Part shown: positions 1-46,572 of the stretch, piece by piece
How positions within the stretch are numbered: position 1 is the stretch's first letter
Layout of the letters: every line of letters begins with the position of its first letter
From: Methyloceanibacter sp.
GTDB taxonomy: Bacteria; Pseudomonadota; Alphaproteobacteria; Rhizobiales; Methyloligellaceae
Length of the DNA stretch: 46,572 nucleotides
Assembly: GCA_030064755.1 (NCBI GenBank)
Contig: JASJEH010000012.1
Location: 1-46,572 of the forward strand
Direction of reading: 5' to 3'
Position numbers and translations under genes: made by a program
Notes under the pieces: model-generated
What the model was told of the DNA's origin: nothing
Seen by the model: the letters and a program-made list of their open reading frames with translations, nothing else
Databases searched by the model: none

Positions 1-343
1 TCGCAATCAGATCTTCACGCGCCATGTGGGCCAGTTGACGTGCCTGCTTGTCCCGATGCCAAACGTCATCGCTGTCGAGAAATGCAACCCAGTCGCCCGT
101 GGCCGCTTGAAGCCCCGTGTTTCGTGCCGCGGCGGCTCCCTGGTTGCTCTCGTGGCGGACACGCCTGATCCTGTCTCCGAACGGCGCCAAGGCGGCAGCA
201 AGGTCGTCTGTGGACGCATCATCAACCACAATCGTCTCGTCGGGAGGGAGCGTTTGCGCAAAGACACTTTCGAGTGCCCTGCCGATGCAGTGGCTGCGGT
301 TATAGGCAGGAATGATTGCGGTGACGCGGCCTTGCTTCGACAT
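1..343 (-). CDS. Family 2 glycosyltransferase, N-terminal part (cut by the window edge)
   Basis: The first 114 codons are present and the gene runs off the left edge. The protein opens with a GT-A Rossmann start (VTAIIPAYNRS), then the nucleotide-sugar motif DDASTDD at residues 41-47, a NQGAAAARNTGL helix, and the metal-binding DSDD at residues 90-93. That order is diagnostic of family 2 glycosyltransferases, which move a sugar from a nucleotide donor to a growing glycan at the cytoplasmic face of the membrane. The ATG at 343 lies 13 bases after the stop of the next glycosyltransferase, on the same strand, so the two are probably co-transcribed. Donor and acceptor cannot be read from the sequence. 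The class is secure; the length is unknown. Confidence 0.88.
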   Translation of the reverse strand, partial: MSKQGRVTAIIPAYNRSHCIGRALESVFAQTLPPDETIVVDDASTDDLAAALAPFGDRIRRVRHESNQGAAAARNTGLQAATGDWVAFLDSDDVWHRDKQARQLAHMAREDLIA

Positions 344-356
344 GCCTAGATCCGCC

Positions 357-1268
357 CTAGCGCATGCGCCGTTGTGCCCACGCTCCAACGGCAGCGACGG
401 CATCGACCGGCCACATTCCGTTCAGCTTCGACGCGCGGGCGCCCCATCGGCCTGCGCCGCCAAGATCTCCCTGCCGCAGGCAGTCGGCGATACAGACCAG
501 CATGCATTGCGCATGGAGACGTTTCATGCTGCGGCTCACATCGCTCGAGACTGGCGGCGAGCGCCGAAGCCAGTCCTCGGCCATCACAATTGTCTCCTCC
601 GCGATCCGGCGGCGCGCGCCCAATCCCCCGATGGTTAGCGATCCGCCGTGAGAGCTATACGCATAGACCACACCTTCGATCGGCACTGCGACGGCGCCTG
701 CCAAGGTCGCCCGAAGCAGAAAGTCGCGATCCGCGACGACCTTGTATCTTGTGTCGAACGGACCAAAGGTTTCGAACACGGCGCGGCGAAAGAAGCGGGC
801 ATTTATGGTCGGGACACCGAGAAGAACGTCCTCAGGCTGAAGGCTTCTGTTCTGTAGGGTATCATATTGTCGGATGACCGGTCTCTCGGTTTCGGTGCCC
901 TCCACTACCTCGGCACCGCCACAGATCATGTCGGCGTCGGGCTGTACAGCAAACGCCTCGACAGCCTTTCGTATCGCGTCGTGCCGATAGGCGTCGTCGG
1001 AATTCAGCAGACCAACAATGTCGCCCTGGGCTCGGGCGATACCCTTATTGAGTGCATCGTAGAGACCGCTATCCGGTTCGGAAACCACAGTGATTCTAGG
1101 GTAGCGGCTCAACACATCGAGAGTGCCATCGGTCGAACCGCCATCCATCACGATGTGCTCGATGGTGCCCTCGAAGTGCTGTTCTTGCACGCTGTCGATC
1201 GCGACGGCGATCATGCCCGCTCGGTTCAGGCACGGCGTTATGATTGTGACAGTCGGCGGCGCGTTCAT
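357..1268 (-). CDS. Family 2 glycosyltransferase (WcaA/WfgS-like)
   Basis: This is a 303-residue protein. It has the GT-A start VTIITPCLNRAG, a DGGSTDGT motif at residues 42-49 that binds the nucleotide-sugar, SEPDSGLYDALNKGI near residues 63-77, and NSDD at 89-92, the DXD-like metal site. DGGSTDGT and SGLYDALNKGI are typical of the subgroup that extends O-antigen and exopolysaccharide units. It has no clear membrane segment, so it probably acts as a soluble or peripheral cytoplasmic enzyme. It sits between a partial glycosyltransferase and a sulfotransferase-like gene on the same strand, which points to a small polysaccharide operon. The sugar transferred is unknown. Confidence 0.88.
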   Translation of the reverse strand: MNAPPTVTIITPCLNRAGMIAVAIDSVQEQHFEGTIEHIVMDGGSTDGTLDVLSRYPRITVVSEPDSGLYDALNKGIARAQGDIVGLLNSDDAYRHDAIRKAVEAFAVQPDADMICGGAEVVEGTETERPVIRQYDTLQNRSLQPEDVLLGVPTINARFFRRAVFETFGPFDTRYKVVADRDFLLRATLAGAVAVPIEGVVYAYSSHGGSLTIGGLGARRRIAEETIVMAEDWLRRSPPVSSDVSRSMKRLHAQCMLVCIADCLRQGDLGGAGRWGARASKLNGMWPVDAVAAVGAWAQRRMR

Positions 1269-1357
1269 CGAACTCTCGGAACCAAATCAAATTGAAGTGT
1301 CATTTTGCATGGCCGGCGACTTGACGAAGCGGCTAATGGCGCGCTGCCAATGCCGCG

Positions 1358-2392
1358 CTAAGACGCGCTGCCCAGAAGGCGGCGCCACGAAACGCCCAGC
1401 TTTCGGAACGGCCAAGTTGCTAGCTGAGCCGCGGCCCGACTGGCTGCGTACAGGGCTAACTTTTTGACCTCTTGATTGTCAACGAACACGATATCAGACC
1501 ACGAGACTGTATCGAGGCTCGGCCTTCTGTGCGGTTCCGCCCCCGTAAACGCAGCACCAACGCCATCAAAGACAATCCCCTCCTCAGCCGCAAGCCAGGC
1601 CAGGTCCTCCGAATGATTGCGCATGACCAATTCGCGCACCTCTGGTCGCAAAGTCGGCTTCGCGCCTAGCCCAATATCCAACGCGGTCTGCTTCAGGTGA
1701 TTTCGAAGCAGAGTGACATCATAGCGAGATTTCCGCGTCGCTTCAGGATAGAAAAATCCAAAGTACATCTCTAGAAGTCGTGTGACTTCACTCGAGTCGG
1801 ACGGATTGGCGACCTGATCGTCGAGGTTCGGGAGACTATCGAACACATCTGGAAAGAAGCGGTAGAATAGGCTATTCACCAAGCCTTGAGGAAAGGCAGA
1901 CCTCTGAAAGGGCAAGACCGTGAGCTGGCTCCCAAATTGGCGTCGCCAGCTCTCCACTAAGGAGCGGTAGTTGCTTCTCCATTCGGCAGGACTAACCAAT
2001 CTGTATTGGCCCCGGAGGCGTTGTTGGCACGCGGAGACGTAACGTCCCGCGGGCTCCCGGACGAGAAGAACGACCTCTATCTCGTCCGCCCACGGCGCGA
2101 CGAACACCTCCAACGCCTCGGGGGCACCTTTCTGGTAGTAAAGATATTCGCTCGAAAGAAAGACGAAGCGGGGCTTATGCTTTGCAATGTCCGCCTCAAT
2201 TGCAGAACGGATCTGGTCAGTCTGACCCCTCCCGAGTACCTCCTCGGCGAAATCAATAGGCCTAATGAAGCGCTCCTCGCGGGTCGGGACGAGGATACCG
2301 CTCTGTATGAGGGCATCGCGGTGAGCAAACGTGTTCCTTTGGATTGTTGTTGATCCGGCCTTGCTCACGCCAATGTGGACCACTGCCTTCAT
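1358..2392 (-). CDS. Sulfotransferase-like protein
   Basis: This is a 344-residue protein. Residues 4-16 carry the P-loop-like 5'-phosphosulfate-binding motif (HIGVSKAGSTT, with K11, S14 and T15), and residues 107-121 carry a 3'-phosphate-binding segment with R112 and S120 (VVLLVREPAGRYVSA). Both features are known from PAPS-dependent sulfotransferases, which place sulfate on sugars or other small acceptors in the cytoplasm. The rest is too divergent for me to name a subfamily. It lies upstream of two glycosyltransferases on the same strand, with an 89-base gap, so sulfation of the same glycan is a reasonable inference. Its base composition looks less GC-rich than the housekeeping genes, as often seen in transferred polysaccharide genes. 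Function beyond the fold is not proven. Confidence 0.7.
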   Translation of the reverse strand: MKAVVHIGVSKAGSTTIQRNTFAHRDALIQSGILVPTREERFIRPIDFAEEVLGRGQTDQIRSAIEADIAKHKPRFVFLSSEYLYYQKGAPEALEVFVAPWADEIEVVLLVREPAGRYVSACQQRLRGQYRLVSPAEWRSNYRSLVESWRRQFGSQLTVLPFQRSAFPQGLVNSLFYRFFPDVFDSLPNLDDQVANPSDSSEVTRLLEMYFGFFYPEATRKSRYDVTLLRNHLKQTALDIGLGAKPTLRPEVRELVMRNHSEDLAWLAAEEGIVFDGVGAAFTGAEPHRRPSLDTVSWSDIVFVDNQEVKKLALYAASRAAAQLATWPFRKLGVSWRRLLGSAS

Positions 2393-2675
2393 CGCCGAAG
2401 CTCCCCGACACCTCGCCTTAGTCCGCAGAAAGTTGGATCATTCATCTAGTGTGCATTCCATCTCAGCGAAGCGCTCTGTCTCGGTCTCCCTAGAAGCGTC
2501 GTAGGAAAGCCGCCGTGCGAGCGGCATAACTCGATTTAGGGGTTTATGTTCCAGCTACTCGGATTACCCAGGTATACGGCTCAGCACAACCCCAGGGCGG
2601 GGCCTTGAGGGGCTCCAGGAGCCTCATTTTCTAGGTTGAATACTCTCTTGGACATGAGGCGGCTGCGACTGAACA
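2393..2675. other. Intergenic region between sulfotransferase and TPR-kinase genes
   Basis: This stretch holds no convincing gene. It must contain the promoter of the minus-strand polysaccharide genes and the 3' end of the TPR-kinase transcript. Short GC-rich inverted repeats occur near 2590-2625 (CCCC/GGGG and GGCT/AGCC) but they have no T-run on the needed strand, so I do not call a terminator. Confidence 0.4.
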
Positions 2676-4547
2676 CTAGGAGTTGTCCTCTCCCACCTCA
2701 TCCCGCTGAGACTTCAGAACCTCGACAATATCCCCGAGATCCGTGGTGCGGCGGGACGGCTCTGCCGCCGTCATGGCTCGCACGAGATCGCCAATGTCAC
2801 GCGGCATTTGATCTCCTTCGTCCCGCTTCCACAAGCGCCCCAAATTCGCCCGCGATGGAACCCGGCCGCCCCAAAGCTCCGCGATCATCTGACCAAGCGC
2901 ATGGATATCGGCGCTGGTGTCGACCTCCTCACCAGCCACTTGCTCCGGAGCCACGTAGGGCGGCAAGCCCGCATAGACTGGAAGACCGGCCTCCACGGTC
3001 ACAGGTGCCAATCCCAGTTCGACGAGAACCGGCAACTCCCGGCCCTGGTTGTCACGCGCGATGACCACATGATCCGGCGTGAGATCCCGATGGATCAGCT
3101 CGCGCCGGTGGAGCACGCTCAGCGCGCCCGCTGTTCCGGCTAGAAGCGAGAGCACACGCGTAGGCTCCGCTCCCGCGAGATAGAGGTCGCGCAGGGTCGG
3201 TCCTTCGGGACGAAGCTGAAGCGTGTAGAGCATGCCGTCCGGCGCAAGCCGCATATCGCGAACCTTCGCGATGCGGTCATCGTGCAGGGTTGCCACCGTG
3301 GCATAGGCCCGCCGTTCGCCCGCCAACACCGCCTCGCGTTGCTTCTCTCCAAGGCTGCTGAGGTCCAGTGTTCGCAACGACAGCTCTGCGCCATCGCCCA
3401 TATCCAATACGAGCACGCTCTCGCCAGCACTACCGTGACCCAGCGCGCGAAGCCTCACAAAGCGCAAATCGTGTTCGTCATCGAGCCCGATGAGGCTCTT
3501 CGAGCCGGCAAGATCGACAAGACGGTCGGCGCCGGCCCGCTTTAGAATCTCCGTCCGCAAGGCGCCGGCCACGTCGAGTTTGGCGTCGAGCGCGGCCCGG
3601 AGCCCGCGGCCAAGCGCGGCAAGAGCACCCGGCACATCGCCGCGCTTCAACAGCGCATGGGCAAGCGCGCGGCACGCAACAACAACACGCTCCGCCTGAT
3701 CATGCTCTGTATACTGTGAAACGAGATGCTTGAGGCTCTCGACAGCCGACTCACCGGTACGGACTTCCTGTAGCTCTGTGACCGCTTCCACAAACTCGGA
3801 ATGGTCGATCTCAATGGCGGCTTCGGGGAGGAAGTTCTCCGCCACGAGCAGCGCGCCTTCGGCTTCGTCGTGACGGCCAAGACCCGCGCTGGCGCGAGCC
3901 GCCTCAAGCTGAGTCAGGAACCGCAGCCGCCTGTCGTCTTCGCTCAAGGTGGTATGTGAGACCTTGACGTGGGGCGCGACCTCGCCATGCCGCCCCATTG
4001 CGTTGAGCGCCTGCACGAGACCGATACGGGCGCTCTGCGCGGCGTAGTCGGGTATATCCAACACATCATTGCCGCTGAGAAGAAAGTCGAACAAGAGCGC
4101 GCTGTTCTCGAAGCGCCGCGCGCCAAGCTCATCATGGGCGACATCGGCGATCAACCGCACAACCTCGTCCGGCGTGCCGCCGATTGCCGTGAAGGTCAAT
4201 GCCGCAACGAGCTCATCCCTGGCGAGCCGGTCGTCGCCCGTCGCCGCATACATCGACGATAGCGCCCGCGCGACATTGCCGAGCTCGCGGTAGTTGGGCG
4301 GCGCCAAGGCTGCGGCGAGGGCGCGCGCCTCGTGCAGTTCCTTGAGTGCGTCGGGCTCCCGTCCCATCTGGCTGTAGACGACGCCAAGCATGCGGTGCGC
4401 CCGCGGACGCTGGACAGAATCGCGGGGGAACCCCAAGAGGAGCGTCGCAAGCTCCGACAGAAGAGAATCGGGCGGCGCCTGCCGCCGCTCAACGACCTCT
4501 TCCAAATCATCAAGCGCCGCGATCAGATCCTTCGGCTTTTCGCTCAT
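2676..4547 (-). CDS. TPR protein with C-terminal degenerate protein-kinase domain (probable pseudokinase)
   Basis: The 623-residue protein has two parts. Residues 1 to about 330 are alpha-helical TPR-like repeats (for example HRMLGVVYSQMGREPDALKE at 51-70). From about 360 to 610 there is a eukaryotic-like kinase fold: a glycine loop LGHGSAGES (369-377), HRDLTPDHV (486-494), APE (533-535) and DIHALG of subdomain IX. Two catalytic positions are changed. The beta-3 strand reads ELSLRTLDL with no lysine, and DFG reads ELG (510-512). The HRD aspartate and a conserved APE remain. I therefore infer a binding or scaffold role, not phosphotransfer. There is no membrane segment, so it should be cytoplasmic. 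The start is supported by GAGGG upstream of the ATG. It is a single gene between polysaccharide genes; its partner is unknown. Confidence 0.75.
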   Translation of the reverse strand: MSEKPKDLIAALDDLEEVVERRQAPPDSLLSELATLLLGFPRDSVQRPRAHRMLGVVYSQMGREPDALKELHEARALAAALAPPNYRELGNVARALSSMYAATGDDRLARDELVAALTFTAIGGTPDEVVRLIADVAHDELGARRFENSALLFDFLLSGNDVLDIPDYAAQSARIGLVQALNAMGRHGEVAPHVKVSHTTLSEDDRRLRFLTQLEAARASAGLGRHDEAEGALLVAENFLPEAAIEIDHSEFVEAVTELQEVRTGESAVESLKHLVSQYTEHDQAERVVVACRALAHALLKRGDVPGALAALGRGLRAALDAKLDVAGALRTEILKRAGADRLVDLAGSKSLIGLDDEHDLRFVRLRALGHGSAGESVLVLDMGDGAELSLRTLDLSSLGEKQREAVLAGERRAYATVATLHDDRIAKVRDMRLAPDGMLYTLQLRPEGPTLRDLYLAGAEPTRVLSLLAGTAGALSVLHRRELIHRDLTPDHVVIARDNQGRELPVLVELGLAPVTVEAGLPVYAGLPPYVAPEQVAGEEVDTSADIHALGQMIAELWGGRVPSRANLGRLWKRDEGDQMPRDIGDLVRAMTAAEPSRRTTDLGDIVEVLKSQRDEVGEDNS

Positions 4548-4763
4548 AAGGCAACACCCTCAACGCCAATGCCGTGGACGGATTGTCGTCGCACGTCTTC
4601 GGCAAGCATGTCTTGGCGAGTATGTGTCCGACAGTATGCTCGGCCACTCAAGTCCGTTTTTCAACGTCGTTGATCCCCATCCGCCTGCTGCGCTAGGGTC
4701 GCCGCGCAAGAAGTTCCTGGCAAGACAATCGTAGCAAGTCAAACATATATCGAGACGACATTT

Positions 4764-4925
4764 ATGCCCCTATCCTTCGGTCCTTTCGGCAAAGCCGTTG
4801 CACTCCTCGTCGTTGCCGCACTCGTTCTGTGGCTGATCTTTACCTACATGTTCGCAACCGAGGAAGCGGCGGTGGAAGCGGAACAGGTCGGCACCTTGCC
4901 TTGTGCAACCGCCGTCCTTGCTTAG
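4764..4925 (+). CDS. Small single-pass membrane protein, 53 residues (hypothetical)
   Basis: A short open frame runs from ATG at 4764 to TAG at 4925. It encodes a hydrophobic helix at about residues 10-30 (AVALLVVAALVLWLIFTYMF) followed by an acidic tail (EEAAVEAEQ) and a single cysteine near the C-terminus. The pattern, one clean transmembrane helix bounded by lysine and acid residues, is more typical of a real peptide than of chance. No strong Shine-Dalgarno sequence is visible. It fills most of the gap between the TPR-kinase gene and the flippase gene, which end and begin on the opposite strand. I do not recognise a family. Confidence 0.45.
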   Translation: MPLSFGPFGKAVALLVVAALVLWLIFTYMFATEEAAVEAEQVGTLPCATAVLA

Positions 4926-4946
4926 CAAGCTAGTCGGAGAAGTCTG

Positions 4947-6326
4947 CTACCGGCGCTGTGCAGCGGCATGGGCGGCCAGGTACAGCACGTCGGTCCTGAG
5001 CCCACTCACACGAGAGAGAACGACTGCGCAAGCGCCAAGCCAGACCACCGTTGCCACTGCGACAGCGAGTGCCGCGCCGACAACACCCCACGTCGGTACA
5101 AGCACAATGTTGGCTGCCGCCAAGACAGCCAGGGCAATGACCGCGAGTATTGCGTTCTGACGCTGGGCTCCAATGACCGACAGCAGCGAGACATTCGGTC
5201 CGAAGAGGACGCGGAGCAGCTGACAGGCGAGCAGGATGAGCAGCGGGACCTTCGCGCCCGTGAACTCCGGCCCGAACAGCATCAAGATGGTTTCGCCCCA
5301 TAGTGCGATAACGAGCAACGCGCTAAGCGTCGCGGCGAGTGGGAATCCAATCGAGCGCAGAACGATGGCGTGAATGGCATGGTGCTCCTTGCGGGCGTGA
5401 GCGTCCGCGAGGTCTGGGACCGTCACCTGATGGGCCACTTGGACCGCGAAGCCGACGAGGAGAGCGAGCTTCAGACACAGGCCGACGATCGCGGTCTCCG
5501 CACTCGGCAGAAGCGGCGTGACCAAGAGGATAGCCACATCGGCAAAAAAGTTTGTGTAGAGCGCGACGAGAATCAGGGGCGGGGCCTCGCGGCGCCAAGT
5601 CCGAACGTAGCGGGGCGAGGTTGCTACGATGCGCTCTTCCTGTTGCCGGACCGCCTTCGACAGCAACCGATACTGCACAACCGCGAGAACGATTAAGATG
5701 AGCGTCAGAAGCCCGGTCGCAATGGAGGCGGTCAGTGGCGCGCCGATCGCAACCAGGAGAAGCAGACAGGCGAGCAGTAGAAATGGCCGGATGCAAGTAT
5801 CTGGCAGATAGGCCACCGCAAACTGTCGGACGGATGCCGCGAGCGCTCCATTCAACCGGAGCGCGGCGTTCGCGGGGATGGCAAGAGCCGCCGCGGTGGT
5901 TGCTAGCCTCACCTCAACCGGGAGTCCGGGCCAGAGCGCGGCAAACGCAAGTACGACCGCCGTGGCGATTGCAGCACAGACCGCGGTTGTCTTGCGCGCA
6001 TGAGCAACGAACGCCTGCAGCAGCCCTTTGGGGCCCTTCTCGCGGTAACGGGATACGAAGCGCGGCGCAATCTCGGGATATCCGAGCGCCGCAACCACGC
6101 CCATGACAGCCGCAAGGCTGGTAGCGGAGTAAAAGACGCCGAGTCCTGAGGCCTGCAATGTGCGGGCGAGCAGGATCTGCGTCGCAAAGCCGGCAGCCGC
6201 ACCGGCAACCCGCGCGAGCGAGAGGAGCGACGAGGTGGATACGAACTGTTTCAGGTGTCGCTGCAAGGGCGCGGTCCAATCACCTTTACGCGTCGTTCTT
6301 GTGGGGCATGCGGCGATTCGCACCAT
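4947..6326 (-). CDS. Polysaccharide flippase, Wzx/MATE-like (oligosaccharide flippase family)
   Basis: This is a 459-residue integral membrane protein with about 12 hydrophobic segments in evenly spaced pairs. It begins with FVSTSSLLSLARVAGAAAG and continues with ATQILLARTLQASGLGVFY, a signature of polysaccharide exporters that flip lipid-linked sugar units across the inner membrane. A short basic N-terminal tail precedes the first helix. Together with the glycosyltransferases and the sulfotransferase at the left end it suggests one surface-glycan pathway, although the TPR-kinase gene and a small gene lie between them. The substrate cannot be read. The start at 6326 is the most upstream ATG; a start a few codons later is possible. 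Confidence 0.82.
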   Translation of the reverse strand: MVRIAACPTRTTRKGDWTAPLQRHLKQFVSTSSLLSLARVAGAAAGFATQILLARTLQASGLGVFYSATSLAAVMGVVAALGYPEIAPRFVSRYREKGPKGLLQAFVAHARKTTAVCAAIATAVVLAFAALWPGLPVEVRLATTAAALAIPANAALRLNGALAASVRQFAVAYLPDTCIRPFLLLACLLLLVAIGAPLTASIATGLLTLILIVLAVVQYRLLSKAVRQQEERIVATSPRYVRTWRREAPPLILVALYTNFFADVAILLVTPLLPSAETAIVGLCLKLALLVGFAVQVAHQVTVPDLADAHARKEHHAIHAIVLRSIGFPLAATLSALLVIALWGETILMLFGPEFTGAKVPLLILLACQLLRVLFGPNVSLLSVIGAQRQNAILAVIALAVLAAANIVLVPTWGVVGAALAVAVATVVWLGACAVVLSRVSGLRTDVLYLAAHAAAQRR

Positions 6327-6501
6327 AAGCTACTCAACCCATTCGTTGTGGCCGGCGCCATGAACGCGGACCTTCAGTGGAGCCAGCTGGGTCTTCCCAT
6401 CTAAGCCAAAAGTCCTTAACAACTGGATTAGGGCAGCATTCTCTAACAGACTGTAATCCTTTGTGAAATATTGAGATCGAGACCAGCGGAACGGAGATTT
6501 C

Positions 6502-7545
6502 ATGGAGTATCGGGAACTCGGACGCACAGGACACAAGGTGAGCGCTCTCACGCTGGGCACCATGACGTTCGGCGAGCAGAATACAGAGGCGGAAGGCCAC
6601 GAGCAGATGGACTACGCCCTCGACCAGGGCATCAACCTCTTCGACGCCGCGGAGATCTATCCCATCCCGCCCAAGGCCGCGACCCAGGGCGCGACCGAGG
6701 AGATCGTCGGGACCTGGCTCACGTCGCGAAAAGCGCGGGACAAAGTCTTGATCGCCACGAAGGTGGCGGGGCGCAGTTCCGTCATCGACTGGCTACGCGA
6801 CGAGCCGACCCTCTCGCGCCAAACGCCCGAACAGATGCGCGACGCGCTCCACAAGAGCCTCAAGAGGCTCCAGACAGACTATGTGGACCTTTACCAGCTC
6901 CATTGGCCAGACCGCCCCATCCGGGTTTTCGAGGGCCTAGAGTTTCAGCGCTTCGGCGACGACGCCCACAACATCCACGAAATCCTCGAAGTGCTCGGTG
7001 AGTTCGTCACCAGCGGTAAGGTGCGCTTTCTCGGCCTGTCGAATGAGACCCCTTGGGGCGTGATGCAGTTCCTCAAGCTCGCCGAGCAGCACAATCTGCC
7101 GCGTGTGGTCTCAATCCAGAATGCGTTCAATCTCGTCAACCGCTCCTATGAGGTCGGCCTTTCCGAGATCAGCTATGAGGAGCAGGTTGGCCTCTTGGGC
7201 TACTCGCCACTTGGCCAAGGCTATCTGACCGGGAAGTACGAAGACGGTGCGCTCCCGGCCGGCGCCCGCAAGACGCTGTTCAACCGGCTCGGCCGCTACG
7301 AGCAAGGGAATGGCCCGCGCGCGATCTCGACCTATGTAGCCCTTGCCCGAAAACACGGACTAGACCCTTCGCAAATGGCGATTGCCTACGCTCTATCCCG
7401 GCCCTTCATGACCTCCGTCATTATCGGCGCAACGACCATGGATCAGCTTAAGACCGATATTGGGGCTGCGACACTTGAGCTCTCCGAGGCGGTTTTTGAG
7501 GACATTGACAAAGTCCACCTTGACTACCCTAATCCTTGTCCGTGA
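6502..7545 (+). CDS. tas: NADP(H)-dependent aldo-keto reductase, Tas type
   Basis: The 347-residue protein follows Escherichia coli Tas closely along its length: LGTMTFGEQN at residues 18-27, FDAAEIYP, KRLQTDYVDLYQLHWP (121-136), SNETPWGVM and GATTMDQLKT near the end. The aldo-keto reductase tetrad is visible as D48, Y53, K87 and H134. These enzymes reduce aldehydes or ketones with NADPH in the cytoplasm; the natural substrate of Tas is not settled. GGAG lies 6 bases before the ATG. The gene is divergent from the flippase gene and 33 bases ahead of thpR, so it may share a message with thpR. Confidence 0.93.
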   Translation: MEYRELGRTGHKVSALTLGTMTFGEQNTEAEGHEQMDYALDQGINLFDAAEIYPIPPKAATQGATEEIVGTWLTSRKARDKVLIATKVAGRSSVIDWLRDEPTLSRQTPEQMRDALHKSLKRLQTDYVDLYQLHWPDRPIRVFEGLEFQRFGDDAHNIHEILEVLGEFVTSGKVRFLGLSNETPWGVMQFLKLAEQHNLPRVVSIQNAFNLVNRSYEVGLSEISYEEQVGLLGYSPLGQGYLTGKYEDGALPAGARKTLFNRLGRYEQGNGPRAISTYVALARKHGLDPSQMAIAYALSRPFMTSVIIGATTMDQLKTDIGAATLELSEAVFEDIDKVHLDYPNPCP

Positions 7546-7578
7546 GACTCTGAATCGCAACAACATGTTGATTCGGTT

Positions 7579-8175
7579 ATGCCCAGGCTATTCACCGCAA
7601 TAGAGATACCGAGGAGCATCGCCGATCGTTTGTCGATGCTTCGTGCCGGCCTTTCCGGCGCCCGCTGGATTGACCCGGAGAACTACCACCTCACTTTGCG
7701 CTTTATCGGCGACGTGGACGGAGCGACCGCCCGCCACTTCACGGATGCGCTCGGCGACATTCTGGCGGTTCCCTTCCGGCTGAAACTGAACGGTCTCGAC
7801 AGCTTCGGCGGCAACAAGCCGCGGGCGATTTTCGCAAGCGCCGAACCGTCGCCGGAACTCGAGGCCCTTCACTACGCGTGCGACGCCGCCGCGCGGCTGG
7901 CGGGGATGCCCCCGGAGCGGCGGAACTTCAAGCCCCACGTGACGGTCGCACGATTGCGCGGCACGCGCCCCGAGGCGGTCGCCGCCTATATGCAGAATGT
8001 GGGCCTGGTCTCGGAGGCGTTCACCGTGACGCGGTTCGTCCTGTACTCGTCGCGCGATTCGGTGGGTGGGGGCCCTTATGTCGTCGAAGCGGCCTACGAC
8101 CTCGACGATGACGAGGACGACTACTGCGGGGGGTACGATTTCGACCAGCCACCACTGTTCGGGATCGACCGCTAA
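7579..8175 (+). CDS. thpR: RNA 2',3'-cyclic phosphodiesterase (2'-5' RNA ligase family)
   Basis: This 198-residue protein carries the two HxTx motifs of the 2H phosphoesterase superfamily: HLTL at 37-40 and HVTV at 120-123. These histidines and threonines form the active site that opens 2',3'-cyclic phosphates on RNA. RLFTAIEIP at the N-terminus is also typical. The C-terminal 20 residues form a tail rich in aspartate, tyrosine and glycine (DDDEDDYCGG) that the short enterobacterial form lacks. It lies 33 bases after tas on the same strand. The physiological RNA substrate is unknown. Confidence 0.9.
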   Translation: MPRLFTAIEIPRSIADRLSMLRAGLSGARWIDPENYHLTLRFIGDVDGATARHFTDALGDILAVPFRLKLNGLDSFGGNKPRAIFASAEPSPELEALHYACDAAARLAGMPPERRNFKPHVTVARLRGTRPEAVAAYMQNVGLVSEAFTVTRFVLYSSRDSVGGGPYVVEAAYDLDDDEDDYCGGYDFDQPPLFGIDR

Positions 8176-8207
8176 GCGGCTCGCGGAAGTCTGGCCTCCA
8201 AGAGGCG

Positions 8208-8750
8208 CTATGCCTTAGGCGCTGCGTGCGTACTCTCTGGTTCGTTCTCGCGCACCAGCGCCGCAAGCAGTCCCCTTGAAGCAGCTTCGATGAGATCGAG
8301 TGCGTGGTCGAAGCCTGCCTCGCCCCCAAAATAGGGGTCGGGCACGTCGTCCTCCTCTAGGTGCGGAGCGAAGTCGAGAAAGCGGCGGATCTTGTGCCGG
8401 CCCGCCAGGGGCGCGATGTCGTGCAGGTCCGAGATATTAGACCCGTCCATGGCGAGGATCAGGTCAAAGACCTCGAAATCCTCCAGCTCCACCTTGCGCG
8501 CGGACTGCGCCGAGATATCGACGCCACGCGCCAAGGCGGCCTTTTGAGCGCGCGGGTCCGGCGCCTGGCCCTTGTGCCAATCGCCCATCCCGGCGGAGTC
8601 GATCTCGAAGAGATGGAGCAGCCCCTCCTCGTCGGCAACGCGCCGGAAAACCCCCTCCGCCATGGGCGACCGGCAAATATTGCCGAGGCACGCAAACAGC
8701 AGGCGATGCCGAACCGTCTCGGCGTTGTTGTTCGTGTCTTTGTCAGCCAT
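8208..8750 (-). CDS. Low-molecular-weight protein-tyrosine phosphatase
   Basis: From the ATG at 8750 the protein has 180 residues. It carries the phosphate loop CLGNICRS (C21, R27, S28, the C-x5-R signature) and the general-acid motif DPYF at 138-141, so all catalytic parts of the low-molecular-weight phosphatase family are present. Longer readings to 8975 would run into the oppositely oriented DUF1232 gene and add residues without homology, so the internal start is preferred. It is cytoplasmic. In many bacteria this family tunes tyrosine kinases of capsule export, but no such kinase is seen here, and small-molecule or arsenate roles are not excluded. Confidence 0.92.
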   Translation of the reverse strand: MADKDTNNNAETVRHRLLFACLGNICRSPMAEGVFRRVADEEGLLHLFEIDSAGMGDWHKGQAPDPRAQKAALARGVDISAQSARKVELEDFEVFDLILAMDGSNISDLHDIAPLAGRHKIRRFLDFAPHLEEDDVPDPYFGGEAGFDHALDLIEAASRGLLAALVRENEPESTHAAPKA

Positions 8751-8888
8751 GGCGCTGCTTCGCACGAGTACTTTGCCCGCGCAAGGCACACGCGCCACGA
8801 CGGTACGCCGAACTTGAGAACAGGCCTCACGCACCCCATATGTTGAAGGAATTATGCCCGCAAACATCAGACGGAGAGGTGGTTGACC

Positions 8889-9305
8889 ATGACCGCATTC
8901 GAAGACGCAGCCGATCTCCGTGAGGCCGCGATGGGACGGGAGGTATCTGTCGAAACGATGCTCAAGCGTGAGCAAAAAGTACGCCGCGACTTCTGGGGCA
9001 AGCTAAAGCGCGTGGCCGGCCACGTCCCCTTCGTCGAGGATTTGGTGGCGGCGTACTACTGCGCCATGGATCCCGCAACGCCCATGCGGGTGCGCGGCAT
9101 GCTGCTCGCGGCGCTCGCCTATTTCATCATGCCCTTTGATCTTGTCCCGGACATCGTCGCGGGCCTCGGCTTCGCCGACGACATGGCGCTTCTGACGGCC
9201 GTGATCGGTCTCGTCTCTGCGAACATTACCCCTGTCCATCGGGCCGCCGCTGCGCGTGCATTGGACAAGGAACTGCCGGACGTGGGCGCGAGCGCCCACG
9301 GCTAG
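8889..9305 (+). CDS. YkvA family protein (DUF1232)
   Basis: The 138-residue protein has the DUF1232 core at about residues 55-110: RGMLLAALAYFIMPFDLVPD, then GLGFADDMALL. This block forms one or two membrane-associated helices and is the hallmark of YkvA-like proteins, whose function is unknown. An in-frame TTG lies six bases upstream at 8883, but the ATG at 8889 fits GGAGAGG at 8873-8879 better. The gene is divergent from the phosphatase gene, with about 138 bases between starts, and convergent with the quinone oxidoreductase gene, with 21 bases between stops. Confidence 0.9.
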   Translation: MTAFEDAADLREAAMGREVSVETMLKREQKVRRDFWGKLKRVAGHVPFVEDLVAAYYCAMDPATPMRVRGMLLAALAYFIMPFDLVPDIVAGLGFADDMALLTAVIGLVSANITPVHRAAAARALDKELPDVGASAHG

Positions 9306-9326
9306 CGAGGACCGTCTGGCCGCCTG

Positions 9327-10307
9327 CTATTCCTGTGGGTGAACGATCACCTTGCCGCTGGCTTTGCGCTCTTGGATGATCCTCAGCGCGTCCGCGGTTT
9401 CGCTCAGCGGAAAGCTGCCATGGATATGCGGCTGAAGCCGCCCCTGCTGGCACCAGTTCAAGATCTGCAGGGTATTTGCGCGATGAGCCTCGGGCTCACG
9501 GTCAACGAACGCGGTCCAGAACACACCGAGAATGTCGCACCCCTTCAAGAGCACCAGGTTGAGGGGTATGCGAGGGATGTCGCCGGACGCAAATCCAATG
9601 ACGAGAAGCCGCCCCTTCCAACCGAGCGCGCGCAGCGACAGCTCGGCCGCGTCGCCACCGACGCAATCATAGACAACGTCAAGCCCGTTGGGTGCCGTGC
9701 GCTCCTTCAGCGTCTCCTTAAGGTCGCAGGTCCGGTAGTCGATGCCCTCGTCCGCCCCATATCGGGCCGCGAGGGCGATCTTCTCTTCCGATGAGGCCAC
9801 GGCGATAACGCGTGCGCCCATAAGCTTGGCAATCTCGACGGCTGCGAGACCTGCCCCGCCCGCGGCCCCCAGCACGGCGACGCTCTCGCCTGGTTGCAGA
9901 TTCGCACGGTCCTTGAAGCCATGCATGGCTGTTCCGTACGTGATCGAGATGCCGGCGGCCACGTCGTCGCTCACCCCGTCCGGAATCGGGATGACTCTCT
10001 CGGCCTTAACGGCGAGCCGCTCCTGACACCCCCCACCACCCACATGGGCCATGACCCGCTGGCCGACGGCCAGGTCTTTCACCTCCGCACCCAGCGCCTC
10101 GACGACCCCCGCGATCTCGCCGCCGGGCGATGCAGGCAGTCTCGGCGTGAACTGGTATCGATCGCGTAGGACCAGCGTGTCGAAGAAGTTCAGCCCCGCC
10201 GCGGTGACCTTGACCACTACCTCCGCGGCCTTGGGTTCAGGGTCCGCGACCTCCACAAGCTTGAGGGCATCGATCCCAGAAAACTCGCTGAACTGAACGG
10301 CACGCAT
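9327..10307 (-). CDS. NADPH:quinone oxidoreductase (MDR family, zinc-free type)
   Basis: The 326-residue protein is a medium-chain dehydrogenase/reductase. Residues 1-120 form the GroES-like domain with AAGLNFFDTLVLRDRYQ and PGGEIAGVV. Residues 140-175 form the nucleotide-binding fold with VLGAAGGAGLAAVEIA. The cysteine and histidine ligands of catalytic zinc are absent, as in the quinone-reductase branch. It should reduce quinones or enones with NADPH in the cytoplasm. It stands alone, convergent with the DUF1232 gene. The exact substrate is unknown; an acryloyl-type enoyl reductase is an alternative. Confidence 0.88.
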   Translation of the reverse strand: MRAVQFSEFSGIDALKLVEVADPEPKAAEVVVKVTAAGLNFFDTLVLRDRYQFTPRLPASPGGEIAGVVEALGAEVKDLAVGQRVMAHVGGGGCQERLAVKAERVIPIPDGVSDDVAAGISITYGTAMHGFKDRANLQPGESVAVLGAAGGAGLAAVEIAKLMGARVIAVASSEEKIALAARYGADEGIDYRTCDLKETLKERTAPNGLDVVYDCVGGDAAELSLRALGWKGRLLVIGFASGDIPRIPLNLVLLKGCDILGVFWTAFVDREPEAHRANTLQILNWCQQGRLQPHIHGSFPLSETADALRIIQERKASGKVIVHPQE

Positions 10308-10495
10308 AGATTGGCTCCCAGGCGTCTCGGGTGGGGTCGAAGAGGGCTAGCCGCGAAGAACCGTCGGCGGCATTGGGCCCCAAGGTTTGCCCCGTGTCAG
10401 CGTCCACCGCAAGGCCGTACAGCCAAGCAACCAAGCAAACGGGCCGGTTGCCAGACCGGCTTCCTCTAATTCGCCCCATATGCCAAACAAGACCC

Positions 10496-11056
10496 GTGAA
10501 ACCGAACCCCCCGAGCTGCCGAGGCTATTTCGGCATCGGCGCGGAGAGCATTTCTAAGTCGGTCAATCTCGGTGGCCTGCTGCGGTCGGCGAATGCCTTC
10601 GGCGCGAGCTTCGCCTTTACCGTGGGCGCGGACGACCGCGCCTTCGAGATGCGCTCGGACACGTCCAAGGCCGACACCCACCTGCCCGTGTTTCACTGGC
10701 GGACCGTGGACGAGATACAGTTGCCGAAGGGATGCAGCCTGGTCGGCATCGAGATTCTAGACGAGGCCCAAGACCTGCCGAGTTTCCCGCATCCCCTGCA
10801 ATGCGCCTACGTACTCGGGCCTGAACGCGGTGCACTGAGCGCAGATCTGCTCGCGCGATGCGATCAGGTCGTTCGCATTCCGACCAATTTCTCATTGAAT
10901 GTGGCGACAGCCGGGGCGATCGTCATGTATGACCGGCTTCGAGCCGTGGGTCGCTTTGCCCCACGACCGGTCAGCGAGAGAACAGCTGCGCCGGAACTTG
11001 CGCCGCACGTTCAGGGCCAACCGAAGCGGCGCCGTCAAGGCCAGCGTCAGGGTTGA
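10496..11056 (+). CDS. TrmH family RNA 2'-O-methyltransferase (start uncertain, possible frameshift)
   Basis: The core is clear: RGYFGIGAESISKSVNLGGL, then LLRSANAFGASFAFTVGAD, then YVLGPERGALS and IPTNFSLNVATAGAIVMYDR. These are motifs 1 to 3 of SPOUT/TrmH methyltransferases, which form a trefoil knot and methylate ribose in tRNA or rRNA. I use the GTG at 10496, because homologs begin a few residues before RGYF. It has no Shine-Dalgarno sequence. An ATG at 10480 in another frame gives MPNKTRETEPP and would enter the correct frame if the six-C run at 10507-10512 lost one base. An inverted repeat (10443-10460, GCCGGT/ACCGGC) lies just upstream. The RNA target is unknown. Confidence 0.8.
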   Translation: MKPNPPSCRGYFGIGAESISKSVNLGGLLRSANAFGASFAFTVGADDRAFEMRSDTSKADTHLPVFHWRTVDEIQLPKGCSLVGIEILDEAQDLPSFPHPLQCAYVLGPERGALSADLLARCDQVVRIPTNFSLNVATAGAIVMYDRLRAVGRFAPRPVSERTAAPELAPHVQGQPKRRRQGQRQG

Positions 11057-11128
11057 CCTTTGGGCCATAACTAGGGAAGACTGCGGTCATTCATGCGTAG
11101 GGACTGCTCACGACACGGGGACGGGGAG

Positions 11129-11641
11129 ATGCGCCGAGCCGTTGTAGCGGCTTGTGCGGTGGTGGCGTTAAGTGCAACGCCAGTTGTCGCGCAGGAAGTC
11201 AAACTTCTTCAGAAATTCAACGACTGGGCCGCCTATGTTTCGCAGGGCAGTCCTAAGGTCTGCTTCGCCGTCTCTCAACCGCGTAAGTCGTTACCGCGGA
11301 ACGTGCGGCGTGGCCCGATTTATTTCTACGTGTCCGACTATCCGGCCGACAAGATTGCCGGCGAGATCAGTGTGAAGATGGGGTACCCCTTTCCACCTGG
11401 CGGCAAGGTCACCGTGACAATCGGCAGAGATTCCTTCGAGCTCTTTACGAAGGACGAAGGGGCCTTCGTCGAGAAGCCTGAGGATGAAACCAAGCTCGTC
11501 GAGGCATTGAAGGCGGGCAGCGCCATGACGGTTAAGGGGCGGTCGGCGCGCGGCACGAACACCACCGACGAGTACTCCCTGAGCGGCACGTCTGGGGCGT
11601 TGGAACGCATGGCCACGGAATGCGCCCCCGAAGAGGGTTAG
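11129..11641 (+). CDS. Secreted IalB-like protein (invasion-associated locus B family)
   Basis: From the ATG at 11129 the protein has 170 residues and opens with a signal peptide (MRRAVVAACAVVALSATPVVAQ), so it is exported to the periplasm. The mature part matches the layout of the IalB family: a DWAAYV segment, a CF pair (KVCFAVSQPRKSLP), a RGPIYFYVSDYP stretch and a late cysteine (ATECAP). IalB-like proteins are common in Hyphomicrobiales and have no settled function; the name comes from Bartonella. An alternative ATG at 11093, with AGGGAAGA upstream, adds 12 residues and cannot be excluded. Confidence 0.72.
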   Translation: MRRAVVAACAVVALSATPVVAQEVKLLQKFNDWAAYVSQGSPKVCFAVSQPRKSLPRNVRRGPIYFYVSDYPADKIAGEISVKMGYPFPPGGKVTVTIGRDSFELFTKDEGAFVEKPEDETKLVEALKAGSAMTVKGRSARGTNTTDEYSLSGTSGALERMATECAPEEG

Positions 11642-11781
11642 GCCCTTACGGACTTCCAGCACTGTCCGTTTTGGGGTGAAAGACCTTGGAGCGCTGCAAC
11701 GCTAGCGGGCTTCTTTCCCTTGCTGCATCTTGGCATTTCCGGTCCGCCTCATGATATGAGGGGCCGAGAACGCAACACAGC

Positions 11782-12963
11782 ATGACCACAACCGCCACGA
11801 TTCAAGAGGCCCAGGGGCCAAAAACAGCCAGGGCAAGCGCGCAGGCGAGCCTCGCCGGGCTTGGCCGAGAGGCGCTGCGCGACCGGCTGGCGGAGATCGG
11901 CATTCCGGAGCGGCAGCTGCGTATGCGCGTCAATCAGCTCTGGGGCTGGATCTATGTGCGCGGCGCCACCGCCTTCGATGTCATGACCGACGTGGCCAAG
12001 GATCTTCGGGCGACGCTCGCGGAACGCTACGCGCTCGATCGGCCGCAGATCGTCACGGAGCAGGTCTCCGTTGACGGCACGCGCAAATGGCTCTTGCGAC
12101 TTCCCGACGGCAAAGACATTGAGACCGTCTATATCCCGGAAGAGGACCGCGGTACGCTGTGCATCTCAAGCCAGATCGGTTGCACCCTCACCTGCACTTT
12201 CTGCCATACAGGCACGCAGCGGCTTGTGCGCAATCTGACCGCGCAGGAGATCGTTGGACAGATTCTGCTGGCGCGAGATCGCATCGGCGATTGGCCCGGC
12301 GCGATTGCGGAAGATCCCACGGGGCTGCCGTCTGGCGAGCGCAAGATCACCAATGTGGTGCTCATGGGCATGGGCGAGCCACTCTACAATTTCGACAATG
12401 TGCGCGATGCCTGCGCCATTGCCGCCGACGGTGAAGGTCTGTCGATCTCTAAGCGGCGCATCACCCTGTCGACCTCCGGCATCGTTCCGGAGATACCGCG
12501 CTGGGGTGATGAGGCCGGCACCATGCTGGCAATCTCGCTGCATGCGGTGCGCGACGAACTGCGTGACGAGCTGGTGCCCATCAACCGCAAATGGCCTATT
12601 GCGGAGCTGCTGGAGGCATGCCGCGCCTATCCAGGCCTCTCCAATGCGAAGCGCATCACGTTCGAATATGTGATGCTCAAGGGTGTGAACGACTCCATCG
12701 AGGACGCCAAGGCGCTCGTGCGCTTGCTCAAAAGGATCCCCGCCAAGATCAATCTCATTCCCTTCAACCCATGGCCCGGCTCAGCCTATGAGTGCTCGGA
12801 CTGGGAGCAGATCGAGAAATTCGCCGAGGTCGTGAACCGCGCCGGCTATGCAAGCCCGGTCCGCAGCCCGCGCGGCCGGGACATTATGGCCGCCTGCGGC
12901 CAGCTCAAAAGCGCAAGCGTGAAGCAGCGCGCGAGTGAGCGGCTGGCCGGGGCCCAGGCTTGA
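11782..12963 (+). CDS. rlmN: Dual-specificity 23S rRNA/tRNA adenine-C2 methyltransferase
   Basis: The 393-residue radical-SAM enzyme methylates C2 of A2503 in 23S rRNA and A37 in some tRNAs. The iron-sulfur cysteines C134, C138 and C141 sit in [23 protein letters not shown] follows as the SAM-binding region, and C372 (AACGQL) is the cysteine that carries the methyl group in the reaction. Residues 25-100 form the helical N-terminal domain. Length is normal. The stop TGA overlaps the TTG start of the next gene (TTGA at 12960-12963), so the two are translationally coupled. Confidence 0.96.
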
Positions 12964-13520
12964 GTAACCTCCAAGACCTGCCCGACGATCTCCCGCGCCC
13001 CGTCGACGATGGCGCCTGCGATCATCTCACCGGGATGACGATGCCGGATGTCGTCCTGCCCTCGACCAAGGGACGCGACGTCAATCTGGCTGCGCTGGGG
13101 CGCGGCCGCACAGTCCTCTATTGCTATCCGCGCACGGGTGTGCCTGGCGAAGCCTTGCCCGACGGCTGGGACGCAATTCCCGGCGCGCGCGGCTGCACGC
13201 CTCAAGCCTGTGCCTTCCGCGACCACGCGGCGGACTTGGCGCGGCTCGGCGCGCAGGTCTATGGCCTGAGTAGCCAGAGCACCGCGTATCAACGCGAAAT
13301 GGCGGAGCGATTGCATCTCCCGTTCGAGATATTGAGCGACGCGCAGTTCGCGTTTTCCGACGCAATGGGTCTTCCAACGTTCACGGTGGGTGGCATGCGC
13401 CTCATCAAGCGGCTGACGCTCATCGTGCAAGACAACGCCATCGAGCACGTGTTCTATCCCGTGTTCCCGCCGACCGAGAGCGCTAGTGAAGTTGTCGCTT
13501 GGCTCGAGAGCCGCGGCTAG
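12960..13520 (+). CDS. Peroxiredoxin, BCP-like (AhpC/TSA family)
   Basis: The 186-residue protein begins with TTG overlapping the rlmN stop. I keep this start because the N-terminal [17 protein letters not shown] segment is typical of the subfamily. The thioredoxin-fold core has YCYPRTG, then a peroxidatic cysteine at C79 with a resolving cysteine at C84 (GCTPQAC), the BCP spacing. Between the PRTG and GC segments lies an extra loop of about 15 residues, longer than in the standard BCP active site. It should reduce peroxides with thioredoxin in the cytoplasm. Its stop overlaps the stop of the convergent gene by 4 bases. Confidence 0.86.
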
Positions 13521-14110
13521 CCCTTTGCCCAAGCGATCGCCGTCTCCAGCCGGTCGTTTCCCCAGAAGAGTTCCTTGCCGACGGTGAAGGACGGCGCCCC
13601 GAAGATGCCCTTTGCCTTGGCTTCTTCGGTCTGCACGAACAGCGCCTCCTTGTTGGCCGGCGCATTGGCGGCCTCGAACGCGCCATCCGGATCGACATCG
13701 CACCGGTCCAAGAGTTCACGCAGCGTCGCATCATCGGAAATGTCGCGCCGCTCCGCGTAGTTCGCCATGAACACCGCCCGCGTGAAGTCCGCCGACCACC
13801 CCGCCTGCTGGCCGGCCAGGGCAAGCCGTGCCGCCTTCAGACCGTTTTGTGGGAACCGTACCGGCGGGAGCTCCAACGGCAGGCCCGCCTGGTCGCAAAC
13901 CCGCGTGAAATCGCGCCACATATAGCGCCCCTTGGCGGGGTAGATGTTGAAGGGCGAGTCGTTCCAGCCAAGCTCCTTGAAGATCGGACCCAGCAGAAAA
14001 GGGCGCCACCGCACGGCCACGCCGGCATCCGCCGCAACACGCGCGATGCGCATGGCCGAGACGTAAGAATAGGTGCTGGCGAACTCGTACCAAAAATCGA
14101 TCGTCTTCAT
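13517..14110 (-). CDS. 2-hydroxychromene-2-carboxylate isomerase-like protein (DsbA fold)
   Basis: From the ATG at 14110 the protein has 197 residues and begins IDFWYEFASTYSYVSAMR, the first strand and helix of the kappa-class glutathione transferase/isomerase fold. S12 stands in the place of the thioredoxin cysteine and is the catalytic serine in this family. GIFGAPSFTVG near the C-terminus is the cis-proline region. The family includes glutathione-dependent isomerases of aromatic degradation, but no such pathway genes are nearby, so the substrate is open. A longer start at 14167 adds 19 unsupported residues. Confidence 0.87.
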   Translation of the reverse strand: MKTIDFWYEFASTYSYVSAMRIARVAADAGVAVRWRPFLLGPIFKELGWNDSPFNIYPAKGRYMWRDFTRVCDQAGLPLELPPVRFPQNGLKAARLALAGQQAGWSADFTRAVFMANYAERRDISDDATLRELLDRCDVDPDGAFEAANAPANKEALFVQTEEAKAKGIFGAPSFTVGKELFWGNDRLETAIAWAKG

Positions 14111-14191
14111 GTTCCGGGCCCCACGCTGTGACGCATCTTCTATAGTCCCGCCGGGTGCGGGCGTCACGGCGTGAACCGTTCAAGAGGCTGT

Positions 14192-14674
14192 ATGGTCGGA
14201 CATTTCATATGGCGGGGGTTTGTGGTGGTCGTTTCGTTCCTGGTCGTGGCCGGGGTCGCGCTCGCCCTCTTGTTCGCACTGGGGTCTATTTGGGTGGGCG
14301 ATGAGTTGCGGACCATCGCGGCTGAGGACCCTCAGTTTCAAGCCTTCATCCGGAGCGATCCCGTCTTTCAGGACCCAGCCGTGCTGCAGAGCTTGGCCAT
14401 GGCTTTCGGCGCGGTCGTCTTCATCGGGACAGTCGGCCCGGCGCTAACCGCCTTACCGGCCTTCGCCGCGGCCATCGCCGGTGAGGTGCTGCGCGTCCGG
14501 TCGTGGATGTACTATGTGTTGGCCGGGGGTGCCGCGCTCGCCGCCATACCGCTCCTGGCGGGTGCCACGGCGGAGGCGCAAGCGCTCCCTGCAAGCGAGT
14601 ACATGACGATCTTTGCGACGGCAGGGTTTGCCGGAGGCCTTATTTACTGGCTTCTGGCAGGTCGCGGAGCCTGA
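14192..14674 (+). CDS. Hypothetical membrane protein, about four transmembrane helices
   Basis: From the ATG at 14192 the protein has 160 residues. Hydrophobic stretches occur near residues 5-30, 75-100, 110-125 and 140-155, separated by a soluble segment rich in acidic residues (about 30-65). No family was recognised. AAGAGG precedes the ATG by four bases. A GTG at 14171 would add seven residues. The 3' end overlaps the next minus-strand gene by 35 bases. It should lie in the inner membrane; nothing in the neighbours hints at a function. Confidence 0.65.
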   Translation: MVGHFIWRGFVVVVSFLVVAGVALALLFALGSIWVGDELRTIAAEDPQFQAFIRSDPVFQDPAVLQSLAMAFGAVVFIGTVGPALTALPAFAAAIAGEVLRVRSWMYYVLAGGAALAAIPLLAGATAEAQALPASEYMTIFATAGFAGGLIYWLLAGRGA

Positions 14675-14861
14675 CCTTTGTCCGCGCCTTGTTTTGGGCC
14701 AGCGCGACGAGCCACGGCTCCGGCTTGAAGAGTGTCACCGTCTCGCGCCACGACCGCTTGCCCTGGCCGCCACGGCGGCGCCAAGCAAAACCAAGTTCGC
14801 GAAGCAGCGCCGCACGCGAACGCGCCGACGCAGTGTTTTCGGTGATCGTGTCTTTCGTCAT
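14640..14861 (-). CDS. Small basic protein, 73 residues (hypothetical)
   Basis: The frame starts at ATG 14861 with a strong ribosome-binding site, AAGGAG, seven bases upstream of the start. It encodes a basic, arginine-rich protein (SRAALLRELGFAWRRRGGQGKR) ending in RTKVRLRDLPEASK. No known domain. The quality of the ribosome site and the charge pattern argue that it is a gene even though it overlaps the end of the membrane protein on the other strand. A hairpin directly joins the ribosome site (separate entry). It could bind nucleic acid, but this is only a guess from charge. Confidence 0.5.
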   Translation of the reverse strand: MTKDTITENTASARSRAALLRELGFAWRRRGGQGKRSWRETVTLFKPEPWLVALAQNKARTKVRLRDLPEASK

Positions 14862-14868
14862 CAACGCA

Positions 14869-14888
14869 CTCCTTCGGGCCCCCCGAAG
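14869..14888 (-). promoter_or_regulatory. Hairpin adjoining a Shine-Dalgarno sequence
   Basis: CTTCGGG at 14872-14878 and CCCGAAG at 14882-14888 form a perfect 7-bp stem with a 3-base loop. On the minus strand the GGAG at 14872-14869 follows directly and shares a base with the stem, and AAG of AAGGAG lies inside it. Folding would limit ribosome access to the 73-residue gene. Seen in sequence; the regulatory role is inferred. Confidence 0.4.
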
Positions 14889-14940
14889 AATCAACGATGG
14901 CTCAGTCTGTGAGGTTCCGGCCGTTTGCGCAACAATCATA

Positions 14941-14967
14941 TAAACGTCATGTAAACGAGGGTTTACG
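14941..14967. promoter_or_regulatory. TAAACG repeats, possible operator
   Basis: The motif TAAACG occurs at 14941-14946 and again at 14952-14957, and its inverse (GTTTACG) at 14961-14967, giving the palindrome GTAAAC-GAGG-GTTTAC at 14951-14966. It sits between the divergent 73-residue gene and the PAP2 gene, a place where a repressor could act on both. No regulator is named. Confidence 0.35.
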
Positions 14968-15086
14968 AGACGAACAAGCCGTGGTTGGCATTGCGCGCAG
15001 GCTACGCCATAAAGCCCTGATTTTGGTCCTACGAACCGCGTCGGCAGCCTCGTCTCCGCAGCAGGTTCACTTGTAAGGAGACACGC

Positions 15087-15911
15087 GTGGCGCGCCGCTG
15101 GTTGCTCGCAACTCTGGCTGTTGGATTGCTCGTGGGGTTGGTTTTCGCGGTGTTTCCGGGGATCGATCTTTGGGCCGCATCACTGTTCTATGATCCGGAG
15201 ACCGGCAAGTTCCCCATGGCGCGCAGCGAGGACTGGGAGGCCCTCCGCAACCTCGCCTATTGGGTCCCCTATCTCCTCGTCGCCCCATCTCTCTTCGTTC
15301 TGATCCGCAAATTCGTCTTTCCCCGCACAAGGATGATTATCGCACCGTCAGTGGCGCTCTTTCTGGTTGGTACATTCATCGCTGGACCGGGAATCCTCAC
15401 GAATATGGTCCTGAAAGATAATTGGGGGCGGCCCCGGCCCCATCAGGTCGAGCAGTTTGGCGGCAAGGCCGATTTCGAACCGTGGTGGCGGCCAGGCGGC
15501 GCGTGCCACCGCAATTGCTCGTTTGTGTCAGGTGAAGGAAGCCTTGCCTTTTGGACCGTGGCGCCGGCCATGCTGGCACCGCCAGCAGCGCGGCCATTCA
15601 CCATGGGCGCCGCCGTGCTCTATGGGCTCACTGTCGGCAGCCTGCGCGTCGGCTTTGGCCGCCACTTCCTGAGCGACGTTCTGTTCGCAGGCATCTTCAC
15701 GGTCGGCATGATCTTGCTGTTCTACTACCTGCTGCTCGCCCCCGGACGCCGTAACGATCCCGCGCTTGAGGCAAGGCTCGACAAAATCGCTTTCGCCCTG
15801 CATCGCGGCATCGCCGCGCTGCTTGCTGGCATCGGCACCGGTCTAGCGCGTGTGGGCGCGGGGCTGCGCCATTCGGGCCATAAGCTGCTGCGACGCGCCG
15901 ATTCAGATTAG
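15087..15911 (+). CDS. PAP2 family phosphatase, membrane-bound
   Basis: The 274-residue protein begins with GTG after a good AAGGAGA. It has a short N-terminal helix (residues 5-25), further membrane helices, and the PAP2 motifs K110-(DNWG)-RPRP (motif 1) and [13 protein letters not shown] at 185-197 (motif 3, R187 and H193). Motif 2, usually PSGH, reads SFVSGEG at 145-151, with E150 in place of the histidine. PAP2 enzymes remove phosphate from undecaprenyl pyrophosphate, lipid A or phosphatidic acid at the periplasmic face. The C-terminal tail from about residue 225 is amphipathic. The substrate is not clear; lipid A (LpxE-like) or undecaprenyl phosphate are both possible. Confidence 0.88.
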
Positions 15912-16005
15912 CGAACAGGGGCCTCTTGCGCCCGCGCGCGGCGCGCCTATAGTCCCGGCCAATTCTGCAATCGCCGCGCCGATCGGCGCTTCTCCAGGAC
16001 CTCAC

Positions 16006-17214
16006 ATGACTGACATCAAGAAGGTCGTGCTCGCCTATTCCGGCGGCCTCGACACCTCCATCATCCTCAAATGGCTCCAGGAAACCTACGCCTGCGATGT
16101 CGTAACGTTTACGGCCGATCTCGGTCAGGGTGAGGAGCTCGAGCCTGCCCGCAAAAAGGCGGAAATGCTCGGCATCAAGGAGATCTTCATCGAGGATCTG
16201 CGCGAGGAGTTCGTGCGGGACTACGTGTTCCCGATGTTCCGCGCCAACGCGCTTTACGAGGGCGTCTACCTCTTGGGAACGTCCATCGCGCGGCCATTGA
16301 TCGCCAAGCGGCAGATCGAGATCGCCAAGGAGACGGGTGCTGATGCCGTCTGCCACGGGGCGACTGGCAAGGGCAATGACCAGGTGCGGTTTGAACTGGG
16401 CTATTACGCGCTCAACCCGGACATCAAAGTCATCGCGCCCTGGCGCGATTGGGACTTCAAGTCCCGGTCCGATCTGATCGAGTTCGCCGAGAAACACCAG
16501 ATCCCCGTGGCCAAGGACAAGCGCGGCGAAGCGCCGTTCTCGGTCGACGCGAACCTGTTGCACTCCTCCTCGGAAGGAAAAGTGCTTGAGGATCCGAATG
16601 TGGAGCCGCCCGCATATGTCTTCCAGCGCACGGTCGCCCCGGAAGATGCACCGGACGAGCCAACGATCGTCACCGTCGGCTTCGAGAGGGGCGACCCCGT
16701 GTCCATCGACGGCACGGCCTTGTCGCCGGCGGCACTGCTCACAAAGCTCAATCAGCTCGGCCACGACAACGGTATCGGGCGGGTCGATCTCGTCGAGAAC
16801 CGTTTCGTCGGTATGAAGTCGCGCGGCATCTATGAGACGCCCGGCGGCACCATTCTGCTCGCCGCACACCGGGCCATCGAATCGCTGACCCTCGACAGGG
16901 AAGCGATGCATCTGAAAGATCAGCTCATGCCACGTTACGCGGAGCTGGTCTATTACGGCTTCTGGTTCGCGCCAGAGCGGGAGATGCTCCAGGCCCTAAT
17001 TGACAAGAGCCAAGAGCATGTTGAGGGCGAGGTGACCCTCAAGCTCTACAAGGGCAATGTCATCGTCATCGGCCGCCAGAGCGATAAATCTCTGTACTCG
17101 GATGAAATCGTGACGTTCGAGGACGACCAGGGCGCCTACGATCAGAAGGACGCCGAGGGCTTCATCAAGCTCAACGCCCTCCGTCTGCGGACGCTGCGCA
17201 AGCTCCGGAGTTAG
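16006..17214 (+). CDS. argG: Argininosuccinate synthase
   Basis: The 402-residue enzyme joins citrulline and aspartate with ATP in arginine biosynthesis. The ATP-binding loop AYSGGLDTS lies at residues 10-18, followed by further family segments such as [14 protein letters not shown] and the C-terminal [13 protein letters not shown]. The frame stays open upstream to 15850, but the ATG at 16006 gives the family's standard N-terminus. The stop overlaps that of the HxlR gene by 4 bases, so the two transcripts collide. No other arginine gene is in the window. Confidence 0.97.
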
Positions 17215-17594
17215 CCGCTCCGGCCCGGGCGCGCAGCAAGGTACGCGCTCCGTGCCGCGTCGAGACGCGGGAAGTTCCGTTCGGCCCAACGGTCAAGACC
17301 ACCGAGCGCGCGGCTCAGCGACTTGCCGAGCGGTGTGAGCCTGTATTCCACATGCGGCGGGACCGTCTGCAGGTCCTTGCGCGCGATCAGCCCGTTGCAC
17401 TCAAGGTCGCGCAGCGTCTGCGTCAGCATCTTCTGAGAAACCCCACCGATCTTGCGCAACAGCGCACCATTGCGCATCGGCCCGTCGGCAAGCGCTGTCA
17501 GAATCAGGATTGCCCACTTGCTCGCAATTAGCTCAAGTGCGTGCCGGGCGGAGCACTCCGCATCGAACACGCTCGGTTTCTTAGTTTCGTTCAT
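17211..17594 (-). CDS. HxlR family winged-helix transcriptional regulator
   Basis: The 127-residue protein fits the HxlR family: [20 protein letters not shown], a DNA-reading helix in [24 protein letters not shown], then a wing with [17 protein letters not shown] single cysteine, C14 (AEC), lies just before the first helix, where redox-sensing members such as YodB keep their quinone-reactive thiol. It is divergent from a flavin reductase gene, with 85 bases between starts. I infer that it represses that gene and responds to quinones, aldehydes or other electrophiles. The inducer is not shown by the sequence. Confidence 0.9.
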
Positions 17595-17604
17595 GGATGG
17601 TTAC

Positions 17605-17632
17605 CCAAAGGTGCGTACTTGTCCTTTGGTAC
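17605..17632. promoter_or_regulatory. Candidate HxlR operator
   Basis: The intergenic stretch holds two nested symmetries: CCAAAGG (17605-17611) with CCTTTGG (17623-17629), and GTAC (17615-17618) with GTAC (17629-17632), ten bases apart. It lies midway between the two divergent starts, where HxlR-type regulators commonly bind. Assignment to the adjacent regulator is inferred. Confidence 0.45.
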
Positions 17633-17679
17633 TCATAAGCCAATATCGCACTCGATTGAAGCAAACAGTGCGGATTGGC

Positions 17680-18309
17680 ATGAGAGCGCTCGTCGTTACA
17701 GGAAGCCCCAGGCGGAATGGGAACTCTGCATTATTGGCGAAGTCAGCCGCCGAAGGGCTGAGCGACGCCGGCCACACATGCGAGATCGTCGACGTGAGCG
17801 ATGTAATGAATGGCTTCTTGCGCGATTGCCGGACGTGCCGGAAGGACAACGGGGAATGCGCCATCGGCGATGGATTTCGCCGCGCATTCCTTGATTCCTT
17901 CCTACCGGCGGACGGCATCATCTTCGCCACACCGGTCTACTGGTACGGTATGTCGGCGCAGCTGAAGGCCTTTTTCGATCGCATGTTCTGCTATGTGGCG
18001 GCGTCCTATCCTGGCGCCGAACGCGTCGTGCGGGACCTGACCGGAAAGCGCATCGGGCTGATTAGCACCTCCGAGGAGACCTACCCGACCGTCGCCGCAG
18101 GCATCGTGCATCAACTTCACGAGTATTGCCGCTACACCGAGTCCACGTTCGTTGGTGCGGTTCACGGCATCGGCAACGCCCGAGGAGAGGTTGAGAACGA
18201 CCCGAGCCAACCCCTGTTGCGCGCCCGTTCTTTAGGACAGCACCTGTTTGAGCGCCACGCCGCGGACTACACCATCGATGCGCCGCGCCCCGGGCGGGTC
18301 TGGGCCTAG
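17680..18309 (+). CDS. NAD(P)H-dependent flavin/quinone reductase (flavodoxin-like fold)
   Basis: From the ATG at 17680 the protein has 209 residues. GSPRRNGNS at 8-16 is the FMN phosphate loop, and TPVYWYGMSAQLKAFFDR is the conserved segment after the third strand. Cysteines at 50, 53 and 60 (CRTC...C) resemble iron-sulfur flavoproteins but do not form a complete cluster motif. The gene is divergent from the HxlR regulator, a pairing well known for quinone or azo reductases in electrophile defence. A GTG at 17668 would add four residues. The substrate is open. Confidence 0.88.
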   Translation: MRALVVTGSPRRNGNSALLAKSAAEGLSDAGHTCEIVDVSDVMNGFLRDCRTCRKDNGECAIGDGFRRAFLDSFLPADGIIFATPVYWYGMSAQLKAFFDRMFCYVAASYPGAERVVRDLTGKRIGLISTSEETYPTVAAGIVHQLHEYCRYTESTFVGAVHGIGNARGEVENDPSQPLLRARSLGQHLFERHAADYTIDAPRPGRVWA

Positions 18310-18413
18310 CGGTCCCACCGTTGCCATTGCGGATGGCGGCAGAATCCCTATATTGCGCCGCAACAACAGCTGCTGGGCAGACGCACGTGCCTAGCCGAAA
18401 GACTCACCAAGAC

Positions 18414-20243
18414 ATGACGTTACGCAACATCGCCATCATCGCGCATGTCGACCATGGCAAGACCACCCTTGTCGACCGCCTGCTGCAGCAGTCCGGCGCC
18501 GTCAGGACCAATCAACGTGTCGACGAACGCGCCATGGACTCCAACGATTTGGAGAAGGAGCGCGGGATCACGATCCTCGCCAAGGCGACCTCCATCGTCT
18601 GGCAGGGCACGCGCATCAACGTTGTCGACACGCCGGGCCACGCGGATTTCGGCGGCGAGGTGGAGCGCATTCTCAACATGGTCGACGGGGCACTCGTCCT
18701 CGTTGACGCAGCGGAAGGACCGCTGCCCCAGACGAAGTTCGTCGTGTCGAAGGCCCTCAAAATGGGCCTCAAGCCAATCGTGGTCATCAACAAAGTAGAC
18801 CGGCCTGACGCCAGGCCCGACGAGGTTCTGAACGAGATCTTTGATCTGTTCGCGGCGCTCGACGCCAATGACGAGCAACTCGACTTCCCGGTCCTCTACG
18901 GCTCGGCCAAGGAGGGCTGGATGGCCGAGAGCCCGGAGGGGCCGAAGGACCAGGACATGACCCCGCTTTTCGAGCTCGTCCTCCGCCATGTGCCCGCACC
19001 CAAAGTCGAGGACGCGCCGTTCCAGTTGCTCGGAACGATCCTGGAGGCCAATCCTTACCTTGGCCGCATCGTCACCGGTCGCATCACATCCGGCAGGATT
19101 AGACCGAACGAGACCGTCAAGGTGCTCGATCACGAAGGAAACCTGGTCGAGCAGGGGCGCGTCTCCAAAGTGCTGGCGTTCCGCGGTCTTGAGCGCGCGG
19201 CACTCGACGAAGCATCCGCCGGCGACATCGTCTCAATCGCGGGCCTGCCCAACGCGACGGTGGCACACACGATTTGTGCGCCGGAGATCAATGCGGCACT
19301 ACCGGCCCAGCCCATCGATCCGCCGACCCTGTCCATGACGTTTCGGGTGAACGATTCCCCGCTCGCCGGGACGGAGGGCTCCAAGGTGACGGGCCGCATG
19401 ATCCGCGATCGGCTGTTGCAGGAGGCGGAAGGGAACGTGGCGTTGAAGGTCTCGGAATCCGATGAGAAGGACTCGATGATCGTCGCCGGCCGGGGAGAGT
19501 TGCAGCTTGGCATTCTCATCGAGACCATGCGCCGGGAGGGCTTCGAGCTCTCCGTGTCGCGGCCGCGCGTGCTCTTGACCCGAGACGCATCCGGTAAGTT
19601 GCTCGAGCCGATCGAGGAGGTCGTGATCGACCTCGATGAGGAGCATCAAGGCGCGGTTGTCCAGAAGCTGTCAGAGCGAAAGGCGGACTTGATCGAGATG
19701 AAGCCGTCCGGCGGTGGGCGGATACGTCTCGTCTTCCACGCGCCGACGCGTGGCCTCATCGGCTATCAGAGCGAGCTTCTGACCGACACGCGCGGCACAG
19801 GAATCATCAATCGTCTCTTTCACGGCTATGCCCCGCACAAAGGCGCCATTCAGGGGCGCCGCAATGGCGTCCTGATCTCCACTGATCAAGGCGAAGCCGT
19901 GGCTTACGCCCTCTTTAATCTGGAAGACCGCGGCCCGATGATGATCGAGCCGGGGGCGCGGGTTTATCAAGGAATGATCGTCGGCGAACACACGCGCGGA
20001 AACGACCTCGACGTCAACGTGTTGAAGGGTAAAAAGCTAACCAACATCCGCACCACGTCGAAGGACGAAGCGGTTCGTCTCACGCCGCCCATCCGGATGA
20101 TCCTGGAGAAGGCCCTGTCTTACATACAAGACGACGAGTTGGTTGAAGTGACGCCCGAATCGATCCGTCTCCGCAAACGGCATCTCGACCCGAACGACCG
20201 CAAGAAGGCCGAGCGTCAGCGCGATGCGGAGAACGCCGCTTAG
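18414..20243 (+). CDS. typA: Translational GTPase TypA/BipA
   Basis: The 609-residue GTPase has the G1 loop AHVDHGKTT (10-18), DTPGHADFGGEVER as G3, NKVD as G4, and the effector-region ERGITI. The order GTPase, beta barrel, EF-G-like domains III and V, then the TypA-specific C-terminal domain is complete. It binds the ribosome and helps 50S assembly and growth at low temperature or under stress. The frame is open upstream to 18321, but the ATG at 18414 matches the family N-terminus. It is a single gene, followed after 100 bases by a GNAT gene. Confidence 0.97.
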   Translation: MTLRNIAIIAHVDHGKTTLVDRLLQQSGAVRTNQRVDERAMDSNDLEKERGITILAKATSIVWQGTRINVVDTPGHADFGGEVERILNMVDGALVLVDAAEGPLPQTKFVVSKALKMGLKPIVVINKVDRPDARPDEVLNEIFDLFAALDANDEQLDFPVLYGSAKEGWMAESPEGPKDQDMTPLFELVLRHVPAPKVEDAPFQLLGTILEANPYLGRIVTGRITSGRIRPNETVKVLDHEGNLVEQGRVSKVLAFRGLERAALDEASAGDIVSIAGLPNATVAHTICAPEINAALPAQPIDPPTLSMTFRVNDSPLAGTEGSKVTGRMIRDRLLQEAEGNVALKVSESDEKDSMIVAGRGELQLGILIETMRREGFELSVSRPRVLLTRDASGKLLEPIEEVVIDLDEEHQGAVVQKLSERKADLIEMKPSGGGRIRLVFHAPTRGLIGYQSELLTDTRGTGIINRLFHGYAPHKGAIQGRRNGVLISTDQGEAVAYALFNLEDRGPMMIEPGARVYQGMIVGEHTRGNDLDVNVLKGKKLTNIRTTSKDEAVRLTPPIRMILEKALSYIQDDELVEVTPESIRLRKRHLDPNDRKKAERQRDAENAA

Positions 20244-20343
20244 CCCTGTGCGCGGGGCGCGCTAGACCCGTCGATAACCTGATCCTTGGATAACGTGAAA
20301 GCGGCCTTTGCCCGCGCGGCGCAAATTGGGCTAGGCTCGCGTT

Positions 20344-20850
20344 ATGTCCGTCGATGTCGCTCAAGTGAGGCCGGCACGGCCTAAAGATGCAAGCGCCCTC
20401 GCGGCCGCCCACGAAGAGGCTTGGCGGGGGGCGTACCAGGGCATCATTCCACATCTCGATCTGGAGCGAATGATTGCACGCCGGGGTCCGCGCTGGTGGG
20501 AGCGGGTGTTGCAGCGGCGCGCGTCGGTCCTAGTGCTGGACTTTGGTGGGCAGGTTGCTGGCTACGTGACCTTCGGGCGCTGCCGCATCGGACGTGGCCC
20601 CTACCAGGGGGAGATATTCGAGCTCTATCTCTGCCCCACCTATCAGGGACTGGGCCTCGGTACCAAGCTGTTTGCCGGCGCGCGACAAAAGCTTCGCGAA
20701 TGGCGTTTGAATGGGCTGTTGATTTGGGCCCTCGCCGACAATGAGGCGGCTTGCGACTTCTACCTGCGGCTCGGCGGCAAGCCAATCGCCGAGGGTGCCG
20801 AGGGCTTCAGCGGAACGAGTTTGCGCAAGATCGCCTTCGTTTGGCGCTGA
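20344..20850 (+). CDS. GNAT family N-acetyltransferase
   Basis: The 168-residue protein has the GNAT fold, with motif A at ELYLCPTYQGLGLGTKLF (Q/R-x-x-G-x-G/A for acetyl-CoA) and the beta-bulge AGYVTFG. LWALADNEAACDFYLRLGG is the usual C-terminal motif B. It probably acetylates a small molecule or protein amine; the target is unknown. It stands alone between typA and the GGDEF-EAL gene. Confidence 0.9.
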   Translation: MSVDVAQVRPARPKDASALAAAHEEAWRGAYQGIIPHLDLERMIARRGPRWWERVLQRRASVLVLDFGGQVAGYVTFGRCRIGRGPYQGEIFELYLCPTYQGLGLGTKLFAGARQKLREWRLNGLLIWALADNEAACDFYLRLGGKPIAEGAEGFSGTSLRKIAFVWR

Positions 20851-20864
20851 TGAGGCAAGTGTCC

Positions 20865-20879
20865 TTAACGACTCGTTAA
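20865..20879. promoter_or_regulatory. CtrA-type binding site upstream of the GGDEF-EAL gene
   Basis: TTAA at 20865-20868 and TTAA at 20876-20879 are separated by exactly seven bases (CGACTCG), the full CtrA recognition pattern TTAA-N7-TTAA known in alphaproteobacteria. It lies about 76 bases before the next gene, a normal place for control by CtrA, the cell-cycle response regulator. CcrM-type GANTC (GACTC) also lies inside the spacer. Match seen; binding inferred. Confidence 0.6.
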
Positions 20880-20955
20880 CCGTAACCATTCGGTCCGCCT
20901 TAACGACCCCACCGCTAATGTCCTGCGCTGGGATTGGGACGCTAGGAATTTCGAC

Positions 20956-23034
20956 ATGTCAGAGTTCGATTCGCGTGACCGTTGGGTCATGGGCGGTCTG
21001 GTGGTACTAGGCCTGGCCACAGTCATGGCTGCTGTTCTGTCAGGTGGATCAGCAATCAATTACGCTCTGGAGGTCGAAGCGAGTAACGCCGCCCATGCAT
21101 GGGGCGCCAAGATCGACAAGCGGCTCCGCACCGAGGTCGACGGCTTGGTGGCGTCGCCCTCCGAAACCGCCCTGGACATCATCGATCCCGCAGGCCTGCG
21201 CCAGCACTTAGAGCCAGACGGGATCAAATCCGACCGCGCGCCAACAGTGGCGGTCAATCAAAGTCATCGTAACTTCGCCGAGCGCCTTCGGTGGCTCTCC
21301 GGCGGCCTCCTCAGCGCCGACCCTGGACGGTCCGGCGACGATGCCGTCAGCAACATGGACGGCTTTGCCGTGCTGAGCCCAAGCGGCAAGACTTTAGCTT
21401 TGGGCGGTACGCTGAAACAAACCAGCCTATCGCACGCGCTGGAGACCAACGCGCTCAAGTCCGCGTTTGCCGAAGCGATCGACACGAAAGAGGTCACGGT
21501 CGCCGCGCTGCCCGAGCAAGACCGCAAGAGCATTGCCTTTGTGCCGGTCACGGAAGACGGAGAAGTGGCCTACCTCTATGCCTTTGAGGTCGACCAGAGC
21601 TCGGCAGCTGCGCTAACGAACCTCGCTCTTGTGGTCGTGACCGTAACCACAAGTCTGCTGATCGTCATGGGATTCTCCGTGCCAGCCGCCATTGCCTCAC
21701 GCCGCATTCGCGAGCGCTGGCAGGCCGAGGACAAGATTCGTTATCTCGCCATGCACGATTCTCTCACCGGATTGCCAAACCGACTGCAGTTCAGGCAGCA
21801 TCTCGAACAGGCAATCGCTCGTGCCAAGCGTCACAATACCAAGATCGCGGTGCTCGGCCTGGACCTTGACCGGTTCAAGAACGTCAATGACACGCTGGGC
21901 CACGCGACCGGCGACGCGCTGCTTGAGGAGGTAGCTGCGCGCCTCGTTGAGACGATCCGAGAAAGCGACGTGGTTGGACGGATGGGCGGCGACGAGTTCG
22001 CCGTCGTCGCCGAGAACATTAACTTGCCCGAGGACGCGATGACCCTGGCACAACGGATCTGCGACGCCCTTGGTGCTCCATACAAGGTCAACGGTCACGA
22101 GGTCACCACCTCCACAAGCGTCGGGATCGCCCTCGGCCCCGTAGCCAACCAGCCCGTCGACATCTTGATGAAGAACGCCGACTTGGCGCTCTACCGTGCA
22201 AAGCAGGATGGTCGCAACGCGTTCCGCTTCTTCGAGCCCGCCATGGACGCCGCCCTGCAAAGAAGGCGCCGCTTAGAGCATGACTTGCGCAATGCGATCC
22301 GCAAGAACCAGCTCTATCTCGATTACCAGCCGCAGTTCGGGCTCAATGAAGGCGAGCTTACCGGATACGAAGCGTTGGTGCGCTGGTGGCACCCATCGGA
22401 AGGCGATATTCCGCCATCGACCTTCGTTCCCATCGCCGAAGAAACGGGCCTCATCGTGCCGCTGGGCGAATGGATCCTCAAGACGGCCTGCACCTACGCC
22501 CTGGGATGGCCCGACGACACGAGGCTTGCCGTGAACCTGTCGGCGGCCCAGTTCAAGACGCAGGATGTGTTTGAGCTCGTGCGCCGCGTACTGGTGGAGA
22601 CCGGCCTTGGGCCGGAACGTCTTGAGCTTGAGATCACGGAAGGCACCATTCTGCAAAACACCGAAGCCGTCATCGAAACGCTGACCAAGCTAGACGCGCT
22701 CGGCGTCTCCATCGCTATGGACGACTTCGGAACGGGTTATTCGAGCTTGTCCTACCTCACGCGTTTCCCGGTCAAGAAGATCAAGATCGACCGTTCTTTC
22801 ATCGGTACGCTTGGTACAAACCCGCAAACCAGCGCCATCGTGTCCAGCATTGTCGGTCTGGGGCAATCGCTTGACGTTACGATTACGGCCGAGGGTGTCG
22901 AAACTGAGGGCCAGGCGGCCATGCTGAAGCACTGGGGCTGCGATCAGGTCCAAGGGTACTACTATGGCCGGCCCGAGGCCGAGGTGCCCGAAGACCCGCT
23001 CGAAGAGCTGCCCCTCGATCGCAACGTAGCCTAG
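20956..23034 (+). CDS. Membrane GGDEF-EAL protein (cyclic-di-GMP turnover)
   Basis: The 692-residue protein has helices at about 12-30 and 222-246 that hold a periplasmic sensor of unknown ligand (31-220). The GGDEF domain follows (about 260-430), with GLDLDRFKNVNDTLGH and an intact GGDEF at 344-348; RESD at 336-339 is a standard inhibitory site. The EAL domain (about 440-680) has EALVRW at 472-477, EITEG, DDFGTGYSS at 589-597 and EGVET, all intact. It may therefore make and destroy cyclic-di-GMP; which activity dominates cannot be told. A CtrA-type site precedes it, suggesting cell-cycle control of adhesion or motility. Confidence 0.95.
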   Translation: MSEFDSRDRWVMGGLVVLGLATVMAAVLSGGSAINYALEVEASNAAHAWGAKIDKRLRTEVDGLVASPSETALDIIDPAGLRQHLEPDGIKSDRAPTVAVNQSHRNFAERLRWLSGGLLSADPGRSGDDAVSNMDGFAVLSPSGKTLALGGTLKQTSLSHALETNALKSAFAEAIDTKEVTVAALPEQDRKSIAFVPVTEDGEVAYLYAFEVDQSSAAALTNLALVVVTVTTSLLIVMGFSVPAAIASRRIRERWQAEDKIRYLAMHDSLTGLPNRLQFRQHLEQAIARAKRHNTKIAVLGLDLDRFKNVNDTLGHATGDALLEEVAARLVETIRESDVVGRMGGDEFAVVAENINLPEDAMTLAQRICDALGAPYKVNGHEVTTSTSVGIALGPVANQPVDILMKNADLALYRAKQDGRNAFRFFEPAMDAALQRRRRLEHDLRNAIRKNQLYLDYQPQFGLNEGELTGYEALVRWWHPSEGDIPPSTFVPIAEETGLIVPLGEWILKTACTYALGWPDDTRLAVNLSAAQFKTQDVFELVRRVLVETGLGPERLELEITEGTILQNTEAVIETLTKLDALGVSIAMDDFGTGYSSLSYLTRFPVKKIKIDRSFIGTLGTNPQTSAIVSSIVGLGQSLDVTITAEGVETEGQAAMLKHWGCDQVQGYYYGRPEAEVPEDPLEELPLDRNVA

Positions 23035-23343
23035 CAAGAACAATTGTGGCCTAGGTTTCCCGGGCGTCGTCGACAAGTCTAGTCGATCGGTTGGCCGTCC
23101 ACGCCGCATGCGGGCGCGCGATCGGGGCCAGCGCAGTGAGCAGCACGGCGATGCTGGCGACAGCGGTCAGGGAGCGTATCGAGGTTCCAGTCACCGGCGT
23201 CGTCGCCCGACTTCGGTTCGTTGTCTTAATCCGATGCCAGGCTTGTGGCAAACGCCTGACCGTCATACAACGGCAGCGCACGAATTGGCCGATTGCGGTA
23301 CTACCACGCCGGCATAACGAACGCATCGGAGTCTCCACGCACG
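23035..23343. other. Intergenic region before dapB
   Basis: About 309 bases hold no convincing gene. The minus strand has an open frame (23051-23266, with one hydrophobic stretch at its C-terminal half) without a ribosome site, which I do not call. GC-rich dyads are scattered. dapB probably has its own promoter here. Confidence 0.4.
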
Positions 23344-24150
23344 ATGAGCGACATGAGGATCGCGGTTCTTGGCGCTGCCGGACGCATGGGCCAGGCATTG
23401 ACACGGGCTCTGCACGCAACACCGGGCTGTGAGATCGCTGGCGGCTTGGAGACCGCCGGTTCGTCAGCCCTCGGCCTAGATATAGGCGAGGTCGCTGGGC
23501 TCGATCCGATCGGCGTCTCGATTACAGACGACGCCCATGCCCTTTTTGCGCACGTCGAAGCCGTTCTGGACTTCACCCTGCCGCCCGCGACGACCGAATT
23601 CGTGGCGCTCTCGGCCCAGGCGCGTATCGTCCACGTCATTGGCACCACCGGCTTCACAGGCGAGCAGCTCGCGAAGATCGATGCGGCCTCGCGCCACGCA
23701 ACGATCGTCAAAGCCGGTAATATGAGCATGGGCGTCAACCTCATGGCGGCGCTCACGAAGCGGGTCGCCGAGATCCTCGGCCCCGAATTCGATATCGAGA
23801 TTCTGGAAATGCATCACCGCCACAAGCGCGATGCACCGTCCGGTACCTCGCTAATGCTCGGCGAGGCAGCGGCACAAGGGCGGGCGGTCTCCTTGGCCGA
23901 CAAGGCTGTTCGGACCCGCGATGGCGATACTGGCCCGCGCGCAGAGGGGGACATAGGGTTTGCCGCGCTCCGGGGCGGCGACGTGGTGGGCGAGCACAGC
24001 GTGATTTTTGCCGGGCCTGGCGAACGCTTCGAGCTGACCCATATCGCGTCAGACCGTGGCATCTTCGCTCGTGGCGCCGTGCGGGGCGCGCTGTGGGCAC
24101 GAGGCCGGCCACCCGGCCTATACTCGATGGCCGATGTGCTGGGACTGTAA
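23344..24150 (+). CDS. dapB: 4-hydroxy-tetrahydrodipicolinate reductase
   Basis: The 268-residue enzyme reduces hydroxy-tetrahydrodipicolinate with NAD(P)H in lysine and diaminopimelate synthesis. The dinucleotide loop GAAGRMG is at 10-16, HVIGTTGF at 97-104, and the catalytic [12 protein letters not shown] begins at H157. Length is normal. I use the ATG at 23344; the frame stays open to 23293. No Shine-Dalgarno sequence is strong. It is a single gene ahead of gpmA, with a 199-base gap. Confidence 0.96.
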
Positions 24151-24349
24151 CAACGCAATGATAGGAGAATGGGAGACAACTGTGGGCAGCTAAGGCCTTG
24201 TTATCCTTGCAGCCAAAAAGTCACCCCATTGGGCACCAATAGTGGACATGGCTCTTAACCGGATGGAACTATGGTTGCCCGCAAGGCGAGGCCGGGCATG
24301 CAACGAAGGGCCAATTGAGTAAACGATGACAGGGTGTCATTCAGGGGAC

Positions 24350-25003
24350 ATGCTTAAAAAGACCAGCGACAGACCGCAGGACTCAGACAATGTTCTTGTT
24401 TTGGTCCGGCACGGCCAAAGTGAGTGGAACCGCCTGAACATGTTTACGGGCTGGAAGGATGTCGGCCTCAGTGAGGAGGGCGTGTCCGAAGCCCATCGGG
24501 CGGGCCAGCGACTCAAAGAAGAAGGGCTGGTCTTCGACAGCGCCTTCGCCTCTACCCTGAAACGCGCCCATAACACACTCGACATCATCCTCGACGAGGT
24601 GGACCAGGGTAAGCTCCCGATTGTTAAGGCCGCCGCGCTCTGCGAGCGCGACTATGGGGACCTCGTCGGGATCAACAAGGAAGAAGCCCGGAAGCGCTTT
24701 GGCGCCAAAAAGGTGCAGATCTGGCAGCGCTCTTACGATGTCGCGCCGCCGGGCGGAGAGTCCCTCAAGGACACGGCCGCGCGCGTCTGTCCATTTTTCG
24801 ATCGTTGGATCGTGCCCGAGCTACAGTCCGGGAAGAATGTGATTGTCGTTGCCCACGGCAATTCGCTGCGGTCGCTGATCATGGAACTGGACAAGCTCAC
24901 GCCAGAAGAAGTGCAGCACTACTCGCTCGCGACCGCAACGCCGGTCATCTACCGCGTCAAGGCTGACGGCACGCTGACCGAGAAGCGCAGTCTCGCGGCG
25001 TAA
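24350..25003 (+). CDS. gpmA: 2,3-bisphosphoglycerate-dependent phosphoglycerate mutase
   Basis: The 217-residue enzyme exchanges 2- and 3-phosphoglycerate in glycolysis. RHGQSEWN at 20-27 has the phosphohistidine H21; H169 (VVAHGNS) is the second catalytic histidine. The alphaproteobacterial form is shorter than the enteric one, as here. I prefer the ATG at 24350, with GGGGA just before, over 24326. The stop lies two bases from the stop of the convergent DUF2244 gene. Confidence 0.94.
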   Translation: MLKKTSDRPQDSDNVLVLVRHGQSEWNRLNMFTGWKDVGLSEEGVSEAHRAGQRLKEEGLVFDSAFASTLKRAHNTLDIILDEVDQGKLPIVKAAALCERDYGDLVGINKEEARKRFGAKKVQIWQRSYDVAPPGGESLKDTAARVCPFFDRWIVPELQSGKNVIVVAHGNSLRSLIMELDKLTPEEVQHYSLATATPVIYRVKADGTLTEKRSLAA

Positions 25004-25005
25004 AA

Positions 25006-25530
25006 CTACGCGTGCGCTTCACCCTCGACTGTGGGCGCACGGGCCTCGCGCAACGCCGCCTTGAGCGCAGCCGCAAAATCCTCCCGTTCCGGATCAGTCA
25101 GAAAAGCGCCGAACACGAGCCGCTTTCCATGGCTGGCAAGAGACAGTTCGGACGAAAGCCCGACCCGCTCGTCCACATGGACACGCACCCAATATGGGTT
25201 GAAGCGCCACGACTGCTCCTTGCCGTTTGGCGCGACCCGCGTCACCGTGAGCGCATCGTCCGTGAGCGCTACCGTCTCGTAGACCCGCAAGGCACGGAAA
25301 TTGATCCGGAACGCCACATAGATGAGCAGCACGTCAAGGCCCATAAAGCCAAGTACGGGCCAAGCCCCCATCATGAAAAACATGAGCCCCGCGCCGAACG
25401 CAATCACGCTGACGGCGAGCATAAAGATCACGAATCCGCGCGGCCCCAGAGATCGATGCGGCGAGAGGACCGCTTGAAATCGGGCATCAGGGCCTTCAGG
25501 CCCTTGCGATTGGGTCAGCGTCTCTGTCAT
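25006..25530 (-). CDS. DUF2244 family membrane protein
   Basis: The 174-residue protein has two central hydrophobic helices (PRGFVIFMLAVSVIAFGAG and MGAWPVLGFMGLDVLLIYVAF) followed by a beta-rich part with RFNPYWVRV and RLVFGAFLTDPERE. This is the DUF2244 pattern, common in alphaproteobacteria and of unknown role. It stands convergent with gpmA and divergent from nth; a palindromic repeat lies in the divergent space. Confidence 0.87.
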   Translation of the reverse strand: MTETLTQSQGPEGPDARFQAVLSPHRSLGPRGFVIFMLAVSVIAFGAGLMFFMMGAWPVLGFMGLDVLLIYVAFRINFRALRVYETVALTDDALTVTRVAPNGKEQSWRFNPYWVRVHVDERVGLSSELSLASHGKRLVFGAFLTDPEREDFAAALKAALREARAPTVEGEAHA

Positions 25531-25540
25531 AGCGTTGTGC

Positions 25541-25591
25541 CTAGAGCCTGTCAGGGCTGGAGTGAATCGACCTTGCCCTGGCAGGCTCTAG
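25541..25591. repeat. Inverted repeat between DUF2244 and nth
   Basis: Two 17-base arms, 25541-25557 and 25575-25591, are inverted copies with one mismatch (CTAGAGCCTG... with ...CAGGCTCTAG) and a 17-base loop. This looks like a dispersed intergenic repeat. It lies in a divergent space, so it may overlap promoters. Confidence 0.6.
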
Positions 25592-25619
25592 TACAGCCGG
25601 GAAGGGTGGCGAAGCGCAA

Positions 25620-26330
25620 GTGGCCGATCATGAAAAAACGACTGAGGGGCGGAAGCGGCGATCAAAGCGGCGCCGTGCACGCACACGACTGACCCCTGCC
25701 CAGATCGAAGATATGTTCGCACGCTTCGAGACCCTCGATCCCGAGCCGCAGACGGAATTGAAGTTCCGCGATCCCTTCACGCTTCTCGTCGCAGTCGTTC
25801 TGTCTGCCCAAGCAACCGACACGTCGGTAAACCTTGCCACGCCGGCTCTGTTCGAACTGGCCGACACACCGGAAAAAATGGCGACGCTCGCGGAGGAGGA
25901 CGTCCGTGAGCGGATTAAGACCATCGGACTCTTTCGCAACAAGGCCAAGAACGTTATCGCGCTATCGCAAAAGATCGTCACCGAACATGCTGGCCAGGTG
26001 CCCGAACGCCGTGAGGACCTGGAGTCCTTGCCGGGGGTCGGGCGCAAGACCGCAAATGTCGTACTGAATGTCGCCTTTGGTCAGCCGACCATCGCAATCG
26101 ATACACACATTTTCCGGGTCTCGAACCGCACGGGACTAGCGCCTGGGAAGACACCCCTGGAGGTCGAGCAGGCACTCGATCGTGTGATTCCCGAAAAGTA
26201 CAAACTTCATGCGCATCACTGGCTGATCCTTCACGGACGCTATGTCTGCAAGGCGCGGAAGCCCGAATGCTGGCGTTGCCATATCAGCGATCTCTGCGCT
26301 TTCAAGGATAAGTCGGCGGCGCCAGCTTAA
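25620..26330 (+). CDS. nth: Endonuclease III
   Basis: The 236-residue base-excision enzyme removes oxidised pyrimidines and nicks the strand. The helix-hairpin-helix LPGVGRKTANVVL contains K143; D161 lies in AIDTHIFRV, and the cluster cysteines C210, C217, C220 and C226 follow the C-x6-C-x2-C-x5-C pattern. The start is GTG at 25620. The N-terminus has a basic tail (RKRRSKRRRARTR). The stop overlaps that of the EI24 gene by four bases. Confidence 0.95.
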   Translation: MADHEKTTEGRKRRSKRRRARTRLTPAQIEDMFARFETLDPEPQTELKFRDPFTLLVAVVLSAQATDTSVNLATPALFELADTPEKMATLAEEDVRERIKTIGLFRNKAKNVIALSQKIVTEHAGQVPERREDLESLPGVGRKTANVVLNVAFGQPTIAIDTHIFRVSNRTGLAPGKTPLEVEQALDRVIPEKYKLHAHHWLILHGRYVCKARKPECWRCHISDLCAFKDKSAAPA

Positions 26331-27055
26331 ACCCGTGTCGACTGCGGAATAGGATCACGCGCGGCGGGCGATCCTCCAGGTCCTGCCAAACTCGCTTGGC
26401 TCTTTGCGGCAACGCGCTTCCACATGCGAACCATGAAGCCGGTGGCAAAAAGAGGCGTGACGAGGTTGAGGATCGGCACGGACGCCACGGCCGCGATGAC
26501 CAGCCCGCACAACAGCACGGTCTTACGGTTCTCCTTACGGATCCGCTTGGCCTCTCGCACGCTCACATGGCGCATGGCCGCCAGCTCGAAATACTCGCGG
26601 CCCAGCAAGTATCCATTGCCGACATAGAAAGCGACGAGGTTTACCCCCGGCACGAGCAAGAGCAAAAGCGCGATAAGGTTGACGGCCAGCACAACGAAGA
26701 AGAAGCGAATGGCGAACCCTATGGACCGTGCGGCCGGGAGATCCTGGCCGGGTGGATCGCTCGGAAACGACTCCCGTTCCACGACGCCTGCGATGTTGTC
26801 TAGGTACAATCCGGCGATGAGTGAGGTGACCGGTGGGATGAGAAAGATCGAGGCCGCGACCAACGCCAAGCCGCCCAGTACCTGAACCGCAGTCTCGATC
26901 CAATCGGGCCAGGCGACGAAGTAGGAAAACGACCACTGAACAGCGACCGTCAACCCAATCAGCAAGGCTAGCGTGAAGCCGACACACTTCAGCATGACCG
27001 CGCGAAAAGGTGGCGAGAAGAGTTCCTCGAAGGCTTGACGTGCTGCGCTAAGCAT
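26327..27055 (-). CDS. EI24/CysZ-like membrane protein
   Basis: From the ATG at 27055 the protein has 242 residues and about four membrane helices. PFRAVMLKCVGFTLALLIG, VPGVNLVAFYVGNGYLLGREYFELAAMRH and VPILNLVTPLFATGFMVRMW are the conserved blocks of the EI24 family, which includes the sulfate-uptake protein CysZ. No cysteine-biosynthesis gene is near, so sulfate transport is unproven. The longer reading from 27109 adds 18 residues without support. It ends tail-to-tail with nth. Confidence 0.85.
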   Translation of the reverse strand: MLSAARQAFEELFSPPFRAVMLKCVGFTLALLIGLTVAVQWSFSYFVAWPDWIETAVQVLGGLALVAASIFLIPPVTSLIAGLYLDNIAGVVERESFPSDPPGQDLPAARSIGFAIRFFFVVLAVNLIALLLLLVPGVNLVAFYVGNGYLLGREYFELAAMRHVSVREAKRIRKENRKTVLLCGLVIAAVASVPILNLVTPLFATGFMVRMWKRVAAKSQASLAGPGGSPAARDPIPQSTRV

Positions 27056-27161
27056 GACGTTGTCCTGCGTCTGTTTGCTGCGTGGACTATAGCGATTCAA
27101 GAGCACCAAACCAGCAGCCTCACGAGACGGACAAGCGCTGAACGGGAGACCTGACGAGACT

Positions 27162-28160
27162 ATGGCCGAAAAGACCTATGACGTGGTTGGCATCGGAAAT
27201 GCCATCGTGGACATCATTGCGCGTTGCGACGATGCATTTCTCTCCAAGCGCAGCCTCGACAAGGGCTTTATGCGCTTGGTCGACTCAAGTGAAGCAGCGG
27301 CGCTCTACGAGGAGATGGGTCCGGCCACGGAGCGTTCGGGCGGGTCGGTCGCGAACTCGATCGCCGGGCTCGCGTCGCTCGGCGCCCGTTGCGGCTTTAT
27401 CGGCCGAGTGGCCGCCGATCAGTTTGGCGGTGTCTTTGGTCACGACATTCGCTCTCTTGGTATCGCCTTCGACACGGAGCCGGCCACGGATGGCACACCG
27501 ACGGCCCGGTGCCTCGTCTTGGTAACGCCCGACGGCGAGCGCACGATGAACACGTTTCTGGGCGCGAGCGTGGACCTTACGGACGCGGACATCGACGCCG
27601 ACCTAATCGCCGCCGCCAAATACGTCTACTTGGAAGGCTATCTCTTCGACAAGGACGCGGCGAAGTCTGCCTTCCGCCAGGCGGCCAAGCTCGCGACGGA
27701 GGCCGGTGCCAAGGTCGTGTTGTCACTATCGGATCCCTTCTGCGTCGATCGCCACCGGGAGGATTTCCGGGAACTCGTCAAGCACGGGGCTGACATCGTG
27801 TTCGCCAACGAGAAGGAGATCACGTCCCTCTACGAGACCAACACGTTTCTGGAAGCTGCGGACGCGGCGCTGCAAGACTGCGAGATGGCTGTTCTGACGC
27901 GGTCCGAGGCTGGGTCGTTGATCGTCGGTGGCGGCGAGGCGACGGAGGTTGCAGCAGAGCCCGTGGACAAGGTCGTGGATGCTACAGGCGCCGGCGATCT
28001 ATACGCGGCTGGTTTCCTCTTCGGCCTTTCGCGCGGCCTGCCCATCGCCGATTGCGGACGCCTCGGCAGCATGGCGGCGGCAGAGGCGATCTCTCATATC
28101 GGTGCACGGCCCGAGGCCGATCTTGTGGCGCTGGCCAAGGAGCGAGGGCTGCTTTCGTAG
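27162..28160 (+). CDS. PfkB family carbohydrate kinase, adenosine-kinase-like
   Basis: The 332-residue protein has GNAIVDIIARCDDAFL near the N-terminus, RSGGSVANSIAGLASLG and the catalytic DATGAGDLYAAGFLFG near residue 270. The first block and the SGGSVANS motif match the alphaproteobacterial adenosine-kinase-type subgroup of the ribokinase fold. It would phosphorylate adenosine or a related sugar with ATP in the cytoplasm. Nucleoside context is absent, so the substrate is inferred. It is convergent with coaA, with 9 bases between stops. Confidence 0.88.
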   Translation: MAEKTYDVVGIGNAIVDIIARCDDAFLSKRSLDKGFMRLVDSSEAAALYEEMGPATERSGGSVANSIAGLASLGARCGFIGRVAADQFGGVFGHDIRSLGIAFDTEPATDGTPTARCLVLVTPDGERTMNTFLGASVDLTDADIDADLIAAAKYVYLEGYLFDKDAAKSAFRQAAKLATEAGAKVVLSLSDPFCVDRHREDFRELVKHGADIVFANEKEITSLYETNTFLEAADAALQDCEMAVLTRSEAGSLIVGGGEATEVAAEPVDKVVDATGAGDLYAAGFLFGLSRGLPIADCGRLGSMAAAEAISHIGARPEADLVALAKERGLLS

Positions 28161-28169
28161 GGTTGGTTT

Positions 28170-29123
28170 CTAGAGCTTCCGCAGCGCCACGTTTTCGACG
28201 GCGTGGCGTTCGCCCTTGCTCAGAATGAGATCGGCGCGCTGCCTCGTCGGCAAGATATTCTCGTGCAGGTTGACCAGGTTGATCGTGTTCCATAGCGACA
28301 ACGCGACCTCGCGCGCTTCGTCCTCTGAGAGCATCGCAAAGCGATGGAAATAGGCGGCTGGGTCGCGGAAAGCGGTTTGGCGCAAACGCAAGAAGCGCTC
28401 CACATACCAGCGCTCCACGAGGTGTTCGGCAGCATCCACATAAATGGAGAAGTCGAAGAAGTCGGAAACGAACGGGATTGCTTCGCCGTCCTTGGGAAGA
28501 ATGGCGGGTTGGAGCACGTTCAAGCCTTCCACAATCACAATATCGGGTTTCTCGACACGCAATGTATGGCCCTGAAGCACGTCATAGACCACGTGCGAAT
28601 AGACGGGTGCATCGACCCGGCCCTTGCCGGACTTCACCTCGCCCAGGAAGTTGAGCAGCGCGGGTAGATTGTAGCTCTCCGGAAACCCTTTGCGGGTCAT
28701 CAGACCACGGCTCTCCAGAACCGCATTGGGGAACAGAAAACCGTCCGTCGGCACGAGCGCCACGTTGGGATGGCTCGGCCAACGCGCCAGAAGTGCCTGA
28801 AGCACGCGAGCCGATGTGCTCTTGCCTGCGGCGACACTGCCCGCGAGCCCGATGACGAAGGGAATCTTGCCGTTGCCTTTCCGCAGGAACTCCTCGGTGA
28901 TCCCATGCAGGCCTTGCGACGCCTCGACATACAGATTGAGCAGCCGGCTCAGCGGCAGATAGACATCCACAACCTCATCGGTCGATACCCGTTCGGTGAC
29001 GCCAGACAGATTCTCGATATCCGCCTCGGTCAGCGTGAGGGGTGTATCCTCGCGCAGGCGGGACCACTCCTTACGAGAGTAGATCGTGTAGGGGGAGAAG
29101 CCGACGGCGGTGATAGTGTCCAT
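28170..29123 (-). CDS. coaA: Pantothenate kinase, type I
   Basis: The 317-residue enzyme phosphorylates pantothenate, the first step of coenzyme A synthesis. The P-loop GSVAAGKS is at 95-102, and [20 protein letters not shown] and [14 protein letters not shown] are family signatures. A longer frame reaches 29195, but the ATG at 29123 gives the usual N-terminus. It lies at the end of the his run, separated from hisE by a repeat, so co-transcription with his is possible but not proven. Confidence 0.95.
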
Positions 29124-29141
29124 CTCGATAAGCCCGTTGGA

Positions 29142-29237
29142 GCATCGTGCGAAAAAGTGGATACCGGTTTTTCGCAAGCAACGATGCGATATCAAAACAC
29201 TCGAGCATGGGTTCTGATTCCATCAGAACCCGTGCTC
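29142..29237. repeat. Composite dispersed palindromic element
   Basis: Two hairpin modules lie between hisE and coaA. The first pairs GCATCGT (29142-29148) with ACGATGC (29181-29187) and, inside, TGCGAAAAA (29148-29156) with TTTTTCGCA (29168-29176). The second pairs 29203-29218 with 29222-29237, 16 bases with one mismatch. Both resemble known dispersed repeats of Hyphomicrobiales. They may stop or stabilise transcripts. Confidence 0.7.
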
Positions 29238-29244
29238 TAGAAGG

Positions 29245-29562
29245 CTAGCCGGCCGGTCCCTTTCGACGCGCAAGGCCCGAAGTCCCCATACGCTCTTCAA
29301 GCACAGCGCAGACCTCCTCGAATGTGATGTCACGAGACTCCAGCAGAACGAGGAAGTGATAGAGCAGATCTGCGCTCTCAGACAGAAGCGCAGCCCTGTC
29401 CTGCGCCGTCGCGGCAATCGCGACTTCGACGCCTTCCTCGCCCACCTTCTTGGCCGACTTAATCGGGTCGTCCAGAAGCTGCCTTGTATAGGACTTGTCG
29501 GCCGTCTCGGTCCGGCGTTCGCGGATCGTGGCGGCGAGCCTCTCCAGTGCATCCTTGCTCAT
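29245..29562 (-). CDS. hisE: Phosphoribosyl-ATP pyrophosphatase
   Basis: The 105-residue enzyme hydrolyses phosphoribosyl-ATP in the second step of histidine synthesis. KKVGEEGVEVAIAA and ESADLLYHFLVLLE carry the metal-binding glutamates and aspartate of the all-alpha MazG-like fold. I use the ATG at 29562; another lies at 29607. It follows hisF by 62 bases on the same strand. The partner hisI is not in the window, consistent with separate hisI in many relatives. Confidence 0.94.
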   Translation of the reverse strand: MSKDALERLAATIRERRTETADKSYTRQLLDDPIKSAKKVGEEGVEVAIAATAQDRAALLSESADLLYHFLVLLESRDITFEEVCAVLEERMGTSGLARRKGPAG

Positions 29563-29624
29563 GCCGTGGCTCATACACCGTGCCGCCGCTGCTGGGAATA
29601 GGTGCAAAGGCTTATGCTAAAGGT

Positions 29625-30401
29625 TCAAGGGTCCAGCCGTATTGGTAGGCCCGCCTGGGCCATGAAGCGCTTTGCCTCGCCGATCGAGTGCTCGCCGAAG
29701 TGGAAGATCGAGGCCGCCAGGACCGCCGAGGCATGACCGTCACGCACGCCGTCCACGAGGTGCTGCAAATTGCCAACCCCGCCGGAGGCAATGACGGGTA
29801 CGGAGACCGCATCCGCAATCGCGCGTGTGAGCTCATTGTCGAACCCCACGCGCGTGCCGTCCCGGTCCATAGAGGTCAGCAGGATTTCGCCAGCGCCAAG
29901 TGAAACGACCTCCTCCGCGTACTCGATTGCGTCGATCCCTGTCGGTTCTCGGCCGCCATGGGTGAAAATCTCAAAGCGCGGTGCCTTTCCGTTGGCGCCG
30001 ACACGCTTGGCGTCAATGGCAACGACGATGCACTGGGCTCCAAATTTTTCCGCCGCGCGGCGCACAAGCTGCCGGTCGCGAACCGCCGCCGTATTGATCG
30101 ACACCTTGTCCGCGCCCGCCTCCAGCAGCGCCCGGACGTCCTCCGTCGACCGCACACCACCGCCCACCGTCAGCGGCATGAAGCATCGCTCGGCGGTACG
30201 GCAGACGATGTCGAGGATCGTTCCGCGCTTCTCGTGGCTCGCCGTGATGTCGAGAAAGCACAGCTCGTCGGCGCCCGCTTCATCGTAGGCGGCCGCGGCT
30301 TCCACAGGGTCACCGGCGTCGATCAGATCGACAAAGTTGACGCCCTTAACGACCCGGCCGTCCTTCACATCGAGACAAGGAATGACTCTGACTTTGAGCA
30401 T
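29625..30401 (-). CDS. hisF: Imidazole glycerol phosphate synthase, cyclase subunit
   Basis: The 258-residue TIM barrel combines ammonia with PRFAR in histidine synthesis. [15 protein letters not shown] holds the first catalytic aspartate, VVAIDAKRV the second, and LTVGGGVRS the phosphate site. It pairs with hisH, and lies 3 bases after hisA, so the unit is tightly coupled. Normal length. Confidence 0.97.
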
Positions 30402-30404
30402 TGA

Positions 30405-31163
30405 TCAGTACTGTCCTGTCACGCCGTGGTGGCCGTATTTGGCGGCGATGATCGCAAGCGCTTCGGTAGCGTCGAGCCGACCGTCATAGAGGGCGCGCCC
30501 GGCAATAGCGCCGTCGAGCTTGGCGCAACGTGGTTCCACAAGACGCTTGATATCGTCGATAGAGGCAAGGCCTCCGCTCGCAATCACGGGAATCGACACA
30601 GCATCCGCTAGTTCGACCGTGGCCTCCAGATTGAGACCTTCGAGCAAGCCATCCCGTGAGATGTCCGTATGAATGATCGCGGCGACGCCCGCGTCCTCGA
30701 AGCGCCGCGCCAGATCGAGCGCCGTCATCTCCGAGGTCTCTGCCCAACCTTCGATAGCGACCTTGCCGTCGCGAGCGTCGATGCCCACGGCGACGCAGCC
30801 AGGGAAGTCGCGCGCCGCCTCCCGCACGAGATCGGGATCGCGGACGGCGGCCGTCCCCAGAATCACGCGGTCAATGCCTTTGTCGAGCCACATGGCGATT
30901 GTGTCGATGTCTCGGATGCCACCCCCAAGCTGGATAGGCAAATGGATCGCATCGAAGATTGCCTCGACTGCCGGGCCGTTCACGGGCTTGCCTTCAAACG
31001 CACCATTGAGATCGACAACGTGCAGCCATTCGAAGCCCTGGTCCTCGAACGCGCGGGCCTGTGCCGCAGGATCGGCATTGAAGACCGTGGCCTGGTCCAT
31101 CTCGCCTTGGCGCAAACGCACGCATTGTCCGTCCTTCAGGTCGATGGCGGGAAAGAGAATCAT
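30405..31163 (-). CDS. hisA: Phosphoribosylformimino-AICAR ribotide isomerase
   Basis: The 252-residue TIM barrel converts ProFAR to PRFAR just before the HisFH step. [19 protein letters not shown] with the catalytic aspartate, QLGGGIRD and [10 protein letters not shown] are diagnostic. It lies 13 bases after hisH and 3 bases before hisF. Start codon ATG at 31163. Confidence 0.97.
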
Positions 31164-31176
31164 GAATCAGGTCTCG

Positions 31177-31827
31177 CTATGGCTTCCACTTAAGGAAATT
31201 GGCGATCAGCGCCAATCCCAGTTTCTGGCTCTTCTCCGGGTGGAACTGGCTCCCGGCGACGTTGTCCCGGGCCAGGAAGGCGCTCACCGTGCCTCCATAA
31301 TCCGTCGTCGCGACGCGGTGTTCCGCAGACGCCGGGACGAAGTGATAGGAGTGCACGAAATAAGCATGCAGACCGTCCGGCCCCGTTGGGATGCCGTCGA
31401 AGAGCACATGGTGCCGGTCGAGCTTGAGCGTGTTCCACCCCATATGGGGAATCTTCAAGGAAACGTCATCCGGTTCGATCGCACGCACCTCGCCGCCGAT
31501 CCAATCGAGGCCTGGCGTCACCCCATGCTCCAATCCACGGCTGGCCATCAGCTGCAGACCGACGCAGATCCCAAGAAATGGCGCCCCGCGCTCGATGACC
31601 GCTTCGCCGAGCGCCTCGACCATGCCGGGTACCGCGGCAAGCCCCGCCTTGCAGTCGGCGAACGCGCCGACGCCGGGCAAGACGATGCGATCGGCGCCCA
31701 GCACCTCTTCCGGCTCCGCCGTGACCTTGATCTCCAGCGGTAAACCTTGTTCGCTGGCGGCGCGTTCGAAGGCTTTGGCGGCGGAATGAAGATTTCCGGA
31801 GCCATAGTCAATGATAGCGACATGCAT
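31177..31827 (-). CDS. hisH: Imidazole glycerol phosphate synthase, glutaminase subunit
   Basis: The 216-residue class I amidotransferase supplies ammonia to His[14 protein letters not shown] opens the protein, GICVGLQLM contains the nucleophile cysteine, and SQFHPEKSQ holds the histidine and glutamate of the triad. It follows the DUF2628 gene by 4 bases. Confidence 0.97.
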
Positions 31828-31831
31828 CAGG

Positions 31832-32332
31832 TTAGCTCCGCGGAAATGAGCCGATCACTTCGTCGGCCCCCAACGGGCGCGTCGGGACAATCGCTGGGCC
31901 CTTGGCAGGTCTTGGCGTCACGGGCGCCCCCTGCTCCGCAGGGCTTTTCTGGTCTGGGAGCCACCGCGAAAAGAAGCGCGTTTCAGCCTCGACCCGATCA
32001 CGGCCCCAGGTGGTTCCAGCAAACGTAAACCCACGGCGGCGCAAGGCCCAGCTGCGCAGATCGTTGGCCTCGAAGGCGAACAGAACCGTGAGGCCGAGTG
32101 AGGCCCATCCCGCCAGTTCCTGGCCTGCCGGGCCGGACCCAAAGATCAGCGGCAACGACAGGAAGATGGCGAGGAACACAACCAGCTCCAGCCACATGCG
32201 ATGATAGATCAGCCAGAGAATTGGAACGATCAGCGCGAGCCAGGCAATGCCCTCCTTCACGAGGGCAACCTTGGCCGCCCGCGCCTCAAGGTCGGCGTCG
32301 GCGGCGGGCTCATACACGGAATAGACAGTCAC
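31832..32332 (-). CDS. DUF2628 domain membrane protein
   Basis: The 166-residue protein has about three hydrophobic helices in residues 26-90 ([20 protein letters not shown] and [18 protein letters not shown]) and ends in a proline-rich soluble tail. DUF2628 proteins often accompany the his genes in alphaproteobacteria but their function is unknown. It sits inside the his run, four bases ahead of hisH, so it is translated with it. A role in histidine synthesis is not shown. Confidence 0.87.
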
Positions 32333-32389
32333 GATTCGCTACGCTCAACTTCCATCAGGCGTCAGCACCGGCGCGCGCCAGGCTGAACG

Positions 32390-33010
32390 CTATAGCTGCC
32401 CCTTGGTGGAGGGCACGCGCCCGCTCTGCCGGGCATCGACGGCGACCGCTTGGCGCAACGCCCTTGCAAGCGCCTTATAGCAGGTCTCGGCCACGTGGTG
32501 ATTGTTCTCGCCGTAGAGATTCTCCACGTGCAGCGTGATGCCCGCATTCTGCGCGAAGGCCTGAAACCACTCGCGGAAGAGTTCGGTGTCCATCTCACCA
32601 ATCTTGGAGCGGCTGAAATCGACCTTCCACACGAGGAACGGCCGCCCCGAAACATCGAGCGCGACGCGGGTCAGCGTCTCGTCCATGGGCAGATAGCAGG
32701 AGCCATAGCGGGTGATGCCCGCCTTGTCGCCAAGCGCCCTGGCAAAGGCCTGCCCCAAAACAATGCCGGAATCCTCGGTCGTGTGGTGCTGATCGATGTG
32801 AAGGTCGCCGTCGGCCTTCAACGTGATGTCGAATAGCCCGTGTCGTGCGAGTTGCTCCAGCATGTGATCGAGAAACCCGACACCCGTGGCGACGTCATAC
32901 GCCCCCGTCCCATCGAGATTGACGGATGCGCTGATGTTCGTTTCCTTGGTGTGGCGGTCGACTGACGCCGTGCGGGGCGCTGACGCCGCAGATTTGCTTC
33001 GCTGTTGCAT
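32390..33010 (-). CDS. hisB: Imidazoleglycerol-phosphate dehydratase
   Basis: The 206-residue enzyme dehydrates imidazoleglycerol phosphate with two manganese ions. The metal-binding histidine clusters [21 protein letters not shown] and GENNHHVAE are present and spaced as in the family. It is the monofunctional form, without a histidinol-phosphatase domain. It opens the his run and stands divergent from the DUF2939 gene (115 bases). Confidence 0.97.
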
Positions 33011-33125
33011 GTCTGACAGCCTAACCCAAAGGCCCTTAGCAATTCGCTTCCATCACGAAAGCGCTTATACGCCCCGTCATGGAGCCATGCTATGGGCGGC
33101 TGTCACAATTTGAGGGGATTCGTAA

Positions 33126-33659
33126 ATGCGCCGCCTGTTTCTGCTGATTCTCATCCTGCTGGCCGTCTACCTCGCCTATCCATACTGGACACTTTACCGA
33201 TTTGAGCAGGCGCTTCTCTCCAACAATGCCGAAGCCGTTAAGAGGATTGTCGATTTCCCGGCGATCCGGGCAGGCATGAAGTCCCAAGTCGAGGGGGGTC
33301 TCTTGGAGAAATCCGAGCAATTGGGCGAAAAACGGCCCGTTCTGGGCGATATCGGGACGGCGCTGACGAACCTTTTGGGGCCGTCGGTGATTGGCGGCAC
33401 CGTGGATAGCTTGGTGACCCCGGAAGCCCTGCTGAACAACCCGACCGTCGTTGAACACCGGGAAAAGGACGAGGGCTTTGGGGACTATGTGACCTATGCC
33501 TTCTTCTCCGGGCCAACCACATTCCAGCTGGACTTTAAGGACCCGAATAGGGCCGACGCGCCCACCATTAGGGCCGATATGACCTTGGAGGGCATCCGCT
33601 GGCGTGTAACAGACGTGGAGCTGCCGCCCCTGAAGTCCATCGTCCCTAGCGTAAACTAG
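33126..33659 (+). CDS. DUF2939 domain protein, membrane-anchored
   Basis: The 177-residue protein starts with one hydrophobic helix (RRLFLLILILLAVYLAYPYW), an uncleaved anchor or signal peptide, followed by an extended domain with YRFEQALLSNNAEAVKRIVD and a C-terminal GIRWRVTDVELP. This is DUF2939, of unknown function, probably facing the periplasm. It lies 115 bases from hisB in divergent orientation and 107 bases before hslV. Confidence 0.85.
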   Translation: MRRLFLLILILLAVYLAYPYWTLYRFEQALLSNNAEAVKRIVDFPAIRAGMKSQVEGGLLEKSEQLGEKRPVLGDIGTALTNLLGPSVIGGTVDSLVTPEALLNNPTVVEHREKDEGFGDYVTYAFFSGPTTFQLDFKDPNRADAPTIRADMTLEGIRWRVTDVELPPLKSIVPSVN

Positions 33660-33766
33660 CGCTGCGCCGATTTGGCAGGAGCGGGGGCAAGGGCAGCGGC
33701 AAGGGTGCGGCTGATCGGCATGGCGCTTGACGAACGGGACGTCAGGGCCGATATCGCAGGGCAGTT

Positions 33767-34345
33767 ATGAGTTCGCCCTCCTCCTCGCCCGAGACAGCGC
33801 CTAGCACCTGGCATGGCACGACCATTCTCACCGTCCGAAAGGGTGGCAAGGTGGTGGTGGCTGGAGATGGTCAGGTCTCCTTGGGCCAAACAATCATCAA
33901 AGGCACCGCGAAGAAGGTGCGCCGTGTCGGCGCCGGGCCTGTTATCGCCGGGTTTGCGGGATCCACGGCCGATGCTTTCACCCTGTTCGAGCGCCTCGAG
34001 ACCAAGCTGGAGCGCTTTCCCGACCAGTTGAAGCGCGCCTGCGTGGAACTCGCCAAAGACTGGCGGACCGACCGGTACTTGCGCCGCTTGGAAGCCATGA
34101 TGATTGTAGCGGACCCGAATGAAAGTCTGGTGCTTACCGGCACCGGCGACGTGCTAGAGCCGGACGATGCGGTGATGGGCATCGGCTCGGGCGGCATGTA
34201 CGCCCTCGCCGCAGCCAAAGCGCTGCTCGACTCCGATCTCGACGCCGAACAAATCGCGCGTAAGGCCATGGCCATTGCCGCCCAGATCTGCGTCTACACC
34301 AATGACTCATTGACCGTCGAAACGCTCGACACGACCGCCAGCTAG
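33767..34345 (+). CDS. hslV: ATP-dependent protease subunit HslV
   Basis: The 192-residue proteolytic subunit has the N-terminal nucleophile sequence TTIL at residue 18, after a 17-residue leader ([17 protein letters not shown]) that should be removed. The mature part, [20 protein letters not shown], matches the family. HslV forms a dodecameric chamber closed by HslU and degrades misfolded proteins. CAGGGCAG precedes the ATG. A TTGACG/GATATC pair with 17-base spacing (33727-33755) lies upstream but would leave almost no leader. hslU follows after 22 bases. Confidence 0.96.
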
Positions 34346-34367
34346 TTTTCAACCGACCGTACCGCGC

Positions 34368-35672
34368 ATGACCGCCTTCTCCCCTCGCGAAATCGTTTCA
34401 GAACTCGACCGCCACATCGTCGGCCAAAGCGACGCCAAGCGCGCCGTGGCCATCGCCTTGCGTAATCGCTGGCGGCGTCAGCAGCTGGACGAGGATATGC
34501 GCGAGGAGGTTCTGCCGAAGAACATTCTGATGATCGGCCCGACTGGCGTCGGCAAGACGGAGATTTCCCGCCGCTTGGCCAGGCTCGCCAATGCGCCCTT
34601 TATCAAGATCGAAGCGACCAAGTTCACCGAGGTCGGCTATGTGGGGCGCGATGTCGAACAGATCGTTCGTGATCTGGTTGAAGCTGGGATCGGTCTCGTG
34701 CGCGATGCCAAGCGCAAAGAGGTTTCCGCACGGGCGCAGATCAACGCGGAGGAGCGCGTGCTAGATGCGCTCGTCGGCCCTGGCGCGGGCAGCTCTACCC
34801 GCGAGTCGTTCCGGAAGAAACTCCGGTCCAACGAGCTGAACGACAAAGAGATCGAGATTCAGGTGGCGGACACGGGCGGCATGCCGTCTTTCGAGATACC
34901 CGGCATGCCCGGCAGCCAAGTGGGCATGATCAATCTTTCCGACATGCTGGGCAAAGCCCTCGGTCAGCGCACGCGATCGCGCACCGTCACAGTTGAGGAC
35001 TCCTTCGAAATTCTGATGGCGGAGGAATCCGATAAGCTCATCGACGACGACATGATGATCCAAGAGGCGATCCGGAACGTGGAGAACAACGGCATCGTCT
35101 TCTTGGACGAGATCGACAAGATCTGCGCCCGTTCGGACCGCGCCGGGGCCGACGTGTCGCGCGAAGGCGTGCAGCGCGATCTCCTGCCACTCATCGAAGG
35201 CACGACGGTTGGCACCAAGTACGGGCCCGTCAAAACGGACCACATCCTTTTTATTGCGTCGGGTGCGTTCCATATCGCCAAGCCTGCCGATCTGCTGCCT
35301 GAACTACAGGGGCGCTTGCCCATTCGTGTGGAGCTGCGCGCGCTGAACGGCGAGGATTTCCGCCGCATCCTGACAGAGCCCAAAGCCTGCCTGATCAACC
35401 AATACGTCGCGCTGATGAAGACTGAGGGTGTGGCGCTGGACTTCACCGAAGACGCCATCGACGCCATTGCCGACATCGCCGTGGAGGTGAACACCTCCGT
35501 CGAGAATATCGGCGCGCGGCGGCTCATGACGGTGATGGAACGCATTCTCGACGACATCTCATTCGATGCCGCCGACAAAGCCGGCGAGGCCATCACCATC
35601 GATGCGGCCTATGTGCGCGAGCATATTGGCGATCTCGCCAAAAACGCGGACCTCTCGAAGTTCATTCTCTAA
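34368..35672 (+). CDS. hslU: ATP-dependent protease ATPase subunit HslU
   Basis: The 434-residue AAA+ unfoldase carries Walker [10 protein letters not shown] at 57-65, Walker B VFLDEIDK and the C-terminal AAA lid with the [17 protein letters not shown] sensor 2. The central I domain is intact. It unfolds substrates into HslV. Its stop overlaps that of the smr gene by four bases. Confidence 0.97.
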
Positions 35673-36325
35673 CTTTTACGCCGTGCGTGATCGGCCTTCC
35701 GCAGCCGCACGTATAGCGCCCCCTCGCCGCCGAGGCGGCGTGGGGCTTCAGAGAAGCTCACGATCATCGGGGCCAGATCACCGTGGGATAGCCAGTGCGG
35801 CACGGCCTGGCGCAGCACGCCGCGCTCATCTTCTTCATAGAAGCTTCGTGCCTCGGCGCGAAATGACCCCTTGCCCGTGATGACGAGCACGTGGCGATAG
35901 TCTTTGCCCCGCGCCCAATGCAGAAACTTCCGCAAGGCACTATGGGCCTCGCGTTGACGCATCCCGTGCAGATCGATCCGCGCCTCGATCGCGAGATTGC
36001 CCTTGTCGAGTTTGCGCGCGGTCTGTCGGTCGAGCCCAGCCTTGGGTGACGGTGCCTTCTTGACCGCGACCTTGCCGCTTGAACTCTTGGGAAGCGCCCT
36101 TTGCGTCGCGGGGTCCAGGGGCGCCGCGCCACGCAGGGGCGGCTTGGCCTGGGACGCCCGTCTCAGCGGGTTGAGCGGGGCCTCGAGATCGATGAACCGG
36201 TTTTTTTTTGTGAGTGGGTCCGCCGTGTCCGCCACCCGGGCCCAAAGCGCCGCATCGTCTTCGAGACGATTTGCGCCAGCGTCCTTCTTGTTCGACGCCT
36301 TACTGCCGGGTTTGTCCTTGGTCAT
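35669..36325 (-). CDS. Smr domain protein
   Basis: The 218-residue protein has a disordered, lysine-rich N-terminal half and a C-terminal Smr domain with [13 protein letters not shown] (116-128) and [10 protein letters not shown] (147-156). Smr domains bind or nick branched or mismatched DNA and some cleave RNA; no MutS2 part is present here. A run of nine As at codons 40-42 (36201-36209 as T on the plus strand) is a slippery site. It follows mltA by 24 bases and overlaps hslU by four bases. Confidence 0.88.
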
Positions 36326-36349
36326 GCGGTCAGTTTAACGCAAAGGGCC

Positions 36350-37354
36350 TTAACGCTTCCGCATCAACACATGGAACTGCGCCGCATGACGCGTGCGACC
36401 CGCTTGCATTCCTGCGGCTTCGCCGGTTCCAAAGAAGATGTCACCGCGCTGAGGACCACGAATGGCCGACCCAACATCCTGGGCGATCATCAGACGGCGG
36501 AAGGGTCGGCGGTTTGTGTCCTCGAGGCCCGGGACCGTGACAAACACAGGTGTGCCCAGCGGAATGAATGACGGGTCCACGGCGAGGCTACGGCCCGGCG
36601 TCAGCGGCACACCCTCCGCGCCCCGCGGGCCTATTGTATCCTTGGCCCAGGGCAGTTCGGCGAAAAAGATGTAGGACTCGTTTCGCTCCATGAGTTCGCG
36701 GCCCCGCGTCGCGTCTACGCGAAGCCAAGCCTTGACCGAATCCATGTCGATGTCGTCCGGGTCAAGTTCGCCGCGGTCGATGAGAGCGCGCGCGATGGAC
36801 GTATACGGACGACCGTTCTTTCCCGCAAAGGTAAGCCGTACAGACGTGCCATCATCGAGATGCACAAGTCCAGAGCCTTGTACATGCATGAAGAAGAGAT
36901 CGATCGGGTCGTCCGTGAAGAGTACTTCGAGACCACGCCCAGCCAGCGCGCCGTCGTCAATCTCGGCGCGCGCATAGTACGGGACTGGGCCATCTGCCGT
37001 CTCACGAAAGCCAGTGACGTGTTCGTTGTGGGCGGCGCGTTCCGTCTCGCCAATTGTGGTGATTAGATCGTCCGGGCGCCCATGAATTGGGATGGAGTAC
37101 TGCGGCGACCTTGTTCGAGACCCGCGCAAGACCGGTTCGTAGTACCCCGTCACGAAGCCAGGCGTTTCAGTGTCTAGAGCAAACGCGTCAAACGCCGTCT
37201 CAAAGAATGTGCGAGCATCCGTCTCCGAAGCGAAGGCGTCCGCATGACGCGGCATGGAGTTCGCAAGCGCACGCAGCGCTGCTGCCTGGTCGTCCTCGGA
37301 CCAGCCGTCCAGGTCCGCGAAGCGCTTCTGTTTTGCGTAGCTGGGGCCTGCCAA
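36350..37354 (-). CDS. mltA: Membrane-bound lytic murein transglycosylase A homolog without visible signal peptide
   Basis: The 334-residue protein cleaves the glycan of peptidoglycan. GFVTGYYEPVLRGS, YYARAEIDDG, MHVQGSG and IAQDVGSAIRGPQRGDIFFG (with the catalytic aspartate) are all diagnostic of MltA with its 3D domain. The first in-frame start is TTG at 37354, and the protein begins AGPSYAKQKRFADLDGW with no signal peptide or lipobox, although its substrate is periplasmic. The three codons before the TTG follow the TAG stop of the Tim44-like gene in the same frame. No hydrophobic leader appears in the other two frames. The enzyme class is certain; export or start is not. Confidence 0.88.
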   Translation of the reverse strand: MAGPSYAKQKRFADLDGWSEDDQAAALRALANSMPRHADAFASETDARTFFETAFDAFALDTETPGFVTGYYEPVLRGSRTRSPQYSIPIHGRPDDLITTIGETERAAHNEHVTGFRETADGPVPYYARAEIDDGALAGRGLEVLFTDDPIDLFFMHVQGSGLVHLDDGTSVRLTFAGKNGRPYTSIARALIDRGELDPDDIDMDSVKAWLRVDATRGRELMERNESYIFFAELPWAKDTIGPRGAEGVPLTPGRSLAVDPSFIPLGTPVFVTVPGLEDTNRRPFRRLMIAQDVGSAIRGPQRGDIFFGTGEAAGMQAGRTRHAAQFHVLMRKR

Positions 37355-37363
37355 GGACCGCTG

Positions 37364-38089
37364 CTAGTTCGCAGCTTCCGTGGCCACGAGCTTCCAGTTC
37401 GGATTGCGGGAGGCCGTGTCGCGCGCAAAGGTCCAGATATCGGTCACTTCACGCACTTTCTTTGGATCGCCATCGACGATCTCGCCTGCCGCGTCGCGGG
37501 TGACCGAGATTAGCTCGCTCACAAACTTCACCGTAACGTAGGCTTGTTTGTTTTTAAGCTCCGCTTCAATGATGTCGGCCTTGTCAATGCCAACCAGCGT
37601 CGAGTGATGGGTCTCCCCGCGTCCCTCGCGCTCTGCAATCGCCCGGCTGAAGCCGTCGAGAACATCTTCGCCCAGAAGCTGATTCAGGGTTTTTTCGTCG
37701 CCCTCCGCAAAAGCGGCGACGATCATCTCGTAAGCCATCTTTGCGCCATCGATGAATTGCGCTGGATCGAAATCGGGATCGGCCTTGATAAGCGCCGTGA
37801 GCGACTTGCCCAGAGGGCTATCGGCTTTAGCGAAGCGCCCCAGCCGCTCCTGGATGTCCTCAGCCGAGGGGCCCGCCTCATCAGCGCCAGACGTGTCGGC
37901 GTTCCGGCCGCGGGGCAACGCGACGACGGTTCCGTCAGACGACGTCTGCTTAGCCTCGCGGCTGGAATAAGGATCGTAGGGCGGGCGTTCGTTGCCGGTC
38001 CGGCGGCCAAGCACGCTGCGCAGCCTGATAAAGATCACCACCGCGAGAACCAGGAACAGCAATGTATAGATATCGAAAGCTTCACTCAT
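37364..38089 (-). CDS. Tim44/TimA family inner-membrane protein
   Basis: The 241-residue protein opens with a membrane anchor (IYTLLFLVLAVVIFIRLRSV) and a proline-rich linker, then a Tim44 domain (about 105-240) with MIVAAFAEGDEKTLNQLL and IWTFARDTASRNPNWKLVAT. Such proteins are thought to be bacterial relatives of the mitochondrial import subunit Tim44. It lies upstream of mltA in the same frame, with a single UAG between. secB starts 332 bases away, divergent. Confidence 0.88.
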   Translation of the reverse strand: MSEAFDIYTLLFLVLAVVIFIRLRSVLGRRTGNERPPYDPYSSREAKQTSSDGTVVALPRGRNADTSGADEAGPSAEDIQERLGRFAKADSPLGKSLTALIKADPDFDPAQFIDGAKMAYEMIVAAFAEGDEKTLNQLLGEDVLDGFSRAIAEREGRGETHHSTLVGIDKADIIEAELKNKQAYVTVKFVSELISVTRDAAGEIVDGDPKKVREVTDIWTFARDTASRNPNWKLVATEAAN

Positions 38090-38421
38090 AGTCTTGCTGC
38101 CATCCAGTTCTGGACCGATCCGGTCCTATGCGGAATGCCAAGTGGTCTCTTTCTGCGGCATTGTGTGTCTCCGGCTTTTCCGACTTTGCGCTCTATATCG
38201 TCGTGCGACCAGAGGTTTTCTAGCGGTCAAAGCCCACCGCAGCGCATTTTTCACGTCGAGATCGCTGCAATGCACACTCAACTTACGTCATTCCCCTTCT
38301 AGACGCCAACCCCAAACGAGGCATAGCGCCGCCTTGGACTCCCGGAAGCGCTTTGACGAATTGCACACAACTCGTTTCCCGTGTTAGCCAGCGGTCGCAG
38401 ATTGCGCCCAGGGAGGACCAC
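38090..38421. other. Intergenic region between Tim44-like gene and secB
   Basis: About 332 bases separate the divergent starts. I see no gene. In many relatives an fxsA gene lies between these two; no FxsA-like helices are seen here. secB has a good GGGAGG before its ATG. Confidence 0.45.
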
Positions 38422-38940
38422 ATGGCCGAGAATGATAAGGAAAACATCCCGAAAGGGAGCAACGGCGACGCGCCGGCGGGCGCTGAGGACGGCAGCAAGG
38501 CCCAGCTCAACGTGCTCGCGCAATACGTGAAGGATTTATCGTTTGAAAGCCCGGGGGCACCGCAAACACTGCAAGGCCCTGGTGAAAACCCGCAGCTCCA
38601 GATCGGCGTCAATGTAAATGCTGGCCCCCGGGGAGACGACATCTACGAGACCGTGGTGCATCTCGAAGCCCATGCCAAGAGCGATGCCGGTGTCATCTAC
38701 AACGTCGAGCTCGACTATGGGGGGCTGTTCCGAATCAAGAATGTTCCTGAGAACATGCTGCAGCCGGTCTTGTTTGTAGATTGCCCGACGCTGTTGTTCC
38801 CATTCCTGCGCAGAGCGATCGCCGACGTGGTCCGGGATGGCGGGTTCCCGCCGCTCATGCTCGATCCCATCGACTTCGGCCGGCTGTATGCGCAGAACCT
38901 ATCGAAGGGCGGCGACGCCCCCTCCGGCCAGCCCAACTAG
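38422..38940 (+). CDS. secB: Protein-export chaperone SecB
   Basis: The 172-residue chaperone has QLNVLAQYVKDLSFESPGAPQTLQ-like opening strands, LFRIKNVPENMLQPVLFVDCP and the C-terminal LMLDPIDFGRLYAQNL. It holds exported proteins unfolded and delivers them to SecA. The first 28 residues are an acidic extension typical of alphaproteobacteria. The ATG at 38422 has GGGAGG seven bases upstream. Confidence 0.96.
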   Translation: MAENDKENIPKGSNGDAPAGAEDGSKAQLNVLAQYVKDLSFESPGAPQTLQGPGENPQLQIGVNVNAGPRGDDIYETVVHLEAHAKSDAGVIYNVELDYGGLFRIKNVPENMLQPVLFVDCPTLLFPFLRRAIADVVRDGGFPPLMLDPIDFGRLYAQNLSKGGDAPSGQPN

Positions 38941-38996
38941 AACCTCTCAGCCTCTAACGGGGCATCCCGACTAAGCCACGGACATCGCAGCGCCGC

Positions 38997-39686
38997 TTAC
39001 TCGTAGCGGCGCCAGACCGCTTGTTCGCCCAGTGTTGCGACGAAGGCGCGATGCGCCTCGCGCTCCTCGGGCGACAGGCGCGATGGGAGCGGATCCGCAC
39101 GCGGGGACACCGCGACGGTGCTTCCGGGCGTGTCAATTTGTTGAACGCTGTTTGCAGCGAGTTCCAGCCGGGCCTGCTTGCCGCCCACAAGCTCCACATA
39201 GACCGATGCAAGAAGACGGCAGTCGAGGAGCGCACCGTGTAGATCGCGCTCGCTGAGATCAATGCCGTAGCGGCGGCACAGCGCATCAAGGCTTGCGGGC
39301 GCGCCGGGATGACGCCGCCGCGCGAGCGCCAGCGTATCGACGATCCTGTCCCAAGCCAGAACTGGCTTCGAGGCCCATTCGAGCTCTGCATTCAAGAAGC
39401 CATAGTCGAATTTGGCGTTATGGATGACCAACATGGCGCTCTCGACGAATTCGAGGAACTCGTCGGCCTTGTCCACGAAGAGCGGCTTGTCGCTCAGAAA
39501 GTCGGTGGACAGCCCATGGACCGCAAAAGCCTGTTCGGGCATGTCGCGCTCAGGATTCAAGTAGCAATGCCAGGTCCGGCCCGTTGGGATGGAGTTCACC
39601 AGCTCTACGCAGCCGATCTCGACGATCCGATGGCCCTCCTTGGGATCCAGACCTGTCGTTTCCGTATCGAGAATGATCTCGCGCAC
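38997..39686 (-). CDS. dnaQ: DNA polymerase III epsilon subunit (3'-5' proofreading)
   Basis: The 229-residue protein has the exonuclease motifs DTETTGLD (Exo I, D7 and E9), HNAKFDYGFLN (Exo II) and HGALLDCRLLA (Exo III). It corrects errors in replication as part of the polymerase core. The start is GTG at 39686, with AAAGG upstream, six bases after the stop of coaE. It ends the ppsR-maf-aroE-coaE run. Confidence 0.95.
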   Translation of the reverse strand: MREIILDTETTGLDPKEGHRIVEIGCVELVNSIPTGRTWHCYLNPERDMPEQAFAVHGLSTDFLSDKPLFVDKADEFLEFVESAMLVIHNAKFDYGFLNAELEWASKPVLAWDRIVDTLALARRRHPGAPASLDALCRRYGIDLSERDLHGALLDCRLLASVYVELVGGKQARLELAANSVQQIDTPGSTVAVSPRADPLPSRLSPEEREAHRAFVATLGEQAVWRRYE

Positions 39687-39692
39687 GAGCCT

Positions 39693-40334
39693 TTAGGAGC
39701 CTCCGCTTTGTTGTTGTCCTTGCGCACGCAGGCGCTCCATGACCGTTCCGTCTTGCAGCTTAAGTGATTCGATCAGCTGATCGAGCTGGGCCTGCAGGTT
39801 TTCCAAAGTAGACCCGCTGTCGAGCACATGATCAGCCCGCGCCCTGCGGTCGGCATCGTCGAGCTGCCGGGCGCGCAGCGCCTCGAACTTCTGGACCGTC
39901 ATGCCGTCGCGCTCCAAAACGCGGGTCCGCTGCACCTTCTCCGGCGCACTCGCGGTAACGGTGACGTCCACGCGGCCCTCGGCGCCCGTCTCGAAGAGAA
40001 GCGGAATTTCGAGAACGGCCATGCTCGCGCCGGCCGCTTCCTGGTCGCACAGAAAATCGATCTCCGCTTGGGTGACCAGCGGGTGGACGATGCCCTCAAG
40101 CGCCTTGAGCCGCTCGGGCTGGCCGGCGACTTCCTTGACAAGAAGACCCCGGTCTACACGGCCATCGCGTGTCGTGCCCGGAAACGCGGCCTCAATGAGC
40201 GGGACGGCTTCCCCCTCGTAGAGCTGGTGCACATACGCGTCCGCATCGAACACGGGCACGCCATGCCGTTTGAAATGCGCCGCGGCGGAGCTCTTACCCA
40301 TGCCGATGCCGCCCGTGAGGCCGATTACCAGCAT
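39693..40334 (-). CDS. coaE: Dephospho-CoA kinase
   Basis: The 213-residue enzyme adds the last phosphate of coenzyme A. The P-loop is GLTGGIGMGKSS (5-16), followed by DADAYVHQLY with the catalytic aspartate, and a lid with TRDGRVDR. Its ATG shares one base with the aroE stop (TAATG). coaA is elsewhere in this window. Confidence 0.95.
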   Translation of the reverse strand: MLVIGLTGGIGMGKSSAAAHFKRHGVPVFDADAYVHQLYEGEAVPLIEAAFPGTTRDGRVDRGLLVKEVAGQPERLKALEGIVHPLVTQAEIDFLCDQEAAGASMAVLEIPLLFETGAEGRVDVTVTASAPEKVQRTRVLERDGMTVQKFEALRARQLDDADRRARADHVLDSGSTLENLQAQLDQLIESLKLQDGTVMERLRAQGQQQSGGS

Positions 40335-41176
40335 TAGCCGGCCTCCAATGTGGCAACCACCCGGGCCCGCAGCTCAGGTGTCACAGCAGGGCGAACGCCA
40401 AACCAGCGCTCGAATCCCGGTACGGCCTGGTGCAACAGCATGCCCAAGCCGTCGACCGCTACGAGCCCGCGTGCGCGCGCAGCCTCGAGCAGCGGCGTTT
40501 CCAGGGGCACATAGACGATGTCCGTCACCACAGCGCTGGCGGGAAGCGCGGACACCATGATGTCCAGGGGCGGTTGTCCAGTCATGCCAAGGCTCGTTGA
40601 ATTGACCAGGAGCCCGCACGCTGACAGTGCGGCATTTTTCGTCTCCCAGGGAATGACTTCGACGGGTCCGCCAAACTCGCGTGCTAGTGCCTCGGCCTTC
40701 GCCACCGTGCGATTGGTCAGAAGGATCCGGGGAACGCCGGACTCGACGAGGCCATGGATGATCGCGCGCGCAGCCCCACCGGCCCCAAGCACCATGGCCA
40801 CGTCCGCGCCATCGCACCAAGTAGGGGCCAGCGTATCAAGATTGGTCATGAATCCGTAGGCATCCGTGTTGCTGCCCTGGAGCGCACCCCTCTCATCAAG
40901 CCACACGGTGTTGACCGCACCGATCGCCTGCGCCGCGTCGTCCGCGTGATCGACGGCACGCAACGCGGCCTCCTTGTGGGGCAAGGTGACATTGGCGCCA
41001 ACATAGCCGTGCGCCGACAGGCTGCGGAGAAAACCGCCGATATCCTCCGGGGTCACGGCTTCCTTCACATAGGCGCCGTCAATGCGGTAATGCTCGAGCC
41101 AATAGCCATGAATCACAGGTGAGCGAGAGTGCTCGACCGGCCAGCCAATCACGCAGGCGCGCGGCGTGTCGCTCAT
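40334..41176 (-). CDS. aroE: Shikimate dehydrogenase
   Basis: The 280-residue enzyme reduces 3-dehydroshikimate with NADPH in aromatic synthesis. VIGWPVEHSRSPVIHGYW and NVTLPHKEAA (catalytic lysine) form the shikimate site; GAGGAARAI is the NADPH loop, and AIGAVNTVW follows. The ATG at 41176 is preferred over 41200. It overlaps maf slightly only if the longer start were used. Confidence 0.95.
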   Translation of the reverse strand: MSDTPRACVIGWPVEHSRSPVIHGYWLEHYRIDGAYVKEAVTPEDIGGFLRSLSAHGYVGANVTLPHKEAALRAVDHADDAAQAIGAVNTVWLDERGALQGSNTDAYGFMTNLDTLAPTWCDGADVAMVLGAGGAARAIIHGLVESGVPRILLTNRTVAKAEALAREFGGPVEVIPWETKNAALSACGLLVNSTSLGMTGQPPLDIMVSALPASAVVTDIVYVPLETPLLEAARARGLVAVDGLGMLLHQAVPGFERWFGVRPAVTPELRARVVATLEAG

Positions 41177-41183
41177 TGTCCCG

Positions 41184-41807
41184 TCATCCTTGGATCGCAC
41201 CTTCGCGCCGCAACGCGTCGAGAAGCGGGAGGAGCGGCAGGCCGAGGATCGAGAAGTAGTCGCCGTCTATCTTCTCGAAAAGCTGGATTCCGAGGGATTC
41301 GACTTGATAGGCGCCCACTGCCGCCAATACACCTTGGCCAGCCGTGGCAAGGTAGCGGCCGACAAATTCCGGCGACAAAGGCCGCATGGTCAGCGTTGCG
41401 ACATCGGTATGCGCCCAGACGGTTGCGCCTCCGGTGGCCACGACCACGGCAGTATGCAGTTGGTGGCTCTTGCCGCTCAGGTCGAGAAGCCGGCCGCGCG
41501 CTTCTTCGAGAGACGACGGCTTCCCGTAGATCTTGTCGCCAACGGCCATGATCTGATCCGCCCCGATGACGAACGAGCCCCCAGCCCCTGCACTCACAGC
41601 CTCAGCTTTCGCACGTGCCAAGACCTCGGCAACATCGCTTGGTTCGACGGTACCTTCGAGACCCATCGCTGTACGCATGGCGCCCTCGTCGAGGCCCGCG
41701 GCCTTTGTAGTAAAGGAGAGCCCGGCGCCTTCGAGAAGCTTGCGCCGGGGCAAGCTGGCGGACGCAAGGACTAGGGGCCGGCAACCTTCTTGGAGAAATG
41801 TACTCAT
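41184..41807 (-). CDS. maf: Maf family nucleoside triphosphate pyrophosphatase
   Basis: The 207-residue protein has VLASASLPRRKLLEGAG, VIGADQIMAVGDKIYGKP and LRREGAI, the Maf fold that hydrolyses non-standard nucleotides. ATGA overlaps the end of ppsR (41804-41807), which links translation of the two. Exact substrate (dTTP/UTP or m7GTP types) is not decided by what I see. Confidence 0.93.
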   Translation of the reverse strand: MSTFLQEGCRPLVLASASLPRRKLLEGAGLSFTTKAAGLDEGAMRTAMGLEGTVEPSDVAEVLARAKAEAVSAGAGGSFVIGADQIMAVGDKIYGKPSSLEEARGRLLDLSGKSHQLHTAVVVATGGATVWAHTDVATLTMRPLSPEFVGRYLATAGQGVLAAVGAYQVESLGIQLFEKIDGDYFSILGLPLLPLLDALRREGAIQG

Positions 41808-42640
41808 GAGTCTAATGCCGGCGCATCGCGATCGTCATACAGGCGAATGATCGCGGCAGCCGTCTCCTCGATCGATCGCCGGGTGACATCGATAATGGGC
41901 CAGCCGCGGCGCGCACAGAGCTGGCGGGTTTGTGCGATCTCGGCGGCAATGGCGTCGCGATCAACATAGTCATCCAGGTGACCATGGGCCTGCTCGATGA
42001 CCCGGTTATGGCGCACCTGGGAGATCCGCTCCGGGCTCGCGACAAGCGCGACAACAAAGGCGCTCGTATCATCTTCGAGCTGCGGTGGGATCGGCACGCC
42101 GGGAACCAATGGGACATTGGCTGTCTTGAGCCCGCGATTGGCAAGATAGATGCTGGTCGGGGTCTTCGAGGTTCGGCTAATGCCGAGCAGAATGATGTCG
42201 GCATCGTCCAAATTGTCCGGCAGATGACCGTCGTCATGCATCATGGTGAAGTTCAACGCTTCAATACGTTTGAAGTAATCGGCATCCAGCTGGTGCTGAC
42301 CGCCAACTGTGGGGGTCGACGCCATACCCAGATAGCTCTCAAAGACTTTGAGGACATTCAGGAGCGGAGCGACATACGGAACGTTCAGCTGCTTGCAGGC
42401 CTGTTCCAGCTTCTCTGCCAGGTCACGATTGAAAAGCGTGTAAAGCACAATGCCCGGCGCCGCTTCGACGTCTCTCAAGACGCGCTCCAGTTCGCGCTCG
42501 CTCCGCACGAGCGGATGCAGATGCTCGATCGCCCGTGCGGCAGCGTACTGCACGCCAACGGCCCGCGCGATCGTCACGAGCGTCTCGCCCGTGGCGTCTG
42601 AGATCATATGCAGATGAAATGTGCGCTGTTGGATATCCAT
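41804..42640 (-). CDS. ppsR: Pyruvate, phosphate dikinase / PEP synthase regulatory protein (DUF299)
   Basis: The 278-residue bifunctional kinase-pyrophosphorylase switches PEP synthase or PPDK by threonine phosphorylation. LHMISDATGETL opens the protein and the P-loop-like GISRTSKTPTSIYLANRGLK is the nucleotide site. In Caulobacter and Rickettsia a gene of this family borders the origin of replication opposite hemE, as here. It opens the run toward dnaQ. Confidence 0.93.
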   Translation of the reverse strand: MDIQQRTFHLHMISDATGETLVTIARAVGVQYAAARAIEHLHPLVRSERELERVLRDVEAAPGIVLYTLFNRDLAEKLEQACKQLNVPYVAPLLNVLKVFESYLGMASTPTVGGQHQLDADYFKRIEALNFTMMHDDGHLPDNLDDADIILLGISRTSKTPTSIYLANRGLKTANVPLVPGVPIPPQLEDDTSAFVVALVASPERISQVRHNRVIEQAHGHLDDYVDRDAIAAEIAQTRQLCARRGWPIIDVTRRSIEETAAAIIRLYDDRDAPALDS

Positions 42641-43069
42641 TGTACGACCATTGGATAACTGGGCCTGGCGAGGTGAGCAACATTACGCGGCGTTTCGGCT
42701 CTCCCCGCTAACCAGGAAACCATACGCTTTGTTTTTCACAGATTCGTCTGTGTCTAGATCGTGACGGAGTTTATCAGCAGGGGGGACAATAGCCTTTTTC
42801 ATCCCCAACTCCGAGCGGGTGAAACCCACAAGCCATAGGGCTGTTCTCAAGACCCAAGCCGACGCAAAAAGCGCTTATGACTCAGCCGCTTATTTCCAAC
42901 ATCACAGACGCTTAGCCACAGCGGAGTGCGCGTATCGCTATACCGTCAGAGTCGGGCCTAAGTAGCCTGTTGAAAGAGTGGTGATGAAGATGAATGTCCG
43001 CTATTCACGCAATAACAAAAATAACAAAAACCCTTTTAAAGACTCTTCTTATTAGTTTTAGAGAGACGC
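42641..43069. other. Candidate chromosomal replication origin
   Basis: This 429-base gap lies between divergent ppsR and hemE, the known place of the Caulobacter/Rickettsia origin. DnaA-box-like sequences are TTTTTCACA (42732-42740), TTAGCCACA (42912-42920) and CTATTCACG (43001-43009), each with one or two mismatches to TTATNCACA. Four GANTC sites (42741, 42879, 42949, 43041) suit CcrM methylation. The right end is AT-rich with two copies of ATAACAAAA (43012-43030), a possible unwinding element. No gene of 60 codons seems real here. Confidence 0.55.
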
Positions 43070-44113
43070 ATGGCTGTCCCCAACCTCCCGTTTCTATCGG
43101 TCTTAAGTGGCCAGGCCTGTTCGCCGCCCCCAATGTGGCTCATGCGTCAGGCGGGGCGTTACCTTCCGGAGTATCGGGAAATTCGGAAGAACGTTCCGTC
43201 GTTCTTGGATCTCTGCCTCACGCCAAAGCTTGCGGCTGAGGTGACCCTTCAGCCCTTGCGACGTTTTCCGTTTGATGCGTCCATCGTGTTCTCTGACATT
43301 CTCATCGTCCCGCATGCACTCGGGCAGTCCGTTACTTTCGTCGAGGGTGAAGGACCGAAACTCGATCCAATTCGTGACGCGGCGGCGCTGGCGCGGCTCG
43401 ATCCTACAAAGGCATCCTCAAGGCTCTCTCCCGTCTATGAGACGGTGGAACGGGTCGTCGCTGGGCTTCCGGACCATGTGCCGCTAATCGGGTTCTGTGG
43501 CGCGCCCTGGACCGTGGCGACCTATATGGTGGAAGGGGCCGGCAGTAAGGATCAGGCAAAGGCACGGGGCTTGGCTTACGCCGACCCCACCCTGTTTCAG
43601 GCGATGATCGACACGATCGTTGAGACGTCGGTAGGCTATCTTCTAGGACAGGTCGCTGCGGGCTGCCGGGCGCTCCAGATCTTCGATAGCTGGTCGGGCA
43701 GCCTCCCGGAGGATGCCTTCGCGCAATGGTGCATAGCGCCAACACGAGAGATCGTCACCAAGGTGAAGGCGCAAGTGCCGGATGTTCCGATCATCGGCTT
43801 CCCCCGTGGGTCAGGGCCCTCGGCGGCACGCTATGCGGCCGAGACCGGCATCGATGCCATTGGCTGCGATACGAGCCTCCCGGTTGAATGGATTCGCGAC
43901 ACGCTTCAACCGATGATGCCGGTCCAAGGCAATCTCGACCCCGTGCTGCTTGTGGCTGGCGGACCTGCTCTAGACGCAAGGGTGCGGGAGATCCTCGCTG
44001 TCCTCGGCGAGAAGCCGTTCATCTTCAATCTGGGCCATGGCATCTTGCCGGAGACGCCCATCGCGAACGTGGAACGGCTCGTGCAGCTGGTGAAGGGCGA
44101 AGACGCCGCTTAA
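43070..44113 (+). CDS. hemE: Uroporphyrinogen decarboxylase
   Basis: The 347-residue enzyme makes coproporphyrinogen III in heme synthesis. PPMWLMRQAGRYLPEYREIR is the family signature, with the substrate-binding arginines; GFCGAPWTVATYMVEG and the C-terminal NLGHGILPETP also fit. hemJ follows after 15 bases. The upstream region is the candidate origin. Confidence 0.97.
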   Translation: MAVPNLPFLSVLSGQACSPPPMWLMRQAGRYLPEYREIRKNVPSFLDLCLTPKLAAEVTLQPLRRFPFDASIVFSDILIVPHALGQSVTFVEGEGPKLDPIRDAAALARLDPTKASSRLSPVYETVERVVAGLPDHVPLIGFCGAPWTVATYMVEGAGSKDQAKARGLAYADPTLFQAMIDTIVETSVGYLLGQVAAGCRALQIFDSWSGSLPEDAFAQWCIAPTREIVTKVKAQVPDVPIIGFPRGSGPSAARYAAETGIDAIGCDTSLPVEWIRDTLQPMMPVQGNLDPVLLVAGGPALDARVREILAVLGEKPFIFNLGHGILPETPIANVERLVQLVKGEDAA

Positions 44114-44128
44114 GGACCTGAAAAACCT

Positions 44129-44557
44129 ATGTTTCTTCTGTACATCAAGGCGTTTCACATCATCTCGGTGATCGCCTGGATGGCCGGGATCCTCTATCTA
44201 CCAAGGCTCTTCGTCTATCATACTGAGGCGGAAATCGGCTCGAAGCAGTCCGAGACCTTCAAGATCATGGAGCGGCGCCTTCTGAAGGCAATCACGATCC
44301 CTGCGATGATCGCTTCCTGGATCTTCGGGCTGATCCTTGCCTACTACCTCGTGAATTGGTCCGCGGCCGGCTGGTTTCACGTCAAGCTGCTCTTGGTCAT
44401 TGCCATGTCGGCCTTCACAGGCGTCCTGGGAGTTTGGACCCGGGCATTTGCCGAGGATCGCAACACGCACACCCAGCGTTTCTATCGGTTCGTCAACGAG
44501 GTCCCGACCCTTCTCATGATTGCGATTGTCATATTGGCGGTGGTACGGCCTTTTTAG
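44129..44557 (+). CDS. hemJ: Protoporphyrinogen oxidase HemJ
   Basis: The 142-residue membrane protein has four hydrophobic helices; KAFHIISVIAWMAGILYLPRL near the start has the conserved heme-linked histidine. It oxidises protoporphyrinogen IX in bacteria that lack HemG and HemY. Its place next to hemE supports the call. It is followed by the rho leader. Confidence 0.93.
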   Translation: MFLLYIKAFHIISVIAWMAGILYLPRLFVYHTEAEIGSKQSETFKIMERRLLKAITIPAMIASWIFGLILAYYLVNWSAAGWFHVKLLLVIAMSAFTGVLGVWTRAFAEDRNTHTQRFYRFVNEVPTLLMIAIVILAVVRPF

Positions 44558-44853
44558 GGGCCTATTAGGGCTCATTACGTTTTTTTGCGCCCCTATTGCG
44601 GTTCAGCCCAAATTCAAGCGAATTCTGTGCGGCTTTTGAGCCAAGTCTATTCCGCCTTGGAGATGCGTCTGCTATAAGCGACTCGAAACCAGTCTAAAGA
44701 CCTGACTTCCAGTCCGGCATTTGACGCGGACTGGCTGGGCGGTCCCCCCCGCCCTCCCGCCATAGATCACCCCTTATCCTCTCTCTTGGTACGCGTGCTG
44801 GAAGGCGCGCGGCAATCTAAACAACAACCCTCATTCCCATTGGAGTTAGCAGC
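44558..44853 (+). promoter_or_regulatory. rho leader with hairpin
   Basis: About 296 bases separate hemJ from rho. A perfect 8-bp stem, CCAGTCCG (44709-44716) and CGGACTGG (44727-44734), is followed by a C-rich stretch at 44743-44761, the sort of unstructured RNA that Rho binds. In E. coli rho is known to be attenuated by its own product in such a leader. Feedback here is inferred. Confidence 0.45.
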
Positions 44854-46119
44854 GTGCAGGAAATGAAGCTGCAAGAATTGAAGGCCAAATCGCCGACGGA
44901 GCTTTTGAGCTTCGCCGAGGAGGTCGAAGTCGAAAACGCGAACGCCATGCGCAAGCAGGAACTGATGTTCGCGATCCTAAAGCAACTCGCCGCCCGCGAG
45001 GTGGACATCACCGGCCAGGGCGTTGTCGAAGTTCTGCAAGACGGATTCGGCTTCCTACGGTCACCGGATTCGAACTATCTGGCCGGCCCTGACGACATCT
45101 ACGTTTCGCCCTCGCAAATCCGGCGCTTTGGTCTTCGGACCGGCGACACGGTGGAGGGGCAGATTCGCAGCCCCAAGGACGGCGAACGCTACTTCGCGCT
45201 CCTCAAGGTCAATACGATCAATTTCGAGGAACCCGAGAAGCAGCGCCACAAGATCCACTTCGACAACCTCACCCCCCTCTATCCGGACGAAGCGCTGGAG
45301 ATGGAGACCGAGGACCCGACCAAGAAGGATTACACAGGCCGGGTCATCGACATCGTCGCGCCCATCGGTAAAGGCCAGCGCGGCCTGATCGTGGCCCAGC
45401 CGCGCACCGGTAAGACGATCATCCTCCAAAACATCGCCCACTCGATCACGGCGAACCATCCGGAGTGCTATCTGATCGTGCTTCTGATCGACGAACGCCC
45501 GGAAGAAGTGACGGACATGCAGCGCTCGGTGAAGGGCGAGGTCGTGTCCTCCACCTTCGATGAGCCGGCGGCCCGCCACGTGCAGGTGGCCGAGATGGTC
45601 ATCGAAAAAGCCAAACGCCTGGTCGAGCATGGCCGCGACGTGGTGATTCTGCTGGATTCGATCACGCGCCTTGGCCGCGCCTACAACACGGTGGTTCCCT
45701 CGTCGGGCAAAGTGCTGACCGGCGGTGTGGACGCCAACGCGCTCCAGCGTCCGAAGCGTTTCTTCGGCGCCGCGCGCAATATCGAAGAAGGCGGTTCACT
45801 GACGATTATCGCCACGGCGCTGATCGACACGGGAAGCCGCATGGACGAAGTCATCTTCGAAGAGTTCAAGGGCACCGGTAACTCCGAAGTCGTGCTCGAC
45901 CGCAAGGTCGCCGACAAGCGCGTGTTCCCGGCCATCGACATCGCCCGCTCCGGCACCCGCAAAGAAGAGCTGCTGGTCGAGAAGGATCAGCTCAAAAAGA
46001 TGTACGTGCTCCGCCGCATCCTGAACCCCATGGGCACCATGGACGCCATCGAGTTCCTGGTCGACAAGCTGAAGCAGACCAAGAACAACGACGAGTTCTT
46101 CGACTCGATGAATACGTAG
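44854..46119 (+). CDS. rho: Transcription termination factor Rho
   Basis: The 421-residue hexameric helicase ends transcription at C-rich RNA. The N-terminal cold-shock-like RNA domain ([23 protein letters not shown]), Walker [21 protein letters not shown] and the R-loop GTRKEELL are intact. The GTG at 44854 has GGAG nine bases upstream; an ATG three codons later lacks spacing. It is followed by a palindromic repeat. Confidence 0.97.
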
Positions 46120-46211
46120 GGGCTTTGCGTGCCGCCTCCTGCGGCGGGCTCCTGCGGGCGCCTCAGGATGAGGGCGGAGTCCGTGGCAAGAAGTTGCTTC
46201 TACCCTCTGAC

Positions 46212-46300
46212 TCGTCATGGCCGGGCTTGACCCGGCCATCCACGAATGTGAAGCGCGGCCTGGAAGACGTGGATGCCCGGATCAAGTCCGGGCATGACGA
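46212..46300. repeat. Dispersed inverted repeat after rho
   Basis: Two 33-base arms, 46212-46244 (TCGTCATGGCCGGGC...) and 46268-46300 (...GCCCGGGCATGACGA type), are inverted copies with a few mismatches. Each arm also forms its own hairpin (CCGGG/CCCGG). This sequence type, with GTCATGGCCGGGCTTG, is widespread in Hyphomicrobiales intergenic regions. It may serve as a 3' end for rho. Confidence 0.7.
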
Positions 46301-46314
46301 AGTGCTCGACGCCG

Positions 46315-46560
46315 CTAATGCTCCGTCGTCTGATTGAGTTTGTCCAGGATGTGTAAGAACAGCACACGCGCTTCGTCGCTCACGCGGAGCCCGTGAAAGT
46401 GCATCCAGTGCGCCACGAGGGTGAGAAGCCAGTCCGCGTTCTTTTCAACAAGCGCCTGCTTGATGCGCCAGGTGAAGAACACATCGTCGCCGCTGAGCCG
46501 GTCGCTGAGCAGCCGAGTCTCTGTTTCGGAAAAACTGACATCGTCATCGTCGTCGTGCAT
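46315..46560 (-). CDS. Small acidic hypothetical protein, 81 residues
   Basis: The frame begins at ATG 46560 with GGGAG seven bases upstream. The protein starts with a run of five aspartates (MHDDDDDVSF) and is otherwise mostly helical, with EKNADWLLTLVAHWMHFHG in the middle. No family is recognised. It ends 15 bases from the repeat after rho and is convergent with rho. Confidence 0.6.
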   Translation of the reverse strand: MHDDDDDVSFSETETRLLSDRLSGDDVFFTWRIKQALVEKNADWLLTLVAHWMHFHGLRVSDEARVLFLHILDKLNQTTEH

Positions 46561-46572
46561 GCGGCCACTCCC

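Follow-up and report, generated by a model that had tools for sequence, protein, structure and literature searches.

In alphaproteobacteria, a chromosomal origin of replication situated between hemE and a gene of the COG1806 family has been described for Caulobacter and Rickettsia (PMC1914354, citing Brassinga and co-workers), a parallel that the original prediction for the DNA analysed here had already drawn. As far as the published descriptions go, the Cori of Caulobacter crescentus resembles the present locus in its two flanking genes, its size, its weak and non-canonical DnaA boxes, its AT-rich part and its GANTC sites (PMC1914354, PMC4468827, PMC3973325); unlike in Cori, no CtrA or IHF site was found in the present locus. 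For the Rickettsia prowazekii origin, the likeness described is in the hemE/COG1806 gene pair (PMC1914354). The origins of Caulobacter and its close relatives are known to contain several GANTC sites (PMC3973325), and such sites are also reported in the repABC origins of secondary replicons of Rhizobiales, for example Agrobacterium ori2, where effects of CcrM on initiation have been described (PMC11514494, PMC6090056); these origins, unlike the present one, are driven by RepC and do not lie at the hemE locus.

The stretch under analysis, referred to below as the window, comprises 46,572 bases from a Methyloceanibacter genome, a genus that the NCBI taxonomy places in the Hyphomicrobiaceae, order Hyphomicrobiales. 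A literature search that took in few subscription papers returned no publication combining 'Methyloceanibacter' and 'origin of replication'. The non-coding gap between DUF299 and hemE in this window is very probably the origin of the main chromosome, judging from the sequence comparisons set out below. An origin of the hemE/COG1806 kind is already known, and the position of the gap is as expected for alphaproteobacteria; what is less expected is that AGANTCT, a CcrM-type site, is retained in weak DNA beside hemE across many related species. In this way the probable origin of a little-studied genus is placed without experiment, and a base-level map of conserved elements becomes available for mutation.

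The gap between DUF299 and hemE

41804..42640, minus strand: DUF299/Kinase-PPPase (COG1806) flanking gene, PF03618 match with E 2.7e-85
42641..43069, no strand assigned: candidate chromosomal origin, non-coding gap of 429 bases between the divergent DUF299 and hemE genes
43070..44113, plus strand: hemE, uroporphyrinogen decarboxylase, flanking gene, PF01208 match with E 7e-115

The coordinates and the two Pfam matches bear out the 429-base non-coding gap that had been predicted, and among 15 distinct members of the genus the aligned gap measures 426-449 nt, so that the non-coding interval of several hundred bp between DUF299 and hemE that characterizes origins of the hemE/COG1806 type is present. 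GC content is 0.49 in the gap and 0.62 in the window as a whole, which puts the AT content of the gap above the window average. A known RNA family was dropped as a candidate, since an Rfam search of 42400-43300 gave no match.

The draft genome to which the window belongs totals 3,015,311 bases over 157 contigs, with the window on contig C129 and dnaA on another contig, C31. Its nearest named relatives by hemE are UBA7697 (81%) and Methyloceanibacter methanicus (79%), whose gaps are the same as those of G003 and G013, two genomes of the genus. Fifteen of the 17 genus genomes gave a gap, G006 being without a hemE match and G011 being cut, and the genus alignment of 17 rows contained two duplicates, leaving 15 distinct gaps. 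The first wider set consisted of 110 hemE loci (L002-L111), of which 27 had no match to the window's DUF299 protein in the fetched flank and were excluded from all motif counts; one of these is L092, where the contig ends, and in L026 the DUF299 match lies at a distance of 3.7 kb. With L082 (the window itself), L086 and L087 (duplicates of L002 and L003) and L100, L103 and L108 (identical to L004, L005 and L008) taken into account, 77 distinct gaps remained, the window included. In Bradyrhizobium-type loci such as L031, L033 and L035, no DUF299 match stands beside hemE within the 4-kb flank, a possible sign that the ancestral arrangement around the origin was disrupted in them.

Position on the chromosome

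Since the draft to which the window belongs is split into 157 contigs, the GC-skew check that had been proposed for this locus used as proxies G005 and G014, two genomes of the genus that each consist of a single contig, with these contigs taken as circles. Twenty stretches of 20 kb were sampled per genome, with extra stretches around the gap, giving 535 kb of 3.42 Mb in G005 and 560 kb of 3.21 Mb in G014. The terminus was fixed for the main fit at the single dif-like site; G005, G014 and G018 have one such site apiece, and a reversed-pattern control gave none; these sites carry 3 mismatches to what we take to be the dif pattern.

In both genomes the left arm has a negative and the right arm a positive mean skew, although single stretches deviate and the skew is weak (1-2% on average). 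The best origin positions on the grid fall at the hemE gap, at 335.0-337.5 kb in G005, where hemE starts at 336,303, and at 1690.0-1692.5 kb in G014, where the minus-strand hemE has its start at 1,689,979. None of 1370 candidate positions in G005 and none of 1284 in G014 outscored the position of the gap, and the bootstrap 5-95% interval extends from -21 to +14 kb in G005 and from -25 to 0 kb in G014, with a resolution of about 5 kb since the data were cut in 5-kb blocks. When an antipodal terminus was assumed instead, the gap ranked 1 of 172 in G005 and tied for rank 1 of 161 in G014. The change of skew at the gap that belongs to the hemE/COG1806 type of origin is thus present at the orthologous position in both proxies, in support of the original prediction, and the gap presumably serves as origin in the window's own genome as well.

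The polarity of GGGNAGGG, taken as a second arm marker, counts against the sharpness of this placement. Its best breaks lie at 190-237.5 kb in G005 (about 100-146 kb to the left of the gap) and at 1760-1867.5 kb in G014 (70-177 kb to the right), with 174 of 1370 and 132 of 1284 candidates beating the gap; as a locator of the origin it was rejected, its break being off the gap. As a further arm marker, 16S rRNA matched in 0 of 3 genomes and, being also unmatched in 5 of 14 controls, Caulobacter among them, was set aside. In G014 (L099, C1:1688943-1689979) hemE appears as two overlapping matches, which points to a frameshift or a sequencing error.

An exact parS consensus occurs in only one of nine genomes (G048), where the sites are 3.5-5.5 kb from hemE. 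With up to 2 mismatches allowed, G005 has seven parS-like sites, four of them 4.3-7.6 kb past hemE; the distance from hemE is 6.9-9.0 kb for three of the six sites in G014 and 8.0-10.4 kb for three of the five in G018, and in the window's own genome four of seven fall within 3.3 kb on contig C45. Only this clustering speaks for the origin, because the totals do not exceed a reversed-pattern control, being equal to it in three genomes and below it in G005 (7 vs 11). Contig C45 carries genes that, recognized by eye, are presumably mnmE, mnmG and rsmG, and in G005 genes that look to us like mnmE and mnmG follow rho beyond hemE.

Conserved DnaA-box-like sites

42650..42658, minus strand: DnaA-box-like TTATCCAAT, invariant run TGGATAAC, 7/9 to TTATCCACA
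42732..42746, plus strand: DnaA-box-like TTTTTCACA (42732-42740) fused to a CcrM-type GATTC site (42741-42745), then G
42801..42807, plus strand: ATCCCCA, kept in 11/15 genus gaps
42912..42920, plus strand: DnaA-box-like TTAGCCACA, partly conserved, listed in 5/15 genus gaps
42977..43009, plus strand: conserved core TGGTGA ... GAATGTCCG, then DnaA-box-like CTATTCACG (43001-43009)

No canonical DnaA box was found in the gap. The box-like sites that the original prediction had placed at 42732, 42912 and 43001 are there (TTTTTCACA, TTAGCCACA and CTATTCACG) and are, as it said, degenerate; its list was incomplete in that it passed over the fully conserved minus-strand box TTATCCAAT at 42650-42658. 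TTTTTCACA and TTAGCCACA are two of the three one-mismatch matches to TTATNCACA in the 46,572 bases of the window, which as a whole has fewer of them than shuffled sequence (3 vs a mean of 10.4), and CTATTCACG differs from TTATNCACA at two positions.

The comparison across relatives, which had also been suggested, revealed that three of these degenerate boxes and two GANTC sites are kept in all 15 genus gaps. GGATAAC occurs within the first 60 nt, at the DUF299 end, of 15/15 gaps, as do, elsewhere in the gap, TAT[CT]CAC and GAATGTC.G, the core 42977-43009 containing the invariant runs TGGTGA and GAATGTC; the pattern T[TG]CACAGATTCG is present in 15/15 genus gaps, 2/32 gaps of other Hyphomicrobiales and 0/14 of other orders. 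ATCCCCA is a candidate only, for its resemblance to what we take to be the weak W-box of Caulobacter. An unrelated control gap, hemJ-rho, has 12.2% invariant columns against 18.9% in the hemE gap (14 rows each, L095 lacking the control), with a longest run of 10 in both; since the control gap is partly conserved too, the argument for an origin comes from what the blocks contain and where they lie, and not from conservation as such. Elsewhere in the window, at 7546-7600, a stretch of some 55 bases that follows an aldo/keto reductase gene combines an exact IHF consensus with three GANTC sites, TTATGCCCA and GCTATTCACCGCAATA (a near match to the origin core at 43000).

The weak helix beside hemE

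43001..43060, no strand assigned: putative DNA-unwinding element, AT-rich (GC 0.25), beginning at the CTATTCACG box
43011..43031, plus strand: seven A-centred triplets, a trio-like candidate that holds the ATAACAAAA repeat (P 0.045 in the window)
43040..43046, no strand assigned: AGACTCT, which contains a CcrM-type GANTC site and lies in the weak DNA on the hemE side
43043..43060, minus strand: six A-centred triplets (P 0.015 in the window), starting 33 nt after the box

The AT-rich right end with its repeat had been noticed correctly: no other 60-bp helix in the window is as weak as 43001-43060 (-67.3 vs -73.4 for the next), and ATAACAAAA occurs twice, at 43012 and 43021. Runs of A-centred triplets with a shuffle P <0.05 are found on the plus strand in 5/15 genus gaps and 10/62 other gaps, and on the minus strand in 6/15 and 3/62, respectively. 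The CTATTCACG box has 3 mismatches to TTATCCACA in the window, and forms with 1-2 mismatches occur in 8/15 genus gaps.

In the basal unwinding system of Bacillus subtilis, whose trios have a polarity relative to the box, a box is likewise followed by A-centred triplets and AT-rich DNA; in the present gap, by contrast, the triplets beside the box stand on the box strand, seemingly with the opposite polarity. It has been demonstrated that trio orientation matters in B. subtilis (PMC6669920), and the BUS rule, as given in PMC8287927, asks for a box with at most 2 mismatches to TTATCCACA and at least 3 trios within 16 nt on the proper strand. None of the candidate single-strand motifs in the gap cleanly fits that rule, the other-strand triplets, 33 nt after the box, being beyond the 16-nt limit that the published program applies. 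With weak statistics and an apparently reversed strand beside the box, the DnaA-trio reading was kept as a lead only, and a contrast between orders in CTAC-type trios (1/32 vs 3/14) was set aside as too weak. Among other alphaproteobacteria, L032 and L044 (Sneathiella and an unassigned one) have a DnaA-like box, AAC/TAC triplets and AT-rich DNA at the hemE-side end of the gap, an arrangement close to a textbook unwinding module, and L024 and L051 have triplets at that end without a clear box.

A further comparison is offered by Escherichia coli oriC, whose 13-mer, as we assume it to read, is resembled by CTTATTAG. The gap shares with oriC a methylation site inside the weak region, which in E. 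coli is a Dam site; in place of Dam GATC it has CcrM GANTC, and no IHF site was found in it. The E. coli unwinding element carries TTGT/TTATT motifs (PMC10316083), and the T-rich strand of the present gap similarly has TTGTTATT repeats.

GANTC sites and the AGANTCT element

Four GANTC sites lie in the gap (42741, 42879, 42949 and 43041), the number originally reported, against 1.0 expected at the window's own rate (Poisson P = 0.019), a four-fold higher density that is reached or exceeded, with at least 4 sites, in 0.8% of 429-bp windows. Conservation in the genus holds for the sites at 42741 and 43041, present in 15/15 gaps, and fails for those at 42879 and 42949. Over the whole window GANTC is strongly depleted, with 109 sites vs about 234 in dinucleotide shuffles.

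The site at 43041 is the centre of AGACTCT. AGANTCT was found at most 110 nt upstream of hemE in 14/15 genus gaps (0.78 expected from shuffles) and in 27/62 other gaps (2.30 expected), its GANTC standing 28-80 nt upstream of the gene. When orders were assigned from record titles or a kinship listing, the element near hemE occurred in 23/32 Hyphomicrobiales outside the genus vs 1/14 loci of other orders (Fisher 6e-5, a value that is optimistic owing to related loci); 16 gaps had no order, and 3 of these have the element. Mid-gap it was present in 0/15 genus gaps, 1/32 other Hyphomicrobiales and 1/14 of other orders, and at the DUF299 end in 0/15, 1/32 and 0/14. A held-out set of 26 loci (2 of the window's family and 24 of the same order), which took in every remaining listed hemE match except G038, with its start cut off, and the second hemE piece of G014, and which by megablast held no near copy of a first-set locus, comprised 22 with a DUF299 gap; among these AGANTCT occurred near hemE in 15/22 vs mid-gap in 1/22 (P = 1.8e-5, again optimistic given related loci), and of the four without a DUF299 gap in reach one has it.

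The middle base of AGANTCT is C in 19, A in 13, T in 12 and G in 2 of 46 cases; such variation would be expected of a CcrM target, and the scarcity of G shows that one strand is preferred to some degree. Genes for GcrA (E 7.2e-57) and for a CcrM-like protein of 368 aa, whose best PDB match is CcrMI (6pbd, E 8.4e-159), are present in the genome. In literature that included few subscription papers, no published description of AGANTCT in the unwinding element of Hyphomicrobiales main origins was found.

Alternative explanations and proposed mechanism

Two other accounts of the locus have to be weighed against a chromosomal origin in the gap. It could do no more than hold the divergent promoters of hemE and the DUF299 gene, its conserved blocks being promoter or leader elements and the origin lying elsewhere nearby; the flanking genes are indeed divergent, GANTC sites are reported to work in CcrM/GcrA-dependent promoters (PMC8116508), the neighbouring hemJ-rho gap also has conserved runs, and the GGGNAGGG break is not at the gap. 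Yet the skew breaks at the gap in two chromosomes, DnaA-like boxes are among the invariant blocks and the window's weakest helix lies there, which makes this account very improbable; a search for sigma-70-like promoters in the gap found none, a result of little weight since 0.5 would be expected by chance and other promoter types were outside the search. An origin at or near dnaA, the common arrangement outside alphaproteobacteria, is more improbable still and was rejected on skew: in G005 dnaA is found at 696 kb, about 360 kb from the skew break, and in G014 at 1354 kb, about 335 kb from it. A skew minimum elsewhere, for example near dnaA or parAB, had been named beforehand as a finding that would refute the gap; in both proxies the skew changes sign at the gap.

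For the gap as origin, a mechanism may be proposed from what can be read in the DNA, namely where the skew breaks on two chromosomes of the genus, which boxes and GANTC sites are conserved, how weak the helix is, and that GcrA and a CcrM-like protein are encoded; we infer from these that DnaA binds, where the DNA opens and what methylation might do. DnaA would load on weak, spread boxes, the inverted one at 42650, the one at 42732 that abuts GATTC and the one at 43001, and the complex would open the AT-rich DNA at 43010-43062 beside hemE, after which the helicase would be loaded and two forks would depart. Candidate single-strand motifs for DnaA are the A-centred triplets on the plus strand (43011-43031), the TTGTTATT repeats of the opposite strand, in the manner of the ssDUE mechanism of E. 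coli, and the A-centred triplets on the minus strand (43043-43060). CcrM may mark old and new origins by methylating the conserved GANTC at 42741, which adjoins a DnaA box, and that at 43041, in weak DNA.

For AGANTCT itself there are two readings. In many Hyphomicrobiales origins it might be a CcrM switch in the unwinding element, hemimethylation altering reopening and replacing the CtrA control of Caulobacter, in which case it would be the counterpart of the Dam sites in the E. coli 13-mers; we regard this as rather unlikely. There is about an even chance that it is instead a GcrA/CcrM-responsive promoter element of hemE, located within the origin and separate from the unwinding machinery, as suggested by its distance from hemE, by the GcrA gene and by the rarity of G at the middle position, since a site that served only as a palindromic methylation target would need no such bias in orientation; against this stands its place in the window's weakest DNA, after a conserved box and an A-rich tract. 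GcrA is reported to bind promoters with methylated GANTC (PMC8116508). The effects of CcrM elsewhere also bear on the choice. Agrobacterium ori1 is, we assume, a hemE-type origin. On CcrM depletion in Agrobacterium, likewise a member of the Hyphomicrobiales, ori2 was delayed and cells with two ori1 foci went from about 58% to 52%, essentially unchanged (PMC11514494), and in C. crescentus, according to a review, CcrM is dispensable for initiation and its overexpression disturbs chromosome number (PMC6090056); in view of these data AGANTCT may equally be a promoter element of hemE, and those from Agrobacterium speak against a strong methylation effect. CcrM is reported to be essential in several alphaproteobacteria and not in C. 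crescentus (PMC6090056), and the element offers a direct route to asking why, and whether methylation acts at the main origin.

CtrA and IHF sites

As had been predicted, no clear CtrA pair is present: the best match to TTAA-N7-TTAA in the gap has 2 mismatches, and the gap was therefore not assigned to the CtrA-controlled Cori type. No IHF site was found in the gap with up to 1 mismatch allowed. Elsewhere in the window, at 20865-20879, there is a perfect TTAA-N7-TTAA palindrome of CtrA type with a GANTC inside, 76 nt upstream of a GGDEF/EAL gene (20956-23034, plus strand), which suggests that this c-di-GMP enzyme may be under cell-cycle control.
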